64,000 bases of DNA from Halostagnicola kamekurae (GTDB taxonomy: Archaea; Halobacteriota; Halobacteria; Halobacteriales; Natrialbaceae). Positions 1 to 64,000 of this stretch are shown here, piece after piece. The DNA is taken from assembly GCF_900116205.1 (NCBI RefSeq), contig NZ_FOZS01000001.1:62001-126000 (forward strand). The letters run 5' to 3'. Position 1 is the stretch's first letter. Each line of letters starts with the position of its first letter. The notes under the pieces are model-generated. The model was not told where the DNA came from, ran no database searches, and saw only the letters and a list, made by a program, of their open reading frames with translations. Both the position numbers and the translations under genes were made by a program.

Positions 1-217
1 TCACCTTCGCGTAGGCATCATAGCCTCGAGAGCGCAGGACGTCGTAGATCCGTTCGGTCGTTCCCGACTTGCCGCGGGTGCCGGACACGACGATCTTGAC
101 GTCGATTTCCTCGAGTCGGCGACGGTGTTCGGTGCCGCGAGTGAGCGGTCCAGCGATGCGTCGAGCGAGCCGGGTGAGCGGCTCGGGAACGACCGTTGAA
201 GTGGTGTCGTAAGACAT
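1..217 (-). CDS. pgsB: PgsB/CapB-like poly-gamma-glutamate synthase (Mur ligase family), 5' part only
   Basis: Only the first 72 codons lie in the window; the gene runs off the left edge. The product starts MSYDTTSTVVPEPL, and around residues 43-52 shows the ATP-binding loop VVSGTRGKSGTTE. This GTRGKSGTT form of the Mur-ligase P-loop is typical of PgsB/CapB, which ligates glutamate through gamma-carboxyl groups in polyglutamate capsule synthesis at the membrane. The gene starts 33 bases after the stop codon of the PgsC-like gene on the same strand, so the two probably form one operon. Family assignment is from the P-loop and the pairing. The polymer actually made cannot be read from this sequence. 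Confidence 0.82.
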   Translation of the reverse strand, partial: MSYDTTSTVVPEPLTRLARRIAGPLTRGTEHRRRLEEIDVKIVVSGTRGKSGTTERIYDVLRSRGYDAYAKV

Positions 218-250
218 TGATAGTGTATCGATAGTTGGAATTCTCAGGTG

Positions 251-1426
251 TCAGGTATGGGTCCCGGCGGACTGTCGATCGGCGCTCGAGCGCGCCGGTC
301 GAAGTCGCTCGAGTCGAAGCGCGGACACAGCGCCGACGACGACACAGGCGACGAGCAGCGCGATCTGGGGGAGCGCCGAAAGATCGGCTGTGAGCGCTCC
401 GCCCGGTTCCGGCGTCACGACCAGCCGAAGACCGCCAAGAAAGAGCGCGAACGCACCGGTCGACAGCGATATCGACGTCGAGCGGTGCTCCGGGGGCATC
501 CGGTGGAGGTTGTACGCGGCGATGCCGATGAGGATGGCCGTAAAGAACAGGTGCAGCCCGGAGGCGACCGGGAAGAACACCGCGATCGGAATCGATCCAG
601 CGAGCGCGATGACGAGGCCGGTACCGAGTAACACCCGCCCGTACAACAGCGTCGATCGGTGGAACTGTTTGAGGATGCCATAGACGGCGGCGACGCCGAG
701 GACGTACAGCGGGATGATGGCGATCGACTGGAGCGCGAACAGCGCGAGCAACGGCAGCGCGATGATCCCGTTGAGCCTGATCCCCCACCGCACGTACGAT
801 CCCTCCGAGACGAGCATCCCCAGCGCGATGACGAGGAGGACGATCGGAAGTGAGATCTCGAGGAAGCCGCCCATATCGGCGATCACGGCGTTCCGGGCCG
901 CGGCGATATCCGAGTTAGGCCCGTACAGTACCGGGGGCGTGAGCCGGCCGAGGCGGGGTGCCATCGCGAGATTGACGAGCGAGCCGCCGAGGGCGATCAG
1001 CCCGACGAGCGTTCCGACGCTCGCGGCCACGTCCTCGAGCCGCCGGTCGGAATCGAGCTGGTGGTAGTTGTAGGCCGCGACGCCCGGGAGGATGCTCCCG
1101 GCGAACGTCGCCGTCGTGAGCGAAACCTCGAGAACGCCGAGCGCGAGGAGTCCGCCGAAGACGGCCAGCGGGACGACCATGCTGAGGATCATACCTGCCA
1201 GCAACAGCTGTCGTCCGAACAGCAGGGTTCGCCGTTGGAGCACCGCCAGCCCGACGTAAGCTGCGGCCACGCCGATGACGAACGCAGGGAGCGCGAGGAC
1301 GTCGTAGAGAGCGTACACCGCGTACATCGGAACCACGAGGACGCCCGAGAGCCGGAGTCCGTACGCCTGCACGACGCCAATTCCGACCAGTAGTCCGACG
1401 ATCATCACCAGCGAGGCAACGATCAT
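251..1426 (-). CDS. pgsC: PgsC/CapC-like poly-gamma-glutamate biosynthesis membrane protein, internally duplicated
   Basis: This is a 391-residue, very hydrophobic protein with about ten predicted membrane segments. It looks like two copies of the roughly 150-residue PgsC/CapC unit: the motif YGLRLSGVLVVPMY early in the protein is echoed by YVRWGIRLNGIIALPL in the second half, and each is followed by a stretch like RRTLLFGR or RSTLLYGR. Bacterial PgsC is a single unit and works with PgsB in the membrane synthase. I chose the ATG at 1426 because the in-frame upstream extension (to a GTG at 1585) is polar and arginine-rich and begins before the predicted transcription start. A short ORF overlaps this ATG as ATGA. 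The pgsB-like gene follows on the same strand. Confidence 0.75.
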   Translation of the reverse strand: MIVASLVMIVGLLVGIGVVQAYGLRLSGVLVVPMYAVYALYDVLALPAFVIGVAAAYVGLAVLQRRTLLFGRQLLLAGMILSMVVPLAVFGGLLALGVLEVSLTTATFAGSILPGVAAYNYHQLDSDRRLEDVAASVGTLVGLIALGGSLVNLAMAPRLGRLTPPVLYGPNSDIAAARNAVIADMGGFLEISLPIVLLVIALGMLVSEGSYVRWGIRLNGIIALPLLALFALQSIAIIPLYVLGVAAVYGILKQFHRSTLLYGRVLLGTGLVIALAGSIPIAVFFPVASGLHLFFTAILIGIAAYNLHRMPPEHRSTSISLSTGAFALFLGGLRLVVTPEPGGALTADLSALPQIALLVACVVVGAVSALRLERLRPARSSADRQSAGTHT

Positions 1427-1575
1427 CGTCGGATCGACCTCCACCGACGTTCTGGGGCGCGTCCGCCGGAACCTACCGGTCGCTCCGTCGACGGACGGGC
1501 GCGAGCGCTTCGTACGAACTGGTTTCGACGAGCTGTCTCCAGATCGGTGGTGGCGTTCGTCGCTGGATAACCCAT
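1423..1575 (-). CDS. Possible 50-codon upstream ORF overlapping the pgsC start
   Basis: An ATG at 1575 opens a 50-residue ORF (MGYPATNATTDLET...) whose TGA overlaps the pgsC ATG as ATGA, the arrangement of translationally coupled genes. A TATA-like CTTTATTTA at about 1597-1605 would place the transcription start near 1575, making this a leaderless start. The predicted peptide is rich in Arg and Pro and resembles no family I recognise, so it may be a non-functional frame in GC-rich DNA or a leader that only couples translation. Confidence 0.3.
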   Translation of the reverse strand: MGYPATNATTDLETARRNQFVRSARARPSTERPVGSGGRAPERRWRSIRR

Positions 1576-1585
1576 ACGAGCCCAC

Positions 1586-1895
1586 ACATCGAATTACTAA
1601 ATAAAGTTTATCTAGCGCTGTATTTTACTTCTAGATTATCTATACTAACTAGTGTTTTACTTATTGATACAGAAATATAACTAGTATGTTATTAGTATGA
1701 CGCTGGATGAATGTTCACTATATGAAGATTGTGGCCGTGAGCGATCGGTTTCTCGCGAAACCATCGCACGAGAGAACATATGACAAACCTACGGGAGCGA
1801 TCACGACGCGAAGGGACGCGATAGGGTCACCGAACGAACTCGACGTTTTACGTTCTCGGGGCCCGAAGGGGGAGTATCCAGTTGATTCAGAAGAG
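1586..1895. promoter_or_regulatory. AT-rich divergent spacer with two TAACTAGT direct repeats
   Basis: This non-coding stretch separates pgsC (minus) from the secreted-protein gene (plus). About 130 bases at 1586-1715 are far more AT-rich than the surrounding DNA. TAACTAGT occurs at 1646-1653 and again at 1678-1685, 32 bp apart, about three helical turns. A TATA-like TTTTA at 1846-1850 would start plus-strand transcription near 1875, about 20 bases before the ATG at 1896. The repeats could bind a regulator of either gene, but nothing here proves it. Confidence 0.4.
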
Positions 1896-2984
1896 ATGAG
1901 ATCGAGACCCGAGTTCGGAGCGGTCAAACGAATCGTCGCGATCCTGCTCGCGCTCGCCGTCGTCCTCGCGGCGGGGGTCGTCATCGGGCAAGCACCGACG
2001 CTGTTCGGCGTCGACGATCCGGACGCGTCGATCGAGTTCGACGATCAGGAAGGGGACGGAACCAACGTCACGATCGAAGCCGTGTCCCTCTCGGAAGGCG
2101 GGTTCGTCGTCGTCAGCGACAGCACCGGAACGACGCTCGGCGTCTCCGACTACCTCGAGTCCGGGGAACACCGGAACGTGACCGTCAATCGAACCGCGGA
2201 CGACGGCGAACTGCTCGGACAGTTGACCGCGACCGCCCACCGGGACAGCACCAACAACGAGACCTACGCGTACAACCAGACCGGCGGCGAGGAAGACCAG
2301 CCCTACCTCGAGGAAGGCTATCCGGTCAGCGACATCGCGTCGGTGACGATGGCCGACCGCGACGACGCGGTCGGTGACTCGTTTACCGTCGAGTCGATCG
2401 ACGCTCCCGCCTCGGCGACGACCACCGGGACGATCGAGGTGACCGGAGAGATCCGAAACCCGACCGACGATCTCGATCAACAGCAAGTCGACCTTCGTAT
2501 CGACGGGGAAGTCCTCGAGCAGCGGCTGCTCGAGCTCGAGCCGGACGAGACTCGCGAAGTGACGTTCGATGTCGACACGAACGGCACCGAACCCGGCGAG
2601 CAGACGATCGGCGTCTACACCGAAGCCGACGGCGCGATCGAGACGATCGACCTCGAGTTCGATGGAACCCCGAGTGTCGAGCCCACGAACGGAACCGACA
2701 CGAACGTCACGGCGGACGCGATAACGCCAGTTACGGGGTTCCTGGCGGTCGAGCAAGCTGCGGGCGACGATCAAAGCGATCCGCTGGGAACGAGCGAACA
2801 ACTCTCGCCCGGCGACCACGAGAACATCACCGTCGAACTCGACGAATCCGTCGGAGCGGACGAGGAACTGATACTGGTCCTCTACGAGGGCGATCCGAGC
2901 GAGATCGACGAGGCGACGCGGGTCGAACACGAGGACGGAACGCCCATCGAGAGCGAGTTCACCGTCGGCGAACTCGACGGCTAA
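1896..2984 (+). CDS. Secreted or membrane-anchored surface protein with DUF7282-like repeats and a CARDB-like domain
   Basis: The protein has 362 residues. It begins MRSRPEFGAVKRIVAILLALAVVL, where a single hydrophobic segment at about residues 12-32 serves as signal peptide or membrane anchor; the rest is acidic and extracytoplasmic. A domain near 50-135 (NVTIEAVSLSEGGFVVVSDS) and another near 275-355 (VTADAITPVTGFLAVEQA) are two copies of the haloarchaeal DUF7282-type module. Between them, around 160-260, is a CARDB-like beta-sandwich (GTIEVTGEIRNPTDD). I chose the ATG at 1896 because it directly precedes the hydrophobic segment; the upstream in-frame extension is not conserved-looking. Role unknown beyond likely cell-surface location. 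Confidence 0.7.
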   Translation: MRSRPEFGAVKRIVAILLALAVVLAAGVVIGQAPTLFGVDDPDASIEFDDQEGDGTNVTIEAVSLSEGGFVVVSDSTGTTLGVSDYLESGEHRNVTVNRTADDGELLGQLTATAHRDSTNNETYAYNQTGGEEDQPYLEEGYPVSDIASVTMADRDDAVGDSFTVESIDAPASATTTGTIEVTGEIRNPTDDLDQQQVDLRIDGEVLEQRLLELEPDETREVTFDVDTNGTEPGEQTIGVYTEADGAIETIDLEFDGTPSVEPTNGTDTNVTADAITPVTGFLAVEQAAGDDQSDPLGTSEQLSPGDHENITVELDESVGADEELILVLYEGDPSEIDEATRVEHEDGTPIESEFTVGELDG

Positions 2985-3023
2985 CCGACCGATTCTTACC
3001 CGTCCCGTCCGTACTCACGGGCG

Positions 3024-4034
3024 ATGGACGCGCCGCTGTGGACCGAGACCTACGCCCCGTCGCTCGAGGAGCTACCCCAGGACGACGCCCGCAGATACCT
3101 CCAGCGGGCGGTCGACGAGCCGATAAACCTGATCCTGCAGGGCCCGCCGGGAAGCGGGAAGACGGCGGCGGCGCGCGCGCTGGCCCGCGAGGTCTACGGC
3201 GACGACGTGGACAACGACCTGATCGAGATCAACGTCGCCGACTTCTTCGGCCGGACGAAGACCGAAATCAAGAACGATCCGCGGTTCGCGGGCTTTCTGG
3301 TCGGGCGCTCGTCGATGTCGAAACGCGACATGATCAACCACGTGCTCAAAGAATCCGCGAGCTACGCGCCCGTATCGGGTGCGTACAAGACGATCCTGCT
3401 CGACAACGCAGAGGACATTCGCGAGGACTTCCAGCAGGCTCTGCGCCGGATCATGGAGAAACACCATCGGACGACGCAGTTTATCGTCGCGACGCGCCAG
3501 CCGACGAAGCTCATTCCGCCGATCCGCTCGCGGTGTTTCCCCGTCTCCTTCCGGGCCCCCTCAAGTGAGGAGACCGTCGCCGTCCTCGAGCACATTGTCG
3601 AGGCCGAAGGGGTCGAGTACGACGCGGACGGCCTCGAGTTCGTCGCCGGGTACGCGAACGGGAACCTCAGAAAGGCGATCTTAGCCGCCCAGACGACCGT
3701 CGAAGACGCGGGCGAACTCACGATGACCGGGGCCTACGAGACCATCGGCGAGGTCGGTCTCGACGAGCAGATCGAGTCGATGGTCGATGACGCCGAGGCC
3801 GGCGAGTTCACCGACGCGCGAAAGACCCTCGACGATCTGCTAGTCGACGAAGGCCTCGACGGCGGGGAAGTCCTCGAGGAGATCCTCGCCGTCGCGCGCA
3901 AGCGGTACCACGGCGACGAACTCGCCCGAATGCACCGGCTCGTCGCGGACACCGAGTTCGAGATGCAGGAAGGCTCGAGCGACCGGATCCATGTCTCGCA
4001 TGTGCTCGCGGAGTTAGGTCGGAATCGGAATTAG
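3024..4034 (+). CDS. rfcC: Replication factor C small subunit II (AAA+ clamp-loader ATPase)
   Basis: This 336-residue AAA+ protein matches the second, divergent RFC small subunit of haloarchaea. It has Walker A GPPGSGKT at residues 40-47 and the RFC-type SRC motif RSRC at 168-171. The Walker B region reads LLDNAED (125-131), where canonical subunits have the DEAD sequence, so the second acidic residue of the ATPase site is shifted or weakened. RFC opens PCNA and loads it on primed DNA; pcn lies 22 kb away in this window. A small membrane-protein gene begins six bases after the stop. The paralogue assignment (subunit II rather than I) is from the degenerate Walker B and overall divergence. Confidence 0.85.
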   Translation: MDAPLWTETYAPSLEELPQDDARRYLQRAVDEPINLILQGPPGSGKTAAARALAREVYGDDVDNDLIEINVADFFGRTKTEIKNDPRFAGFLVGRSSMSKRDMINHVLKESASYAPVSGAYKTILLDNAEDIREDFQQALRRIMEKHHRTTQFIVATRQPTKLIPPIRSRCFPVSFRAPSSEETVAVLEHIVEAEGVEYDADGLEFVAGYANGNLRKAILAAQTTVEDAGELTMTGAYETIGEVGLDEQIESMVDDAEAGEFTDARKTLDDLLVDEGLDGGEVLEEILAVARKRYHGDELARMHRLVADTEFEMQEGSSDRIHVSHVLAELGRNRN

Positions 4035-4040
4035 GCCGGG

Positions 4041-4391
4041 ATGACTGGATCCGAGCCCGCACGCGGGAATCGTCCGGACGCAACCGACGCGTCGAATACG
4101 AGCGGCATCTCCCATACGACTCGTAGTCACCACCGTGCTGGCGGAGCTCCTGCTTCGAACCGTCGGCCCCCAATCGTCGGTCCGCTCTGGTTCGGCGTCT
4201 TCGCGTTGGTCTGTGGAGCGCTCCTCGTCCTCGCGACTGCAGTGGTGTTCGGCTACGAGTCCGCCCCGATGCAGTGGCCCGTCTTTGTACTCTTGTTCGC
4301 CTGTAGCGCGTTCGTCGTCGGAGCAACGACACGCATGCGACTCACGACGACCCAGCAAACGAGTGATACCGGCTTGAGTGCGGACCAGTAA
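4041..4391 (+). CDS. Small two-segment membrane protein, function unknown
   Basis: The predicted protein has 116 residues: a polar, Ser/Thr/Arg-rich N-terminus of about 48 residues, then two hydrophobic segments (about 47-70, GPLWFGVFALVCGALLVLA, and 75-95) and a short polar tail. It starts six bases after the rfcC stop and is probably cotranscribed with it. No domain is recognised. The ATG at 4041 is the first in frame; a later start nearer the first membrane segment is possible. Confidence 0.6.
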   Translation: MTGSEPARGNRPDATDASNTSGISHTTRSHHRAGGAPASNRRPPIVGPLWFGVFALVCGALLVLATAVVFGYESAPMQWPVFVLLFACSAFVVGATTRMRLTTTQQTSDTGLSADQ

Positions 4392-4450
4392 GCGTCTGAT
4401 GGCCAGCGGAACCACGCACGATTATCTACCCGCAACGAGAACGCTGAGTC

Positions 4451-4888
4451 ATGACTGCGCTGCTCGAGACGTACATCGAAAACCGATTTCCCGTCCAGCC
4501 CAACCACGCGAACAACAACGGGACCCTCCACGGCGGGAACCTCATGAAGTGGCTCGACGAGGTCGGCGGCATGTCGGCGATCCGGTTCGCCGGCGAGTCC
4601 TGCGTCACCGCCCGCGTCGACGAACTCGATTTCCTCCGGCCGGTGCCCCTCGGCGAAACGGCGCTCATCGAGGGGTACGTCTACGACGCGGGGGAGACAA
4701 GCGTCAACGTCGCGCTGCGGGCGTGGCGCGAGGAGCCACGGTCGGGCGAGACGGAGCTCACGACAGAATCGACGTTCACGTTCGTCGCGATCGACGAGGA
4801 CGGAACGCCGATACCGGTGCCCGAGCTCACCGTCGAGAGCGAGAAGGGCGAGCGATTGCGAGAACGGGCACTGTCCGCGAGCGAGTGA
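4451..4888 (+). CDS. Acyl-CoA thioesterase, hotdog fold (YciA/ACOT type)
   Basis: A 145-residue hotdog-fold enzyme expected to hydrolyse acyl-CoA to free acid and CoA in the cytoplasm. The diagnostic stretch NNNGTLHGGNLMKWLDE lies at about residues 22-38; the Asn and Asp in this region are the usual catalytic positions of the acyl-CoA hydrolase family. A second conserved part, VDELDFLRPVPLG, lies near 60-72. Length is typical of single-hotdog members. It starts about 60 bases after the small membrane-protein gene on the same strand. The substrate chain length cannot be inferred. Confidence 0.85.
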   Translation: MTALLETYIENRFPVQPNHANNNGTLHGGNLMKWLDEVGGMSAIRFAGESCVTARVDELDFLRPVPLGETALIEGYVYDAGETSVNVALRAWREEPRSGETELTTESTFTFVAIDEDGTPIPVPELTVESEKGERLRERALSASE

Positions 4889-4981
4889 GTGCTTTCGATA
4901 CGATACTCGGGCCCTCAGCGGTAGGGGAGGTGAGGAGTCCGTCATGGACAAAACTAATTCGTTCGTTACAGAAGTCCAACT

Positions 4982-5260
4982 ATGACATCGGATACCAACT
5001 CAACGGATGGAGAGGCGATAGTCCCCGTCACTGAGGACGGACGGGTGACGATTCCGAATCGCATCCGGGAACGACACGGGATCTCCGCACCAGGGCGAGT
5101 CGCGTTTGTCGAAAAGGAGGACAAAGAACTCGTCGTTCGACCGATCGGCTCGATGCGAGAGTTTCGGGGGCTCGAGCGGGTCGAGGACGAAGAGCGACCT
5201 GCAACGGCGATTCTTCGTGAATTGCGCACTCGAGAGGCGTGCGACGAAACTGAAAGCTGA
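4982..5260 (+). CDS. AbrB/MazE/SpoVT-type DNA-binding protein, apparently solitary antitoxin
   Basis: This 92-residue protein contains a swapped-hairpin DNA-binding domain at about residues 13-55 (EDGRVTIPNRIRERHGI...FVEKEDKELVVRPI), the fold of VapB/MazE-type antitoxins and AbrB regulators. The acidic C-terminal tail would be the part that binds a toxin. No toxin gene follows on the same strand: the next gene is the convergent vapC, whose 3' end is 15 bases away. It may therefore be an orphan antitoxin, a stand-alone regulator, or a cross-acting partner of the neighbouring VapC. Confidence 0.75.
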   Translation: MTSDTNSTDGEAIVPVTEDGRVTIPNRIRERHGISAPGRVAFVEKEDKELVVRPIGSMREFRGLERVEDEERPATAILRELRTREACDETES

Positions 5261-5275
5261 CGAATACGGAGACGA

Positions 5276-5734
5276 TCACGCGTTCACATCGACGAACCGC
5301 TCGAGAACCTCGTCCGGAACCGGATTTCTGTATTCGAACGGCTCGTCGGTACACAAGTGCTCGAAGTCCCTGTCGGTTGTTACGATCGCATCTGCATCGG
5401 CGGCGCGCGCGAGTGCCACATAGAACGAATCGTATACGTCGTGGTTCTTCTCTGCGCTGATATCGTATGCCGACAGCACGAGATCGTCGTCGACGTCGAC
5501 GAATTCCATTGGATATTGAAGGAGTGATGAGACCGCATTTCGAGCGTCGACCGTCTCGAATCCGAAATCCTCGAGAAGCCATTGGATACGTAGCGGGAAA
5601 TACCCAAAGACGACGAGCGTGTTCGCCCCCGTGAGTGCAGGAACGAGTTCGTCGGCGACGTAGGAGTGACCGGGATGGTCGTCGATCAACTGAATCGTCA
5701 AGGCGTTCAGATCGGGGACGACGCGCGCTGTCAT
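5276..5734 (-). CDS. vapC: VapC-type PIN-domain ribonuclease toxin
   Basis: A 152-residue PIN-domain protein. The conserved acidic residues of the active site are visible: Asp8 in VVPDLNAL near the N-terminus and the C-terminal cluster around DSFYVALARAADADAIVTTD followed by RDF. VapC proteins cleave specific RNAs and are held inactive by VapB. The ATG at 5734 follows the TGA of the AbrB-type antitoxin by one base on the same strand, the standard TA-operon arrangement. I did not use the longer in-frame start because it would overlap the antitoxin gene. Confidence 0.85.
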   Translation of the reverse strand: MTARVVPDLNALTIQLIDDHPGHSYVADELVPALTGANTLVVFGYFPLRIQWLLEDFGFETVDARNAVSSLLQYPMEFVDVDDDLVLSAYDISAEKNHDVYDSFYVALARAADADAIVTTDRDFEHLCTDEPFEYRNPVPDEVLERFVDVNA

Positions 5735-5735
5735 C

Positions 5736-6011
5736 TCACGTCCCACCGAACGTTGCGTCACCTGCATCGCGGAACGCCTCTTCTCCCCACTCGTCGCCCC
5801 GCGTCAGCGTTTCAAGGTCGGGAAGGGAACGAACGAGCCGAATCTCTCCACCGTCGCGAATCACGTGAAACTCCGTTCCGTCCTCGAGGTTGAGATCATC
5901 ACGAAGCGCTTTGGGGATCGTAAGCCGACCGCGATGGTTGAGTTGAGCCGTACCGTACTCGTCTTCCTCGTTTGTCTCCGGATTTGGGTTCGTTTTGCTC
6001 ACGAAGTCCAC
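5736..6011 (-). CDS. vapB: AbrB/MazE-type antitoxin of the VapBC pair
   Basis: A 91-residue protein with a swapped-hairpin DNA-binding domain at about residues 20-62 (GTAQLNHRGRLTIPKALRDD) and an acidic C-terminus that likely wraps around VapC. The start codon is GTG. A TATA-like TTTTATGG at about 6038-6045 would initiate transcription near 6014, a nearly leaderless start consistent with this GTG. VapB-type proteins usually repress their own operon. The next gene, one base after its stop, is the toxin. Confidence 0.8.
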   Translation of the reverse strand: MDFVSKTNPNPETNEEDEYGTAQLNHRGRLTIPKALRDDLNLEDGTEFHVIRDGGEIRLVRSLPDLETLTRGDEWGEEAFRDAGDATFGGT

Positions 6012-6091
6012 CTTGTGCTAGGAGAGTGTATCTATCACCATAAAACTCGGTGATCGATTCAGTCAGATTTTCGTAATCAGATTTGTCTAAT

Positions 6092-7180
6092 TCACTCGAG
6101 TACCAGGACGTACCGCGTCAGCGAGCGATGCACCCGCCGTTCGAACGCGGACTCGAGTTCCCAGCCCGCCGATCTGGCCTGGCTCAGCCACGATCGGTCG
6201 GCGACGACGACGGCGCGGGAGGCGACTCGGCGGGCTTCGGCGAGCGCGCCGGAGACGAGGTCCTCGAGTCGGTGCGTCTCGATCTTCGACTGGCGGCCGT
6301 AGGGGGCGTCGAAGACGACGCCGTCGACCGAGTCGTCTGCCAGCGGCAGGCTGGTGGCGTCGCCGCGGGCCACGTGCCACGACCCGCGAGGAACCCCGGT
6401 CGGCGACTCGGCGGAATCGTCGAGGAAGTGCTCGAGGTTCGTGCGCGCGCCGCGAACCATCTTCTCCTGGGCGTCGGTCCCGACGACGTCAGCGCCGACG
6501 AGTCCCGCTTCGACGAGCACGCCGCCGGTGCCGCACATCGGATCCAACAGTCGCCGACCCTCGCGGGCCCCGGCGACGTTCGCGACGGCGCGAGCGAGCA
6601 GCGGATCCATGCTGCCGGGCTGGAAGAACGGCTTGTCCGTCGGCGCACGCGAGCCGAAATCGCGGACGCTCTCGGCGGCGAGCCAGCCGAGCGCACAGAC
6701 CGAGACGCGTTCGCTCTGGGGCGTCGCACTCGAGTTCCCCCGGTCCTCATCGGCAAGTATCGGCTCGAGGGCGTCGCCCGTCTCGAGTTCGCCCGCCGAG
6801 AACGCAACGCGGAGGACGTGGTCCGGGTCCTCGAGATCTACCGAGAAGCCCCGGTCGACCAGCACGCCCCCGAGGGTTCGTTCGACGTTCGTGGTGGAAA
6901 CCCCGCTCGAGCCGCGGACGTCGACGGCTCGAACGGCGACCGAGCCCTCGCGGTCGAGAGTCGCCGTCTCGAGCAGCGCGCGGGCGCTCTCGAGCGTGGC
7001 GTCCGTCCGACCGAGGAGTTCGCTCGCGCAGTGGGCGTAGGCGAGCCCGCGGACGCGCTGCGGAGCGAGACCGCGTGCGACGGCGATCCCCGGGGCGATT
7101 CGATCGACGTCGGCCGCCGCACTCGCCGCCTCCCGCCTCGCGAACCGATCGTCCTCTCCGCCCAGTTCGAGGAAGTACAC
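6092..7180 (-). CDS. Trm11-family tRNA (guanine-10-N2) methyltransferase
   Basis: A 362-residue SAM-dependent methyltransferase of the archaeal Trm-G10 family, which methylates the exocyclic amine of G10 in tRNA. The N-terminal part (about 1-130) matches the THUMP-containing region that binds the tRNA acceptor stem. The SAM-binding motif LLDPMCGTGGVLVEAG is near residue 220 and the catalytic motif, usually DPPYG, reads DAPYGR near 295. I chose the GTG at 7180 (product VYFLELGGEDD...) as the family normally starts here. The frame is open to 7345, but that region overlaps the tbp promoter and a predicted minus-strand TATA box there would start transcription inside it. Confidence 0.8.
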   Translation of the reverse strand: MYFLELGGEDDRFARREAASAAADVDRIAPGIAVARGLAPQRVRGLAYAHCASELLGRTDATLESARALLETATLDREGSVAVRAVDVRGSSGVSTTNVERTLGGVLVDRGFSVDLEDPDHVLRVAFSAGELETGDALEPILADEDRGNSSATPQSERVSVCALGWLAAESVRDFGSRAPTDKPFFQPGSMDPLLARAVANVAGAREGRRLLDPMCGTGGVLVEAGLVGADVVGTDAQEKMVRGARTNLEHFLDDSAESPTGVPRGSWHVARGDATSLPLADDSVDGVVFDAPYGRQSKIETHRLEDLVSGALAEARRVASRAVVVADRSWLSQARSAGWELESAFERRVHRSLTRYVLVLE

Positions 7181-7344
7181 GACCGTTCGTCGCTTCGGGT
7201 CGAGTATGAGCCTACCGTTTTCGACGACCCGAGCGCCGAGCGAAAGCGGGGAATCGGAGGAGTATGCCCTCGAGACGCCACGCGATCGATATAAAGGGAA
7301 CTGACAGTCGTCGCACAAACCGGAGAGACGGGGTGCGGGCACCA

Positions 7345-7382
7345 ACCTTTATAAACCTTAAATACGTCTTTTTAAGCGACTT
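7345..7382 (+). promoter_or_regulatory. tbp promoter: TTTATAAA box, almost leaderless start
   Basis: TTTATAAA at 7348-7355 is a near-ideal archaeal TATA box. Adding about 26 bp predicts transcription start near 7378, five bases before the tbp ATG at 7383. The box is palindromic, so it could also serve the divergent tRNA methyltransferase gene. A second AT-rich stretch, CTTTTTAAG, lies at 7368-7376. Confidence 0.7.
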
Positions 7383-7943
7383 ATGACGGATCCGAAGGAC
7401 ACCATCAATATCGAAAACGTGGTGGCGTCGACCGGCATCGGACAGGAACTCGACCTCCAGAGCGTCGCGATGGACCTCGAGGGGGCCGACTACGACCCCG
7501 AGCAGTTTCCCGGTCTCGTCTACCGAACGCAAAATCCCAAGTCCGCCGCGCTGATCTTTCGCTCGGGCAAGATCGTCTGTACCGGCGCGAAAAGCACCGA
7601 CGACGTCCACGAGAGCCTTCGTATCGTCTTCGATAAGCTTCGTGAACTCCAGATTCAGGTGGACGAGGATCCGGAAATCGTCGTCCAAAACATCGTCACT
7701 TCGGCCGACCTCGGGCGAAATCTCAACCTGAACGCGATCGCGATCGGTCTCGGCCTCGAGAACATCGAGTACGAACCCGAACAGTTCCCCGGGCTGGTCT
7801 ACCGACTCGACGATCCGGACGTGGTGGCACTTCTCTTCGGTTCCGGTAAACTCGTCATCACCGGCGGCAAGCAACCGGTCGACGCCGAACACGCCGTCGA
7901 CAGGATCGTCTCCCGCCTCGAGGACCTCGGACTGCTCGAGTAA
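7383..7943 (+). CDS. tbp: TATA-box binding protein
   Basis: A 186-residue general transcription factor that binds the TATA box and recruits TFB and RNA polymerase. The two direct repeats are obvious: VVASTGIGQELDLQSVA and YDPEQFPGLVYR in the first half, IVTSADLGRNLNLNAIA and YEPEQFPGLVYR in the second. Length and acidic C-terminus are normal for haloarchaeal TBPs. Haloarchaea often carry several tbp genes; only one is present here. The gene stands alone, with the divergent tRNA methyltransferase upstream. Confidence 0.97.
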   Translation: MTDPKDTINIENVVASTGIGQELDLQSVAMDLEGADYDPEQFPGLVYRTQNPKSAALIFRSGKIVCTGAKSTDDVHESLRIVFDKLRELQIQVDEDPEIVVQNIVTSADLGRNLNLNAIAIGLGLENIEYEPEQFPGLVYRLDDPDVVALLFGSGKLVITGGKQPVDAEHAVDRIVSRLEDLGLLE

Positions 7944-7984
7944 TCTCGTTTTACCGCCCCGTTCTCGGACCGTACGTGGCAGGC

Positions 7985-8257
7985 CTACGAGCGGACCTCG
8001 CCGCGACGACGCGGACGTTCGTTCGATACCGTTTCACCGAGTTCGAACGCTCGCGCGAGCGTTCGAGACCGTGACCTCGTCGATCGACCATCCTCGATTC
8101 GATCGATCGAGCGTCGCTTCCAGACGTCGAGACGCCGGTATCGTCGAACGGTTTTCGCGGAGTAATATTCTATTACTCGCCCTCGAGAGGCCGCCTCAGT
8201 CAGTCGCCGAACCGTCACGGCGATATCATCCGTTATAGGCGAGTTAGAATCGTTCAC
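7985..8257 (-). CDS. Doubtful 90-residue hypothetical protein
   Basis: A GTG-started ORF of 90 residues. The first 40 residues (DDIAVTVRRLTEAASRGRVIEYY) could be a helical domain; the rest is Arg-rich. A TATA-like GTTTTAGAC lies only about 15 bases upstream, too close for this start. It occupies an otherwise gene-free gap between tbp and the DUF7344-like gene. I cannot assign a family and it may not be translated. Confidence 0.28.
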   Translation of the reverse strand: MNDSNSPITDDIAVTVRRLTEAASRGRVIEYYSAKTVRRYRRLDVWKRRSIDRIEDGRSTRSRSRTLARAFELGETVSNERPRRRGEVRS

Positions 8258-8363
8258 CGGGTCTAAAACGGCACCAAATGGTCCAAATTAACGGCGAATC
8301 ATCCAAACCAGACGAACGACCGACTCGGTTTAACAGGTCTCACAAGAGGAGCATCAGGTGCCG

Positions 8364-8750
8364 ATGAAGATTCCGCACCCGACAACGAACCGAGTGTCGC
8401 CCGCCGCGGAGCCGGGGCTCGAGAGCCTCACGCTGGATACGCTCCAGCGCGTCCTGAACAGCCGTCGGCGCCGAGCGATCATCCGGTACGTCCTCGCAGC
8501 CGGCGAATCCGTTACCGTCACCCAACTCGTCAGGGCGGTCTCCGAGTCGGAAAACGATCCGACCCTCGAGACGACCTTCCTCGAGCGGTGTCAGCGAGTG
8601 CACGACTCGCTCTCACAGACCCACCTCCCCACGCTCGAGGAACACGGCATCGTCGAGTACGAACGCGGAGTCGGTCGCGTCTCCCCCGCCGCACACCTGT
8701 TGACCCTCGAGCCGTACGTCGGTCCCGGATCGACCGACGACGAGCCGTAG
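8364..8750 (+). CDS. Winged-helix protein of the haloarchaeal DUF7344 type
   Basis: A 128-residue cytoplasmic protein, probably a small transcription regulator. The central region, LDTLQRVLNSRRRRAIIRY (about 22-42) followed by GESVTVTQLVRAVSE, matches the haloarchaeal DUF7344 winged-helix family, with a second part, THLPTLEEHGIVEYERGVGRV, typical of the wing. I chose the ATG at 8364 over the GTG two codons upstream. A perfect 8-bp hairpin follows the gene. The target is unknown. Confidence 0.7.
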   Translation: MKIPHPTTNRVSPAAEPGLESLTLDTLQRVLNSRRRRAIIRYVLAAGESVTVTQLVRAVSESENDPTLETTFLERCQRVHDSLSQTHLPTLEEHGIVEYERGVGRVSPAAHLLTLEPYVGPGSTDDEP

Positions 8751-8803
8751 GGTCGTCCCGCTGACGCTTTCTGCGATCACCGCCGTTTCGATTCCTATTT
8801 TCG

Positions 8804-8826
8804 GGTGCGACGCCCCCTGTCGCACC
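8804..8826 (+). terminator. Hairpin after the DUF7344-like gene
   Basis: GGTGCGAC (8804-8811) pairs perfectly with GTCGCACC (8819-8826) around a seven-base loop, 54 bases after the stop codon. There is no T-run, so termination is only a possibility; it could be an RNA processing site or an operator. Confidence 0.35.
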
Positions 8827-8828
8827 GA

Positions 8829-8886
8829 TTGACCCACGGTATGCGGTCAATACTGGTTCTGTTAGATAGGTCAGCCAGTGTATAAC
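8829..8886 (+). promoter_or_regulatory. Inverted repeat TTGACC-N10-GGTCAA and TATA box before the exported-protein gene
   Basis: TTGACC (8829-8834) and GGTCAA (8845-8850) form a perfect inverted repeat with a ten-base spacer, 31 bases before a TATA-like TATAAC at 8881-8886. The predicted start of transcription near 8909 leaves a nine-base leader to the ATG at 8918. The position just upstream of the TATA box suits an activator site. This is inference from symmetry and spacing only. Confidence 0.4.
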
Positions 8887-8917
8887 TAATGATATCGTGA
8901 CTGTCTCGAAATCCGCA

Positions 8918-9790
8918 ATGAAGCGACGAACGTTTGTGATCGGTGCGGGGGGAATCGGTGCAGCAACGATCGGCGGTCTCGCGTTCGCGGACACTGCAGC
9001 CGCCGAAGTCGAGGCGGGTCTGTTCAGCGTCGAGGACGAGCACTTCGATACGAACAGCGGGCGACTGGATCGACTCGAGTTGGCGGACGTTACCGTCTTC
9101 GCGTCGTGGAAGGGGTTTTCCCATCCCGTCGAGTCGGTCGACTGGGTTCTCGAGGCGACCGTGGACGGCGAGGGATTCGAACCGATCGGAACGGCGAACG
9201 TGACCTTCGACGAGCCGGACGAGTACGAGGGCGACGCCTCGAGTACGTCGATCGAACGTATCGATCTCGTCGAGGAGTTCGGACGGGAGACTTTCGAGGT
9301 GAACGGCGACGAGTCCTACGAGACGGACGCGACCGAACGGTTCGACATCGAGTTCAGGGTCACCGCGACGGTCGCGGACGTCGACGGAAACGAGGTCGAA
9401 GAATCGGTCACGGGCGGATCGACCGTGGGCATCACGAACATCGGCGCCGAGGTCGACGTCGGTGGCGAGGGCGACATCGACGGCGAGCAGGAGGACGGAT
9501 CCGAGTACGGACCCGTCGAGACGATGGACGGCGTCGAGGCGTGGACCGGGTGGAACCCGTTCACCGTCGACCTCGTGAACACGAATCCCTATCCCGTAAT
9601 TGCGACCGTGGAGTGGGCCATCTCCGACGACACGAAACACGAACTCGAGGCGGGCGAAGAAGAGACGGTGACGTCCCCGCTGCTCTCGAGCGACGGGACC
9701 TCCGCTCACTCGAGGTCCCAATCGAAGGTCGACGCCGCGGAGACGAAAGAGGAGTTCGTCGGCCTCGGCGAGGTCACGGAGGCCGACTAG
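8918..9790 (+). CDS. Tat-exported acidic protein, function unknown
   Basis: A 290-residue protein with a twin-arginine-type signal, MKRRTFVIGAGGIGAATIGG, and a likely cleavage after AFADTAAA. The mature part is very acidic (EVDVGGEGDIDGEQEDGSEY) and predicted to be beta-rich, as in many haloarchaeal surface proteins; no named domain is recognised. The ATG at 8918 is chosen because it places KRR at the N-terminus. The next gene, a lipoprotein, starts three bases after this stop, so the two are likely one operon and may act together outside the membrane. Confidence 0.7.
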   Translation: MKRRTFVIGAGGIGAATIGGLAFADTAAAEVEAGLFSVEDEHFDTNSGRLDRLELADVTVFASWKGFSHPVESVDWVLEATVDGEGFEPIGTANVTFDEPDEYEGDASSTSIERIDLVEEFGRETFEVNGDESYETDATERFDIEFRVTATVADVDGNEVEESVTGGSTVGITNIGAEVDVGGEGDIDGEQEDGSEYGPVETMDGVEAWTGWNPFTVDLVNTNPYPVIATVEWAISDDTKHELEAGEEETVTSPLLSSDGTSAHSRSQSKVDAAETKEEFVGLGEVTEAD

Positions 9791-9793
9791 GCG

Positions 9794-10459
9794 ATGGCGA
9801 CTCGCCGCGAGGCGCTCGTCGGCGGCGCCGGGGCGCTCGGGCTTCTGGTCGCCGGCTGCTCGAGCGTTCCGCTGCGCTCGGAGGATTCCGACGAGGGCGA
9901 CGGTGGGCCGGACCGGAGTACCGAAGGGCCGCCAGCCGACGCCGAAAGCGACGGCTCGACCGCCGATCGAGACGGACCGGGAACCGCGGCGGTCAACTAC
10001 GAGATCGAGATCGATCGGCGGCATCAGCCACGGGTCGGCGATCCGATCGACCTCGAGTTCACCGTCTCGAACGACGGGAAGCAGTCGGGGGCCTACGACT
10101 ATCGGGTTCGTCTCGAGCACGAAGACGGACCCCTGGGCGGAGACGAGCGTATCTCGGGCGTACTCTCGAGCGGGAGCAAGGAGGTGTTCGACTTCGAGTT
10201 CGCGCCGCCGCGTGCGGGCGTCGTCGCAGTGCTGGTTGACGACGAGATCGTCGACGAGTTTCGCGCTCGAGGGCGGCGAGACGACGATGATACCGACGAC
10301 GGTGACGAGAGCGAGGAGGCAAACGACAAAACAGGGTCTGTCGCCACGGGTGGCGAGGGAACGATCGTTGGAACGGCGGCGAGTGAACCCGAAGACGGAA
10401 GCGAACTCACCAGCGAACGGGCAGTAGTGTGTGCGACGAGTTCTCCGGACTGTTCGTGA
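9794..10459 (+). CDS. Tat lipoprotein with a CARDB-like beta-sandwich
   Basis: A 221-residue predicted lipoprotein: MATRREALVGGAGALGLLVAGC ends in a lipobox (LVAGC, Cys22) that would be lipid-anchored after Tat export. A very acidic linker (about 28-65) leads to a CARDB-like domain at about 75-150 (RVGDPIDLEFTVSNDGK...RVRLEHEDGPLG), then a second acidic, Thr/Glu-rich tail. It starts three bases after the stop of the preceding Tat protein. CARDB-like domains in archaea are generally adhesion or stalk modules; the specific role here is unknown. Confidence 0.7.
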   Translation: MATRREALVGGAGALGLLVAGCSSVPLRSEDSDEGDGGPDRSTEGPPADAESDGSTADRDGPGTAAVNYEIEIDRRHQPRVGDPIDLEFTVSNDGKQSGAYDYRVRLEHEDGPLGGDERISGVLSSGSKEVFDFEFAPPRAGVVAVLVDDEIVDEFRARGRRDDDDTDDGDESEEANDKTGSVATGGEGTIVGTAASEPEDGSELTSERAVVCATSSPDCS

Positions 10460-10527
10460 GAGTCCAGCTACGACGGAGGGGATACTACTCCGTCGTGAAA
10501 AGAGGTTTGTGTAGACGTGTTGAATAG

Positions 10528-10725
10528 ATGGTCGAGATGAATGCGAAAATCCTCGGTGCTCTCGCCTGTGGGAGCCTCATGATCTTCGTAGCCCCTGCCG
10601 TTTCAGGAGTGATCTCCGGTATCCCCATTGAGGCAGCGTTGCAATTTATAGGCGGTGTGATAGCTATATTCAGTGCGTCGCTGCTACTTCGAGAGGTAGT
10701 TCGAGAACCAAACCCAACCGAGTGA
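10528..10725 (+). CDS. Small two-segment membrane protein
   Basis: A 65-residue hydrophobic protein with two predicted membrane helices (about 7-27, ILGALACGSLMIFVAPAVSG, and 33-53) and a charged C-terminus (LREVVREPNPTE). The alternative ATG three codons in (MNAKIL) is equally plausible. It stands alone between the lipoprotein gene and the convergent hisG, whose 3' end is 27 bases away. No family recognised. Confidence 0.5.
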   Translation: MVEMNAKILGALACGSLMIFVAPAVSGVISGIPIEAALQFIGGVIAIFSASLLLREVVREPNPTE

Positions 10726-10752
10726 ATCCTGCTTCGACAGGCACGCCAGTGA

Positions 10753-11607
10753 CTATTCGACGAGACGTTCGATTTCGGTCACCAAAATGTCGCTCGCGCC
10801 GGCGTTTTTGACTTCGGTGATCGTCTCGAACACGTCCCGTTCGTCGACGACGGCGTGGACCGCGACCTTCTCGCCCTCGCCGTTGGCGACGTCCATCACG
10901 GTCGGGCCGCCGAGACCGGGGATGACCTCGCGAACGTCCTCGAGGTCGTCCCGGGGGACGTTCATCATCAGGTAGCGCTTGCCGTCCGCAGAGAGGACCG
11001 ACGAGAGCGCCGTCTGGATCTCGCGGACCTTCGGGTCGTCGGCGACGTCGTCTCGAGCGAACAGGTGGACAGAACTCGAGAGGACGTCCGCGACGACACC
11101 GAGGTTGTTCATTCTGAGGGTCGTGCCGGTGGAAGTGATATCGACGATGGCGTCGGCCATCTCGACGTGGGGCGTGAGTTCCGTCGCGCCGGTGACCTCG
11201 ACGATGTCGGGTTCGATGCCGGCGTCGTCGAAGAACTCGCGGGTGACGTTCGGGAACTCGGTCGCGACGGTCTTGCCAGCCAGGTCCGCGACGGCGTCGA
11301 TGTCGCCGTCCTCGGGCGAGGCGAGCACGAGCCGACAGCGGCCGAACTCGAGGTCGAGCAGCTCTTCGACGCGGTCGGTCTGTGCTTCGCGGACCTGATC
11401 GAGGCCGGTGATGCCGAGGTCGGCCGCGCCGTCGGCGACGTACTCGGGGATGTCGGCCGCGCGAGCGAACAGGATCGTCACGTCCGGATCGACCGTCTCG
11501 GCGTAGAGCTTGCGGTCGGCACCGTTTTCGATATGGAGTCCCGCCCGCTCTAGGAGATCGATCGTCGGCTCGTGCAGGCGGCCCTTGTTGGGAACGGCGA
11601 TACGCAT
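10753..11607 (-). CDS. hisG: ATP phosphoribosyltransferase (histidine biosynthesis, first step), long form
   Basis: A 284-residue enzyme that joins ATP and PRPP to make phosphoribosyl-ATP, the committed step of histidine synthesis. It starts [15 protein letters not shown], the standard HisG N-terminus. The PRPP-binding segment [18 protein letters not shown] lies near residues 150-167. The C-terminal regulatory domain (about 205-284, [24 protein letters not shown]) marks the long, self-sufficient form that is normally feedback-inhibited by histidine and needs no HisZ. The ATG at 11607 is used; the longer frame is not family-like. No other his gene is adjacent. Confidence 0.95.
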
Positions 11608-11786
11608 TGGGCGGATATTAGCGGTCCCGCGGGAATTGTCTTTCCTTTCGGGCGATAGGCGAGCACGGCAAGCACCACGAGCGCCGTCGACGGCGGTTCT
11701 CGCGCATGCTGTCTCTCGCGTAGGCCGTGGGTTCTCGTTCTCACGTAGGCTGTAGACCTTTGTACGGACGCCTCGAGGAGTCAAGC

Positions 11787-13133
11787 ATGTCGAGTTCACC
11801 ACGCGTTATCGTCGTCGGTGCCGGACTCGCCGGGCTCGTCGCCTCGCGACACCTCGCGGCCGCCGGTGCGGACGTGACCTGCCTCGAGCGTCGCGAAACC
11901 GTCGGCGGGCGCGTCCGAACGGCCACTCGAGACGGGTTTCGACTCGATCGAGGGTTCCAGGTGCTTTTCACCGGCTATCCGGCAGTTCGACGAGAGCTCG
12001 ACCTCGAGGCGCTCGAACTCAGGCGGTTCGCCCCCGGAGCCGTGCTCGCAGGGCCGGACGGCCGCTCGACGCTCGGCGATCCGGTTCGGGACCCGACTGC
12101 GCTGCTCGCGACGCTTCGAAACGGCGACGTGACCCTCGGCGACAAGCTTCGCGTGCTCCGGCTTCGAGCCGCGCTGGCGCGGCGACCCTTGGAGTTCGAG
12201 GCGGTGTTCGCTGGCGGCGAGGACGACGAGTCGATCGCGGAGTTCCTCCGCGAGCGCGGCTTCTCCGAACGATTCCTCGAGAATTTCGCCGGACCGTTCT
12301 ACCGCGGGATCACGCTCGACCGATCGCTTTCGACCTCGAAACGCGTCTTCGAGTATACGTTCGCGGCGCTCGCGGCGGGGCATATCGCGGTGCCCGCAGA
12401 CGGGATGGGTGCGATCACCGCTCAACTGGCCTCGAACGCGCGGCGGGCCGGCGCGGCCGTCGAGACGGAGACCGCGGTCACCGCCATCGGCGAGAAGCGG
12501 AGCGGCGCTTCCGACTCCGATGAGGGTACGAACGAAAGGGGGCGTTCCGTCGCGGTCGAAGTCGCGAACGGCGGCGATCGGACCGCAGATGCCGTCGTCC
12601 TCGCCACAGATCCGAAAGCGGCGCGCGAGCTGACCGGACTCGAGTCGATACCCACCGACGCGAGGTCCTGCGTCACGCAGTACTACCGGCTTCCCGCAGA
12701 CACGGGACTCGAGACGGAGTCGCGGCTATTGTTGAACACGGGAGAGCGAGGGCCGAATCACGTCGTCCCCCACAGCGACGTCGCGCCGGAGTACGCGCCC
12801 GAAGGCGCGACGCTCGTGAGCGCGACCTTTCTCGGCGACCGTGAGGAGGACGACGGAGAACTCACGGAGCTGACCGGAGAGTGCCTCGAGTCGTGGTATC
12901 GGACCCAGCGATTCGATCGACTCGAGCCGATCCACACCGACCGAGTTCAGTTCGCGCAGTTCGCCCAGCCCCCCGGTATCCACGAAACGCTCCCAGACGT
13001 TCGAGACGCGGGAGACGGCGTCTACCTCGCCGGCGAGTACACGCGCTGGTCGTCGATTCAGGGAGCGATGGCGAGCGGTCGTGCGGCGGCCGAGGCCGTC
13101 GTCGACGACTACTCTCGAGGCACTGGTCGGTGA
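11787..13133 (+). CDS. FAD-dependent amine-oxidase/protoporphyrinogen-oxidase-like oxidoreductase
   Basis: A 448-residue flavoprotein. The N-terminal dinucleotide-binding motif [21 protein letters not shown] is at about residues 6-26, followed by the conserved [12 protein letters not shown] (the FAD-ribityl/GGR motif). The C-terminal FAD motif [21 protein letters not shown] is at about 415-435. This architecture belongs to the amine oxidase/phytoene desaturase/HemG superfamily; the substrate is not evident. The ATG at 11787 is used because the dinucleotide motif then sits at the usual distance from the start. It lies between divergent hisG and the convergent SpoIIM-like gene. Confidence 0.82.
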
Positions 13134-13213
13134 CGACGAAACCACCGACGCGGCGCGCCGACTCCCGAACGGCGAAGTAGCGTCGAAGCGTTGCGATCGA
13201 GCTTCCGACCGCC

Positions 13214-14086
13214 CTAGGCAGCCTGCGTCGGGAACAGGAGTTCCGCGACCGGAATCGTCAAGTAGGCCTCGACGAACGCCGCGACCACGAGCATGAGCCA
13301 GGCGAAGACGACCAACAGGGCCGTCCGGGCGAGATACGATTTCGTAAACAGCGCTTCGTGAGTACCGAGAACGCGCTGACCTGCCCGGTAGACGAACCTG
13401 AATCCGACGCCAGCGCCGACGAAAAGCGCAGTCAGTTCGAAGATGCCGTGTGGGACCAACAGCGCGAGGATCAGCCCGTAGCCGACTTCCCCGCCGATGG
13501 CGACGGCGATGTTTCCGATGAGCAGTCCGTTGAACGTCATGACGAAGAACGTGAACACGCCGAGGGTCAGCGCGCCGAGGATCGACGCGAGAAACGGCGG
13601 CGTGTTCTTGAAGATGAAAAAGGTCGCCGAGGTCTCGAGTGCGACGCCGCCACCGCCCCCGAGACCGGCCGGATCGATCTCAGCACCCTCTAGCTCGCCG
13701 CCCTCGAGTTCCTCCATGATGAGCTCGAGGAACAGTTCGGTCAGGTCGATCCCGGCGGCAGCGAGCGCGACCCCGGCCGCTATCCCGAGCGCGAAGAGAC
13801 CGCCGGAGAACCAGACGTACCGGCGGTGCTCGGCCCAGGCGGCCGAAAGCCGGTGGGCCACGGTCGGCGCCTTCGCGGACGTGACGAGAGCCGCTCCGAT
13901 CAGTCCGAGGCCGAGGAGCGTCGCACCCGCTGCGGCGTCGGCGGCGTCGGAGACGACGAACGCCGTGCCGGCCGACAGAAACGAGGCCAGCGCGAGGATC
14001 GAGAGCAACGCGCTCCAGTTTCTGACCGCGTGCTGCGAGGAGGGGTGACGACCGTCGCCGCCGTCGTCGCGTTCGGGACCGTTCAT
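13214..14086 (-). CDS. SpoIIM-like (stage II sporulation protein M family) membrane protein
   Basis: A 290-residue integral membrane protein with about six hydrophobic segments. The conserved SpoIIM region includes FIFKNTPPFLASILGALTLG and, later, GEVGYGLILALLVPHGIFEL, the PHGIFE motif being diagnostic. Archaea do not sporulate; the family in archaea is usually described as an uncharacterised membrane protein. The N-terminus is a charged tail (MNGPERDDGGDGRHPSS), which is why I use the ATG at 14086 rather than the longer frame. The deaminase gene diverges 136 bases upstream. Confidence 0.82.
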   Translation of the reverse strand: MNGPERDDGGDGRHPSSQHAVRNWSALLSILALASFLSAGTAFVVSDAADAAAGATLLGLGLIGAALVTSAKAPTVAHRLSAAWAEHRRYVWFSGGLFALGIAAGVALAAAGIDLTELFLELIMEELEGGELEGAEIDPAGLGGGGGVALETSATFFIFKNTPPFLASILGALTLGVFTFFVMTFNGLLIGNIAVAIGGEVGYGLILALLVPHGIFELTALFVGAGVGFRFVYRAGQRVLGTHEALFTKSYLARTALLVVFAWLMLVVAAFVEAYLTIPVAELLFPTQAA

Positions 14087-14222
14087 GCGTCGACGTTCGG
14101 GTAAATGACTGTTAAATCCGCCGACTGGACGGCGACCGAACGGCCATCGCTCGCTGACGACGACCGCGACGGCGCTCGAACCGATCGACAGCCTCACACT
14201 CGCGGACGAGAAAGGCGATCCA

Positions 14223-15521
14223 ATGACGACGCTCGAGATCACCGGCGGGGCGGTCCTGCGTCCCGACGCGACGGTCGAACGCGCCGACGTACTGGTCGAT
14301 CAGGACGCGGGAACGATCCTCGAGATCGGACCCGACCTCGAGGGGACGGCCGACGAGACCCTCGACGCCGCGGACTCGCTCGTGACGCCCGGCTTCGTCA
14401 ACGGCCACACGCACGTCGCGATGACCCTCCTTCGCGGGTATGCGGACGACAAACCGCTCGAGGCGTGGCTTCGAGAGGACATCTGGCCCGCGGAGGGCGC
14501 AATGACGCCCGAAGACATCCGCGCCGGCGCGGAGCTCGGGCTCCTCGAGATGATCAAAGGCGGGACGACGGCCTTCGCGGACATGTACTTCGAAGTCCCC
14601 GAAATCGTCGCTGCGGTCGAGCAAACGGGCGTTCGAGCCGTACTCGGCCACGGAATCGTCACCGTCGGCAAGGACGAGGGGGCGGCACACGAGGACGCCG
14701 CCGAAAGTCTCGCCGTCGCCGAGGAGTTCGACGGCGCCGCCGCCGGCCGGATTTCGACGGTGTTCGCGCCCCACTCGCTGACGACCGTCGGCGCGTCGTA
14801 CCTCGAGGAGTTCGTCCCGAAGGCCCGCGACGCGGGCGTTCCGATCCACTACCACGCGAACGAGACCGAGGACGAAGTCGCACCGATCGTCGACGAACAC
14901 GGGGTTCGACCGCTCGAGTACGCCGCCGAACGCGGCCTGCTCGGGGCCGAGGACTTCGTTGCACACGGCGTCCACGTCGACGAGCAGGAGATTGAACTGC
15001 TCGCCGAGGCCGGAACGAGCGTGATCCACTGTCCCGCCTCGAACATGAAACTGGCCAGCGGCATGGCACCGATCCAGCGCCTGCTCGAGGCGGGCGTCAC
15101 CGTCGGCCTCGGCACGGACGGCGCGGCCTCGAACAACGACCTCTCGATGCTCGACGAGGCACGGGACGCGGCGATGCTCGGCAAACTGGCGGCGTCGGAC
15201 GCGAGCGCCGTCCCGGCCGAGTCGGTTGTGAAAATGCTCACCGCGGGAAGCGCCGACGCGCTGGGCCTCGAGTCGGGTCGCATCGAACCCGGCGCGCCCG
15301 CCGACCTCGCGGTGGTCGACCTCGAGAAGCCACACCTCGTGCCGGCCCACGACCTCGTGAGCCACCTCGCGTACGCCGCCGAAGCGGGTGACGTGCGCCA
15401 CACGATCTGTGACGGGGCGATTCTCATGGCCGACCGTGAGGTCAGGACGCTCGAGGAATCGCGTGTTCTCGAGCGCGCAGGCGAGCGAGCAACCGCGCTT
15501 TCGGACCGGACCGAGCGGTGA
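14223..15521 (+). CDS. mtaD: 5'-methylthioadenosine/S-adenosylhomocysteine deaminase (amidohydrolase family)
   Basis: A 432-residue metal-dependent deaminase expected to convert MTA and SAH to the inosyl forms, a salvage route for SAM by-products. Metal ligands are visible: His62 and His64 in GFVNGHTHVAM, a His in HYHANETEDE, a His in VAHGVHVDE, and the Asp of GLGTDGAASNNDLSML. The GGTTAFADMYFE stretch is typical of the family. This window also contains ahcY, giving two routes for SAH. The start ATG at 14223 gives the normal beta-rich N-terminus (MTTLEITGGAVLRPDA). Haloarchaeal members are sometimes simply annotated as amidohydrolase. Confidence 0.87.
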   Translation: MTTLEITGGAVLRPDATVERADVLVDQDAGTILEIGPDLEGTADETLDAADSLVTPGFVNGHTHVAMTLLRGYADDKPLEAWLREDIWPAEGAMTPEDIRAGAELGLLEMIKGGTTAFADMYFEVPEIVAAVEQTGVRAVLGHGIVTVGKDEGAAHEDAAESLAVAEEFDGAAAGRISTVFAPHSLTTVGASYLEEFVPKARDAGVPIHYHANETEDEVAPIVDEHGVRPLEYAAERGLLGAEDFVAHGVHVDEQEIELLAEAGTSVIHCPASNMKLASGMAPIQRLLEAGVTVGLGTDGAASNNDLSMLDEARDAAMLGKLAASDASAVPAESVVKMLTAGSADALGLESGRIEPGAPADLAVVDLEKPHLVPAHDLVSHLAYAAEAGDVRHTICDGAILMADREVRTLEESRVLERAGERATALSDRTER

Positions 15522-15665
15522 TGTAGATGCGAATTGCGCGACGAATCGTCGACTGGGAATCGTCGAGGTCCGAATCGAAACGATCGGCAGAGGTCGATCG
15601 ATAAACTATCTGAGCCGGTTTCGGCCCGTTTGAACGACCAAAAGTGAGCTGAACCGACACGAAGG

Positions 15666-15675
15666 TTTATTTAAA
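15666..15675 (+). promoter_or_regulatory. Orphan TATA box TTTATTTAAA
   Basis: A strong AT box in a gene-free stretch, 145 bases after the mtaD stop. By the usual 25-26 bp spacing, transcription would begin near 15696, which is exactly the first base of a hairpin. Confidence 0.45.
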
Positions 15676-15695
15676 GTCGCTGAATTTTTCCACTG

Positions 15696-15741
15696 GGTGT
15701 GGTTCGGGACAGGTAGTTCGGGAAGAACTGTTCGCCACACC
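15696..15741 (+). ncRNA. Candidate structured small RNA
   Basis: GGTGTGG (15696-15702) pairs with CCACACC (15735-15741), enclosing an inner hairpin AGTTC-GGGAA-GAACT. The predicted transcription start coincides with the first base of the outer stem. The 3' end is unknown, so the coordinates cover only the stem-loop. No RNA family is recognised. Confidence 0.3.
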
Positions 15742-16045
15742 GGCTGACCGGCCGACGGAACCGCCCGAATCGACCGGGCACAGCGTGTCAGAGGCACCGC
15801 CTTCCGTCGCCGGCAGCGCCAACGGTCGAGAATTCGACGCGTCCGGTCGTCTCCCGCCGGGAGACGGCCACGTTTCTGTTCAGTCGCCAGTGGTGCGCTC
15901 CCGTTCATCGGCAGTGCTGCGATCCCGTTCGGTCGTCGATGTCGCGTGTCCGTTCAGTGGTCGGTGAGCGACATCGTCATTCGAACGCCAGTTCAGCGTG
16001 ACGGTTCGAACCGCACGTTCGGCCGTAACTGTTCGAAACCTCGGT

Positions 16046-18184
16046 TTAGACCGTGACTTCCTCGAGCGTGATCGCCGCGGTGTCCGTCGGAGCCTCGAGG
16101 CGTACGGCACACTGCTTGAAGTTCGGCTCTTTGGACCGGGGATCGACGGCCGGGATCGTGAGGTCGTTTACGTCCGGGTGGTGGATCGGAAGCCAGACGA
16201 CGCCGTCGGGAATCGCCTCGTCGACCTCGAACCGGGCGAGTATCGACGCCCGTCGGGACGTGATTCGACCGTACCGTTCGTCCGCAGGCCCCTCCAGTTC
16301 GGCCGTCAGCGCCGCCGCGGTTCCGGCGCTGACCCGCGCCGTCGGCGGGCAGTCGTCGCGGGTTCGAACGCCGGTGTTGTACGCGCCCGGCTGCCGAGCG
16401 GTCGTCAGCGTCAGCGGATAGTCCTCGTCCGGCGGCTCCGGAAGGCCGGTCCCGTCGCCCGCGGAAAACCGGGCGCGGCCGCTCGGCGTCGGGAACGACC
16501 ACCGCTCGCTCGCGGTGCTCTCGAGCGTGCCGTCTTCGGCCTCCTCGTCCCTTTCGTTCGCCGGACCGTCGTGATATCGGTAGCCGCCAGCAGCCTTGCG
16601 CGTGGGTGCCGGCCAGCGAACTGCCCGCTCGTCCTCGAGGCGATCGTAACTGATCCCGGAGCAGTCCGCGAGCGTCCCGGCGGTGAGCCCGGCGAACTCG
16701 TCGAAGATCGACGTTGGGTTGGGCGACCGCTCGAGGAGTCCGGGCGCGAGACGCGTCGCGAGTTCGGCGATCAACTCGAGGTCAGTCTTGACGCCCGACG
16801 GCGTGTCCGTCGCCGCTTGCACTCGCGAGACGGTTCGTTCCATGTTCATTGCAGTTCCCTCGGATTCGCCCCACGTCGCGGCCGGAAGTACGACGTCCGC
16901 GCACTCGACCGTCTCGCTGTGGAAAGCGTCCTGCACGACGAGGAACGCGTCCTCGAGCCGCTTTCGAACGCGCGTCGCGTCGGGCATTCCCACGGCGGGA
17001 TTGGTCGCGACCGCGTAGACAGCCTCGACCTCGTCCTCGGCGGCCTCGAGGATGCCGACCGGTCCGGGGCCCGGATCGTCGGGCAGCGTTTCGACCGGCA
17101 CGCCCCACTCGTCGGCGACTTCGGCGCGGTGAGCCGGGTCGTCGAACGGTCGGTGACCGGGCCAGGTTCCCTTCGACGAGCAGACCCGCGTTCCCATCGA
17201 GTTCGCCTGCCCCGTCAGCGAGAACGGGCCCGTTCCGGGGCCGAGGTTGCCGGTCGACAGACAGAGGTCGATCAGGGCGGCCGCGGTCTGTGTCCCGTCG
17301 ACGCTCTGGTTGACGCCCATGCCCCAGTACAGCAGGGTATCGCGCTCGAGCGCGGCCGCGAGTCGATCGACGGTCTCGAGCGAGACGCCCGCTGCGTTCG
17401 CCGCCGGCTCGGCGTCGGGCAGTCGCGCCCGCAGCGTTTCGAATCCGGTCGTCGCGTCGGCGATGAAGGACTCGTCGATGCGATCCGTCTCGACGAGGCG
17501 CGCGAGGACGGCTCGAGCCAGCTCGAGGTCGCCGCCAGGGTCGGGCGCGACGTGTATGTCGGCCACCTCGGCCGTCTCGCTCTCGATCGGATCGACAACG
17601 AGCAGTTCGCAGCCGTCCGCGGCGGCGGACTGGCGGATCCAGCGGAACATCACCGGGTGGGCGGCCGCGGGGTTCGCCCCCCAGACAAGGTGGGTCTCAG
17701 CCTCGGGGATATCGTCGTAGGTCGGCGGCGGGGCGTCGCTCCCGAAGGCGTCGTAGTAGGCGGTGACCGCGCTCGCCATGCAGAGGGTCGTGTTCGCGTC
17801 GTAGTAGCGCGTGCCAAAGCCGCCGCGGGCGAGTTTGCCGAGCGCGTAGGCCGCTTCGTTGGTCTGCTGGCCGCTTCCGAGCACGGCAACGCGATCCGAA
17901 CCTCCCTCGAGGGCCGTTCCGAGCCCCTCGGCGGCGCGCTCGAGGGCGGTCTCCCACGTCGTGGGGACGAGCTCGCCGTCGCGTCGGACGAGCGGGCGCG
18001 TGAGCCACTCGCCGTCGGGATCGGCCGTCTCGCTCACGCCACGTTGGCAGGCCAGCCCCTGATTGACCGGGTGGGCGGCGTCGCCGCGAACGACGTCTAA
18101 CCCGTATCCGGTTTCGACGGCTCGCTGGACGTGCCCGCAGCCGACCGCACACCGCATACACGTAGTTGGAACGTGTTCGGTCAC
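16046..18184 (-). CDS. nasA: Assimilatory nitrate reductase, molybdopterin oxidoreductase
   Basis: A 712-residue cytoplasmic molybdenum enzyme that reduces nitrate to nitrite with ferredoxin. Four cysteines for a [4Fe-4S] cluster lie at the N-terminus (C9, C12, C16 in TTCMRCAVGCGH and C46 in GLACQRG). Molybdopterin-binding features follow: NTTLCMASAV, HLVWGANPAAAHP, TGQANSMGTR and, near the C-terminus, ARQPGAYNTGVRTRD. The C-terminal domain PIHHPDVNDLT...KEPNFKQCAVR is typical of assimilatory NasA. I use the GTG at 18184; another GTG 11 codons upstream is possible. Its partners nirA and narK are not adjacent but lie about 20 and 41 kb away in the same window. Confidence 0.88.
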   Translation of the reverse strand: MTEHVPTTCMRCAVGCGHVQRAVETGYGLDVVRGDAAHPVNQGLACQRGVSETADPDGEWLTRPLVRRDGELVPTTWETALERAAEGLGTALEGGSDRVAVLGSGQQTNEAAYALGKLARGGFGTRYYDANTTLCMASAVTAYYDAFGSDAPPPTYDDIPEAETHLVWGANPAAAHPVMFRWIRQSAAADGCELLVVDPIESETAEVADIHVAPDPGGDLELARAVLARLVETDRIDESFIADATTGFETLRARLPDAEPAANAAGVSLETVDRLAAALERDTLLYWGMGVNQSVDGTQTAAALIDLCLSTGNLGPGTGPFSLTGQANSMGTRVCSSKGTWPGHRPFDDPAHRAEVADEWGVPVETLPDDPGPGPVGILEAAEDEVEAVYAVATNPAVGMPDATRVRKRLEDAFLVVQDAFHSETVECADVVLPAATWGESEGTAMNMERTVSRVQAATDTPSGVKTDLELIAELATRLAPGLLERSPNPTSIFDEFAGLTAGTLADCSGISYDRLEDERAVRWPAPTRKAAGGYRYHDGPANERDEEAEDGTLESTASERWSFPTPSGRARFSAGDGTGLPEPPDEDYPLTLTTARQPGAYNTGVRTRDDCPPTARVSAGTAAALTAELEGPADERYGRITSRRASILARFEVDEAIPDGVVWLPIHHPDVNDLTIPAVDPRSKEPNFKQCAVRLEAPTDTAAITLEEVTV

Positions 18185-18569
18185 GACCGAAACCACCCAT
18201 CGTGCGGAGAGCGACACACCCGAGGTTTACAGACAGGCCATAACTCCGCATATTCGTCCGAAATCATTTCACAATTTCACGATATTGAGCAAGGTTCCCA
18301 GATACTAAACCGTACTCGTTTAGAAACTCCCTCATTTCCCTGTCTTCGTGGAGGTTCGCTCGATGTAGGGATGGATACGGAGAATATAAGGACAGATATT
18401 CCGGTTGTCGGAGAGATATCTATCGGATTACTGTGCGGCGACAGGTACTCACGCCGATCAGTATCTGAGCAGCCTGTCGGACGCGGAAAAACGAACGTCG
18501 AAAACCGGACGCCGATTCGATCGATGGACGCTACTACCCGAGACGGGACGACTCAGTTCGAGCGGGCGA
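18185..18569. promoter_or_regulatory. nasA upstream region with ATTTCAC tandem repeat and TTGAGCAA
   Basis: This 385-base gap lies between nasA and the 3' end of the single tatC. It contains ATTTCAC twice in tandem, one base apart (18266-18280), and the short palindrome-like TTGAGCAA at 18285-18292, 82-108 bases before the nasA start. The same core, with flanking ATTGAGCAA-n-G-n-TCC, also lies upstream of nirA at 38506-38520. The remainder (18300-18569) holds no recognisable feature. Confidence 0.35.
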
Positions 18570-19472
18570 CTATCCCCGACCGGTCCACTTGACGATCAGC
18601 AGGGTTCCTTCGAACAGGAGGATCATCGTAATGGCCACGAAGATCGGGGCCATGAAGGTCGGATCCATCGTGAACATGAAAGAAAGGCCCGCGAAGGCGG
18701 TCCAGAAGTAGAGCCGTTTCTGTGCGAGCCACTGTCGAGTCGTCACGCCCAGCATGATCGCGAGCAGGATAAACAGCGGAATCTGGAACACGATAGCGAG
18801 GAAGCCGGTCAGCGTGATGATGAGGTTGAACGTCTCGCCGAGCGCGTACGCGATGTCGGCGCTTCCTTCCGAATAGAAGGTGAAGTACGAGAACAACACC
18901 GGCAGAACGATGAGATACGAGAAGATCATGCCGAGCCCGCCGAGGACCACGCTGGTCGGGACGGCGGCGAGATAGTACTTGCGCTCGTTCGGGTACAGCC
19001 CCGGCCGCATGAACAGGTAACACTGGTAGATAAACATCGGCAGCGCGATGATGATTCCCAGCAGGGCGGAGAGTTTGATCCGCGTCAGCCACAACTCGAG
19101 CGGGCTGTACAGGTGCGGCGGGCGCTCTGCGGCCTGTGGAACGACGTCCGTCCAGATGAACGAGATCCCCTCTGACGCCCAGAGGATGCCGATCGCGGTT
19201 CCCGCGGCCCCGAACAGAAAGACCACTGCGAGTCGGAGGACCATCTCCTCGATGTGATCCGCGAGGGGCATCTCCTCGTCGTCCGGCGGCGTCGAGATGC
19301 CGCCGATATCGTCGTCCGGGTCGGGATACTCCTCCTCGCGGTCCGGAGCGTCGCCGACGTAGCCCTCGCCGTCCGTTTTGGCTTCCGGCGTCTCGTCGGA
19401 TGTGGTTGGCAATGGCTCAGTGGAGCGACCTGAGGATCCAGCGTCTGCATCGCCAGCCGAGTCGTCCGACAT
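18570..19472 (-). CDS. tatC: Sec-independent translocase subunit TatC (single-domain, TatCo type)
   Basis: A 300-residue protein: an acidic N-terminal tail of about 75 residues (DREEEYPDPDDDIGGIST) and then a TatC domain with six membrane segments. The conserved TatC start PLADHIEEMVLRL, the loop LYSPLELWLTRIKLS, and the FMRPGLYPNERK stretch preceding the next helix are visible. TatC recognises twin-arginine signals at the membrane; Tat is the main export route in haloarchaea. The ATG at 19472 is chosen to exclude an unlikely short extension. The double TatC gene diverges 177 bases away. Confidence 0.93.
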   Translation of the reverse strand: MSDDSAGDADAGSSGRSTEPLPTTSDETPEAKTDGEGYVGDAPDREEEYPDPDDDIGGISTPPDDEEMPLADHIEEMVLRLAVVFLFGAAGTAIGILWASEGISFIWTDVVPQAAERPPHLYSPLELWLTRIKLSALLGIIIALPMFIYQCYLFMRPGLYPNERKYYLAAVPTSVVLGGLGMIFSYLIVLPVLFSYFTFYSEGSADIAYALGETFNLIITLTGFLAIVFQIPLFILLAIMLGVTTRQWLAQKRLYFWTAFAGLSFMFTMDPTFMAPIFVAITMILLFEGTLLIVKWTGRG

Positions 19473-19649
19473 TCTATGGTGACATAGATCCGCCACTGGT
19501 TATAGGCCTTTTTCTTACGAGCATGCGTTGACAGCGAAACCCAGTCGAGATCGAGAGCGGTGAGCGAGCGAGAACGACTCGCATCTGGTGGCCACCGACT
19601 TCCGTACTCGAAAGGTTGATAACTGGATGCAAGTTAGCCACTGTCAGCA

Positions 19650-21986
19650 ATGAGTTCTGCGGTCAGCGAAGACACTGCCCGAGCCATCAACACCGGTCGG
19701 GAGACAATCGGCGCCGTCCTCTCTAGCGCACAGGACAACCTCCAGCGGGTGTTTATCGTCTTTCTACTCGGCTTCGTCGGAGCCTTCTACGCGCTTCGAG
19801 TCTTCATCTGGGACTTCCTCGAGGAGACGGCTCGGACGGGGATGAACCAGAGCCTCTCCGAGGCGACGAATATCATCACCCGAACGCCGTTCGAAGTGAT
19901 CCTCCTCCAGGCGAAAATCGGGATGATAGTCGGCGTCATCGTCGCGATTCCGGCGATTCTGTACTACTCTCGAGACGCGCTTCGAAAGCGCGGGCTCCGA
20001 TCGGTCGTTCCCATCTCGCGGTGGTACATGGCCGGGTTCGCGCTGATCGCGTTCGTGCTGTTCTGGCTGGGACTGGCCTATGCGTTCGTGGTTTTCTTCC
20101 CGTTCACGTTCGAGTTCCTCGCACAGGTCGCCTTCGAGGCGGGCGTCGACCCGAGCTGGGGGATCACGGAATTCACGCAGTTCATGGCGCTGCTGACGAT
20201 ATCGTTCGGACTCGCGGCCCAGTTACCGCTCGTCATGGGCGTCCTTTCTTACACCGAGATCGTCTCCTACGAAACCTTCCGAGACAAGTGGCGTCACGCC
20301 ATCGTCGCCATCACCGTCTTCGGTGCCGTCTTCTCGCCGCCGGATCCGATCACGCAGATCATGTGGGCGCTCCCGCTGTGTGGACTGTACGCGTTCAGCC
20401 TCGGCCTCGCGAAGGTCGTCGCCAACATCCGCCGGCGCGGCGCCGCCGAACTCGATACCGGGACCGGGTTCATGAAACGCCGCGTGCTCCAGTTCGGCGG
20501 CGTCTTGCTCGGCGTCTCCGCGCTGACGGCCGTCTTCGTCAACCGCGACGGCTTCGACCGCCTCGAGGAGTCGGTCTTTCCCCTGCTCCCCTCGGGCCTC
20601 GAGCCCGGTGGCACCACCGTCCTCGAGTCGATCGCGATCGAGTACGGAACACTCGGCGACGTCGCGGTCGGCTTGCTGGTCGCTCTCGGCGTCGGCGGCG
20701 TGATCCTCGTCGGCTACATGATCGCCATCCTGCGGTCCCCGATCTACCCCCGGGAAGGCGACCTTCGCAACGCGACCGACCCCGACGAGGTCGACTTCCA
20801 GACCCTCGAGACCGAAGACATCGAGAACGTACCCGCGCAGGTCTTCCTCGAGATGGACGAGGAGCGGGCCCTCGAGATCTCCCGGCAGGCGATGTACGAC
20901 GACAACAAGGCGAAAGCCGAGATGGTTCTCAGCCGGTTCGACTCGCTGCAGGCCACACAGGCCGCGGACGGCGATGCGACTGCCGAGAGAGCGGACGCGG
21001 GCGGGACCGCGAACGCCGCCGGTGAGAACGAAACCGCCGAAGAGGAGGGTGGACTCCTCTCGAGTACGGCGGCGGGGATGCTCGACCCGTTCACCGAAGA
21101 CGAGACGACCGAAGACGACATCGGCGGCTACGCCTACGACCTCGCGTTCATCTTCAACAGCCTCACCTCGAAGGCGATCTACATCGTCGGGCTGTTCATG
21201 CTCGTTCTGGGCGGGACGTTCGTCGCGCTGTATCAGGGCGGGTTCACGATTATCCTCGCGCAGTTCGTCGACCGCGTTCCCGACAACGTCTTAGCGGAGG
21301 TCGCAGCGGCCAACGACGCTCAGGTCGGTGGCACCGAATCGACGACACAGCTACTCCGCGAGGCCGGGTTCGTCATCGCGCTCGACCCCGTCGAGGTGCT
21401 GATCTTCATGATCAAGATCAGCACGATTCTGGCGTTCCTCGCGGTCCTCCCGCTGGTGCTCTACTGGGCCTGGCCGGCCGCCAAGGAACGCGGACTCGTC
21501 AGCGGGAACTCCCGCGTGATACTCGTCTGGAGCGGGCTCTTGCTGGTCGGGTTCGCCGTCGGGCTCTTCCTCGGGTTCTACTGGATCGCGCCCGCGGTGA
21601 TCTCCTATCTCATCACCGACGCCGTCAACAACGGCATGGAAGTCACCTACCGGATCAACAGCTTCTCCTGGCTCGTGATCTACACGACGCTCGGCGTCGG
21701 CTTCCTCTTCAACATCATCGTCACGATGGCGATGTTCCACGTCGGCGGCATCGTCGACTACCGAACGATGCTCGATCGATGGCGATCCGTCGTCGTCGGC
21801 GTCTTCGTGATCGCGGCCGTCGCGAGTCCGAAAGGGATCCTGACGATGCTCGCGCTCGCGACGCCGATCGCGCTCACGTACGTCCTCGGACTCGGCATAC
21901 TGTATCTCCTCACCGGCGGCGGGCGACTGTTCGGTGACGGCGGTGGCGGGCAGGCCGACTCCGAAACCGCGGCAGTCCCCGAGTAA
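19650..21986 (+). CDS. tatCt: Fused double TatC (TatCt type)
   Basis: A 778-residue protein made of two TatC domains in one chain, the haloarchaeal TatCt form. The first TatC domain is at about 25-265 (FYALRVFIWDFLEETART, FEVILLQAKIGMIVG, RDALRKRGL), followed by two extra hydrophobic segments near 275-290 and 330-355, an acidic linker (about 370-500, rich in Asp, Glu and Ala), and a second TatC domain at about 510-760 (VEVLIFMIKISTILAF, WPAAKERGLVSGNSR). About 14 membrane segments are predicted in all. It diverges from the single tatC gene, as a pair serving the many Tat substrates seen in this window. Confidence 0.92.
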   Translation: MSSAVSEDTARAINTGRETIGAVLSSAQDNLQRVFIVFLLGFVGAFYALRVFIWDFLEETARTGMNQSLSEATNIITRTPFEVILLQAKIGMIVGVIVAIPAILYYSRDALRKRGLRSVVPISRWYMAGFALIAFVLFWLGLAYAFVVFFPFTFEFLAQVAFEAGVDPSWGITEFTQFMALLTISFGLAAQLPLVMGVLSYTEIVSYETFRDKWRHAIVAITVFGAVFSPPDPITQIMWALPLCGLYAFSLGLAKVVANIRRRGAAELDTGTGFMKRRVLQFGGVLLGVSALTAVFVNRDGFDRLEESVFPLLPSGLEPGGTTVLESIAIEYGTLGDVAVGLLVALGVGGVILVGYMIAILRSPIYPREGDLRNATDPDEVDFQTLETEDIENVPAQVFLEMDEERALEISRQAMYDDNKAKAEMVLSRFDSLQATQAADGDATAERADAGGTANAAGENETAEEEGGLLSSTAAGMLDPFTEDETTEDDIGGYAYDLAFIFNSLTSKAIYIVGLFMLVLGGTFVALYQGGFTIILAQFVDRVPDNVLAEVAAANDAQVGGTESTTQLLREAGFVIALDPVEVLIFMIKISTILAFLAVLPLVLYWAWPAAKERGLVSGNSRVILVWSGLLLVGFAVGLFLGFYWIAPAVISYLITDAVNNGMEVTYRINSFSWLVIYTTLGVGFLFNIIVTMAMFHVGGIVDYRTMLDRWRSVVVGVFVIAAVASPKGILTMLALATPIALTYVLGLGILYLLTGGGRLFGDGGGGQADSETAAVPE

Positions 21987-22119
21987 GGGTCGCGACGGGA
22001 CAACAGACGCTTTTCTCGCGCTCCATCGCGATCACGAACTGCAGTCGCTCGAGTCGGAGTTTCGAACGCGAGGCGAGTAGCTATCAACTGTTAAGGAACG
22101 GTGCTGCGAACCCACAGCC

Positions 22120-22296
22120 ATGCCCAAAATCAGCGTCGAAATTCCGCAGGAATTACTCGACGATCTCGATGCGCACGTCGGCGACGACGGCAAGTTCGTC
22201 AACCGAAGCGACGCCATCCGCTCGTCGATCCGCAAAAACCTCGACATCCTCGATGAGATCGACGACCGCCACGACCGCCTCGAGACCGAGGAGTGA
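22120..22296 (+). CDS. Ribbon-helix-helix (CopG family) DNA-binding protein
   Basis: A 58-residue protein, MPKISVEIPQELLDDLDAH..., ending HDRLETEE. The N-terminal beta strand (KISVEIP), the helix and the NRSDAIRSSIRKNL turn-helix are a standard RHH/CopG domain, which dimerises and inserts a beta-sheet into DNA. It is conserved-looking, short and well formed, with ATG start at 22120. It lies between tatCt and the convergent rlmE, whose 3' end is 48 bases away. The DNA target is unknown; no toxin gene is adjacent. Confidence 0.8.
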   Translation: MPKISVEIPQELLDDLDAHVGDDGKFVNRSDAIRSSIRKNLDILDEIDDRHDRLETEE

Positions 22297-22344
22297 GACG
22301 ACGCGGACGGTTGCGATCGACACCCACCCAGCCAGTCACGCCGG

Positions 22345-23121
22345 TCAGTCGCGATCGAGCCGCTGTGCGAACCCGAAGTTCGGTTTGACGTCCTCGACCC
22401 GGACCGTCACCGTCTCGCCTTCCGTCGTGTCGGGAACGAACAGTCGATACCCCTCGACCGAGGCGATGCCGTCGCCCTCCGTGCCGACGTCGACGACGTC
22501 GACCTCGAGTTCGTCGCCGGGCTCGACCGGCGCGGTGAGTCGCCCCTTCGCGATGAGGTAGATCTCCGAGGACGCCTCGCGGGACGCTTTCGGACTCGTC
22601 GCGCGGACGTACTGGAACTCGTCTTCGACGTCCGAGCGGAACTCGTCGACGTCGGGGCCTTCGAACACCTTTACGATGAAGTCGCCACCGGTCTCGAGCA
22701 GTTCTAACGACGTTTCGAACGCCTGCCGGGCGAGGTGCAGCGACCGCGCCTGATCGAGGTGGTACTCGCCGGTCATGTTCGGCGCCATGTCCGAGACGAC
22801 GACGTCGACGTCGCCGCCCGCCGTGTCGGTCACCCGATCGCGCGTTCGCTCTTCGGTCATGTCCCCGCGGACTGTCTCGACGTTGTCGTGGCCCTCGAGT
22901 GGTTCGATTCGCTGGAGGTCGACGCCAATGACGGTTCCGTGCGGGCCGACGCGCTCGGCGGCGACCTGCAGCCAGCCGCCCGGCGCGGCTCCGAGGTCGA
23001 CGACCGTGTCGCCCCCGTCGATGACGTTCTCGAGGTCGGTCAGCTGTTTGAGCTTGTAGGCCGCTCGAGAGCGATAGCCCTCCTGTTTGGATTTGTTGTA
23101 GTAGTGGTCTCGACCAGTCAT
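22345..23121 (-). CDS. rlmE: 23S rRNA (uridine-2'-O-)-methyltransferase with C-terminal TRAM domain
   Basis: A 258-residue RrmJ/FtsJ-type enzyme that 2'-O-methylates a uridine in the A-loop of 23S rRNA. It begins MTGRDHYYNKSKQEGYRSRAAYKL (catalytic Lys in AAYKL), has the SAM motif VVDLGAAPGGW near residue 41, the catalytic Asp in VVSDMAPNMTG, and the Lys-Glu of FIVKVFEG. A TRAM RNA-binding domain at about 205-258 (PGDELEVDVVDVGTEGDGIA), common in haloarchaeal members, is fused behind it. The ATG at 23121 overlaps the stop of a 29-codon upstream ORF. Confidence 0.93.
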   Translation of the reverse strand: MTGRDHYYNKSKQEGYRSRAAYKLKQLTDLENVIDGGDTVVDLGAAPGGWLQVAAERVGPHGTVIGVDLQRIEPLEGHDNVETVRGDMTEERTRDRVTDTAGGDVDVVVSDMAPNMTGEYHLDQARSLHLARQAFETSLELLETGGDFIVKVFEGPDVDEFRSDVEDEFQYVRATSPKASREASSEIYLIAKGRLTAPVEPGDELEVDVVDVGTEGDGIASVEGYRLFVPDTTEGETVTVRVEDVKPNFGFAQRLDRD

Positions 23122-23207
23122 ACGTCTCGCAGCACATCCGCTACCGTGTTTAGCCCGACTAACTGTTCGTGCGTCGCCGCGGGCAGGGTGTCCGTAGTCA
23201 TGCTCAT
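23118..23207 (-). CDS. Possible 29-residue small protein coupled to rlmE
   Basis: An ORF starting ATGAGCATGACT at 23207 encodes MSMTTDTLPAATHEQLVGLN... and ends in a TGA that overlaps the rlmE ATG as ATGA. The peptide has normal haloarchaeal composition and could form an amphipathic helix in its second half. TATA-like sequences (ATTTATAT at 23209-23216 and another near 23226) lie upstream; which ATG they serve is unclear. It may be a real small protein or a translational-coupling leader. Confidence 0.35.
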   Translation of the reverse strand: MSMTTDTLPAATHEQLVGLNTVADVLRDV

Positions 23208-23400
23208 ATAAATGGTGTGAGAATAGAAATGGTTGACGATCGCCCCCGAAGACGGGGAGGAACTGTTGGGTCATGTATCGCTGGGCAACTCTAACGACTG
23301 AACGGATACTCCGTCGGTCCAGGGATAGCACAAAGGAATCAGGTGTTCGCAATCAGGGGTTCTACCGAACTGAGTGCCGAGCGGTGTCGATTAGCTGATC

Positions 23401-23676
23401 ATGACTCGCCCCACGGAACGATCACACGACGATGAAACTCGGAAGGCCTCGATGGGAACGGGAGACGATTCCGGCGGTCATCCCGGTGGACTGTCGGCAC
23501 CCTGTTGGACCGTCGTAACCGCCTATTCCGATTCGACCCGCTTGAGGACGATTCCTCGGTCGAAGCCGCCCCTTACCACCAGTCGATCGGAGATCGAGAC
23601 GATCGTCGACCGTCTCTACGACACAGTCGGTGCGGCCATCGAGGCGACCGACGTGGCGTCCGACGGCCCCCACTGA
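23401..23676 (+). CDS. Hypothetical 91-residue protein, possibly degenerate
   Basis: An ATG-started ORF, MTRPTERSHDDETRKASMG..., whose middle (CWTVVTAYSDS) and end (EIETIVDRLYDTVGAAIEAT) look protein-like but with an odd Ser/Arg/Pro-rich stretch between them. The stretch in another frame over 23520-23570 (FDPLEDDSSVEAA) reads more naturally, which hints at paired frameshifts in a small haloarchaeal regulatory domain. I cannot name the family. It lies between rlmE and the glycosyltransferase gene. Confidence 0.35.
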   Translation: MTRPTERSHDDETRKASMGTGDDSGGHPGGLSAPCWTVVTAYSDSTRLRTIPRSKPPLTTSRSEIETIVDRLYDTVGAAIEATDVASDGPH

Positions 23677-23766
23677 TAGCCATCCACTGTGGACGTTCTC
23701 GAGACATCGCCACCACGGTGTCCGGCCACGATCCGGAAGTCGAACGTGAGTCCCTCGAGACCGGTT

Positions 23767-24762
23767 CTATCCCGCTACCTCGGCGTACAGGTCGACGAGC
23801 TGATCGCCGATGTTTTCCAGTCGGAATTCCCGGCTCTTCTCGGCGGCGTTTCTGCCGAGCCGCCGACGGAACTCGTCCGCCGTGAGTCGCTCGATACACC
23901 GACCGAACTCCGAATCGGTCTTCAGGCAGGTCTCGCCGTCCTCTAGCCACTCGAAGGTCGGGATATCTCTGACCACCGGGGGAGCGCCACAGGACATCGC
24001 CTCCAGGAGAGCCATCCCCTCGTTTTCGTTTTTCGTCGGGAAGAAGAAGATGTCACCGGCTGCGAAGGCTCCACGAATGTCGTCCACGTACCCGGTAAAG
24101 ACGCAGTTCTCCGGGGCGCTCTGGACTATCTTTCGCGTTGTTTTACTCTTGAGAAGTCGCCCGGTCCATCCGTTCGTGGGGTTGATATACCCGAACCAGG
24201 CGAACGTCAGGTCCGGCTGTTCGCGGGCCGTCTCCACGAAGCTCGAGAGACCTTTCCGTTCGATGACGTGACCCACGTTGAAGACGACTGGCGGTTCGAG
24301 GTCGTACCGCTCGAGATAGGTCTCTCGGAGCGCTTCGAACCCGTCCAGACGCTCGTGGTCGAACCCGTTGCTGATCACGGTCTTGGGAACGTCGGTGTAG
24401 GTGTCGATGACTCGTCTGTTGTGCTCTGACGGGCATATCAGCCGGTCCGCCAGCGAGTAGCCGTACTCGAGATACGGACGCAGCGGCTTCGATAGCTGGT
24501 TCGAAAAAGCGAAACTCTCCCGGAAGTCCTCCGCAGTCTGGTGAGCGTGAACGACGACCGAGACCGATTTCCTCCTGGCACACCGGGCGTAGAAGAGTGA
24601 TTTCGGACCCAGGTTGTTCAGATGGAGCACGTCGACGTCGAGGCGCGGTTCCGTTGTGTATTCGATGTCTCGAGTGTCCAGAATTCGCCGCTGGTTCTGG
24701 ACTGACTGATAGTGTCCCCCGGTGATGTGATCTTCCCACTCGAAATAGTGACTGATTTTCAT
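23767..24762 (-). CDS. Family 4-type glycosyltransferase
   Basis: A 331-residue enzyme of the GT-B fold, GT4-like. The N-terminal half carries the acceptor side (MKISHYFEWEDHITGGHYQS); the C-terminal half has the nucleotide-sugar site: PPVVFNVGHVIERKGLSSF near 157-175 and the E-x7-E motif in ENEGMALLEAMSCGAPPVV near 250-268. Such enzymes retain the anomeric configuration when adding a sugar to lipid, glycan or S-layer acceptors. It is not in an agl-type cluster, so the acceptor is unknown. The ATG at 24762 fits the family N-terminus. Confidence 0.85.
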   Translation of the reverse strand: MKISHYFEWEDHITGGHYQSVQNQRRILDTRDIEYTTEPRLDVDVLHLNNLGPKSLFYARCARRKSVSVVVHAHQTAEDFRESFAFSNQLSKPLRPYLEYGYSLADRLICPSEHNRRVIDTYTDVPKTVISNGFDHERLDGFEALRETYLERYDLEPPVVFNVGHVIERKGLSSFVETAREQPDLTFAWFGYINPTNGWTGRLLKSKTTRKIVQSAPENCVFTGYVDDIRGAFAAGDIFFFPTKNENEGMALLEAMSCGAPPVVRDIPTFEWLEDGETCLKTDSEFGRCIERLTADEFRRRLGRNAAEKSREFRLENIGDQLVDLYAEVAG

Positions 24763-24932
24763 CTCTAGCAGTCCGTTTTAGTCAGCGGGTTCTTTTCGCT
24801 TGTTATGGTCTAGTGACGAAGCCACGGCCGAACCACTGGTCCGCCAGAGCAAGGCGATACGGCCGACTGGTCGTCCGAAAGATATCCGACCAGCAAGTCA
24901 AAAATTAAGTACAGTACCAACGAATTTCCAGT

Positions 24933-25366
24933 ATGGCGTGTCGGGAAGCGGTGAGCGGAGTCGTCTACAAGAACGACCAATTCCTTCTCGTCCACAACAG
25001 AGGGTGGGACGAATCGGTCCTTTGTTTCCCGCAGGGCGGTATCAAAGCCGGTGAGAGCGACAGGGAGGCACTCGAACGAGAGCTCGTGGAAGAACTCGTA
25101 CCAGGGCATTCGAGGTCGTGGATCGCTCGGACCACGTCCACCACTACGAGTTCGCGCAGAGAGATAGCGAGGGATACAGCGAACAGCGTCAGTCGATCTG
25201 GTTCGTCGAATTTGTCGGCGAGAAGAACGACGTAGAAACTCCCACCGAAGAAGTCACTCGAGTCGAATGGACTCATCGGAACGACGTCATCGAGAAGATG
25301 ACGTTCGAAGCGCAACGAGACACGTATCGGAAAGTGCTCTCCGAATGGGACACCGAGATCGACTGA
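24933..25366 (+). pseudogene. Nudix hydrolase broken by a one-base frameshift
   Basis: The first frame (24933 onward) gives MACREAVSGVVYKNDQFLLV and the Nudix box G(5)E(7)REL..EEL at GGIKAGESDREALERELVEEL, then becomes nonsense after 25097. A second frame continues AFEVVDRSDHVHHYEF from about 25106 to a stop at 25366 with the normal C-terminal part of a Nudix fold. Inserting one G into CTCGTACC at about 25097-25099 (to CTCGGTACC) restores EELGTRAFEVVD, including the conserved Gly of the Nudix box, and a 144-residue protein. It is either a genuine one-base deletion or a sequencing error. The intact protein would hydrolyse a nucleoside diphosphate derivative. Confidence 0.85.
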
Positions 25367-25435
25367 GGCTCCCCTGTCGTGTGGACGGCTGTCACGAATC
25401 GGAGCGACTGATCGTCCGCCCACGCGTAAAGGGTG

Positions 25436-25469
25436 CCTTTTTATGTCGACCGTCCGTACGCCGACCTAT
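25436..25469 (+). promoter_or_regulatory. pcn promoter, leaderless
   Basis: The TATA-like CCTTTATG spans about 25438-25445. A start of transcription about 26 bp downstream falls at 25468-25470, directly at the pcn ATG. This supports choosing the ATG at 25470 over the in-frame ATG at 25443, which lies inside the box. Confidence 0.55.
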
Positions 25470-26213
25470 ATGTTCAAGGCCATCGTGAGCGCCGAAACGC
25501 TCACCAGCGCGCTCGATTCGGTGAGCGTGCTGGTCGACGAATGTAAGATCCACCTCGAGGAGGAGGGCCTCGAGATTCGGGCCGTCGATCCCGCCAACGT
25601 CGGGATGGTCGACCTCTCGCTCGAGGCGGCCGCGTTCGAATCCTACGAAGCCGACGGCGGCGTCATCGGCGTCGATCTCTCGCGACTCGAGGACATCGCC
25701 GGCATGGCCGAATCCGGCCAGCTCATCCAGTTCGAACTCGACGAGGAGACGCGCAAACTCCACATCCAGATCGACGGGCTCGAGTACACCCTCGCGCTGA
25801 TCGACCCCGACTCGATCCGACAGGAGCCGGACATCCCGGACCTCGACCTGCCGGCGGAGGTCGTCCTCGAGGGCAAAGACCTCAACCGATCGGTCAAAGC
25901 CGCCGACATGGTCTCGGACCACATCGCACTCGGCGTCGACGAGAGCGAGGAGTTCTTCTACGTCAACGCGGAGGGAGACACCGACGACGTCCACCTCGAG
26001 TTGACGCGCGACGATCTGATCGACCTGCAGGTCGGCCCGGCCCGCTCGCTGTTCTCGCTCGATTACCTGAAGGACATGAACAAGGCGATCCCATCCGATA
26101 CCGAAGTGACCCTCGCGCTCGGCGAGGAGTTCCCGATCAAGATGTTCTTCGGCTACGGCGACGGAAACGGGCAGGTCACGTACATGCTCGCGCCGCGGAT
26201 CCAGAGCGACTGA
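25470..26213 (+). CDS. pcn: DNA polymerase sliding clamp (PCNA)
   Basis: A 247-residue sliding clamp, a homotrimer in haloarchaea that tethers polymerases, FEN1 and ligase to DNA. It begins [21 protein letters not shown] and shows the two clamp domains joined by a linker around residues 110-125 ([15 protein letters not shown]). The C-terminal strand [10 protein letters not shown] is conserved. The surface is rich in Asp and Glu, as for halophilic PCNA. The start is set by a leaderless promoter. A HalOD1-domain gene follows 74 bases downstream; the RFC small subunit and PriL in this window are its functional partners. Confidence 0.97.
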
Positions 26214-26287
26214 TCGAGGGCGGACGACATGTCTGTGCCGTGTCGAAAAAGGGGAGGAGTTACCCTCGAGAAGCCACTAGAAGGGGC

Positions 26288-26578
26288 ATGGTCTCCTCCA
26301 GCGACCCTGCTGATTCTCCGTCGAAACACGTCGTCGATATCGACGGCGGGCGGCCGAGCGAAGTCCTCGTCGCGACAGTAGCGGCCCTCGCGAAAACGGA
26401 CGCGGCCTCGTTACCGCCGCTGTACGACGTCATCGATCCCGAAGCTCTCGACGCGCTCTACGAACACGTTCGAACGCGGACCGTAGGCGAGGCGAACGGC
26501 TATCGAGTCACGTTCCCCTACGAGGGCTACGAGGTGTGCGTCGAGTTCGACGGGCGGATTCGACTCGCAACCCCGTAG
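26288..26578 (+). CDS. HalOD1 output-domain protein
   Basis: A 96-residue single-domain protein of the haloarchaeal HalOD1 family, a module often attached to sensor or response-regulator proteins but also found alone. The signature LPPLYDVIDPEALDALYE is at about residues 42-59 and the C-terminal strand pair VTFPYEGYEVCVEFDG at about 75-90. I use the ATG at 26288; the upstream extension is not family-like. The role is presumed regulatory. It is convergent with the alpha/beta hydrolase gene, six bases away. Confidence 0.8.
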   Translation: MVSSSDPADSPSKHVVDIDGGRPSEVLVATVAALAKTDAASLPPLYDVIDPEALDALYEHVRTRTVGEANGYRVTFPYEGYEVCVEFDGRIRLATP

Positions 26579-26584
26579 AATCGG

Positions 26585-27475
26585 TCACGCCGAGGCGTTC
26601 GGCCGAACCCGATCGCGGAGGAACGATCGAAGGTGATCGTTCACCGCGTCGCTCGCTTCGATGAAAACGCAGTGTGAGCCACCCTCGATAGTCTCGAGGG
26701 TCGCGTCCGGGATTTTCGTCTCGAGCAGCCGGGCGTTTTCGACGGGGATCACCCGATCCGCGGTGCCGTGGACGACGAGCGTCGGCACCCGGATTTGATC
26801 GAGCCGATCCGCGAGGTCGAAGCTCCGGACCGCCCCTGCCTGTGCCTCGATGGCCGGTTCCGGGGCGTCCTGCTCGAGTCGCCACTCGATGATTCGGTCC
26901 ACGAGATGGGGGTTTCGGTTGGTAAAGCGCTCGGAGAACGCCGGGCGCATCCGGTGGCGGAGTCGCTCCCGTTCGGTCAGTCCCGTCGGCGTCGAGAAGA
27001 CGTGTTCGCGGGTTTCCTCGGGGATCGGGACCGCGTCCGGTCCGCCGTGGCTCGTACAACAAAGCGTGAGCGAGGCGGCCCGCGAGTAGTCGACGGCGTA
27101 CTGCTGGGCGATCATCCCACCCATGCTCGCGCCGACGATGTGGGCGTCGAAGATCCCGGCGTCCTCGAGGACGGCCTCGAGGTCAGCGGCCATCCCCTCG
27201 ATGGAGTAGCTGCCGAGTGTCGAAAGCAGGGGCGCGCGCAGTCGCCGCGGCAGTTTCGAAACGCCCGGCGGGAGGCCGGCGTCCGATCGACCGGTTCCCC
27301 GGTTGTCGGGCGCGATCACGTCGAACTCGTTCGCGAGCGCCTCGCGCTGCCAGCGCCACATCCACCGCCCGTAGCCCAGCCCCTGCACGAAGACGACCGG
27401 CTCACCCGTCGTCCCGTCCGCGCGCTCGTCTCGCTCGTAGTAGATCGACACGCCGTCTCGAGTGACCCGTGGCAT
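26585..27475 (-). CDS. Alpha/beta-hydrolase fold enzyme
   Basis: A 296-residue serine hydrolase. The oxyanion-hole segment FVQGLGYGRWMWRWQ is near residue 29, the nucleophile elbow GASMGGMIAQQ near 114 (Ser in G-A-S-M-G), the acid in VVHGTADRVIPVENA near 245, and the catalytic His in GGSHCVFIEASD near 267. The overall pattern resembles 3-oxoadipate enol-lactonase and related hydrolases, but the true substrate is unknown. The start ATG at 27475 gives a normal N-terminus, MPRVTRDGVSIYYER. It diverges from priL. Confidence 0.88.
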   Translation of the reverse strand: MPRVTRDGVSIYYERDERADGTTGEPVVFVQGLGYGRWMWRWQREALANEFDVIAPDNRGTGRSDAGLPPGVSKLPRRLRAPLLSTLGSYSIEGMAADLEAVLEDAGIFDAHIVGASMGGMIAQQYAVDYSRAASLTLCCTSHGGPDAVPIPEETREHVFSTPTGLTERERLRHRMRPAFSERFTNRNPHLVDRIIEWRLEQDAPEPAIEAQAGAVRSFDLADRLDQIRVPTLVVHGTADRVIPVENARLLETKIPDATLETIEGGSHCVFIEASDAVNDHLRSFLRDRVRPNASA

Positions 27476-27611
27476 ACGTCACCCGACGTGGCCGACGGCC
27501 TTGAAATCGAGCATCGACGCGGCGGTGGATGGTCCCGGCGAGCCAACGAGCGAGGTCGGGGAGCGCCGACAACCAGCGCGTTTAACCGCTCCCAGTGAAA
27601 TCGTTGTATCG

Positions 27612-28685
27612 ATGCAGCGACTGCACGCCCGATACCCCTTCCTCGAGGCGGCCCGCGAGTCGGTCGCCACGGAGGCCGTCGATCTGGCAACCGTCGTCGA
27701 GCAGGACCAGGACGTCGTCGAGCGCGCCCGCGAGCGCGTCGTCGCCTCGCTCGAGGAGGGAACGACGGGCGAGCCCCACCGGGATCCCCGCGTGGAACTG
27801 CTCTCCTATCCCGTGGCACGGGTGCTCGTCTCGCTCGGCGGCGAGTCGATACTCGTGCGCAAGTACGCCCGCGCCGAAGCCGAAGCGGCCTTCGACCGGT
27901 TCACGGACGACCTCGCGGACACGACGGAACTACAGAGCGTCGAGACGGCCGGACTCGACCTCGGGGACCTCCTCGCCGAGTTCGACCTCGAGGAGTCAGT
28001 TCGGGCGGTCGACGACGATCGGTACCGGATCGACGTGGGAACGTACCTCCCTCTCGCCGGCGACCTCTGGGAGGACGAGTGGCGACTGGTCAACCGACCG
28101 CTCGCGGATGGAGAGGTGCCGGTCGACGAGGGTGAGCTACTGACGCTCCTGCGCGAAGCCGTGCGCGAACGGATCGAGGACGGACTCCCGTTCGACGTTC
28201 CGGACGCGATCGGGAACGCGCTCGAGGAGGAAGCCGAGGAGGTCCGCGAGGTGCTCGCGGAACTGGACCTGACTCGGGAGATCGATACCGTCGTTCCGGA
28301 CCTGTTCCCGCCGTGTATGAAGGCGCTGCTCGACCAGATTCAGAAGGGCGAACACCTGGCCCACCACTCCCGGTTCGCGATCACGGCGTTTCTGGCGAGC
28401 ATTGGGATGGAGACCGACGACATCGTCGACCTCTACCGGGTGAACTCCTCGTTCGGCGAAGAGATGACGCGCTACCAGACCGATCACATCCGCGGCGATA
28501 CCTCGCCGACCGAGTACTCCCCGCCCTCGTGTGCGACGATGCAGTCCTACGGCGACTGCGTGAACAAAGACGACCTCTGCGAGCAGATCCCCCACCCGAT
28601 GGCGTACTACGAACACCGGATCGACGACGCCGACGAGGACGAACTCGAGGACTGGCGGGAGACGACGGCCGAAGGCGACGCCTGA
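27612..28685 (+). CDS. priL: DNA primase large subunit
   Basis: A 357-residue regulatory subunit of archaeal primase, which with PriS makes RNA-DNA primers. Four cysteines that would hold the [4Fe-4S] cluster are visible: C235 (FPPCMKALL), C307 (PPSCATMQSYG), C316 (GDCVNKDD) and C323 (LCEQIPHP). The HHSRFAITAFLASIGM region between them is strongly conserved in PriL. The start ATG at 27612 yields the family N-terminus MQRLHARYPFLE. The gene diverges from the hydrolase gene; priS is not in this window. Confidence 0.95.
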   Translation: MQRLHARYPFLEAARESVATEAVDLATVVEQDQDVVERARERVVASLEEGTTGEPHRDPRVELLSYPVARVLVSLGGESILVRKYARAEAEAAFDRFTDDLADTTELQSVETAGLDLGDLLAEFDLEESVRAVDDDRYRIDVGTYLPLAGDLWEDEWRLVNRPLADGEVPVDEGELLTLLREAVRERIEDGLPFDVPDAIGNALEEEAEEVREVLAELDLTREIDTVVPDLFPPCMKALLDQIQKGEHLAHHSRFAITAFLASIGMETDDIVDLYRVNSSFGEEMTRYQTDHIRGDTSPTEYSPPSCATMQSYGDCVNKDDLCEQIPHPMAYYEHRIDDADEDELEDWRETTAEGDA

Positions 28686-28725
28686 GGGGGGAGCGATACG
28701 AGCGGCGATACAACGGAGAAATAGC

Positions 28726-28980
28726 CTACGCCGAACCCTGCGTGTCCGCGTCCTCGAGTCCGTCTTCCGGATCGTTCAGGGTGTACGCCAGTACGACTCC
28801 GACACCCGTGAGAACGACAACGAACCCGACGATCGCCGCGACCAGCATCTGGCCGCCGACGGCCGACATTTGGCCGCCCGATCCGGAGTGGGTCGTCCCG
28901 ATGTACATCATCGTCGAAACCATGAGAAGAACCGAGAGGACGGCGGCGGCGGCTTCGATGAGGCTGTCGCGCTCGATCAT
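28726..28980 (-). CDS. Small two-segment membrane protein (DUF7472-like)
   Basis: An 84-residue hydrophobic protein beginning MIERDSLIEAAAAVLSVLLM, with two membrane segments (about 8-28 and 43-65, AIVGFVVVLTGVGVVLAY) and an acidic tail DPEDGLEDADT. It resembles a conserved small haloarchaeal membrane protein family (possibly DUF7472). The ATG at 28980 removes an Arg-rich upstream extension that does not look translated. It is convergent with priL, 40 bases away. Confidence 0.7.
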   Translation of the reverse strand: MIERDSLIEAAAAVLSVLLMVSTMMYIGTTHSGSGGQMSAVGGQMLVAAIVGFVVVLTGVGVVLAYTLNDPEDGLEDADTQGSA

Positions 28981-29285
28981 TGCCCGATGCTTTCGACGGG
29001 CCGGTGAAAAACGTATCGAAGGGATCGTCCGCGAGATACGTCCTCGAGGGTGAACGCGGCGCTCGAGGGGTTCGACCACGGGCTTCGGGCGAACGGAGAT
29101 CGATCGGGAGCGCGCAACGAGTCGGCGACGGTGAATCGGGCGGGAGCGCACAACGGGTCGACGGTGGCAAGTCGATCGGAAACGCGGGGGATCGGCGACG
29201 GTGGGTGTGCAGGCGCGGCCGTTATGCTCCTCGAGCACCTACACACGTCGAATAGCCAGCCGACCGCCTGCAGCCTTCGACGCAC
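28981..29285. repeat. Gap with three imperfect 36-bp tandem repeats
   Basis: This 305-base gap lies between the small membrane-protein gene and the SWIM gene and holds no convincing ORF. At about 29101-29207 it contains three imperfect copies of a 36-base unit whose core reads CGGGAGCGC-CAACG-GTCG-CGACGGTG (copies start near 29101, 29137 and 29173). They may reflect slippage or bind a regulator of the SWIM gene. Confidence 0.45.
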
Positions 29286-29924
29286 ATGATAACGACCGCG
29301 TCACCGAAAACCAGCCTTCCAGTACCGACCGATAGACGACTCGAGGAGCGATCGCTCCGGGCGCGCACGGAGGCGATGTCCGTCCTCGCTCTCGGCGACG
29401 GCCTCTACGAGGTCGAATCCGAGAGCGGCCACACCTACCTCGTCGACCTCGAGGCGGGGCGGTGTACCTGTCCGGACCACGTCTTCCGGAACGTCCGCTG
29501 TAAGCACGTTCGCCGAGTCGCCATCGAGATTACGGCGGGGCGTGCGCCGCCACTCGGCCAGATCGCCGTCGCGTGTACCGACTGCGGCGACTCGATCTTC
29601 GTCGACGAAGACGCGGCGGGGCCGTTTTACTGCGAGCGCCACCGGCTCTATCCCGGCGTGACGGTTCGCGACCGCGAGACCGGAGACCGGCTGACGGTCG
29701 TCGACGTCTCGGACTTGCGAGCGGACGCCGTCCGAATTCCCGACGCGAACGCGACGGTCTCCGAGTACGGGACAAACGAGCGCTACGACCCCGACGTACC
29801 GGTCGTCGGCGCCGTCTACCCGCACGCGACGGTGGCCCAGAACGGCGTCGTCCCGTCGTCGCTGAAAGTCTACGTCTTCCCGCGAACGCGCCTCGAGCGC
29901 GTGCGGGCCGACGACCGGAACTGA
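29286..29924 (+). CDS. SWIM zinc-finger protein
   Basis: A 212-residue cytoplasmic protein with a SWIM zinc finger, C-x-C-x(n)-C-x-H, at about 58-74 (RCTCPDHVFRNVRCKHVRR). A second Cys pair follows (AVACTDCGDSIF, then FYCERH), which may be a further zinc site. The C-terminal half is beta-rich (RDRETGDRLTVVDVSDLRADA). SWIM fingers bind nucleic acid or protein partners, for example in recombination mediators; the partner here is unknown. The ATG at 29286 is the first of the frame. Confidence 0.8.
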   Translation: MITTASPKTSLPVPTDRRLEERSLRARTEAMSVLALGDGLYEVESESGHTYLVDLEAGRCTCPDHVFRNVRCKHVRRVAIEITAGRAPPLGQIAVACTDCGDSIFVDEDAAGPFYCERHRLYPGVTVRDRETGDRLTVVDVSDLRADAVRIPDANATVSEYGTNERYDPDVPVVGAVYPHATVAQNGVVPSSLKVYVFPRTRLERVRADDRN

Positions 29925-29935
29925 TCCGACAGACA

Positions 29936-30000
29936 GATCCACTCGAGACGGCGGACGGATCCACTCGAGGCGGCGAGCGAATCCGCTCGAGGTGCAGCCG
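29936..30000 (+). repeat. Three tandem 22-bp units abutting the TATA box of the acyl-CoA dehydrogenase gene
   Basis: Copies at 29936-29957, 29958-29979 and 29980-30000 follow the pattern ATCCxCTCGAGxxGGCGxxCG, the third being more divergent and one base shorter. The array ends immediately before TTTTATT at 30001-30007. Period 22 is close to two DNA turns, so all three units face the same side. CTCGAG itself is common in this genome, so only the flanking bases add information. Confidence 0.5.
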
Positions 30001-30032
30001 TTTTATTGTAATTCGTCAACTATACGCACGAT
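30001..30032 (+). promoter_or_regulatory. Promoter of the acyl-CoA dehydrogenase gene
   Basis: TTTTATT at 30001-30007 is a good TATA box. Transcription would begin near 30030, so the ATG at 30033 would be effectively leaderless. Confidence 0.6.
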
Positions 30033-31979
30033 ATGTGTTCGAGGATCGATTTCGGCGAGTTCGAGGAGGGGCGGGGCGTCAACTACTGGGCTCTCGATCG
30101 CACCCTCCAGCGCGAACTCGAGCGGATCTACACCGAATCCGAATTCGCGTGGGCGGCGCCCAGGCTCTCGTCGTTCGGTCGCACAGTCGGCCACACGATC
30201 GCCGACAACGCAGACTACATCGACGACAACGGGCCGGTACTCGAGCCCTACGACAAACACGGCGACGTTCAAAACTACGTTCGGTACCCCGCCGAGCAAC
30301 GCGAAAACGAGGAGTTGGCCTACGAGGCGGGCATCGTCGCGGACTCGTTTCGCGCGCCGCCGGGCCGCGAGGAACCGATGCCGTACAGTCACAACCTCGC
30401 GATGCAGTACCTGCTCAGTTACGCCGATCCCGGCTTCGACTGTCCCGTCGCGATGACGACGGGCGTGGCGCTCGTTCTCGAGAAGTTCGGCGACGAGGAG
30501 CTCGAGCCCTACTACAGCGCCCTCACGAGTCGCGACCACGCCGACCTGATCGAGGGCGCGATGTTTCTCACCGAAAAACAGGGTGGAAGCGACGTCGGGG
30601 CCAACGAGACCCGCGCCGCGTTCGACGAGGAATCGGGCTACTGGCGACTCGAGGGCGAGAAGTGGTTCTGTTCGAACGTCGACGCTGAGGGAACCCTCGC
30701 GCTCGCGCGCACCGCGGATGCGCCGGCCGGGACCGACGGCCTCTCGCTGTTTCTCGTCCCTCACGCCGATCCGGAGGGTGGCGCGCTGACCAAACGCGAG
30801 CGTCGAGAGCGCGCCGCGGCGGCGGGCGGGAATCGCGGGCTACCGCCCGGGGATCTCAACGATCAGTACTATCGCCGGCTGAAGGACAAACTCGGGACCA
30901 TCTCGGTTCCGACCGGCGAAGTGGAGTTCACGGGCGCGAAGGGGATCCTCGTCGGCGAGGAGGGAAACGGGTTCAAGCAGATGACTGAGATGCTCAACGT
31001 CGAGCGACTCTCCAACGCCGCGGCGTCGTGTGGACTCATGGGTCGTGCGCTCCTCGAGAGTCGGATCTACGCGGCGAACCGGGAAGCCTTCGGCAAACCG
31101 ATCGAGGAGCACCCGCTGCTGCGAGTCGACCTGGTCGACATGACCGTCGATCACGAGGCCGCGACGGCGTTCACGTTCGAGGCCGCGCGACTGTTCTCGG
31201 AACGCGAGCGACTCGAGCGCGAAAACGGCGAGAATCGTGGAAGTCTGAAGGGCCGAGAGAATCCCGAGAGCCGGGAAAGTCGACGGGGCCACGGAAACTC
31301 TGAGAAGCGGGGGACTCGAGAGGGTGAGACGCCCGAGGACACCTACCGGCTGCTGCGACTTTTGATACCGATCGCGAAGGCCCGAACCGCGCGGATGGCG
31401 GTCGACACCGCCTCCTACGCCATGGAGGTCCACGGTGGCAACGGCTACGTCGACGACTTCGTCACCAATCGACTGCTTCGGGACGCGCAGGTCCTGCCGA
31501 TCTGGGAGGGGACCGAGAACGTTCTCTCGCTCGATGTGCTCCGGGCGCTCGAGCGTGAGGGCGCTCACGAACCGTTCTTCGAAGCCGTACGGGAGCGACT
31601 CGAGGGCGTGACCCATCCCGTCCTCGAGGAATCCGCCGCGGTCGTCGAATCTGAGTTCCGCGACCTCGCGGACGCGATGGCGGCGCTCGCCGACGCCGAG
31701 ACCGACGACGCGCAGTTGGCGGCGAAGCGACTCGCCCACTACGTCTTCGACGTCTTTACCGCCGCGCTCCTCCTTGAGCAGGCTCAGGCAGGTCTCGAGG
31801 GCGGAGACGGGCGAACGGCGCTCGTCGCGAGGCAGTTCGTCGCGAACGAACTCGAGGAACGGGACGCACGCGGGATCGCGGACGGTGATCGAACGCCCAT
31901 AGAGCGCTTCGAAGCCATCGTGCACTACGGATCGGTCGAGCCGGACGAACTGGAGCGGGCGACGACCGGCGGGGAGTGA
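30033..31979 (+). CDS. Acyl-CoA dehydrogenase family flavoprotein (AidB-like) with a charged insertion
   Basis: A 648-residue protein. The flavin-acyl-CoA dehydrogenase fold is shown by MTEKQGG-type FLTEKQGGSDVGANET, GEKWFCSNVDAEG, the helix near GRALLESRIYAANREAFGKPI and the end motif VHGGNGYVDDF...PIWEGTENV. The long form and the PYSHNLAMQYLLSYADPG N-terminal region place it nearer AidB/ACADs of uncertain substrate than the fatty-acid beta-oxidation enzymes. Residues about 394-435 are a low-complexity insertion of Arg, Glu, Gly and Ser not seen in the family core. It is followed by convergent hjc. Confidence 0.85.
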   Translation: MCSRIDFGEFEEGRGVNYWALDRTLQRELERIYTESEFAWAAPRLSSFGRTVGHTIADNADYIDDNGPVLEPYDKHGDVQNYVRYPAEQRENEELAYEAGIVADSFRAPPGREEPMPYSHNLAMQYLLSYADPGFDCPVAMTTGVALVLEKFGDEELEPYYSALTSRDHADLIEGAMFLTEKQGGSDVGANETRAAFDEESGYWRLEGEKWFCSNVDAEGTLALARTADAPAGTDGLSLFLVPHADPEGGALTKRERRERAAAAGGNRGLPPGDLNDQYYRRLKDKLGTISVPTGEVEFTGAKGILVGEEGNGFKQMTEMLNVERLSNAAASCGLMGRALLESRIYAANREAFGKPIEEHPLLRVDLVDMTVDHEAATAFTFEAARLFSERERLERENGENRGSLKGRENPESRESRRGHGNSEKRGTREGETPEDTYRLLRLLIPIAKARTARMAVDTASYAMEVHGGNGYVDDFVTNRLLRDAQVLPIWEGTENVLSLDVLRALEREGAHEPFFEAVRERLEGVTHPVLEESAAVVESEFRDLADAMAALADAETDDAQLAAKRLAHYVFDVFTAALLLEQAQAGLEGGDGRTALVARQFVANELEERDARGIADGDRTPIERFEAIVHYGSVEPDELERATTGGE

Positions 31980-31992
31980 CCGCGAGCGAGCG

Positions 31993-32517
31993 CTACTCGA
32001 GCAGGGTCGCGGCTTCCTCGACGTCCATGACGCCCTGTTCGACCGCGTTGAGCACGCGGACGATTTCGGGGTCGGGGCCGGTGTCGACGCCGCCCTCGTC
32101 GATCTCCTCGAGGGTGACCTTCTCGCTCTCGCCGACGAACTCGGCGAAGTCGGTACCCTCGGCGATGGCCGTCTCGCTTTTGACGCGATAGTTGCCGCCG
32201 TCGGTGACGTGGAGGTCGCCGGGGTGGAAGAAGTACCAGTCCTCGCGGTCGAACCGGACGCCGATGCGGGGTTTCGCGCCGAAGTTCTGCGCGAAGTAGG
32301 TGAGCGCCTCGACCTCCTCGCCGGTGAGATAGATCGGGTCGCCCGAACTCGATTTGGCTTCGATCGCGTAGAAAGTCTCGCCGTCGCCGGCGAGCACGTC
32401 CGGCAGTTCCCGTTCGGTCGCCGACCCGCTCGCCGGGGCGCGCATCACCGCAAAGCCCGCCTCGTCGAGGAGGTTGACGAGTTCGCGCTCGCGGCGATCG
32501 CCTTTCGCCTGGGACAT
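31993..32517 (-). CDS. hjc: Holliday-junction resolvase
   Basis: A 174-residue endonuclease-fold protein. The conserved [14 protein letters not shown]-terminal motif, the Glu-rich [18 protein letters not shown] segment and the catalytic [15 protein letters not shown] match Hjc, which cleaves four-way junctions during recombination and repair. The C-terminal tail (about 120-174) is an acidic extension ending in a helix ([20 protein letters not shown]) found in haloarchaeal members. The start ATG at 32517 is the first of the conserved frame. Confidence 0.92.
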
Positions 32518-32679
32518 ATCTCACACTCACGTGTGGCCCCTCTTAAACGAGGCGACCCGGCGTCGAGCGCGGGCGGTTCGGTGCGGTTCGCGCGCCGGGG
32601 GCGATAGAGGATAATCGAACGCGTCGCAGCCGGTGCGCCGAACCGATGCACCGAGATCCGACGCGTCGCTTCCCGGCAG

Positions 32680-33480
32680 TTACAGCGGGACGAACGCGAC
32701 GGCGGTTTCGAGGAGCAGCGACGGCAGTTCCCCGGAGTCGGCGTACTCGAGTTGCAGGTAGAGCAGTCCGAACTGAAAGAGGTTGAAGCCGGCGTGTGCG
32801 ACCGTCGGGACGAGCACGTTGTCCGTTCTGGCGTACGCGTAGCCGAAGATCAGCGAGCCACAGAAGACGGCGACCAGCGAGACGAGCATGCCGGACAGTG
32901 ACCCGCTGGCGACGTACGACGGGATGTGGACGAGCGCGAAGATCAGACTCGCCGCGAGGACCGCGCCGTCCCGACTGAGCGACTCGTAGAGGCGCTTTTG
33001 AACGATGTTTCGGAAGAAGAACTCCTCGGCCGGCGCGTTCGCGAAGACCACGATCGCGAACATCGCGAGCAGCAAGATCCGGTCGTCGCCGACGAGGGAG
33101 ACGACCTGGTTCGAGCTCTGGGGCAACTCGAGGAACTGGATGAGGAATCCGAAGACGACGATGAACAGAATGCTCCCGAGCGTCGCCGCGATGGCCCACG
33201 CCCAGTCGCCGAACGTGGGAATTCGGAGATCGACGAACGACCAGCCGCGGTCGGTGACGGCAAGGTAGATCGCGCCGGCGAGAAAGAATCCGCCGAAGTT
33301 CAGCAGTAGCATGACGATCGTCAGACCCCGATCGGCCTGCTGGTTCGGATCGCCAAGCGCGGGCTCGAGTAGCGCGAGCGGAGTCACGAGAACGTTGACG
33401 AGGACGTAGGCGAACGCCGCGAGACCGAACCCGACGAGAACGGATCGTGCTGGACTCTCAGAACGAGTCGACGGTGCCAT
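32680..33480 (-). CDS. CPBP-family intramembrane metalloprotease
   Basis: A 266-residue membrane protein with about seven hydrophobic segments. The CPBP/Abi motifs are present: the Glu-Glu-x3-Arg type motif in NAPAEEFFFRNIVQ near residue 154, the His in FALVHIPSYVA, and the second His in TVAHAGFNLFQF. These residues bind the catalytic metal in the membrane, as in CAAX prenyl proteases and bacteriocin-immunity proteins. The substrate is unknown. The ATG at 33480 replaces a longer Arg-rich extension. Confidence 0.88.
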   Translation of the reverse strand: MAPSTRSESPARSVLVGFGLAAFAYVLVNVLVTPLALLEPALGDPNQQADRGLTIVMLLLNFGGFFLAGAIYLAVTDRGWSFVDLRIPTFGDWAWAIAATLGSILFIVVFGFLIQFLELPQSSNQVVSLVGDDRILLLAMFAIVVFANAPAEEFFFRNIVQKRLYESLSRDGAVLAASLIFALVHIPSYVASGSLSGMLVSLVAVFCGSLIFGYAYARTDNVLVPTVAHAGFNLFQFGLLYLQLEYADSGELPSLLLETAVAFVPL

Positions 33481-33562
33481 GGCATGGCGTACATCGACGA
33501 ACCCCTTGGGCGTTCCTTTTGCAGAAGAGGGAGTGAGACAGAAGGGAAGACGCGTCAGTTCC

Positions 33563-33796
33563 CTAGCGCATCTCGGAGAGGTCGACGTAGGATCCCGTCT
33601 CGGCGGTGATCCAGTGGGTGGCGATCTCGTGATCGGTGCAGTTCCGAGGGTACATCGTACAGGCATCCGGGCCGTCCTCGTACGCTGCCGTGACGTGCTC
33701 GAGCGCACCGGCCGACTCCGTATCCGCCTCGAGCGTATCATCGTCCGAGATATCGCGGCGTGAAACGTTGGACATTGTGGATCGTTCCGTACTCAT
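33563..33796 (-). CDS. Small haloarchaeal protein, DUF7511-like
   Basis: A 77-residue protein: a polar N-terminus (MSTERSTMSNVSRRDISDDD) and a compact C-terminal unit, YEDGPDACTMYPRNCTDHEIATHWITAE, matching the haloarchaeal DUF7511 pattern. A TATA-like CATATATC near 33814 gives a leaderless start at 33796; a second in-frame ATG (33775) is also possible. Function unknown. Confidence 0.65.
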   Translation of the reverse strand: MSTERSTMSNVSRRDISDDDTLEADTESAGALEHVTAAYEDGPDACTMYPRNCTDHEIATHWITAETGSYVDLSEMR

Positions 33797-34021
33797 ATCT
33801 TGGGGCAGTAGAAGATATATGTTTTGATTGTGTTCAGATTTAGCGTATGGGTACACATTCGTAGCTATATCTTCCAAATATGGTTGGGTTTCGATATTTC
33901 GTCGTGATAGTTGGCTGCGAATCGGACGACCGTCCGCACGAAGCGGCGTCCGGGGGTGATAGGCGGCTTCGCCCGGTCGAAAACGCACCGCCCTGGGACT
34001 GCCGGTTGTGGGGGACCGAGG

Positions 34022-34555
34022 CTATCCGAGGACGTACCGCAGGGACGGGAAGCGCTCCACCAGCGAGTGCTCCTCGAGGTAGCGGTCGGCGCCGAGGACC
34101 CGTCCGGCCGCGAACGCGCCCAGCGCGAGGAAGACCGCGGCGTAGACGAACTGATCGTTGACCGCGCCGCCGGCGACGTCCCAGCTACCCAGGTAGAAAA
34201 GCACCATCTGGGTCGCCGCTCCGAGCGCCGCCAGTCGGACGAACAGGCCGGCGAGCAGGGCCAGCCCGATCAGGATCTGGGTCGCGGGAACGATGACGTC
34301 CACCGCGGCCATCATCGATGCGTTCTCGGCCATCGCGCCGAAGATTCCGCTCGCCGGGCTCGCCGGATCGACGTTCGACAGGTACCCGTAGGCGCTAAAA
34401 TCACTCGTGAACTTCCCCCACCCTGCCGACAGCATGACCCAGCCCATGACGAGCCGAAGGCCGACGATCGCCCACACGCCGAGCTGATGCGGACGGCCCT
34501 CGAGTCGAATCCCGCCGAGCGTGCTTTCCAACCGGTTTGCCGAAGTGTCTGTCAT
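34022..34555 (-). CDS. DoxX-family membrane protein, first copy
   Basis: A 177-residue protein with four predicted membrane segments. It begins with a polar tail and then shows the DoxX pattern VGLRLVMGWVMLSAGWGKF (about 31-49) and the second conserved part, IVPATQILIGLALLAGLFVRLAAL. DoxX proteins are linked to thiosulfate:quinone oxidation or membrane redox protection; none of those partners is next to it. A second DoxX gene lies at about 49.4 kb. Confidence 0.82.
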   Translation of the reverse strand: MTDTSANRLESTLGGIRLEGRPHQLGVWAIVGLRLVMGWVMLSAGWGKFTSDFSAYGYLSNVDPASPASGIFGAMAENASMMAAVDVIVPATQILIGLALLAGLFVRLAALGAATQMVLFYLGSWDVAGGAVNDQFVYAAVFLALGAFAAGRVLGADRYLEEHSLVERFPSLRYVLG

Positions 34556-34816
34556 TGTCGGTCACCTTACAGCTAGTCGTTGGCTTCGAACCCGCATATA
34601 CCGTACAGAGACTTCTTATCGGGCGGGAAGTTGTACGTCGGAACGAGACGGTCTGCAAAGAGCGACGACGAGTGCTGTTTCTCCGGAAGACGCGATTCGT
34701 GTTCTGGAAGCCACAGGCGGAACCGAGAGCGTGGCGTGACGCGACATATACCGACACCCATTAGTCCGCGAAAATACGTCTCTACGCTCCGTTCGCTCGC
34801 GGTTCCGCGTGCTCTC

Positions 34817-36100
34817 TTACGTTCCGTGGTCCCACGAGCCCATGTACTCGCGCTGGACGTCTGTCAACGAGTCGAAGTCGACGCCTTCGGCCTCGAGTTT
34901 GATCTCCGCGATCTCTTTGTCCAGTTCGTCGGGGACGTCGTGCACGCCGGCGTCGTACTCATCGCCGTTCTCGAGCATCTCCCGCACGCAGACGGCCTGA
35001 ATGCCGAAGCTCTGGTCCATCACTTCGACGGGGTGGCCGAGCGAGACGGGTGCCGCGAGGTTGACCAGTCGTCCCTCGGCGATCACGTTCAATCGGCGTC
35101 CGTCGTCCATCTCGTAGGCCTCGACGCCGTCGCGGGCCTCGTAGCGGTCGACCGCGAGGTCGTCGAGCGCGTCGAGGTCGATCTCGATGTCGAAGTGGCC
35201 CGCGTTCGCGAGCAAGACGCCGTCTTTCATCGACTCGAAGTGCTCTTCGACGATTACATCCCGGTTGCCCGTCGTCGTCAGGAATACGTCGCCGACCTCG
35301 GCGGCCTCGGCCATCGGCATGACCTCGTAGCCCTCCATGTGGGCCTCGAGCGCGCGGCGCGGTTCGACTTCGGTGACGATGACGTTCGCGTTCTGGCCGG
35401 CGGCCTTCTTCGCGACGCCCTTGCCGCAGTAGCCGTAGCCCGCGACGACGACGTTCTTGCCCGCCCACGAGAGGTTGGTGGTCATGGCGATGGAGGCCAG
35501 CGAGGACTCGCCGGTGCCGTGGACGTTGTCGAACAGGCGTTTCATCGGCGTGTCGTTGACCGCGAAGACGGGGTACTCGAGCGCGCCGTCGTCGTCCATC
35601 GCGCGCAGGCGGTGGACGCCGGTGGTCGTCTCCTCGGCCCCGCCGACGATGCCGTCGATCAGTTCGGGGTAGTCCTCGTGGATCGCGGCGACGAGGTCCA
35701 TGCCGTCGTCGACGGTGACGGTCGGCTCGAGGTCGATGACGGCTTCGATCGCCTCATAATATTCGTCGTCGTCGACGCCGCGTTTCGCGTAGCTCGTGAT
35801 GTTCTCGTGGGTGTCGAGCGCCGCGCTCACGTCGTCGTGGGTCGAGAGGGGGTTACAGCCCGTGACCGCGACCTCGGCGCCGCCGTCGGCGAGCGTTTCG
35901 ACCAGAATCGCCGTCTTCGCCTCGACGTGCATCGCCATCGCGATCCGTTCGCCCTCGAAGGGCTGGGCGGTCTCGAACTCGTCGCCGACCGCCTCCATGA
36001 TCGGCATGTGCTGGGCGGCCCAGTCCATCTTTCGGCGACCCTCTTCTCGAGTCCCCTCGAGATCGTCTAGCTGCTTGCTGATCGGCGGGTACGCTGTCAT
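34817..36100 (-). CDS. ahcY: Adenosylhomocysteinase (SAH hydrolase)
   Basis: A 427-residue enzyme that splits S-adenosylhomocysteine into adenosine and homocysteine, clearing the product of SAM-dependent methylation. The N-terminal substrate domain (MEAVGDEFETAQPFEGE) and the conserved HVEAKTAILVETLADGGAEV are followed by the NAD-binding motif VVVAGYGYCGKGVAKKA near residue 215. The C-terminal part has GHPVEVMDQSFGIQ and ends SWDHGT. The window also encodes an MTA/SAH deaminase and at least two SAM-dependent RNA methyltransferases that make SAH. Confidence 0.97.
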   Translation of the reverse strand: MTAYPPISKQLDDLEGTREEGRRKMDWAAQHMPIMEAVGDEFETAQPFEGERIAMAMHVEAKTAILVETLADGGAEVAVTGCNPLSTHDDVSAALDTHENITSYAKRGVDDDEYYEAIEAVIDLEPTVTVDDGMDLVAAIHEDYPELIDGIVGGAEETTTGVHRLRAMDDDGALEYPVFAVNDTPMKRLFDNVHGTGESSLASIAMTTNLSWAGKNVVVAGYGYCGKGVAKKAAGQNANVIVTEVEPRRALEAHMEGYEVMPMAEAAEVGDVFLTTTGNRDVIVEEHFESMKDGVLLANAGHFDIEIDLDALDDLAVDRYEARDGVEAYEMDDGRRLNVIAEGRLVNLAAPVSLGHPVEVMDQSFGIQAVCVREMLENGDEYDAGVHDVPDELDKEIAEIKLEAEGVDFDSLTDVQREYMGSWDHGT

Positions 36101-36405
36101 GGCTGAACAGAGTGTGACCGGCGGGAAAACGCTACCGAACCGGGTCGAACGCGAGCGAGTTACTCGGACTCACACGCGGGATATTCGGCCGGCCCTGGGA
36201 CGCGGCAGGTCGAGCGAGTTCAACCAGACTCGAGCAGACACAAGTGATGTCAACAGCTTCCAGCGGGCCACGGCAGACCACGGCGAACTCAATCGGACGC
36301 CAGCAGACAAGCGATCGCGGCGAGCGACCGCAATCGACCTCTGCGGTGACGGGTCGGGGACCCACCGGACGAACACTAATACGGTTGCCCCCGAAATCGA
36401 AGTGT

Positions 36406-37314
36406 ATGCCGAACGAGGAGGAAGCCGCAGAGGCGTTCGGCGTCCTGGCAGACCCGACGCGGATCGCGATCCTCCGCGCGTTCGCGGAGGCGCTTGATCA
36501 GAACGACGACTGGTCGGACGACCCGATGCCGATACTCTCGTTTTCCGACGTCTACGAGCGTATCGACGCCGATTCGACGTCACAGCTCTCCTACCACCTG
36601 GAGAAGCTCGACGGCACCTACCTCCGGCAGGTCGACGAGGGGTGGAAGTTCACGTTCGCGGGCGAATCCGTCGTCCGACTCTTCCTGTCGGGAGCCTACG
36701 CCGGGAGCGTGACGTTCGAACCGGTCGCGGTCGAGGGACGATGCCCGTTCTGCGATGCCGAGGCGCTCCGGGTAGTGGTCGACGACCTCGCCCTGCTGTA
36801 CGAGTGCAACGACTGCGAGCGCCGAACGGGCGGGATGCACGTGACGCCCGCCCAGGTTCGCGGTCGCGACGCGGAGTCGTTACTCGCGAGCGCTAACGCG
36901 GATCGAGCGACGCTCTTCTGGCGGTTTCGAGAGAACATCTGCAACGAATGTGGCGGCGCCGTCGACGTCGAGTTTCACGACGGGTCGGCGGCAGGAAGCG
37001 ATGTCAAGTGGACGGTCCGCGGGCGGTGTCGACAGTGTTGGCGAGTCGTCCACGGCCCGCCGTCGATCTGGCTCGCGACACACCCCGCGTCGACGGCCTT
37101 TCACTGGGACAACGGAATCGACGCCCGCACGTTCGGGTTTCGTTACCTGCTGAACCGACTCGAGTCCGGCGACTGGCGGACCGAGCGCGTCGCTCCCGAC
37201 GAGTACGAGACCACCTATCGCGTCGACGACGCGGAACTCCGCCTCACGGTTGACGACGATCTGTCGGTGCTGCGGACCGAGCGCGTCCGACGGAATTCGG
37301 CCCTCGACACGTGA
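36406..37314 (+). CDS. Winged-helix regulator with zinc ribbons
   Basis: A 302-residue protein. An ArsR-like winged-helix domain is at about 1-95 (EAFGVLADPTRIAILRAFAEAL, DSTSQLSYHLEKLDGTYLRQVDEGW). Two zinc-ribbon-like Cys pairs follow: CPFCDAEALR...CNDCERR (about 107-135) and ICNECGGAVDVEF...RCRQCWRV (about 170-205). The C-terminal part is of unknown type (possibly DUF7351). The promoter ACTAATAC at about 36374-36381 makes the ATG at 36406 leaderless. It is likely a transcription regulator with a zinc-stabilised effector domain; targets unknown. Confidence 0.75.
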   Translation: MPNEEEAAEAFGVLADPTRIAILRAFAEALDQNDDWSDDPMPILSFSDVYERIDADSTSQLSYHLEKLDGTYLRQVDEGWKFTFAGESVVRLFLSGAYAGSVTFEPVAVEGRCPFCDAEALRVVVDDLALLYECNDCERRTGGMHVTPAQVRGRDAESLLASANADRATLFWRFRENICNECGGAVDVEFHDGSAAGSDVKWTVRGRCRQCWRVVHGPPSIWLATHPASTAFHWDNGIDARTFGFRYLLNRLESGDWRTERVAPDEYETTYRVDDAELRLTVDDDLSVLRTERVRRNSALDT

Positions 37315-37494
37315 TCCACTCGGATTCCTGACTCAACGATCGTTGAGCGATACCGCCGCGGCACGCGGCCGGTCCGACGGCCGATGCCGAACCGCGGCGA
37401 AATGGCTCAACGGCCCTTGTGAAGTCGATCGAACACGTGTCTATTATTCGATAATACTTACGTAGAGCCTCGGCAGAAATCGCCACGAACATAC

Positions 37495-38193
37495 ATGCTG
37501 ATTGCTACCGAACGCCATCGATCGAGCGAGGGAACGAACGGAAGCAACGAGGGGGGTAGTCCCTCGAGTCGCCTCCTCCGGTGGCTCCTCCTGTGTTCGA
37601 CGCCGGTCCTCCTCGGCGTGGCGCTGTGGCTCCACCCCGCCGCCGGCGAGAATACGTACGAGTCGCTCGCGGCGGTCGCGGACACCTGGTATTTCATACA
37701 CGTCCTGTTGTTGCCCTTGTTCGGGTTACTCGGCGTTTGCCTCTACGTCATGTTAGACGGGTACGACGGCCCCGTTGCCACGATCGGTCGGGCCGGAGCC
37801 GCTATCTACCTCACGTTCTACACCGGATTCGAGGCGATCGCCGGCATCGCAGCGGGGATCCTGATCCGGGAAACGCAGTCGCTCCCGCACGCCCAGCGGG
37901 ACGGTGTCGCGACGGCGGTCGAAACGATGGTCTCCGATCCGATCGTCGGCGGGGCAGCCCTGGTCGGCACCGTCGGATCGATCGTCGCGGTGGCCGCGAT
38001 CGCCGTCTGTTACCGCCGGTCCGGCGCGCCGATCGTCCCCCTCAGCCTCCTCGCCGGCGTGCCCGTCACGGCCGTTGCGCACGGGGAGGGGTACGCCGAC
38101 GTCTTCGGTATGGCACTGTTTCTCGTCGCCGTCGTCTGGCTCGAGTTCGGCTGGCGGCGAGTTGGCGACCGGCCGTCGCCGCAGTCCGCGTGA
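37495..38193 (+). CDS. Hypothetical integral membrane protein
   Basis: A 232-residue protein with about six hydrophobic segments, beginning with a polar, Ser/Gly-rich N-terminus (to about residue 27) and then LLRWLLLCSTPVLLGVALWL. Segments with a conserved-looking DTWYFIHVLLLPLFGLLG and GGAALVGTVGSIVAVAAIAV suggest a four-to-six helix bundle of an uncharacterised haloarchaeal family. No enzyme motif is visible. It stands alone upstream of the nirA region. Confidence 0.65.
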   Translation: MLIATERHRSSEGTNGSNEGGSPSSRLLRWLLLCSTPVLLGVALWLHPAAGENTYESLAAVADTWYFIHVLLLPLFGLLGVCLYVMLDGYDGPVATIGRAGAAIYLTFYTGFEAIAGIAAGILIRETQSLPHAQRDGVATAVETMVSDPIVGGAALVGTVGSIVAVAAIAVCYRRSGAPIVPLSLLAGVPVTAVAHGEGYADVFGMALFLVAVVWLEFGWRRVGDRPSPQSA

Positions 38194-38577
38194 GGTCGCT
38201 GGGAGTTTCGTGAGTTCGGACCACCGCGACCGAAGGGTGACGGGTACGTCCCAAGTCCGAACGTCGTACTCGATTCCTCGAGCGCGATACGTCGTGCTTG
38301 AGTGCCAACGACGGCCACGATCGGTCGTGACTCACCGCGAAAGCGATGAAAAGACGGTGGCTGCTACGGCCGATAACTTCGATCATCGTCCTAGTACACA
38401 CAATATGTCATTGTACATCGGGTAGTCGTCGGAGAATACGATGATATTTGCCCAATTGTAAACGGTTACCATTATATTGTTCACTACCATGGCTATAAAG
38501 CGTACATTGAGCAATGATCCAATTAGAATATACAGATTTAGAAGACGAGTGTTCAGTCCATGTTGGGGTGACCGTCG
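38194..38577. promoter_or_regulatory. nirA upstream region: CCATGG element, TTGAGCAA and two TATA-like boxes
   Basis: In this 384-base gap, CTACCATGGCTA lies at 38484-38495 and directly overlaps a TATA-like CTATAAAG at 38493-38500 (predicted start near 38522). Another AT box, TTATATTG, lies at 38473-38480. CATTG-AG-CAATG, a perfect short inverted repeat, is at 38505-38516 and contains TTGAGCAA, also found upstream of nasA. The CCATGG core is shared with the palindrome at the narK promoter. The first 200 bases of the gap hold nothing I recognise. Confidence 0.45.
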
Positions 38578-40338
38578 ATGGTTCATAAAAAAGAGGAGTA
38601 CAAAGAGGACTGCTACGGCGACGAAGTCCGAGAACACATCCTCGAGTTCGCCGACGGAGGCTTCGAGTCGATTCCAGAGGACGAACGAGACAAGTGGTTC
38701 ACCCGGTTCAAGTTCTGGGGGCTGTTCCACCAGCGCGACGGTCAGGAATCGTACTTCATGATGCGGCTGACGAACGCGAGCGGCGTGCTCGAGCCCGGGC
38801 AGCTCCGCGCGATCGGCGAGGTCGCTCGCGACTACGCGACCGGCCCGGTCGAAAACCCGGAGTTCGGGAACGGCTTTCTCGACCTGACGACCCGCCAGTC
38901 GGTCCAACTCCACTGGCTCGATCTCGAGGAGGTTCCAGACGTCTGGGAGCGCCTCGAGTCGGCGGGCGTCTCGAGTCGATCCGCGGGCGGTGACACGATG
39001 CGAAACATCTCCGGCGGCGCGCTCGCCGGTAAGATCGACGAGTATGTCGACTCGCTGTCGCTGCTCGAGGAGTTTCAGGAGAAGTGTCGCGGCGACGACG
39101 CGCTGTCGAACATGCCCCGGAAGTTCAACATCAGCGCGACGGGTTCGAAAGACGGCAGCGCCCAGGACTCGCTCAACGACATCGGTTTCGAGGCGGCCCG
39201 CAAGGAGATCGACGGCGAGGTCGTCAAGGGATTCAACGTGCGCGTCGGCGGCGGCCTCGGCGGTCGCCAGCCCCGTGCGGCGACGCCGCTCGACATCTTC
39301 GTCACGCCCGAGAACGCCTACGAGGTCGGCCGCGGCTTCGTCGAACTCTACCACGACTACGGCAACCGGACGACGCGGGCGAAGAACCGCTCGCGGTTTT
39401 TCGTCGAGGACTGGGGCGAGGAGAAGATCCGCGAAACGCTCCAGGAGGAGTACGTCGACTTCGAGCTGAAAACCGCCGGCGAGGACTTCCGCGAGGAGTA
39501 CACGTACAACGCGGGTCGACCGAACGGAGACGGCCCCCGAGATTACGTCGGCGTCGGCGACCAATCCGACGGGACGAACTACGTCGGGCTGACCGTCCCC
39601 GTCGGACGGCTCCCCGCGGAAGACGCGATCGCGATCGCCGATCTGGCCAACGAGTACGGCTCCGGCGAAATTCGACTCACCCGGCGACAGAACTGCATCA
39701 TCACGGACGTTCCCGACGAGAACCTCGAGGGGCTTCTCGCGGAACCGCTGCTCGAGACCTACCCGCCGGAACCGAGCGTCTTCGACCGCGGCGCGATGGC
39801 CTGTACCGGCACCGAGTTCTGTTCGATCGCGCTGACCGAGACGAAAGCGCGGATGGCGAAGATGTTGCGCTGGCTCAACGCCAACGTCGACCTCCCCGAC
39901 GACGTCGAGCAGATCCGCATGCACTACTCGGGGTGTACGGCCGACTGCGGACAGGCGATGACGGCCGATATCGGCCTGCAGGGCATGCGCGCCCGCAAGG
40001 ACGGCGAGATGGTCGAGGCCTTCGACATCGGCGTCGGCGGCGGGGTCGGCGAGGACCCCTCGTTCGTCGAGTGGATCCAACAGCGCGTGCCGGCCGACGA
40101 GGCGCCGATGGCGATCAAGCGGCTCCTCGAGGCCTTCGCGGCCCACCGGGAGGAAGGACAGACGTTCCGCCAGTGGGTCGAAGCGACCGGCACCGAAGCC
40201 CTCGTCGAGTTCTGCGAACCCGCCGAGTCGGACTTCGAGGCGCCGTACATGGACGACGGCAAACAGGCGTGGTACCCCTTCGCCGACGACGATGCCGCGG
40301 CGAACGCCGACGGCTCCGCCGCGCCGGGCGACGACTGA
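38578..40338 (+). CDS. nirA: Ferredoxin-nitrite reductase
   Basis: A 586-residue siroheme enzyme that reduces nitrite to ammonia in six electrons from ferredoxin. The ligands of the [4Fe-4S]-siroheme centre are C409 and C415 (ACTGTEFCS) and C453 and C457 (SGCTADCGQ). Both halves of the duplicated sulfite/nitrite reductase fold are seen (TTRQSVQLHWLDLEE; TRRQNCIITDVPDE). The nitrite rather than sulfite role is inferred from overall haloarchaeal pattern and from the presence of nasA and narK in this window. A 51-codon ORF follows immediately. Confidence 0.88.
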   Translation: MVHKKEEYKEDCYGDEVREHILEFADGGFESIPEDERDKWFTRFKFWGLFHQRDGQESYFMMRLTNASGVLEPGQLRAIGEVARDYATGPVENPEFGNGFLDLTTRQSVQLHWLDLEEVPDVWERLESAGVSSRSAGGDTMRNISGGALAGKIDEYVDSLSLLEEFQEKCRGDDALSNMPRKFNISATGSKDGSAQDSLNDIGFEAARKEIDGEVVKGFNVRVGGGLGGRQPRAATPLDIFVTPENAYEVGRGFVELYHDYGNRTTRAKNRSRFFVEDWGEEKIRETLQEEYVDFELKTAGEDFREEYTYNAGRPNGDGPRDYVGVGDQSDGTNYVGLTVPVGRLPAEDAIAIADLANEYGSGEIRLTRRQNCIITDVPDENLEGLLAEPLLETYPPEPSVFDRGAMACTGTEFCSIALTETKARMAKMLRWLNANVDLPDDVEQIRMHYSGCTADCGQAMTADIGLQGMRARKDGEMVEAFDIGVGGGVGEDPSFVEWIQQRVPADEAPMAIKRLLEAFAAHREEGQTFRQWVEATGTEALVEFCEPAESDFEAPYMDDGKQAWYPFADDDAAANADGSAAPGDD

Positions 40339-40339
40339 G

Positions 40340-40495
40340 ATGACTCGAGAACGCCTGCGAACCGGTCGGCCCGTCGACTGCCTCAAGCAGGTAGCGAACG
40401 ACTCGGACGGCGAAAAGCGACGGCACTCCACGCACCGGCAACACGCTTCGGTCGATGCGGCCCCGGAGTTGTTCGACGAAGGGAACGTAGGATAG
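40340..40495 (+). CDS. Small 51-residue ORF coupled to nirA
   Basis: The ATG at 40340 follows the nirA TGA by a single base, so it would be cotranslated. The peptide is MTRERLRTGRPVDCLKQVAN... ending ELFDEGNVG; it is moderately charged and has no known domain. Its position suggests cotranscription with nirA, but nothing in the sequence shows a function. Confidence 0.4.
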   Translation: MTRERLRTGRPVDCLKQVANDSDGEKRRHSTHRQHASVDAAPELFDEGNVG

Positions 40496-40649
40496 CGTTT
40501 CTGCACTGCGTTTCGAGTCCAAGCGGCGCGACCGTGTTCGACGGGCTAAGCCACGAAACGACGACGGGTGGTAAGCCGCGGAACGGCGACGAGCGCTCAG
40601 ATCCAACGGAGGGCGACAGCAACTGCACGCGAGCGGCGTCGGGTCCGGA

Positions 40650-41006
40650 CTACCGGTGTTCGCACGTCCGGTCGTGTGCGTACTCGACGGCGTCCTCGAG
40701 CGACCCGGGCCCGTCGTAGCTCGCCGAAAAGAGTTCCATGAAGCGCCGGGCGATTTTTCCGCAGCGTTCGAAGGTGAGGACGGTTCTGACGGTGTTCGTC
40801 TCAGAGATGTCGAGGCCCGGATAGCTGGTCGTCGTGAGCGTGTAACCCGGATGGTCTTCGCCGTCCAGCGACGCCGGTGCGACCTTGACCCGGAGGTCGC
40901 CCGATTCGTGGCGATAGAGTCGGTACTGCATTTCCCGATCGCTGTCCGCTGGTGTGTAGCTCCTGTGTTCCGCTTCGGTCCAGTCTGGGGGAACCTCGAT
41001 CTCCAT
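40650..41006 (-). CDS. Conserved-looking 118-residue hypothetical protein
   Basis: A single-domain protein beginning MEIEVPPDWTEAEHRSYTP with a beta-rich core (MQYRLYRHESGDLRVKVAPA, HPGYTLTTTSYPGL) and a helical end (FERCGKIARRFMELFSASYDG). No family is recognised. The codon use and acidic composition are normal for the genome, so it is likely translated. Confidence 0.6.
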   Translation of the reverse strand: MEIEVPPDWTEAEHRSYTPADSDREMQYRLYRHESGDLRVKVAPASLDGEDHPGYTLTTTSYPGLDISETNTVRTVLTFERCGKIARRFMELFSASYDGPGSLEDAVEYAHDRTCEHR

Positions 41007-41195
41007 CGTGTCCCCCTATTCAGGCAAGGGATACGTTCGTATCGTATTACGCAATATTCCCGGACGTTAGTTGAGAAATCGGACCAATGAGTGGTTTTGC
41101 TGGTCGAAGAAGATTATATTCTGGACGAACGTGTTTCAGATGTCGTCGAAGTCGAAGAATTCGCCTATCGCGTGTCGAGCCTCGGCCGAGGGCCG

Positions 41196-42089
41196 TCAGT
41201 CCGTACTCGGGACGTCGTCGTCGACGCTCGCTCCATCGACATCCGCGCTGACGACGTCCCTCCCGCTGGCATCCGTGCCGTCGGTCTCGGGGCTCACGCT
41301 CCCGGTCCGGTAGCCGTGGAGGTCGAGGGTGACGTGTTCGAAGCCGATATCCGAAAGAGCATCGCGCGCGGCTTCGACGAAGGCCGGGTCGAGCGCGACC
41401 TCGAGCTCGTCGGGGGCGACCTCGATTCGCGCGAGCCCGTCGTGGTCGCGCACGCGGAACTGGTCGAACCCCCAGTCGCGGAGGACGGCTTCGGCCTGCT
41501 CGACGCGGGTGAGTCGCTCCTCGGTGACCGAAATCCCCGTCGGGATGCGAGAGGACAGACAGGCCATCGACGGTTTGTCCGCGACCGAGAGGTCGTAGCG
41601 TTCGGCGATCTCGCGAACCTCGTCTTTCGTGATGTCGTGGGCCAAAAGCGGCGAGGCGACGTCGAGTTCTTCGACCGCCTGCAACCCCGGTCGGTGACCC
41701 GCGCCGGGGTCGTCGGCGTTAGTTCCGTCACAGACCGTCCCGACGTCGAGTCGTCTGGCCGTCTCGAGCATCTCACCCAGCCGCATGGTCCGACAGTGAT
41801 AGCACCGATCGCCGTCGTTCTCGACGAAGTCGTCGCTCTCGAGTTCGGAGAAGGAGACGATCTCGTGGCGGATGCCGATCTCCGTTGCGACCCGCCTCGC
41901 GTCCTCGAGTTCGGCCTCGGGAAGCGTCTCGCTCTTTGCCGTACAGGCGACGGCGTCCTCGCCCAGCGCGTCGTGTGCGATGGCGGCCACGACGCTCGAG
42001 TCCACCCCGCCGGAGAACGCGACCAGCGCGCCGTCGCGGCTCGCGAGGTCGGCGCGGGCGGCCTCGAGTTTGGTTTCGACCGAAGTCAT
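41196..42089 (-). CDS. larE: LarE-type ATP-dependent sulfurtransferase with three cysteines
   Basis: A 297-residue PP-loop protein. The ATP-pyrophosphatase loop SGGVDSS is at residues 26-32. Three cysteines that define the [4Fe-4S] form of LarE are present: C96 and C99 (RCYHCRTM) and C176 (MACLSSR). In the single-Cys form, C176 is sacrificed as the sulfur source; the extra pair suggests the cluster-dependent, catalytic type. LarE delivers sulfur in building the lactate-racemase nickel-pincer cofactor, but no larA, larB or larC is in the window. The ATG at 42089 is used. Confidence 0.85.
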   Translation of the reverse strand: MTSVETKLEAARADLASRDGALVAFSGGVDSSVVAAIAHDALGEDAVACTAKSETLPEAELEDARRVATEIGIRHEIVSFSELESDDFVENDGDRCYHCRTMRLGEMLETARRLDVGTVCDGTNADDPGAGHRPGLQAVEELDVASPLLAHDITKDEVREIAERYDLSVADKPSMACLSSRIPTGISVTEERLTRVEQAEAVLRDWGFDQFRVRDHDGLARIEVAPDELEVALDPAFVEAARDALSDIGFEHVTLDLHGYRTGSVSPETDGTDASGRDVVSADVDGASVDDDVPSTD

Positions 42090-42222
42090 GCCCACCCGTT
42101 CGGACCGGACGGGCAAAAGGACGTTGTCGCCGCGGTCGGCACTCGGTCACCGCCGGAACGTCGCGGTAAGCACACCATTCTCGCGACAGCTTTACGGTGA
42201 CCAACGGAATAGCGAGGGGGCA

Positions 42223-42747
42223 ATGGCCTTCGGCTCCACGCCGGACTGGTTTCACCTGAGCGACGAGCACGACATCGTCTGGGAGAGTCGTCCGCACCCG
42301 GTCGCGATGGGGACCGGACTCCCGGTCGGCGTCCTCGTCACGCTCGTCGGGATCGTCGTCGTCGGCTGGAGTACGGCGAGCGAAACCACCCTGTTTCTGG
42401 CGATCGGCTTCGCGCTCGCGCTCGTCGGCGTCTCGCTGGTGCTCGTTCGATACCTGGTCTGGACGAACACCCGCTATGTCATCACGACCGCCGAACTCTA
42501 CAAGAAAGATGGCGTCGTCTCGAGAGACGTCACCCAGTTTCGCCTCGAGCGCGTCCAGAACATCAGCCTCGAGCAAGACGCGGTCGGTCGACTGCTTGGG
42601 TACGGGAATCTGACGGTCTACACCGCAGGGTCGGGCGATCCGGAGCTAATATTCGAGCACGTTCCCAGACCCGACCACGCGAGTAGTCTGCTGAGCGATC
42701 AACTCCAGAACGTCTCCGAGCGGTCGGGTCAGCACCAACAGCCCTGA
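42223..42747 (+). CDS. PH-domain (bPH2/YdbS-like) membrane protein
   Basis: A 174-residue protein with two hydrophobic segments (about 29-48 and 56-80, FLAIGFALALVGVSLVLVRYLV) followed by a bacterial-type PH domain (NTRYVITTAELYKKDGVVSRDVTQFRLERVQNISLEQDAVG, 81-125) with the usual end LTVYTAGSGDPELIF. The start at 42223 follows an AT-rich segment and gives a short cytoplasmic N-terminus with WF. Function unknown; such proteins sit in the membrane with the PH domain in the cytoplasm. Confidence 0.8.
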   Translation: MAFGSTPDWFHLSDEHDIVWESRPHPVAMGTGLPVGVLVTLVGIVVVGWSTASETTLFLAIGFALALVGVSLVLVRYLVWTNTRYVITTAELYKKDGVVSRDVTQFRLERVQNISLEQDAVGRLLGYGNLTVYTAGSGDPELIFEHVPRPDHASSLLSDQLQNVSERSGQHQQP

Positions 42748-42887
42748 TTTCGTCTCGGTCTCGTCTTCGGGGTGCTCACGCTCCGAGTGGCCGTTCGCGA
42801 TCGCGTTCCGCGTTCGCAGTCAGCTCCGAACGGTCCGGCGGCACGCGAAGGAAACGCCTTTCACCGACCGCTTCCCGTTTTCGGGTG

Positions 42888-45230
42888 ATGGAGGTCGCCG
42901 AGGTGCTGCCGGAGTTCGCCGACGCCTTCGCGTTCGAGGAGTTCAACCGGATGCAACGCGAAGCCCTGCCCGCCTTACTCGAGCGCGAGGAGAACGTGGT
43001 TGCGAGCGCTCCGACCGCGTCCGGAAAGACCGCGCTCGCGGAACTGGCGATCTGTAAGACGCTCGCCGACGGCGGGACGGCGCTTTTTATCGCCCCGATG
43101 CGAGCGCTGACCAACGAGAAAGAAGACGACTGGGATCGCTTCGAGGAGCTCGGCCACTCGGTCTACGTCGTCACCGGTGAGCGCGACCTGAACCCGCGAC
43201 GCGCGCGGCGGGCGGACATCCTCGTGATGACTCCCGAAAAGCTCGACTCGGCGACCCGAAAGCACGACTCGAGGCGCTACGATTTCGTCACGGATATCGA
43301 CGTCTGCGTGATCGACGAGGTGCACCTGCTGGATGCCGACCGGCGAGGGTCGGTCCTCGAGGTGACGATCTCGCGATTGCGACGGCTCTGTGAACCGCGA
43401 ATCGTCGCGCTTTCCGCGACGATGCCGAACGTCGGAGACGTCGCGGCGTGGCTCGACGCGAGCGCCGAGACGACCTTCGAGTTCGGCGAGGAGTACCGGC
43501 CCGTCGACCTCAACGCGGGCGTGAAGACCTACACGCACGGCGAGAACGCGTTCGCGGACAAGTACCGACGGCTGTACCGGGCGCTCGACCTCGCGGAGCC
43601 GCACCTGCGCGAGGACGGGCAGGCGCTGGTGTTCGTCTCCTCGCGACAGGACACGGTTCGGGCCGCGGAGAAAGCCAGAGACGAGATCGCCGAACGCGAC
43701 GTACCGATGGGGGCCCGCGGGGACTACGATTTCCACACCGACGCACAGGAACTCGAGAACGACACGCTTCGTAACTCCGTCCTCGACGGCGTGGCCTTCC
43801 ACCACGCGGGACTGTCGAAAAACGACCGGGACCTCGTCGAGGAGTGGTTCAAGGAGGGGGTCGTCGAACTGCTCTTTTCGACCTCGACGCTGGCCTGGGG
43901 CGTGAATCTGCCCGCCCGGTGTGTCGTCATCCGGGACACGAAACTCCACGACCCGCTCGAGGGCGAGGTCGACATGAGCCCGCTCGACGTGCTCCAGATG
44001 CTCGGGCGGGCCGGACGGCCCGGCTACGACGACGTCGGCTACGGCTGGGTCGTCTGCGACGCCTCGGAGGCCGACAAGTATCGACAGCTACTCCAAGAGG
44101 GCAAGGAGATCGAATCCCGACTCGCCGAGAGCTTAGAGACCCACCTCAACGCCGAGATCGCGATGGGGACGATCACGGACTTAGAGGACGTGATGGACTG
44201 GCTCGAGACGACGTTTTACTACGTCCGCGGGCAGTCCCGGCCCGAGGAGTACGACTTCCCGAACCTCCGACAGCGCGTTCGAGACTGTCTCGAGCGCCTG
44301 GTCGAGCGCGGGTTCGTCGAGACGGGCGAAGACCTCTCGATCGAGGCGACACCGCGGGGCGTGCTCGCCTCGAAGTACTACCTGCGCCTCGAGACGGCGG
44401 CCAGGTTCGCCTCGCTGACCGAGCGAGAGTCGATCGAGACGGCGGACGTACTCGAGACCGTGGCCGGCGCGGTCGAGTTCGACTCGGTCTCGGCGCGCCA
44501 GTCCGAACGCGACGCGATCAACGCCGTGTTGGTCGGCCGGGAGACCGACGACCTCGATGCGGGCCAGCGGAAGGTGCTCGCGATTCTCAGGGGAGCAGCC
44601 AGCGGCTCGACGCCGAGCGAACTCCGGAGCGACGCGTGGGTCATCCGCCGGAACGCGACCCGGCTCCTCTCGGCGCTACAGGCGTTTCTCGAGCGGTTTT
44701 CGGGACCGCACGAGGCGAACCTCGCCCGACGGGTCGAGGCCCGGATCGAAAACGGCGTCGCCGAGGACGCGGTCGGGCTCACGGCCATCGACGGTGTCGG
44801 ACCTGGCCGCGCGAGCAAGCTCGCGAAAGAGGGACACTCGACGCCCGGCGACCTCGTCGCGGCGGGAATCGACGGACTCGTCTCGGCGGGTCTGTCGGAC
44901 GGCGTCGCCGAGCGGGTCTACGAAAGCGCGCAGTCGCTTCCCGCGGTCGAACTCGAGTGGGGGCGATTCCCCGACGAGATCGCGACCGGCGAGAACGACG
45001 CCCGCGAGGTGACGGTTCGCAACGTCGGCGAACCCGCACAGGCGGGCATTCGCGTCACCGTCAACGGCGTCGAGATGACGAAGACGAGCACGTACCTCCG
45101 AGGGGAGGAGACCGTTCCCGTCGGCGTCTTCGGGGCCAACGCGGACGAACTCGAGTTTACGGTCAGCGTCGCGTTCCCCGAACTGCCGCTCGTTCCCCAG
45201 CGGGAGACGAAGACGGTCGACGTCGTCTAG
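42888..45230 (+). CDS. Ski2-like superfamily 2 helicase, related to Hel308
   Basis: A 780-residue helicase. Motif I is SAPTASGKT (about 40-48), motif II DEVH at 143-146, motif III SATMPN (about 175-180) and motif VI QMLGRAGRPGYD near 370-380. A winged-helix region and a helical ratchet follow, then a helix-hairpin-helix (AIDGVGPGRASKLAKEGHST) near 630-650. C-terminal residues about 680-780 form an extra beta-rich domain (REVTVRNVGEPAQAGIRVTVNG) not in canonical Hel308. It probably unwinds DNA or RNA in repair or processing; the exact role is unknown. ATG 42888 is chosen over the GTG one codon upstream. Confidence 0.87.
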   Translation: MEVAEVLPEFADAFAFEEFNRMQREALPALLEREENVVASAPTASGKTALAELAICKTLADGGTALFIAPMRALTNEKEDDWDRFEELGHSVYVVTGERDLNPRRARRADILVMTPEKLDSATRKHDSRRYDFVTDIDVCVIDEVHLLDADRRGSVLEVTISRLRRLCEPRIVALSATMPNVGDVAAWLDASAETTFEFGEEYRPVDLNAGVKTYTHGENAFADKYRRLYRALDLAEPHLREDGQALVFVSSRQDTVRAAEKARDEIAERDVPMGARGDYDFHTDAQELENDTLRNSVLDGVAFHHAGLSKNDRDLVEEWFKEGVVELLFSTSTLAWGVNLPARCVVIRDTKLHDPLEGEVDMSPLDVLQMLGRAGRPGYDDVGYGWVVCDASEADKYRQLLQEGKEIESRLAESLETHLNAEIAMGTITDLEDVMDWLETTFYYVRGQSRPEEYDFPNLRQRVRDCLERLVERGFVETGEDLSIEATPRGVLASKYYLRLETAARFASLTERESIETADVLETVAGAVEFDSVSARQSERDAINAVLVGRETDDLDAGQRKVLAILRGAASGSTPSELRSDAWVIRRNATRLLSALQAFLERFSGPHEANLARRVEARIENGVAEDAVGLTAIDGVGPGRASKLAKEGHSTPGDLVAAGIDGLVSAGLSDGVAERVYESAQSLPAVELEWGRFPDEIATGENDAREVTVRNVGEPAQAGIRVTVNGVEMTKTSTYLRGEETVPVGVFGANADELEFTVSVAFPELPLVPQRETKTVDVV

Positions 45231-45350
45231 GCGACGAGCGCCTGTCGTCGTTGCCGCTCGGCGAATGAGTCCGAGAGGCCGCCAAATCCGTGGGAACGAC
45301 CTGCGAACGCGGTCCAAGGCCTTTTGCTGTTTCACCCAGTAGTAGCGAGC

Positions 45351-45908
45351 ATGCAGCACGTGAAGATTCCGCAGGACCGTATCGGCGTTCTCATCGGCGA
45401 AGGAGGCGAGACGATGCGAGAGATCGAAGCGGCGGCCGAGGTTCGACTGGACATCGATTCCGAAAACGGGTCGGTCGCCGTCGACACCGTCGGCGATCCG
45501 GTCAAGGGACTCAAGGGCCCCGAAATCGTTCGTGCGATCGGTCGCGGATTCCCGCCGGAGGACGCGCTTCGACTCCTCGACGACGACATGATGCTGTTCG
45601 ACGTCGTCGACATCGACGCCGCCTCGCGCAACAATAACGACCTGAAACGCAAGAAAGGACGACTGATCGGCGAGAACGGCCGCACTCGAGAGCTGATGGA
45701 GGAACTCTCCGGTGCGTCGGTCGTCATCTACGGCTCGACGCTGGGCGTCATCGGCGCCCCGCCGGAAGTCGACGCCGTCCGAACCGCCGCCGAGATGTTA
45801 CTCGACGGCGCGCCACACGGCGCGGTCTACTCGTTCCTCGAGGAACGACACAACGAGATGAAACATCAGGGGATGCAGTACCACGAGTACCCCGGCGGGA
45901 AATCCTGA
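45351..45908 (+). CDS. KH-domain RNA-binding protein (Pno1/Dim2-like)
   Basis: A 185-residue protein with two KH domains: the first at about 1-75 (VKIPQDRIGVLIGEGGETMREIE, with the GxxG loop GEGG), the second at about 90-165 (KKGRLIGENGRTRELMEELSGA, GxxG as GENG). This is the archaeal homologue of Pno1/Dim2, a factor in small-subunit ribosome maturation. The first frame ATG at 45351 gives the conserved start MQHVKIPQDRIG. It is followed by the AT-rich island. Confidence 0.88.
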   Translation: MQHVKIPQDRIGVLIGEGGETMREIEAAAEVRLDIDSENGSVAVDTVGDPVKGLKGPEIVRAIGRGFPPEDALRLLDDDMMLFDVVDIDAASRNNNDLKRKKGRLIGENGRTRELMEELSGASVVIYGSTLGVIGAPPEVDAVRTAAEMLLDGAPHGAVYSFLEERHNEMKHQGMQYHEYPGGKS

Positions 45909-45964
45909 CTGGCATTTGGATTACTTGGCTGTAGTGAATCACCACACGGCGCTGGATATATCCA

Positions 45965-46063
45965 TCACACAGTATGCTTGATGTTGTAGACGACACACAT
46001 CAAAACGATTTCACGGAACTCTCAATACCAGTTTCGCGTACGCAGGGCATCGGCAAGCGTACG
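45965..46063 (-). mobile_element. Remnant of an IS5-type transposase C-terminus
   Basis: The minus strand reads RTLADALRTRNWY, then an in-frame TGA, then EFREIVLMCVVYNIKHTV and a stop. The W-Y-x-EFREIVL pattern matches, from memory, the C-terminal end of IS5-type haloarchaeal transposases. Upstream on this strand stop codons appear at once, so only about 32 codons survive. It marks an old insertion at the edge of the AT-rich island. Confidence 0.55.
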
Positions 46064-46285
46064 CTATTACACATCTTTAATTGTGTGAATTGAGATTAGA
46101 GTTTGCCACTCTTTCCTAGAAACTTATCGAGAATTATGTGGTGATTCCCTGGCCAATATTGGATGGCGTTTATAATAAAAGTAAGTCTCTTTGGTTGATA
46201 CAAATACATATATGTTCCGGGTATTGAGCGAGTTTGATTATACTACTATATGTTGAATAAGCAACCAGCATGATTCTTATTCGCA

Positions 46286-46816
46286 ATGGGTAGAAAATTC
46301 CAATATGGGTATGCAGATGATCCATCGTATCCGTTGCGTACTATCTATGCAGGACCGGAAGATCCAGTCGATGTACTCGCCCTCACATGGGAAAACAGTG
46401 CTGAAGCCAAGAGACTAGAAGTGAGGGACCATCGTAGGGTTCACCAATCTGTTATCACTGACGATTATACGAGTTTTGACGAAGGAAGCTGGACTGGATC
46501 CGGACTTGGTGTTTTTGTTGATGGGTATCAAGCATCAATGGATTCCGGAAAAACTGGAGTTGATGAAACAGATTGGAGTCAGATGGTCGTTACAGGGGTT
46601 TTCCTAGAGAAGGGTAAAGATTTCAGGCCAGAAACCTCGCTTCAAGGGATATATAAATATGCTTGGGAAGGTTCAGAACCCGATGTGTCGGTATCTTATC
46701 CAGCATCAATTTCTTTTGAAAAAATGAATATGAGGAATCGAAAGAGCTCCAACACACACCAGATGGAGATACGTTCCATATTAAAGCCAAAGAAGTCATG
46801 TAATACGTTCTATTAG
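46286..46816 (+). pseudogene. Unknown AT-rich gene with a likely one-base frameshift
   Basis: The frame from ATG 46286 gives MGRKFQYGYADDPSYPLR... with no recognisable domain; residues 50-100 are rich in Ser, Thr, Gly and Asp. Near 46719-46724 the sequence has a run of six A. Adding one A changes the end to EKNEYEESKELQHTPDGD... and a stop at 46801-46803, a more normal C-terminus (172 residues) than the present NMRNRKSSNTHQMEIRSILK. So the gene is probably either frameshifted in this strain or misread in a homopolymer. Function unknown; no neighbour suggests one. Confidence 0.6.
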
Positions 46817-46865
46817 AATTACCATCTATTATGATTAGTAGCCGGAATAAAATATTGCTAAACAG

Positions 46866-47279
46866 ATGAGTGATAGTATGAGTTTATGTTCATTTAAACG
46901 AAGGAGGCTGCTTCAAGCAATTATCGTCAGTTTTAGCATTCCGCTACAAGGCTGTCTTGAGTGGGTGACTGGAACCGAAGAGCAAAATGACGCAGTCCTC
47001 ATTATCAATAATTTAACCGAACATTCAATTATGATTGAGTATATTGTACGTGGAGAAGAGAATTCTATCCTGCATGACGACCAAACCACAATTAAGGCGG
47101 GGAAGGGGTACCTTTCCCCAACGTTCCCAGACGAGACAAGAGCGGTAGAGTATACTATAAATAAAGAAGAATCAGGGAATGTTGTTATTCCTCGAAATCC
47201 GCAAGGAGCAGACAATTCGGGACCGACAAAACTCACCATATCCTATACGACTACAGACGGAATGCGATACGAGAAGTGA
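46866..47279 (+). CDS. Small lipoprotein with twin-arginine-like signal
   Basis: A 137-residue protein, MSDSMSLCSFKRRRLLQAIIV... with a KRRR-type signal, a hydrophobic stretch and a lipobox LQGC near residue 34. The mature part is a short beta-rich domain of unknown type (DAVLIINNLTEHSIMIEYIV). A second in-frame ATG four codons in (MSLCSF) is equally likely. The stop codon is the first three bases of a perfect 10-bp hairpin. It lies in the AT-rich island and may be horizontally acquired. Confidence 0.6.
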   Translation: MSDSMSLCSFKRRRLLQAIIVSFSIPLQGCLEWVTGTEEQNDAVLIINNLTEHSIMIEYIVRGEENSILHDDQTTIKAGKGYLSPTFPDETRAVEYTINKEESGNVVIPRNPQGADNSGPTKLTISYTTTDGMRYEK

Positions 47280-47301
47280 TATTTGCTGAAGGCAAATATC
47301 A
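47277..47301 (+). terminator. Perfect 10-bp hairpin starting at the lipoprotein stop codon
   Basis: TGATATTTGC (47277-47286) pairs with GCAAATATCA (47292-47301) around the loop TGAAG. The first three bases are the TGA of the lipoprotein gene. There is no following T-run. It may end the transcript, stabilise its 3' end, or mark the end of a mobile segment. Confidence 0.45.
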
Positions 47302-47339
47302 GCATCAGCCGAAACCGAGAGGTTCGATCCTACTTAAAC

Positions 47340-47374
47340 GCTCTCAAACGAGAGCTCATACATAAAAGCTCTCG
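47340..47374 (+). promoter_or_regulatory. GAGAGC inverted repeats before the thermosome promoter
   Basis: GCTCTC (47340-47345) pairs with GAGAGC (47350-47355) around AAAC. The second unit, as CGAGAGCT (47349-47356), also pairs with AGCTCTCG (47367-47374) across ten bases. So three half-sites alternate within 35 bases, about 67 bases upstream of the TATA box. This could bind a heat-shock regulator. Confidence 0.4.
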
Positions 47375-47439
47375 AATATTTTCGGCGAAACCCGTGATTG
47401 AAGCCTCTTCGGCGATCCAAGCCTGTCCGACAACAAAAG

Positions 47440-47475
47440 AACTATATAGAATAACAAACAATCCTTCGTTTGACT
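47440..47475 (+). promoter_or_regulatory. thsA promoter, ACTATATAG box
   Basis: ACTATATAG at 47441-47449 predicts transcription near 47471, five bases before the ATG at 47476. This supports ATG 47476 over the in-frame TTG at 47470. Confidence 0.6.
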
Positions 47476-49170
47476 ATGGCACAACAGCAGATGGGCAACC
47501 AGCCGATGATCGTACTTTCCGAGGACAGCCAGCGTACCTCCGGAAAAGACGCACAGTCGATGAACATCACGGCCGGGAAAGCCGTCGCGGAATCGGTTCG
47601 CACGACGCTCGGACCGAAAGGGATGGACAAAATGCTCGTCGACTCGACGGGCTCGGTCGTCGTCACCAACGACGGCGTCACCATCCTCTCGGAGATGGAC
47701 ATCGACCACCCGGCGGCCAACATGATCGTCGAGGTCGCCCAGACGCAGGAAGACGAAGTCGGCGACGGCACAACCTCCGCCGTCGTCGTCTCGGGCGAAC
47801 TCCTCAAACGCGCCGAGGAGCTCCTCGACCAGGACATCCACGCGACGACGCTCGCACAGGGGTATCGCCAGGCCGCCGAAGAGGCGACCGAAGCCCTCGA
47901 GGAGATCGCCATCGAAGTCGACGAGGACGACACGGAGGTCCTCGAACAGATCGCCTCGACGGCGATGACCGGAAAGGGCGCCGAGAACGCTCGAGACCTG
48001 CTCTCGGAGCTCGTCGTTCAGGCGGTCCAGACGGTCTCCGACGACGGCGACGTCGATACGGACAACATCAAAGTCGAGAAGGTCGTCGGCGGCTCGATCG
48101 AGAACTCCGAGCTCGTCGAGGGCGTCATCGTCGACAAAGAGCGCGTCTCGGACAACATGCCGTACTTCGCCGAAGACGCCAACGTCGCCATCGTCGACGG
48201 TGCGCTCGAGGTCAAAGAGACCGAAATCGACGCCGAAGTCAACGTCACCGATCCGGATCAGCTCCAGCAGTTCATGGAGCAAGAGGAAGCGCAGCTCGAG
48301 GAGATGGCCACGACGCTCGCGGACGTCGGCGCTGACGTCGTCTTCGTCGACGGCGGCATCGACGACATGGCCCAGCATTACCTCGCACAGGAGGGCATCA
48401 TCGCCGTCCGTCGCGTCAAATCCAGCGACCAGGGTCAGCTTGCTCGCGCGACCGGCGCCTCGCCCGTCACGACCGTCGACGACCTGACCGAGGACGACCT
48501 CGGCTTCGCCGGCAGCGTCGCACAGAAGGACATCGCCGGCGACCAGCGCATCTTCGTCGAGGACGTCGACGACGCGAAGGCCGTCACCCTGATCCTCCGC
48601 GGCGGCACCGAGCACGTCATCGACGAGGTCGACCGCGCCATCGAGGACTCGCTTGGCGTCGTTCAGGCCACCATCGAGGACGGCAAGGTCGTCGCCGGCG
48701 GCGGCGCACCCGAAGTCGAGCTCTCGCTCGCGCTCCGCGACCACGCCGACTCCGTCGGCGGCCGCGAACAGCTCGCGATCGAAGCGTTCGCCGACGCGCT
48801 CGAGGTCGTGCCGCGCACGCTGGCCGAGAACGCTGGTCTCGACCCCATCGACTCGCTGGTCGAACTGCGAAGCGCACACGACGGCGGCGACACGGCCGCC
48901 GGTCTCGACGCCTACACCGGCGACACCATCGACATGGACGCCGAGGGCGTCTACGAGCCGCTTCGCGTGAAGACACAGGCGATCGAATCCGCGACCGAAG
49001 CCGCGGTCATGCTGCTTCGCATCGACGACGTCATCGCCGCTGGCGAACTCAAAGGCGGCGCGCCGGACGACGACGATGACGACGAGATGCCGGCCGGCGG
49101 CCCAGGCGGCCCAGGCGGAATGGGCGGCGGCATGGGCGGCATGGGCGGTGGCATGGGCGGCATGATGTAA
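47476..49170 (+). CDS. thsA: Thermosome subunit (group II chaperonin)
   Basis: A 564-residue chaperonin subunit that assembles into a double-ring folding chamber. Conserved ATP-site motifs are present: [14 protein letters not shown] (about 40-53), GDGTTSAVV (about 92-100) and GGAPEVELS near 410. The C-terminus ends in a Gly-Gly-Met-rich tail ([18 protein letters not shown]), typical of haloarchaeal CCT subunits. A nearly leaderless start and upstream inverted repeats fit a stress-regulated gene. A two-tier hairpin element begins two bases after the stop codon. Confidence 0.97.
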
Positions 49171-49172
49171 AC

Positions 49173-49223
49173 CTAAATTTTGCTCTGCGGGACGGCAAAG
49201 CCGTCCCTCGGCAAAATTTAGTA
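49173..49223 (+). repeat. Repeated two-tier hairpin element, copy 1 (after thsA)
   Basis: The outer arm CTAAATTTTGC (49173-49183) pairs perfectly with GCAAAATTTAG (49211-49221); inside it GGGACGGC (49189-49196) pairs with GCCGTCCC (49200-49207). A conserved CTGCGG follows the left outer arm and CCCTCG precedes the right one; ACAAAAGCAC comes after. Copy 2 lies at 61630-61710. It starts two bases after the thsA stop and may act as terminator or RNA stability element. Confidence 0.7.
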
Positions 49224-49434
49224 CAAAAGCACTCCTCCCTCCGTTCCGAGCGCAAAGCGCTCTCCACATCGGTCGTCGGCCCGTTCGGGCCTGCGGCCCT
49301 CACGGTGAAGTGGAATGGGCTTACAGCCGCATTGTTGGTGAAGCGTACCAAGCGCGGCCCACAACCAACAGCGACCATTTCTTTCGGTGCGCGACTCGTA
49401 TTCCTCCAATCTTTAGTCACAACGCCGACGACAC
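49222..49434. other. Gene-free gap with further hairpins
   Basis: Between copy 1 and the convergent DoxX gene there is no gene. The perfect hairpin GAGCGC-AAA-GCGCTC lies at about 49248-49262, and GGCCCG-TT-CGGGCC a little further on. They follow the AAAAGCAC motif; copy 2 also has a second hairpin in the same place. Confidence 0.5.
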
Positions 49435-49944
49435 TCAGCCGGTTTGGTGGCCGCGACTCGAGTCCGCCGGAACGAACAGTTCCTCGTCGAAGAGATATCG
49501 CTCGAGCGAGCACGCGCCCGGGCCGCTCAGAACGAGCGCGAGCGAGACGAGCGTCAGGACGAGCGTGTACTCGATGCCGCCGTCGCCGGCGACGAACCCG
49601 TAGGGAAGGTGGACGAGCACGGTGGCGACGCTCATGATCACGGCGAGGAGCCCCGCGGCGTATCGGGTGAACAGTCCGACCAGGAGCAAGCCGCCGCCGA
49701 CGAGCTCGACGAGGCCGACGGCCCACGCGAACAGCGTCGGGAAGGGGAGACCGAGTCCCGCGAGTGTTTCAGTGAACCCGGCGATACCGCTCGCTTTCGG
49801 ACCGATACCGAGTACTTTTCCGAGCCCGGAGATGACAAAGACGATTCCCAACGCCAGTCGAAGGACGACGGGATTCCAGCGCGTTCCGGTTCGCTCGAGC
49901 GAATTTCTAGTCGCCATAGCTATCGGTTTGTATTCGAGGGACAT
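49435..49944 (-). CDS. DoxX-family membrane protein, second copy
   Basis: A 169-residue, four-helix protein. The DoxX pattern is VLRLALGIVFVISGLGKVLG and AVGLVELVGGGLLLVGLFTRYAAGLL. It differs from the copy at 34 kb in its N-terminus and loop. A TATA-like GATTATTTC near 49975 predicts transcription near 49949, five bases before the ATG at 49944 (MSLEYKPIAMATRN); the ATG at 49917 is an alternative. The function of haloarchaeal DoxX is not established. Confidence 0.82.
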   Translation of the reverse strand: MSLEYKPIAMATRNSLERTGTRWNPVVLRLALGIVFVISGLGKVLGIGPKASGIAGFTETLAGLGLPFPTLFAWAVGLVELVGGGLLLVGLFTRYAAGLLAVIMSVATVLVHLPYGFVAGDGGIEYTLVLTLVSLALVLSGPGACSLERYLFDEELFVPADSSRGHQTG

Positions 49945-50088
49945 ATTCTTGTCTCCGATTGAATTGTCAGGAAATAATCCGGCCGGCGGCGAACGAGAGC
50001 CGAACGGCTCTCCATTCCGAGTGAGAAAACGAACGCAGAGCGGGGTTTTTCGGCACGAATTAAATACCGGCCGGCAATAGTTGCACGT

Positions 50089-51075
50089 ATGCACACGCGA
50101 CTTCTGGACAGCGAGGACGTCGACGAGAACGCTCGAATGATCGACGTTATCGACGCCGTCGAAGCGGCTTTCGCTGCGTTCGAGCGCGGGACGACGCAGA
50201 TGCCCGCCAAATCCTACATCGACCTCCCGCAGTACAACGGCGACTTCCGATCGATGCCCGCCTATCTCGAGACCGACGACTGGGACGCGGCGGGGGTCAA
50301 GTGGGTCAACGTCCACCCGGACAACCCGCGGGATCACGACCTGCCGACCGTCCTCGGAACGATGATCTACTCCGATCCCGAGACCGCGTTCCCGCTCGCG
50401 ATCATGGACGGGACCGAACTGACGATGAAACGGACCGGCGCGGCCGCGGCCGTCGCGACGGACTATCTCGCTCGCGAGGACGCTTCGAGTCTGGGCATCG
50501 TCGGGGCAGGTGTGCAGTCGTACACGCAACTCGAGGCGATCGCGGCCGTCCGGCCGATCGAGGAGGTCGTCGTCTCGGATCTCGACGAGGAGCGCCTCGA
50601 GCGGTTCGTCGACGCGTTCGCAGGCGAGTTCGACATTCGGAGCGGATCGATTTCCGAAGCGGGCCACTGCGACGTGCTTTCGACGGTGACGCCGGTCGAG
50701 GACCCGATCGTCGGGGTCGACGACGTCGGCGAGTCCACCCACGTCAACGCCATCGGAGCCGACGCCGCGGGGAAACACGAACTGAGCGACGAGCTCCTCG
50801 AGTCGGCGACGGTCGTCATCGACGACCACGAGCAGTGTACCCACTCCGGAGAGATCAACGTCCCCTACGCCGCGGGCGTCCTGACGGATGCGGACATCCA
50901 CGCCGAAATCGGCGAAATAGTCACCGGCGCAGTATCGGGGCGGACGGACGAAACAGGTGTGACCGTCTTCGACTCCACCGGCCTCGCGATTCAGGACGTC
51001 GCGGCGGCCCGCGTCGTCTACGAGAACGCGCTCGAAGACGAGGACGGGTACGAGTTCGGCATGATCGACGCCTGA
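50089..51075 (+). CDS. Ornithine cyclodeaminase/alanine dehydrogenase family protein
   Basis: A 328-residue NAD(P)-dependent enzyme of the OCD/mu-crystallin family. The Lys of MPAKSYIDLP (about 38-47) and Asp in the later IGADAAGKHELSD are the usual substrate and catalytic positions. The NAD-binding loop LGIVGAGVQSYTQLEAI is at about 134-150. Archaeal members act as alanine dehydrogenases or ornithine cyclodeaminases; the sequence alone does not decide. It diverges from the second doxX and is convergent with the sugar porter gene. Confidence 0.88.
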   Translation: MHTRLLDSEDVDENARMIDVIDAVEAAFAAFERGTTQMPAKSYIDLPQYNGDFRSMPAYLETDDWDAAGVKWVNVHPDNPRDHDLPTVLGTMIYSDPETAFPLAIMDGTELTMKRTGAAAAVATDYLAREDASSLGIVGAGVQSYTQLEAIAAVRPIEEVVVSDLDEERLERFVDAFAGEFDIRSGSISEAGHCDVLSTVTPVEDPIVGVDDVGESTHVNAIGADAAGKHELSDELLESATVVIDDHEQCTHSGEINVPYAAGVLTDADIHAEIGEIVTGAVSGRTDETGVTVFDSTGLAIQDVAAARVVYENALEDEDGYEFGMIDA

Positions 51076-51108
51076 TCGGCAGACGGGATCAGTCGTCGGC
51101 GCGTTGGA

Positions 51109-52551
51109 TCAGTCGTCCGCGTCGGTCGCGCTCGAGCGGTCGTCGGTCGCGGCGGTTCCGACGGCCGTCTCGCGCAGGTCCGCTTCGATCTCCTCGAGCG
51201 ATCGGCCCTTCGTTTCGGGGACGAGCTGGTAACAGAACACGAGCGCGAGCGCCGAGAACGCGCCGTAGAGCCAGAACGTGCCGGACTGGCCGAAGACATC
51301 GACCAGCCGAAGGAAGGTCAGCGAGACGATCAGGTTACCGGCCCAGTTGACGACCGTGACCACGCCCATCGCGGTCCCGCGGACCTCCATCGGGTAGATC
51401 TCGGAGATCATCAGCCAGAACACCGGTCCGAGACCGATCGCGAAGAAGGCGACGTACAGCATCAGGCTGCCCGTCGCGACCCAGCCGACGATACCGGAGA
51501 GCCCGGGCAGGTAGAACACGGCGCCGAGCACCGCGAGCATCAGCGTCATGCCGCCCAGACCGGTCAACAGCAGCGGCCGACGGCCGGTCCGGTCGATCAA
51601 CAGGACCGCGACGACGGTCATGACGACGTTGATCGCACCGATTCCGACGGTGGCGAGGATCGACGCGGTATCGGCGAAGCCGGTCGACTCGAGGATCGTC
51701 GGCGCGTAGTACATCACCGTGTTGATGCCGGTGATCTGCTGGAACGCCGCCAGCCCGACGCCGACGATCAACATCGGTCGAACCCACGCCTTGAGCAGGT
51801 CCCGAAGGGTGCCGGATTCGGTCTGGATCGTCTGTTTGATCTCCTCGAGTTCCTCACCGACCCGCCCTTCGGGCCGCGTCCGAGAAAGTACGTCGCGCGC
51901 GTCCGATTCGCGGCCCTGTTCGTAGAGCCAGCGCGGACTCGCGGGCATAAAGAGCATGCCGAGGAACAGGATAGCTGCGGGAAGCATGCCGATACCGAGC
52001 ATCCAGCGCCACTCGCCGCCGTTGGCGAAGGCGTAGTTCACCAGATACGCGATGAGGATCCCGCTCGTGATCGTTAACTGGTTGAGCGAGACCAGCGAGC
52101 CGCGGATCTTCGGTGGCGATATCTCGGAGATGTACAGCGGCCCGACGACGGACGCGAAGCCGACGCCGAGTCCGTCGACGATCCGGCCGAGGATGAGCAC
52201 CTCGACGTTCGGGGCGACCGCCATGATGAGCGAGCCGATGAAGAAGACGACCGCGCCGACGAGGATCAGCCGGCGGCGACCGAGCCGATCGGCGAGGCGG
52301 CCGCCGAGTGCGGCCCCGAAAATCGCGCCGATCATCGCGCCGCTTACGATCACTCCTTCGACGAGGGAGGGGTCGATCGCGTACCCCATGATCGCCGTCA
52401 GGTCGAACGTGTCTCGGATGTAGAGCATCGCGCCGGAGATGACGCCGGTGTCGAATCCGAACAGTAAGCCGTTGAGGGCCGCAAGGCCCGCGACGACGTA
52501 CACGAACGAATTCCGATCGCCGGTCGTCGTCCCTGTCTGAGTAGCCGACAT
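51109..52551 (-). CDS. Sugar porter (major facilitator superfamily)
   Basis: A 480-residue transporter with 12 membrane segments. Sugar porter motifs are clear: LFGFDTGVISGAML in helix 1, GRLADRLGRRRLIL after helix 2, PLYISEISPPKIRGSL after helix 4, PASPRWLYEQGRE at the end of helix 6, and PETKGRSLEEIE near the C-terminus. QQITGINTVMYYAP in helix 7 is the substrate-binding stretch. Likely a proton- or sodium-driven sugar importer; the substrate is unknown. The start ATG at 52551 gives a normal, polar N-terminus. Confidence 0.93.
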   Translation of the reverse strand: MSATQTGTTTGDRNSFVYVVAGLAALNGLLFGFDTGVISGAMLYIRDTFDLTAIMGYAIDPSLVEGVIVSGAMIGAIFGAALGGRLADRLGRRRLILVGAVVFFIGSLIMAVAPNVEVLILGRIVDGLGVGFASVVGPLYISEISPPKIRGSLVSLNQLTITSGILIAYLVNYAFANGGEWRWMLGIGMLPAAILFLGMLFMPASPRWLYEQGRESDARDVLSRTRPEGRVGEELEEIKQTIQTESGTLRDLLKAWVRPMLIVGVGLAAFQQITGINTVMYYAPTILESTGFADTASILATVGIGAINVVMTVVAVLLIDRTGRRPLLLTGLGGMTLMLAVLGAVFYLPGLSGIVGWVATGSLMLYVAFFAIGLGPVFWLMISEIYPMEVRGTAMGVVTVVNWAGNLIVSLTFLRLVDVFGQSGTFWLYGAFSALALVFCYQLVPETKGRSLEEIEADLRETAVGTAATDDRSSATDADD

Positions 52552-52796
52552 TGGTAGTCTGTGAATTATTCTTTCAGATCAGAGTTAACAAACGCATCGG
52601 TCTCGAGCCGTGTCGAAAAGCGCTCGACTCGAGTGTGGGATTTCGATGCGCAAGACCAGATTACTGTCCCCAAGCGATACTGAATCGGAGTCAGCAGTCC
52701 GACGAGTAATGTTCGCGGCTCAGCAGTCTGGGACAGTCGGCGAGCAACACCTACCAGTCGATAGGAGCACCAATAGAATGGGGTCGCTCTCGCCAA
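52552..52796. other. 245-base gap, nothing recognised
   Basis: Between the sugar porter and the DUF5518-like gene. Short ORFs on both strands here have unnatural translations. There is no good TATA box beyond that expected upstream of the sugar porter. Confidence 0.4.
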
Positions 52797-53198
52797 CTAT
52801 CGAGAGGCAATGGTGTTTGCCACCCAACCACCGACACGACCGCATCCTCGGCCGAATAGTGGTGCAACACACACCACAAGTCCACTGGCGAAGACAAAAA
52901 ATATGACACTAGATCGCGACCATGTCGCCGTCGTACCTGCTGTCACGAGGAATATGAGCAGTCCGAAGACCCCTCCAATAAAACCAGCGCGGAGTCCAGC
53001 AGCACTTGGGTCTGACGCGCGGGTTGCGGCGATGATTCCTGCGATGAACGCTCCGAATATCATTATACCAGCACCGATGGTCGCCTCCGAGTTCGGTAAC
53101 CAATTTACAAGAACGGTGATAGGTAGCGAGGCTATCGCACCGATGAACGCGAATCGCCATATTTCAGGAAGAGTGCGGACGCGGAGAGGCGACGCCAT
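52797..53198 (-). CDS. DUF5518-like small membrane protein
   Basis: A 133-residue protein with four hydrophobic segments (IWRFAFIGAIASLPITVLVNWL, GAGIMIFGAFIAGIIA, GFIGGVFGLLIFLVT, SVIFFVFASGLVVCVAPLFG). The GAFIAGIIAATRASDPSAAGLRAGFIGG stretch matches the haloarchaeal DUF5518 pattern, with one small loop of polar residues between segments two and three. Function unknown. The ATG at 53198 is used. Confidence 0.72.
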   Translation of the reverse strand: MASPLRVRTLPEIWRFAFIGAIASLPITVLVNWLPNSEATIGAGIMIFGAFIAGIIAATRASDPSAAGLRAGFIGGVFGLLIFLVTAGTTATWSRSSVIFFVFASGLVVCVAPLFGRGCGRVGGWVANTIASR

Positions 53199-53348
53199 AT
53201 GCTCTTCTGAGAATTGCTAACAGTATATCACTTCCGGAGGGTTGAACAATAAAGACTTCAGCGGGTATTCAAGCTCCGCGACACTCGCATACAAAGCACG
53301 CGTGGCTTTCGGACTCGAACGCCGCCTGAATCCCTGATTCCGCCCGAA

Positions 53349-56006
53349 TCAGTCTTCGATCTCGATCGCCGGACGACCAGGTTCGGCGTTTCGAAGCACG
53401 TCGTCGTCGGCGTCGGTCGCGCGGACGACCCGAACCGGCACGTCGAACTCGCGTTCGATCAGCCAGACGGCCGACTCGAGGGCGTCGTACTCGGCGTCGA
53501 CCTCGAGCGGGCGGGTCAGCGCCTCCCGCTCGGCTTGCAGGTCCTGTCCGTAGCTGGCTGCCGCGTCGCCCTGCTCGCGGATTTCCGAATTCTGCATGAG
53601 TTCGCCGATCAGGTTGTTGGCGTCGCTCTCGATGGCGATCTCGAGGGCGTCGTACTTCCACTCGGGCGCGACGACGACGTCGATCGATTTCGGGTCCTCG
53701 ATACCGGCCACGTCGATGATCTGGCGGATGTCCTCGCGAGTGTTCTCGACCAAGTTGCGGCGCTTCTCGACGTGGTCGCGATCGACCGTCGCGCTCGGCC
53801 ACGGGGCGTCGACGACGAACTCGTTGTTTCCGAGCGCGTCGTACAGTTCTTCGGCGATGTGGGGCGCGACCGGTGCGAGCAGGCGGACGACCGCAGAGAG
53901 GCCGCGCTCGTAAGTCGCAGCGTGTGGCTCGGTGTACTCGGCGTACTGGCGGAGCGTCCGGACCAGTTCCTGACTCTCGCGAACAGCGGCGTTGAAGGTC
54001 AGGTCGTCGTACTCCTCGCCTGCGATCGCGATCGTCGCGTCGATCTCGCTCTCGACGTAGCTCGCGACGGCGTCGTCCTCACCGTCGGGCGGGCTCGAAG
54101 CATAGTCTTCGACCAGCTCCTTCAAGCGGGTCAGGAAGGCGTACGTCGAGCGCACGCCCTCCTCGCTCCAGTCGAAGTCCCGCTCGGGCTGGGCGGCCTG
54201 CATCATGAACAGCCGCGCGGTGTCCGCGCCGTACTCCTCGACGATCCGCTGGGGCGAGACAACGTTGCCGACCGACTTGGACATCTTCTCGCCCTCGAGT
54301 TGGACCATCCCCTGTGCGAGCAGGTTCTCGAAGGGCTCGCGGTGCTCTAAGCCCTCGTGGTCGGCGAGGACCTTCGTGAAGAACCGCGAGTAAAGCAGGT
54401 GCATCACGGCGTGTTCGATGCCGCCGACGTACTGGTCGACCGGCATCCAGTCGTTGGCCCGCTCGCGGTCGAACGGCGCGTCCTCCAGCTCGGGCGAGAC
54501 GTACCGCAGGAAGTACCACGAGGAGTCGACGAAGGTGTCCATCGTGTCCGTCTCTCGAGTGGCCTCGCTCCCACACTCCGGACAGGTCGTCTGCTTCCAC
54601 TCCTCGGCTGCGTCGAGCGGGTTCCCGGTGGTGTTGATGAACTCCGGGAGTTCGACCGGCAGCTCCTCGTCGGGAACCATCACGGGACCGCACTCGTCAC
54701 ACTGGACGACCGGGATCGGCGTCCCCCAGTAGCGTTGACGGGAGATCCCCCAGTCGCGAAGCTGGTACTGAGTCGCCTCCGCGGCGCTGTCGATGTCCGC
54801 CGTGAGTCGCTCGCGGGCGACTTCGCTCTCGAGGCCGGAGTACTCACCGGAGTTGACGAGCACGCCGTCGTCGGTGTAGGCTTCCTCGCTGACATCCGGC
54901 GCGTCGGGAACCGTCTCGCCGTCCCAGTCGTCGGGTTCGGGAGCGATGACGGGCACGATTTCCTCGCCCATCTTCTCGGCGAAGGCGTGGTCGCGCTCGT
55001 CGTGGCCCGGCACGGCCATCAGCGCGCCGGTTCCCACGTCCGAGAGGACGAAGTCGGCGACGTAGACCGGAATCTCGTCGCCGGTGACGGGATTGGTCGC
55101 GGTCAGGCCGGTCGCGACGCCGTTGGGTTCGTCGCCCTCGGGGTCGGCTTCGTGCTCGATGAACTCGCGAATCTCGTCGTTCTCCTCGGCGAGTTCTTCG
55201 CTGATCGGATGGTCCGGCGCGAGCGCGAAGAAGGTCGCGCCGTGAATGGTGTCGACGCGGGTGGTGAAGGCCTCGACCGAACCCTGACCCTCAATTTGGA
55301 AATCCAGTTCCGTCCCGTACTGGCGGCCGATCCAGTTGCGCTGCATCTGGCGCACCGAGTTGGGCCACCCCTCCAGATCGTCGATGGCCTCGAGCAGTTC
55401 GTCGGCGTACTCGGTGATCTTCAGGAACCACTGCTCGAGTTCGCGCTGGACGACCGGGGTATCACAGCGCCAGCAGAGTTCGGCCTCGCCTTCGACCTGT
55501 TCGTCGGCCAGCACGGTTTCGCACTCGGGACACCAGTTGACCTCGGCGTCGCGGCGCTCGACCAGTCCTTCCTCGTGAAACCGGGAGAAAAGCCACTGGT
55601 TCCACTGATAGTACTCCGGCTCGCAGGTCGCGATTTCGCGCTCCCAGTCGTAGCCAAAGCCCATCGAGACCATCTGCTCGCGCATCGTCTCGATGCAGTC
55701 TTTCGTCCAATCTCGAGGATTGGTATCGCGTTCCTTGGCCGCGTTTTCGGCCGGCAGCCCGAACGCGTCCCAGCCCATCGGGTGGAGCACGTCGTCGCCG
55801 TTCATCCGCCGGTAGCGGGCGTAGGCGTCCGTGATCGTGTAGTTTCGGACGTGGCCCATGTGGAGCTTACCGGACGGATACGGGTACATCCCCAGCACGT
55901 ACGTCGGATCCTCGACGTCGTCGGACGTTCGATATGCGTCGCCCTCGTCCCACGCGTCCTGCCACCGCCGTTCGACCGCTACGTGGTCGTATCCCTCTTC
56001 GGTCAT
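53349..56006 (-). CDS. leuS: Leucyl-tRNA synthetase
   Basis: An 885-residue class I synthetase that charges tRNA-Leu. The HIGH-type motif is HMGH at 49-52 (YPYPSGKLHMGHVRNYT) and the KMSKS motif is at about 574-578. The editing domain lies between, with TNPVTGDEIPVYVADFVL near 305 and the zinc-binding Cys pairs CPECETVLAD and ELCWRCDTPV around 160-180. The overall length is that of the bacterial-type LeuRS rather than the longer archaeal form, as usual in haloarchaea. Confidence 0.97.
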   Translation of the reverse strand: MTEEGYDHVAVERRWQDAWDEGDAYRTSDDVEDPTYVLGMYPYPSGKLHMGHVRNYTITDAYARYRRMNGDDVLHPMGWDAFGLPAENAAKERDTNPRDWTKDCIETMREQMVSMGFGYDWEREIATCEPEYYQWNQWLFSRFHEEGLVERRDAEVNWCPECETVLADEQVEGEAELCWRCDTPVVQRELEQWFLKITEYADELLEAIDDLEGWPNSVRQMQRNWIGRQYGTELDFQIEGQGSVEAFTTRVDTIHGATFFALAPDHPISEELAEENDEIREFIEHEADPEGDEPNGVATGLTATNPVTGDEIPVYVADFVLSDVGTGALMAVPGHDERDHAFAEKMGEEIVPVIAPEPDDWDGETVPDAPDVSEEAYTDDGVLVNSGEYSGLESEVARERLTADIDSAAEATQYQLRDWGISRQRYWGTPIPVVQCDECGPVMVPDEELPVELPEFINTTGNPLDAAEEWKQTTCPECGSEATRETDTMDTFVDSSWYFLRYVSPELEDAPFDRERANDWMPVDQYVGGIEHAVMHLLYSRFFTKVLADHEGLEHREPFENLLAQGMVQLEGEKMSKSVGNVVSPQRIVEEYGADTARLFMMQAAQPERDFDWSEEGVRSTYAFLTRLKELVEDYASSPPDGEDDAVASYVESEIDATIAIAGEEYDDLTFNAAVRESQELVRTLRQYAEYTEPHAATYERGLSAVVRLLAPVAPHIAEELYDALGNNEFVVDAPWPSATVDRDHVEKRRNLVENTREDIRQIIDVAGIEDPKSIDVVVAPEWKYDALEIAIESDANNLIGELMQNSEIREQGDAAASYGQDLQAEREALTRPLEVDAEYDALESAVWLIEREFDVPVRVVRATDADDDVLRNAEPGRPAIEIED

Positions 56007-56162
56007 CTCTTGATTAGGTGTGTTCGTGACGCGGCCCTATACCTTTCCATCCAAGTGCCGCCTTTCGCTCCGCGGTACCGTTTTTCATCGCCGCGACGAT
56101 CTCGTCGGGACACGCTCGAGCCGTTCGGCAAGAGAGCACGGTCGGTCGACCGGTTCGGCCGA

Positions 56163-56582
56163 TCACTCGATGTCGATCCGTTTCGACTCGTCGTCCCCGC
56201 TTTCTTTGGGAAGCGTCACCGTCAGGACGCCGTTCGTGAAGGTCGCCGAGACGGCCTCCTCGTCGACCGGCTCCGGCAGCCGGATGCGGCGGTTCGCCGA
56301 TTTGCTCGTCCGCTCGCGGCGGACGTACTCGCCCTCCTCGAACGCCGTTTCGTCCTCCCGAGTCGCCTCGAGCCGGAGCGCGCCGTCCGACAGCGTCAGC
56401 TCGATGTCGTCGGTTTCGTAGCCGGGCAAGTCCGCCGTCACGACGAACTCGTCGCCCTCGTCGGCGACGTCGACGGCGACCGAGCCGGGAACCTGCAGCC
56501 CGCCGGTCATCATTCCCTCCTCGACCTGGTTGCTGATTCGGTTGAGCAGTTCCTCGAGGTCGTCGAACGGGTTCTGGCGCAT
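56163..56582 (-). CDS. hsp20: Hsp20 small heat-shock protein
   Basis: A 139-residue protein with an alpha-crystallin domain at about 35-125 (VAVDVADEGDEFVVTADLPGYETDDIELTL, RTSKSANRRIRLPEPVDEEAVSATFTNGVLTVTLPK). It holds unfolding proteins as large oligomers. The N-terminal arm MRQNPFDDLEELLNRIS is short. The start ATG at 56582 is chosen over two upstream ATGs because a TATA-like GTTTATTC near 56609 predicts transcription at about 56583, a leaderless start. Confidence 0.92.
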   Translation of the reverse strand: MRQNPFDDLEELLNRISNQVEEGMMTGGLQVPGSVAVDVADEGDEFVVTADLPGYETDDIELTLSDGALRLEATREDETAFEEGEYVRRERTSKSANRRIRLPEPVDEEAVSATFTNGVLTVTLPKESGDDESKRIDIE

Positions 56583-56615
56583 ACTTCTCATACGTACTCG
56601 AGTAGAATAAACGCT
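56583..56615 (-). promoter_or_regulatory. hsp20 promoter, leaderless
   Basis: On the minus strand, GTTTATTC lies at about 56605-56612; transcription would start near 56583, immediately before the ATG at 56582. Confidence 0.5.
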
Positions 56616-56805
56616 GCCCGTCGATCGGCGACAAAGAGACGTTCGATTCGTCACTGACGGCGTCGCAGCCGCGCCGAAACGAGTCGGGCGGCGGGTCTCC
56701 TCGAGTCGATTGTTTCCAAATTGGTCGAGTAGGACGTCAAAACATCAATTGACGAGGATTTTTGATGGATGAAGTGTTACTACGTTGTACAGACGGTCGT
56801 TTCAC

Positions 56806-57648
56806 ATGAATCTCGAGATTTCGCGTCGCCAAGCTCTCGTCAGTGGGAGCGTCGTATCGATCGCCGCTGTCTCGCTCGGCGCTGTCGCAGTCAGTACCGG
56901 AAGCGATGAACAAGAGAAGACCACGGAGACGGCCACCGAAACGTACGCGGCGGACGAAATTTCGGTGACGGCCGACGTCGGCAGCGTTTCGATCACCGGT
57001 GGAGATCGCGAGATGGTCGAATTCGAGAGCACGAAACGTGGTACGGAGAGCGCTCTCGATCGCACGATACTACGGCGAAACGAGAGCGGCGGATCTCTCG
57101 AGGTAACGGTCGATTACGAACGGACTCTTCTGGATCGGCTGGTGTCGAATTCGAGACCGGACGTCGAAATCGATCTCGCCGTTCCGGCCAAACTCACAAA
57201 CGTCGCGCTCGAAACGACAAACGACGGTGTCCGAGCACGCGATATCGAAACTGACCTCACAGTCTCGACTATGAACGGCAATATCGACATCGAGGACGTG
57301 TCGAACGTCGATGCCCTCTCGTCGACGAACGGCGGGATCGACGCCGACGTGGAAGCGCTCAACGACGGCGCAACGGTCGAGACGACCAACGGCGACGTCA
57401 CCATCGGGACAGACGCGCTCGAGGGGGATACGACGATCGAAACGACGAACGGCGATATCGAGTTCGGTCTCGGTTCGTCCGCCGATGCGACCCTGTCTGC
57501 GTCGACGACGAACGGCGACCTTTCGATTACAACCGACCGCGCGGAGGTTCTGACGGATACCGACGACGAACTCGAGGCGGTCGTCGACGACGGCACACAC
57601 CGAGTCGAGTTCAAAACGACGAACGGTGACGTGACCATCGGAGACTGA
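56806..57648 (+). CDS. Tat-exported DUF4097-type beta-repeat protein
   Basis: A 280-residue protein. The Tat signal is MNLEISRRQALVSGSVVSIA with a hydrophobic core to about residue 32. Then a beta-helix of DUF4097 type follows, with repeats around TTNGDVTIG (for example ETTNGDVTIGTD, ETTNGDIEFG, TTNGDLSI, KTTNGDVTIGD). DUF4097 is found in many surface-associated or chaperone-like bacterial proteins; its function is unknown. The ATG at 56806 is picked to place the RR pair near the N-terminus. Confidence 0.8.
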   Translation: MNLEISRRQALVSGSVVSIAAVSLGAVAVSTGSDEQEKTTETATETYAADEISVTADVGSVSITGGDREMVEFESTKRGTESALDRTILRRNESGGSLEVTVDYERTLLDRLVSNSRPDVEIDLAVPAKLTNVALETTNDGVRARDIETDLTVSTMNGNIDIEDVSNVDALSSTNGGIDADVEALNDGATVETTNGDVTIGTDALEGDTTIETTNGDIEFGLGSSADATLSASTTNGDLSITTDRAEVLTDTDDELEAVVDDGTHRVEFKTTNGDVTIGD

Positions 57649-57699
57649 ACGAATCACCGGGGACGATTCTGAATACGCCGATACCGACGAATCCGAGCG

Positions 57700-58155
57700 T
57701 TACTCGGAAAGCGTAACGGAGCCATCCTCGAGCGCGTCTCCCAGCACGTCGCGGGCGTGACCGTCCGGATCGACGTTCTCGTAGACCGTCTTTACCTCGC
57801 CGTCCGCGAGGAAGAACGTGGTTCTGGCTGCTGTGCCACCGCTACGATCGACGCCGAAACGATCCGCCAGGTCGCCCTCCGGATCGGCCAGCAGCTCGAA
57901 CTCGAGGCCTTCTGCCTCGCAGAACTCCCGGTGGGAGTCGACGTCGTCGGTGGAGACGCCGTAGACCTCGACGCCGGCGTCCCGATAGGTGTCGTACTCG
58001 CGCTGGAACTGATTGGCCTCGATAGTACAGCCGGGCGTGTCGTCGCGCGGGTAGAAGTAGACGACGGTCGGATCGTCGAACGCGGGCGAGACCGTCTCGC
58101 CGTCCTGATTCGGTGCCGTGATCTCGGGTGCGTCGTCGCCTGTCTCGAGTACCAT
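57700..58155 (-). CDS. Peroxiredoxin (BCP/PrxQ type)
   Basis: A 151-residue thioredoxin-fold peroxidase that reduces hydrogen peroxide and organic peroxides. The peroxidatic Cys is in YPRDDTPGCTIEANQF, with the TPGC motif near residue 43. The resolving Cys expected five residues further on in PrxQ is replaced (N in IEAN); Cys near residue 79 (EFCEAEG) may take its role. Length and SVTLSE end are typical. It lies on the minus strand with pheA upstream. Confidence 0.92.
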   Translation of the reverse strand: MVLETGDDAPEITAPNQDGETVSPAFDDPTVVYFYPRDDTPGCTIEANQFQREYDTYRDAGVEVYGVSTDDVDSHREFCEAEGLEFELLADPEGDLADRFGVDRSGGTAARTTFFLADGEVKTVYENVDPDGHARDVLGDALEDGSVTLSE

Positions 58156-58223
58156 CGTCTGGGCGTTCCGGGCGACGAGGAAAAACAGTTTCTGGTCATC
58201 ACTCGAGTCGACGCCGGCCGTCG

Positions 58224-59030
58224 CTACTCGACGACGTGTTGGGTATCGTACGACCCCAGCCGCCGGACCCAGCCGTTCTCCGCGAGTTTCTCGAGATCCG
58301 CGAGCGCTTCCTCGGTTCGAGACTCGTAGAGGCCTGCCTCGATGTCGATATGGAAGACGTAGTCACCCAGTCGCTCCCCGCTCGGTCGGGACTCGAGTCG
58401 CGTGAGATTGATGTTTCGATCGGCGAAGGGCTCGAGGAGCTCGAGGAGCAGCCCCGGGTAGTCGACATCGGGATACGCGACGATGGAGGTTTTTCCGCCG
58501 CCGGGCGATCGATCCGCCGCCGGCGCGACCGCGAAGAATCGCGTGGCGTTCGAGGACCGTTCCTGAATGTCGTCGGCGATCACTTCGATGCCGTCGCCGG
58601 CGTTGTCCGGATGGGCGATACCGGCCATCGACGGGTCCTCGCGAGCGTACTCGACGCTCTGGGCCGTGCTGGCGACGGCCTCGAGGGTCGCGTCGGGGTA
58701 CGTTTCCTCGAGGTAGGATCGACACTGAGCAAGCGCCTGGGAGTGGCTGGCGATCGTCTCGAAGTCCTCGCCCTGGGCGAGCAGCGCGTGGTTGATGGGG
58801 GTGACGACCTCGCTGACGATCGCGATTTCGTACTCGGCGATCGCGTCGAGGCTTTCGGTGACGCTGCCTTCGATACTGTTCTCGATGGGGATGATACCCC
58901 GATCGTACTCGCCGCTCGCGACGGCGTCGACGATCGCCGTCACCGACTGGCGGAAGTCGATGTCATCGCCGATCGCCTGTGCCGCGCGGTGGGAGTACGT
59001 CCCCTCGGGTCCGAGCGTGACAACGGTCAT
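58224..59030 (-). CDS. pheA: Prephenate dehydratase with ACT domain
   Basis: A 268-residue enzyme that makes phenylpyruvate in phenylalanine biosynthesis. The catalytic domain (about 1-180) begins MTVVTLGPEGTYSHRAAQAI and includes the conserved PIENSIEGSVTESLDAI and STAQSVEYA, and the substrate-binding TRFFAVAP. The ACT domain (about 185-268, KTSIVAYPDVDYPGLLLELLEPFADRNINLTRLESRPS) binds phenylalanine for feedback inhibition. The start at 59030 fits the family better than the longer frame. It is followed by the peroxiredoxin on the same strand. Confidence 0.95.
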   Translation of the reverse strand: MTVVTLGPEGTYSHRAAQAIGDDIDFRQSVTAIVDAVASGEYDRGIIPIENSIEGSVTESLDAIAEYEIAIVSEVVTPINHALLAQGEDFETIASHSQALAQCRSYLEETYPDATLEAVASTAQSVEYAREDPSMAGIAHPDNAGDGIEVIADDIQERSSNATRFFAVAPAADRSPGGGKTSIVAYPDVDYPGLLLELLEPFADRNINLTRLESRPSGERLGDYVFHIDIEAGLYESRTEEALADLEKLAENGWVRRLGSYDTQHVVE

Positions 59031-59080
59031 GACCTCTTGTTTACGGGTCGGGAGCAAAAGCCCATCGGGAACCCGGATCG

Positions 59081-60406
59081 TCAGTCGTCGGCCGCGGTGG
59101 GAGCATTGGTTCCGGTCGACGGATCACCGGAGACGAGCCACCCCTTCTCGGTCGCGTCCGCCGCGACGTGCGGTTGGAAGACCCACGCGCAGAAGGCGAG
59201 GATGGGGATCATCGAGACGCCGACGATTGCGTAGCCGACGTGGAGGTTCGGAAGGAACGGCGCGGCGAACACGAGCGGGTAGACGGAACCGCCGACCGTG
59301 CCGATACCGCCGACGATACCGGCGACGGTGCCCGAGTTGTTCGGGAACATCGCCGGCACCTGCGCGAAGATCGCCCCCTCCGAGAAGGCACAGCCGACGC
59401 CGACCAGAAATCCGGCGCCGACCGCCGCGTAGACGTTCCCGGTCAATCCGGCGGCCGTCATGCCGAACATCGTCAGGACGACGAACACGAGCGTCAGGAA
59501 CGTCCACTGTTCCCGGTACCGGCCTTCGAACCACGGCAGCAACTCGAGTTCCTCGCGTGCGAGGACGTCGCTGACGTAGCCGCCTATCGGCCGAAGCAAG
59601 CCCGCTGCGACCGAGAACGTCGCAGCGAAGGTGGCGGCGATCACGATGTCGCCCTGTCCGAATCCCTCGCGGTAGTAGGTCCCCAGCCAGCCGTTCATCG
59701 CCACTTCGAGGCCGAACGTCATCATGTACGCCGCCGCGAGGACGACCGCGCCGTGGCGGGTCGCGATGTAGAGCCACTGTCGTCTGTTGACGCCGTCTCT
59801 GGTCGCCTGCCGTCTGGCCTCAGTCTTTGCGGCACCGCCGAGGACGAAGTAGACGACCCCCAGAACGACCGCGATCACGCCGGTGTAGAAGAACGCGGCG
59901 CGCCAGTTCGACGCGAATATCGGACCGCTGTACTCCGCGCCGAAGAGCCGCGGCAGGGTGAAATACGCTCCGAGCCCCGCACCGGCGTTGCCGATACCGG
60001 CGAAGATCCCCTCCGCAAGCCCGAGGTTCTCCTCTTCGAACCACTGAGAGACGTGCTGAATTCCGATCACGAAGGTGACCCCGGCCAGCGACGCGATAAT
60101 ACGCGAGCCGACGAACACCTCGTAGGTCTGGGAGAACGCGCTGATGATCGAAAAAGTACCCACGAGCAGAAGCGTGATGCCGGCGATCACCGGCGCGCCG
60201 AACCTGTCGGTGAGCGGCCCGACGAGTATCCGCCCGAGCGGCACGGCGACGACGGCCGCGCTCGAGACGACCCCGAGTTGTGCAACCGAGAGGCCGAACT
60301 CGGTCGCGATGGCGTCGGTGAACGGGGCGAAGGAGAACCAGATGACGAAACCGAGGTTGAACATCGCCGTCGCGAGGAGCAAGTTCTTCCACTTGGCGTC
60401 GATCAT
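59081..60406 (-). CDS. narK: NarK/NNP-family nitrate/nitrite transporter
   Basis: A 441-residue transporter with 12 membrane segments that imports nitrate or exchanges it with nitrite. The nitrate signature [10 protein letters not shown] is near residue 137, and the conserved [15 protein letters not shown] in helix 1 and [14 protein letters not shown] after helix 2 are present. The start ATG at 60406 yields [17 protein letters not shown]; the upstream frame is not family-like. The leader up to the predicted start site is about 180 bases and begins at a perfect palindrome. Partners nasA and nirA are far away. Confidence 0.82.
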
Positions 60407-60589
60407 ACGCCCACCTCGTTCGGTTCGCCGACCGGTCCGATCGAACCCACACCGGCACAGCCGGCCGGCCGTCGGCGCTTGGTGGGTCGCGCTGACGAGG
60501 CCGCGGACCCGTCCAGACTGAGGAACTCGTTTCGATGTGAACACACGGTTTTTCTATCCCGAAGTTGGTGGACGAACGTACCCATATTT

Positions 60590-60609
60590 CGACTAGCCAT
60601 GGCTAGTCG
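60590..60609. promoter_or_regulatory. Perfect 20-bp palindrome at the narK transcription start
   Basis: CGACTAGCCATGGCTAGTCG is its own reverse complement. It lies over the predicted narK transcription start, where a bound protein would block initiation. The central ACTA-CCATGGCTA is shared with the nirA promoter (38484-38495), so it may be the operator of a regulator of nitrogen assimilation. Confidence 0.6.
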
Positions 60610-60726
60610 GACACGTATAAGCGTATTTATTAGACAACTATAACAGTACAACGGAATAGCCGTTACACTAGGTCGTATTATCGTCTTTGGAAACTGGACG
60701 AACGACCAGTAATACGGTCCAAGGGA

Positions 60727-60788
60727 GTCGGTCGAAAACAGTCGGTCGAAGCGATCGACCGAAACCGGTCGGTCGAAGTCGGTCGGTC
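60727..60788. repeat. GTCGGTCGAA-type repeats downstream of MC1
   Basis: GTCGGTCGAA occurs at 60727-60736, 60741-60750 and 60768-60777, with the inverse ATCGACCGAA at 60753-60762 and an end part GTCGGTCGGTC. The unit spacing is irregular. It may be slippage-derived, a regulator site or simple-sequence DNA. Confidence 0.55.
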
Positions 60789-60877
60789 AGATGGTACGAC
60801 GGAGACGGAGTCGAAGACCCATCACTCAAGAGCGTCGGCACTCGAGCCACGCCGTCGCGAGAATCGCCGGCCGCCGA

Positions 60878-61186
60878 TTATTCGTCGAGGTGTTCGATTC
60901 CCTGCTTTGCCACGTTCGCTTCCGTGATCTCGCCGGGCATCCAGTCGGGTTTGTCGTCCGGTGCGGTTTCCTCCCAGGCCCAGCCGTCGTAGATGTGGAC
61001 CTTGTCCGTACCCTTCTCTCGAAGCCGGAGTTCGACTCGCTCGGCGGCGTCCTCACTCGAGCCGGCCTCGAGTCGCCGTGCCGCTTTGAGTGCGGCCTGC
61101 CGAGGTGTGTTCCCGGAGAAGACGCTCTCCTCATCTCCGTTAGACGTGCGCAGTGCAAAGTTCCGCTTACCATCTTCACGTACCAT
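60878..61186 (-). CDS. Non-histone chromosomal protein MC1
   Basis: A 102-residue DNA-bending chromatin protein. It matches the methanogen MC1 pattern: KRNFALRTSNGDEESVFSG, TPRQAALKAARRLEAG, ELRLREKGTDKVHIYDGWAW and DKPDWMPGEITEANVAK. MC1 binds DNA as a monomer and bends it sharply. On the minus strand a GGAGG lies 8-12 bases before the ATG at 61186, an unusually clear Shine-Dalgarno in this window, with a TATA-like ATATCTTTATG near 61228. Confidence 0.93.
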   Translation of the reverse strand: MVREDGKRNFALRTSNGDEESVFSGNTPRQAALKAARRLEAGSSEDAAERVELRLREKGTDKVHIYDGWAWEETAPDDKPDWMPGEITEANVAKQGIEHLDE

Positions 61187-61427
61187 GGTTTTTCCCTCCG
61201 TGTCAGTTCAGCACACGGTCCGACATAAAGATATCCCCCAAAATCGACCGACTGCGCCAGTATCTTTAAGTACGTCCGGTCCCCCACCAACTGTCACCAA
61301 TTGGTTCATCGGCGTGAAATTCCACCCATATATTCAGATACGTACGCCATACGTGACGTGGCACATCGATATTGCGTAGAAAACACTTAAGTAGATCCTG
61401 CGGTGAAGTTCGTGCTAGAACCCCGCG

Positions 61428-61625
61428 ATGGTCCGGAAAAAGAAGTTGAGTCCAAGCGGCGCGAAAGACGATAACGGGAACTATCACAACGTCCATCTCA
61501 ATCTCCACGAGGACGAACTCGAGGTGGCGGGCATGGACATCGGCGACGAGGTCTTCGTCCGCGTTCGAGACGGGAAGATCATCATCCAGAAAGCCGACGA
61601 GGAGGAAGTCGAACACAATTTCTAA
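61428..61625 (+). CDS. Conserved small haloarchaeal protein, possibly AbrB-like fold
   Basis: A 65-residue protein, MVRKKKLSPSGAKDDNGNYH..., with a middle NVHLNLHEDELEVAGMDIGD and an end DEVFVRVRDGKIIIQKADEEE. The last part is like the C-terminal half of a swapped-hairpin AbrB/SpoVT domain, without the usual DNA-binding start. It is small, acidic and looks strongly conserved in composition. The repeated hairpin element begins five bases after its stop. Confidence 0.7.
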   Translation: MVRKKKLSPSGAKDDNGNYHNVHLNLHEDELEVAGMDIGDEVFVRVRDGKIIIQKADEEEVEHNF

Positions 61626-61629
61626 AACC

Positions 61630-61710
61630 GAAGTTTTGCGCTGCGGTCTATCGAATCCGGCCAGCTACCGCTGGCCGGATTCGATGTCCCTCGGCAAAAA
61701 TTCGATTAAA
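61630..61710 (+). repeat. Repeated two-tier hairpin element, copy 2
   Basis: The outer arm GAAGTTTTGC (61630-61639) pairs with GCAAAAATTC (61694-61703) with a single mismatch. Inside, a perfect 16-bp stem at 61650-61665 pairs with 61670-61685 around TACC. CTGCGG after the left arm, CCCTCG before the right one, and AAAAGCAC after the element are the same as in copy 1. It begins five bases after the stop codon of the small-protein gene. Confidence 0.7.
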
Positions 61711-61852
61711 AGCACGGCGTCACCCCCTCAGCCGCGCCGTTGGCGCGGCTTCGAGGGCTCCTTGGCTCGCTCGCTCACTTCGTTCGCTCGCGGGAGAATA
61801 TTGTAGCCTCACCGCATCCAATCAACTGAACGATGCTCAATTCGAGGGGTGC
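61711..61852. other. Gap with a second hairpin, between convergent genes
   Basis: AGCCGCGCC pairs with GGCGCGGCT across GTT at about 61731-61751, within a larger CCCTC...GAGGG pairing. A CTCGCTCACTTCGTTCGCTC-type stretch follows. No gene is present before the pheT 3' end. Confidence 0.5.
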
Positions 61853-63598
61853 TCAGTTCAGCGCCTCGAGATCGAACTCGAACGCCGCGACCGGAACCTC
61901 GAGGTCGTGTTCGACGAGCACCTTCGGATGGAGTTCGCCGATCACGCCGACTTCTTCGCCGTCGATGACGACCGCTGCGGTCCGACCGCCGATGAACGAC
62001 GGGTGTTCGGTCGGCGGCGTCTCGAGGTCTCCGCCGAAGTCCCGGACGAGCGTCTGGAGTCGACCTTTCGCGTCCTCGTAGGCCGCATCGTGGCGTGCGA
62101 GCACGGCACCGACGCTCCGGCGTTCGGCGACGCCCGTGTTCTCCGAGTCGTCGACCTCGGCCGCGAAGCCGATTTCGGCCAGATCCTGGGGATACGAGCG
62201 GTGGGTGTTTCGCTCGAGGACCATCACCAGCGAGGGCAACACCCACGTCCGGAGCATGGTGTAGTCCTCGCTGTAGGGCTCTTTGATCGTGGCGGGCTCG
62301 CCGACGCCGTAGACGGCCTCGTCCGCACTGTCGTCGTCCGACGTCGGAAGCGACAGTCGATCGAAGTTCTCGACCTCGTTGATCATGTGGAAGTTGAGCA
62401 GGTCCTCGAACCCGAGCCCGACGAGACTCCGACGGGTCGCGTCCTCGAGGCGACTGCGCTCGTGCCGCCCGCCGACGGTCCCCGCGTCGGGGTAGCGTGG
62501 CTCGAGTTCGTTGAAGCCGTAGGCCCGCCCGAGGTCGTCGATGAGGTCCATCGGGTGGAGCACGTCGACGCGGTAGGGCGGGATCGTCATCTCGTAGGTG
62601 AGGGAAGCGGCGTCGCTTTCCGCCGTCTCGGCCTCTTCCGTATCGGCCTCGAGACCGGCTCGTTCGGCCAGATCGACGACTTCCTCGGGATCGAGGTCGA
62701 TACCGAGAATCGTCTCGATGCGGTCGTGGGCGACGGTCTTGGTCTCGAGCGAGAGGTCGGGCCGAACGAGTTCGCGATCCGGATACGCGACGGTCACCTC
62801 CTCGATAGTGCCGCCGCGGGCGCTTAACGCATAGCAGATGATCGCGCACATCTTGTCGATCGTCCACTGATCGGTGCCGGTCAGTTCGACGAACAGGTCT
62901 CTCGAGTCGGTCGAGACCTCGGTTCGCCGGCCGTTGATCACCGGCGGGAACGAGAACAGACCGAGTTCGTCGTAAATCGCCGGGTACCGCTCGGTATCAC
63001 GGACGAGGTCGGCGTAGGTTTCGCCGGTTGGGTGCTCGGAGAGCACGTCCGCTGGCGTCATCTCCCGATCTGAATCCAGCGGCACGAACGTATCGCTGTC
63101 GGGGGCGATACCGGTGTAGCGGACGCTCGAGTCGGCCGCTCCCGTCGAGGCGCCCTTGAGCATGGTGAGGTCGTGAATGCCGATCGCGCCCTTCGCGCGC
63201 TTTCGGCCCATCGTCGCGTGGAGCTTCTCCTGTAGCTGGATGAGCGAATCCAGCGCGTCCTCGTCTAGATTCACGCCGCGGACGACCGCGCCCGTGACGT
63301 ACGGGCGCTCGTCGGGGACGCCGTCGTCGACCTCGATGGTCCACTCGGCCGAGTTCGTGTTCGGCACGTAGACGCCCCGGTCGTCGCCGTACTGGTAGCG
63401 AAGCGAACGGGCGACGCCCTCGACCGAAAGCCGATCGAGTCGATCCGGCGCGAACTCGAGTTCGAACTCGTCGTCCTCGGTTCGGCCCTCGAACTCCAGT
63501 CCGAGCGCGAACAGGTCCTCAATCAGGTCGTCGTCGCTCTTTTCGTCGGCGCTGGTTAACTCGCGTAACTCGTCGGGGTCGATTTCGACCGTGGGCAT
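61853..63598 (-). CDS. pheT: Phenylalanyl-tRNA synthetase beta subunit
   Basis: A 581-residue subunit that, with PheS, charges tRNA-Phe. It begins [16 protein letters not shown] and contains the archaeal-type B3/B4 editing domain near 90-270 (GAIGIHDLTMLKG, FPPVINGRRTEVSTDSRDLFVELTGTD) and the catalytic-like domain near 350-500 (PPYRVDVLHPMDLIDDLGRAYGFN). The start ATG at 63598 shares its first base with the pheS TGA (TGATG), so translation is coupled. The longer frame into pheS is not used. Confidence 0.97.
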   Translation of the reverse strand: MPTVEIDPDELRELTSADEKSDDDLIEDLFALGLEFEGRTEDDEFELEFAPDRLDRLSVEGVARSLRYQYGDDRGVYVPNTNSAEWTIEVDDGVPDERPYVTGAVVRGVNLDEDALDSLIQLQEKLHATMGRKRAKGAIGIHDLTMLKGASTGAADSSVRYTGIAPDSDTFVPLDSDREMTPADVLSEHPTGETYADLVRDTERYPAIYDELGLFSFPPVINGRRTEVSTDSRDLFVELTGTDQWTIDKMCAIICYALSARGGTIEEVTVAYPDRELVRPDLSLETKTVAHDRIETILGIDLDPEEVVDLAERAGLEADTEEAETAESDAASLTYEMTIPPYRVDVLHPMDLIDDLGRAYGFNELEPRYPDAGTVGGRHERSRLEDATRRSLVGLGFEDLLNFHMINEVENFDRLSLPTSDDDSADEAVYGVGEPATIKEPYSEDYTMLRTWVLPSLVMVLERNTHRSYPQDLAEIGFAAEVDDSENTGVAERRSVGAVLARHDAAYEDAKGRLQTLVRDFGGDLETPPTEHPSFIGGRTAAVVIDGEEVGVIGELHPKVLVEHDLEVPVAAFEFDLEALN

Positions 63599-64000
63599 CA
63601 GTAAGTCACCTCCGTCTCTCGCAGCAGTTCCAGATCGCACAGCGTCCCGTGAATGTCGCGGATATCCTCGAAGCCGTACATCAACATCAGCAGGCGCTCT
63701 AAGGCCAATCCCCAGGCCATCACGTCGCAGTCGACGCCGAGGGGCTCGAGCATTTCCTCGCGGAAGATCCCTGAGTTACCGATCTCGACGAGTTCGCCCG
63801 TCGTCGGATGCGTCCCGAACAGCTCGAAGCTCGGCTCCGTGTACGGATTATAGTGTGGCTTGAACTCGATGTCCGTGATCCCGAACTGGGCGTAGAACTC
63901 CTCGAAGGTTCCCATCAGATCGCGAACGGAGAGGTCCTCGGCCATCACCCAGCCTTCGATCTGGAAGAACTCGAGGAGGTGGGTCGGATCGAGCGTGTCG
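63598..64000 (-). CDS. pheS: Phenylalanyl-tRNA synthetase alpha subunit, 3' part only
   Basis: The last 134 codons of pheS; the gene begins beyond the right edge. The class II catalytic motifs seen here are [17 protein letters not shown] (motif 2 region) and [15 protein letters not shown]...[15 protein letters not shown] (motif 3, GLALERL). The frame is open to position 64000. The stop overlaps the pheT ATG by one base. Confidence 0.95.

Follow-up and report, generated by a model that had tools for sequence, protein, structure and literature searches.

Two hairpins of different sequence stand behind two plus-strand genes in the window analysed here, a 64,000-nt stretch of the Halostagnicola kamekurae genome, and they raise the question of whether they are copies of one selected structure and, if so, what kind of element this structure belongs to. 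The first-pass annotation had described them as a repeated hairpin with co-varying arms, and we reproduced both copies in position and in pairing (Table 1). In copy 1, the outer arms CTAAATTTTGC and GCAAAATTTAG pair at 11 of 11 positions, and the inner stem GGGACGGC/GCCGTCCC (49189–49196/49200–49207) at 8 of 8, around the loop AAA. In copy 2, the outer arms GAAGTTTTGC (61630–61639) and GCAAAAATTC pair at 9 of 10 positions, with a single G·A mismatch, and all 16 bp of the inner stem are formed, around the loop TACC. The folding z-scores of copies 1 and 2 are −6.7 and −7.6. Each copy begins 2–4 nt behind a TAA stop codon (49168–49170 and 61623–61625). The word AAAAGCAC follows this first hairpin (H1) in both (49225–49232 in copy 1; in copy 2 it contains position 61710, previously taken as the end of the element), and is itself followed by more hairpins, which bears out the second hairpin noted earlier at each site. 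The right-hand neighbours are convergent minus-strand ORFs, DoxX-like (ending at 49435) for copy 1 and pheT-like (ending at 61853) for copy 2.

Table 1. Positions in the window of the two element copies, their modules and the genes in front of them
Feature	Position	Strand	Basis
Thermosome subunit ORF, stop just before copy 1; named from its GGM-rich C-terminus	47470–49170	+	Orthologues in other genera also carry the element
Copy 1, module H1: arms 49173–49183/49211–49221, internal loop TCTGC/TCG, loop AAA	49171–49223	+	Match to model R1, 2.2e-12
Copy 1, shared linker AAAAGCACTCCTCCCTCC and 5′ side of H2	49225–49243	+	Word common to most copies
Copy 1, variable hairpin H2, GAGCGC-AAA-GCGCTC	49248–49262	+	Sequence
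Copy 1, shared TCGGTCGTCGGCCC; its third base G co-varies with the C of CTCCTCC(C)TCC in related copies	49269–49282	+	
Copy 1, hairpin H3, CCGT-TC-GGGCC-TGC-GGCCC-TC-ACGG-T; right end of the recognisable element	49281–49306	+	Sequence; H3 also in other copies
65-aa ORF, stop just before copy 2; weak SymE/AbrB-like match below the Pfam cut-off	61428–61625	+	Element at orthologous genes in four genomes
Copy 2, module H1, long class: arms 61629–61639/61694–61704, inner stem 61650–61665/61670–61685, internal loop TCT/GT	61628–61707	+	Match to model R1, 6.7e-7
Copy 2, downstream part: AAAAGCAC 61708–61715, variant second hairpin 61723–61738/61742–61757, H3-like GCTCGCTCGC..GCTCGCGG to about 61794	61708–61794	+	Sequence

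An exact search for the right-hand core CCCTCGGCAAAA gave just two matches in the window and four in the whole 4.1-Mb genome, where its reversed control has no match. The H1 model found four strong copies in this genome, each a complete hairpin right behind a gene: a thermosome subunit, the 65-aa protein, an EngB-like GTPase and an AsnC/Lrp-type regulator (the thermosome and EngB names rest on the sequences of these genes). Three weaker model matches (E 0.05–0.23), one of them the reverse strand of a strong copy, were left uncounted. Two weak matches with identical scores (E 0.23; L160/L161, G000:C1:374019–374086 and 374178–374245) lie 159 bases apart and are perhaps a tandem repeat. Two related elements (L166, G000:C4:326336; L167, G000:C10:41223) lack CTGCGG and retain AAAACGTTGATGAAAATCACTCCTC and GTCGTCGGCCCG; L167 is interrupted by a short insert with the ends GGCTCTGGTGAATCGCC/GCGATTCACCAGAGCC, flanked on both sides by a GTGATGAA repeat.

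The pattern CTGCGG-N8-38-CCTCGGCAAAA was present in 84 of the 125 genomes of the family, with almost no matches for reversed controls. A covariance-model search (R1), as the first-pass annotation had proposed, yielded further copies genome-wide and in other haloarchaea: across the order, where up to 13 matches were counted per genome, 168 of 392 genomes carry the element, with at least eight families represented, and fuller scoring of seven copy-rich genomes gave 13–25 copies in each. Among the named carriers are Natrinema, Haloterrigena, Natronococcus, Natrialba, Halovivax, Halopiger and Halostagnicola, as well as Halegenticoccus, Haloprofundus, Halobellus, Haloferax profundi, Halonotius and Halobacterium. 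Bacterial records gave five exact matches to the pattern (L074, L083, L102, L124, L154), which from their sequence were judged probable chance or coding matches. Haloarchaeal GC-rich spacers are full of hairpins, and two of them might have come to resemble each other fortuitously. This explanation is refuted, and we give it practically no credence: window shuffles put the chance expectation at zero, and both the spread across the family and the covariation described below speak against it. No element was found in IMG/VR, and no Rfam family matched above its gathering score, permissive scans returning only chance hairpin-like matches far below the cut-off. A literature search over open-access titles and abstracts found none describing the element. 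We conclude that these sequences belong to an apparently undescribed family of mosaic palindromic elements in haloarchaea.

Two copies alone gave little basis for covariation; the 138–207 copies now available support it. The core of H1 is a conserved duplex with an internal loop (TTTTGC-n-CTGC/TCG-GCAAAA) bearing a variable stem, and its left end reads (A)CC.AA.TTTTGC in 138 copies. Because columns were anchored on this fixed core, no alignment was fitted to the fold. The outer-arm pair L-4/R+4 shows standard pairing in 96% of 138 copies and takes all four Watson-Crick types (GC 79, AT 18, TA 16, CG 13). When 22 copies were aligned with plain MAFFT, pairing was seen in 98.5% of cells, compared with 81.6% in shuffles. 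Relatedness alone can beat shuffles without any structure; a control that retains relatedness, in which partners were slid within the same alignment, paired at 51% at most. The inner stem is nearly free in sequence and fixed in geometry: among 201 copies, 146 have a stem of 8 or 9 bp and 143 a triloop. In some copies it is replaced by a long-class stem like that of copy 2. The invariance of TTTTGC, CTGCGG and CCTCGGCAAAA is partly ascertainment, since the searches fixed these words, and TTTTAC/GTAAAA variants, which also pair, are present at the EngB-like locus. Collectively, the covariation across copies supports the earlier proposal of a selected, or actively maintained, structure: the pairing of H1 is preserved through sequence change. 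The R+1 and R+8 bases of the right arm (49217 and 49224 in copy 1) are also coupled (C-G 43, A-T 19, G-C 18, T-A 17, yet T-C 20 and T-T 15), and no simple hairpin pairs them. Two known motifs considered for the internal loop were dropped by eye, a bulge-helix-bulge recognised by the splicing endonuclease (no 3-4-3 geometry) and a kink-turn (no tandem G·A).

The hairpin first noticed does recur, but as one module of something larger: H1 is only the left part of a mosaic of about 150–300 nt. It is followed by AAAAGCACTCCTCC(Y)TCC, hairpin H2, (R)GTCGTCGGCCCGCTCG, hairpin H3 and CGCGGT, often then by GCCTGCCCTYCCCCG and a fourth hairpin, and the Y and R of H2 co-vary (C-G 44, T-A 44, mixed 8). 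Optional hairpin modules are inserted or swapped among copies; the variant second hairpin of copy 2, for instance, recurs at another conserved locus (L018, L019, L062). One optional insert, of two hairpins, can part the 3′ outer arm from H1, and a second insertion site lies between AAAAGC and ACTCCTCC. In 13 copies bearing the two-hairpin insert, the 3′ arm, though displaced, still fits the 5′ arm of the same copy (CGAAC/CTTCG, CAAAC/CTTTG, CGAAA/TTTCG), which argues that the outer helix is a structure and not merely a local palindrome.

To place the element relative to genes, we called genes around 207 copies with a codon log-likelihood coding model. An upstream gene in sense was found for 155 of 195 copies, about a fifth of copies having none, and in 140 of 164 sense-linked copies the distance between outer arm and stop codon is −4 to +7 nt, in agreement with the placement noted for the two window copies. 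At the core genes shared by several genera, copies follow the stop codon at 0–4 nt. Antisense genes starting within 8 nt of that same end numbered only two. The convergent downstream gene, true of both window copies, did not generalise (89 convergent, 66 co-directional). When two copies share one spacer they are head-to-head in all nine cases, at distances of 265–463 nt; at seven of the nine sites both copies lie behind a convergent gene of their own. Host genes recur across genera. Those identified with Pfam encode the DNA polymerase II large and small subunits, ribosomal L10e/L16, eIF-1A, a TFIIS-like zinc-ribbon protein, TbsP, AsnC/Lrp and a GTPase; gyrase B, PAN, NusA, PurF and thermosome were named solely from C-terminal sequences. 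The stop-codon proximity, the nine head-to-head pairs and the same core genes across genera support the reading that we tentatively prefer, though it falls a little short of an even chance: a mosaic palindromic, REP/BIME-like intergenic element of Halobacteria that may act as a transcription-unit boundary or 3′-end element. The covariation of outer arm, inner stem and H2, the outer helix kept across the insert and the tight geometry support it as well.

A minority of copies is antisense or lies beside the start of a leftward gene, and others stand alone at unrelated loci and on plasmids; both placements weaken the case for a transcription-unit boundary. At one conserved locus (L018, L019, L035, L062, L080, L089, L133) the element is antisense between two leftward genes and ends 25–40 nt from the start of the left gene, adjoining its likely promoter. 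Stand-alone copies L060, L061, L065, L067, L079, L118, L122, L134 and L137 and the plasmid loci L295–L298 start with GT.ACTACA.GTGCA.ACCGAAC. Some stand-alone copies have partly complementary ends, as in L060 (GGTAACTACAG/CTGTACTTACC), and ARAGORN and Rfam searches of stand-alone loci returned no tRNA and no known ncRNA. Such copies may represent a MITE or, alternatively, a small RNA gene.

Selection on a sense RNA should tolerate G-U more than A-C. On the sense strand, G-U and A-C numbered 8 and 15 in the inner stem, 9 and 27 in the outer arm, and 3 and 5 in the H2 pair, and triloops were found alongside their reverse complements (GGA/TCC 16/17, GAA/TTC 23/38). With no G-U preference and loops in both orientations, a palindrome at the DNA level fits at least as well, and the RNA-level role implied by the first-pass annotation was not borne out. 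These counts favour maintenance that would operate on DNA, as a hairpin or cruciform or through templated repair and conversion, or that would have no strand preference. Mismatches are few, and variation in the pairs is mostly exchange between G-C and C-G, which never involves a G-U intermediate; the counts are also compatible with an RNA role. The missing sense-strand G-U excess weakens a boundary function too, and it counts against another explanation, in which a protein-bound RNA structure in the 3′ UTR controls the stability or processing of housekeeping mRNAs and the stand-alone copies are small RNA genes. The sense orientation behind stops, the fixed internal loop with its sequence-free stem and an AT-rich, promoter-like stretch some 25 nt upstream of several stand-alone copies (seen by eye only) speak for such an RNA; we nevertheless consider it improbable, given the G-U and loop counts, the antisense placements at conserved loci and the lack of an Rfam family.

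Orthologous sites revealed rapid turnover. Behind the EngB-like gene, close species differ in outer arms, inner stems and inserts; in others this position holds decayed remnants or nothing while the C-terminus of the protein is unchanged, and in a member of another family (G129) the outer arms alone are retained. Many orthologous genes have no element, which is therefore dispensable there, and this weakens the assignment to transcription-unit ends. Copies at different genes are somewhat more alike within a genome than between genomes (inner identity 0.698 versus 0.646, outer identity 0.706 versus 0.576), as expected from exchange between copies or recent spread. Six copies, of which five directly follow a stop codon, have a residual left arm between the neighbouring sequence and a full element. 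Three copies (L112, L214, L023) are nested half copies, with a left strand up to CTGCGG and then a complete new element; this looks like recombination of one element into another.

The main and close rival of a boundary element is a selfish or neutral REP- or MITE-like palindrome that spreads or recombines, and that lies behind stops only since insertion is tolerated there. We regard this as a real possibility. Several observations agree with it: the element is present or absent at orthologous genes whose protein C-terminus does not change, remnants of older left arms are nested behind stops, many loci hold stand-alone copies whose ends are partly complementary, loops are strand-symmetric and G-U shows no excess. 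Bacterial REPs likewise lie behind, and even supply, stop codons (PMC3733652). It accounts less well for the same position retained across genera, with one remnant across families, for pairing in nearly all cells of the 22-copy alignment, and for a stop-codon distance far tighter than free insertion into spacers would give; nor was a partner transposase identified when Y1 was tested.

A Y1 transposase is the partner of many bacterial REPs. This transposase (PF01797) is absent from the copy-rich genomes G023, G024, G025, G028, G031 and G061, and mobilisation by IS200/RAYT-type enzymes is unsupported, several of the copy-richest genomes being without it; the lack of association counts in favour of a boundary role. 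Like bacterial REP/BIME sequences, including the GTAG and CGTC families, the element is a short imperfect palindrome with conserved mismatches and a variable stem, intergenic and repeated in the genome, behind coding regions and beside stop codons, and it forms inverted dimers and composite mosaics with extra modules (PMC3733652). Unlike them, it is archaeal, its dimers are 265–463 nt apart, it retains the same host genes across genera, and it reaches 4–25 copies per genome rather than hundreds (4 here, 13–25 in copy-rich genomes); PMC2817692 puts REPs at usually over 100 copies per genome. Inspection of element ends showed no GTAG or CGTC tag. Because tag, copy number and transposase all differ, we use the term REP/BIME-like for the element and do not class it among the REPs. 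It shares palindromic ends, presence/absence variation and some stand-alone copies with partly complementary termini with MITEs and IS200/IS605 ends, whereas gene-linked copies have no terminal repeats or target duplications visible by eye. In Haloferax volcanii, T stretches are the main intergenic terminators and hairpins are reported near some sites (PMC7237163), a setting that supports a boundary function. Our element resembles those terminators in lying behind genes with T tracts, and differs in being a large structured mosaic with a fixed internal loop; its T tracts are just four bases long and followed by GC, which weakens that function.

If the element does mark the end of transcription units, H1 would be extruded in DNA, formed in the nascent transcript, or both; the hairpin and the T4 tracts on both strands would limit read-through or protect the 3′ end, and a putative protein could plausibly read the conserved internal loop. 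Exchange of stems and modules between copies would then give fast sequence change with a lasting fold and position. A wider version, which we hold to be doubtful, is a class-wide archaeal boundary system in which a dedicated putative protein recognises the duplex and internal loop behind the stops of core genes and the genome re-supplies intact hairpins by module exchange; if true, archaea would have evolved, independently, a functional counterpart of BIMEs. An element acting at transcription-unit ends would place a portable structured 3′-boundary module on core genes, among them those for the thermosome and the replicative polymerase, where little but short T tracts had been known, while a selfish one would be a family of palindromic repeats lacking the transposase to which REPs are usually attributed. 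In both cases, several hundred naturally occurring variants of a single hairpin, set in fixed gene contexts, allow direct comparison of structure, position and expression, including comparison of close species that differ in having the element at a given gene.
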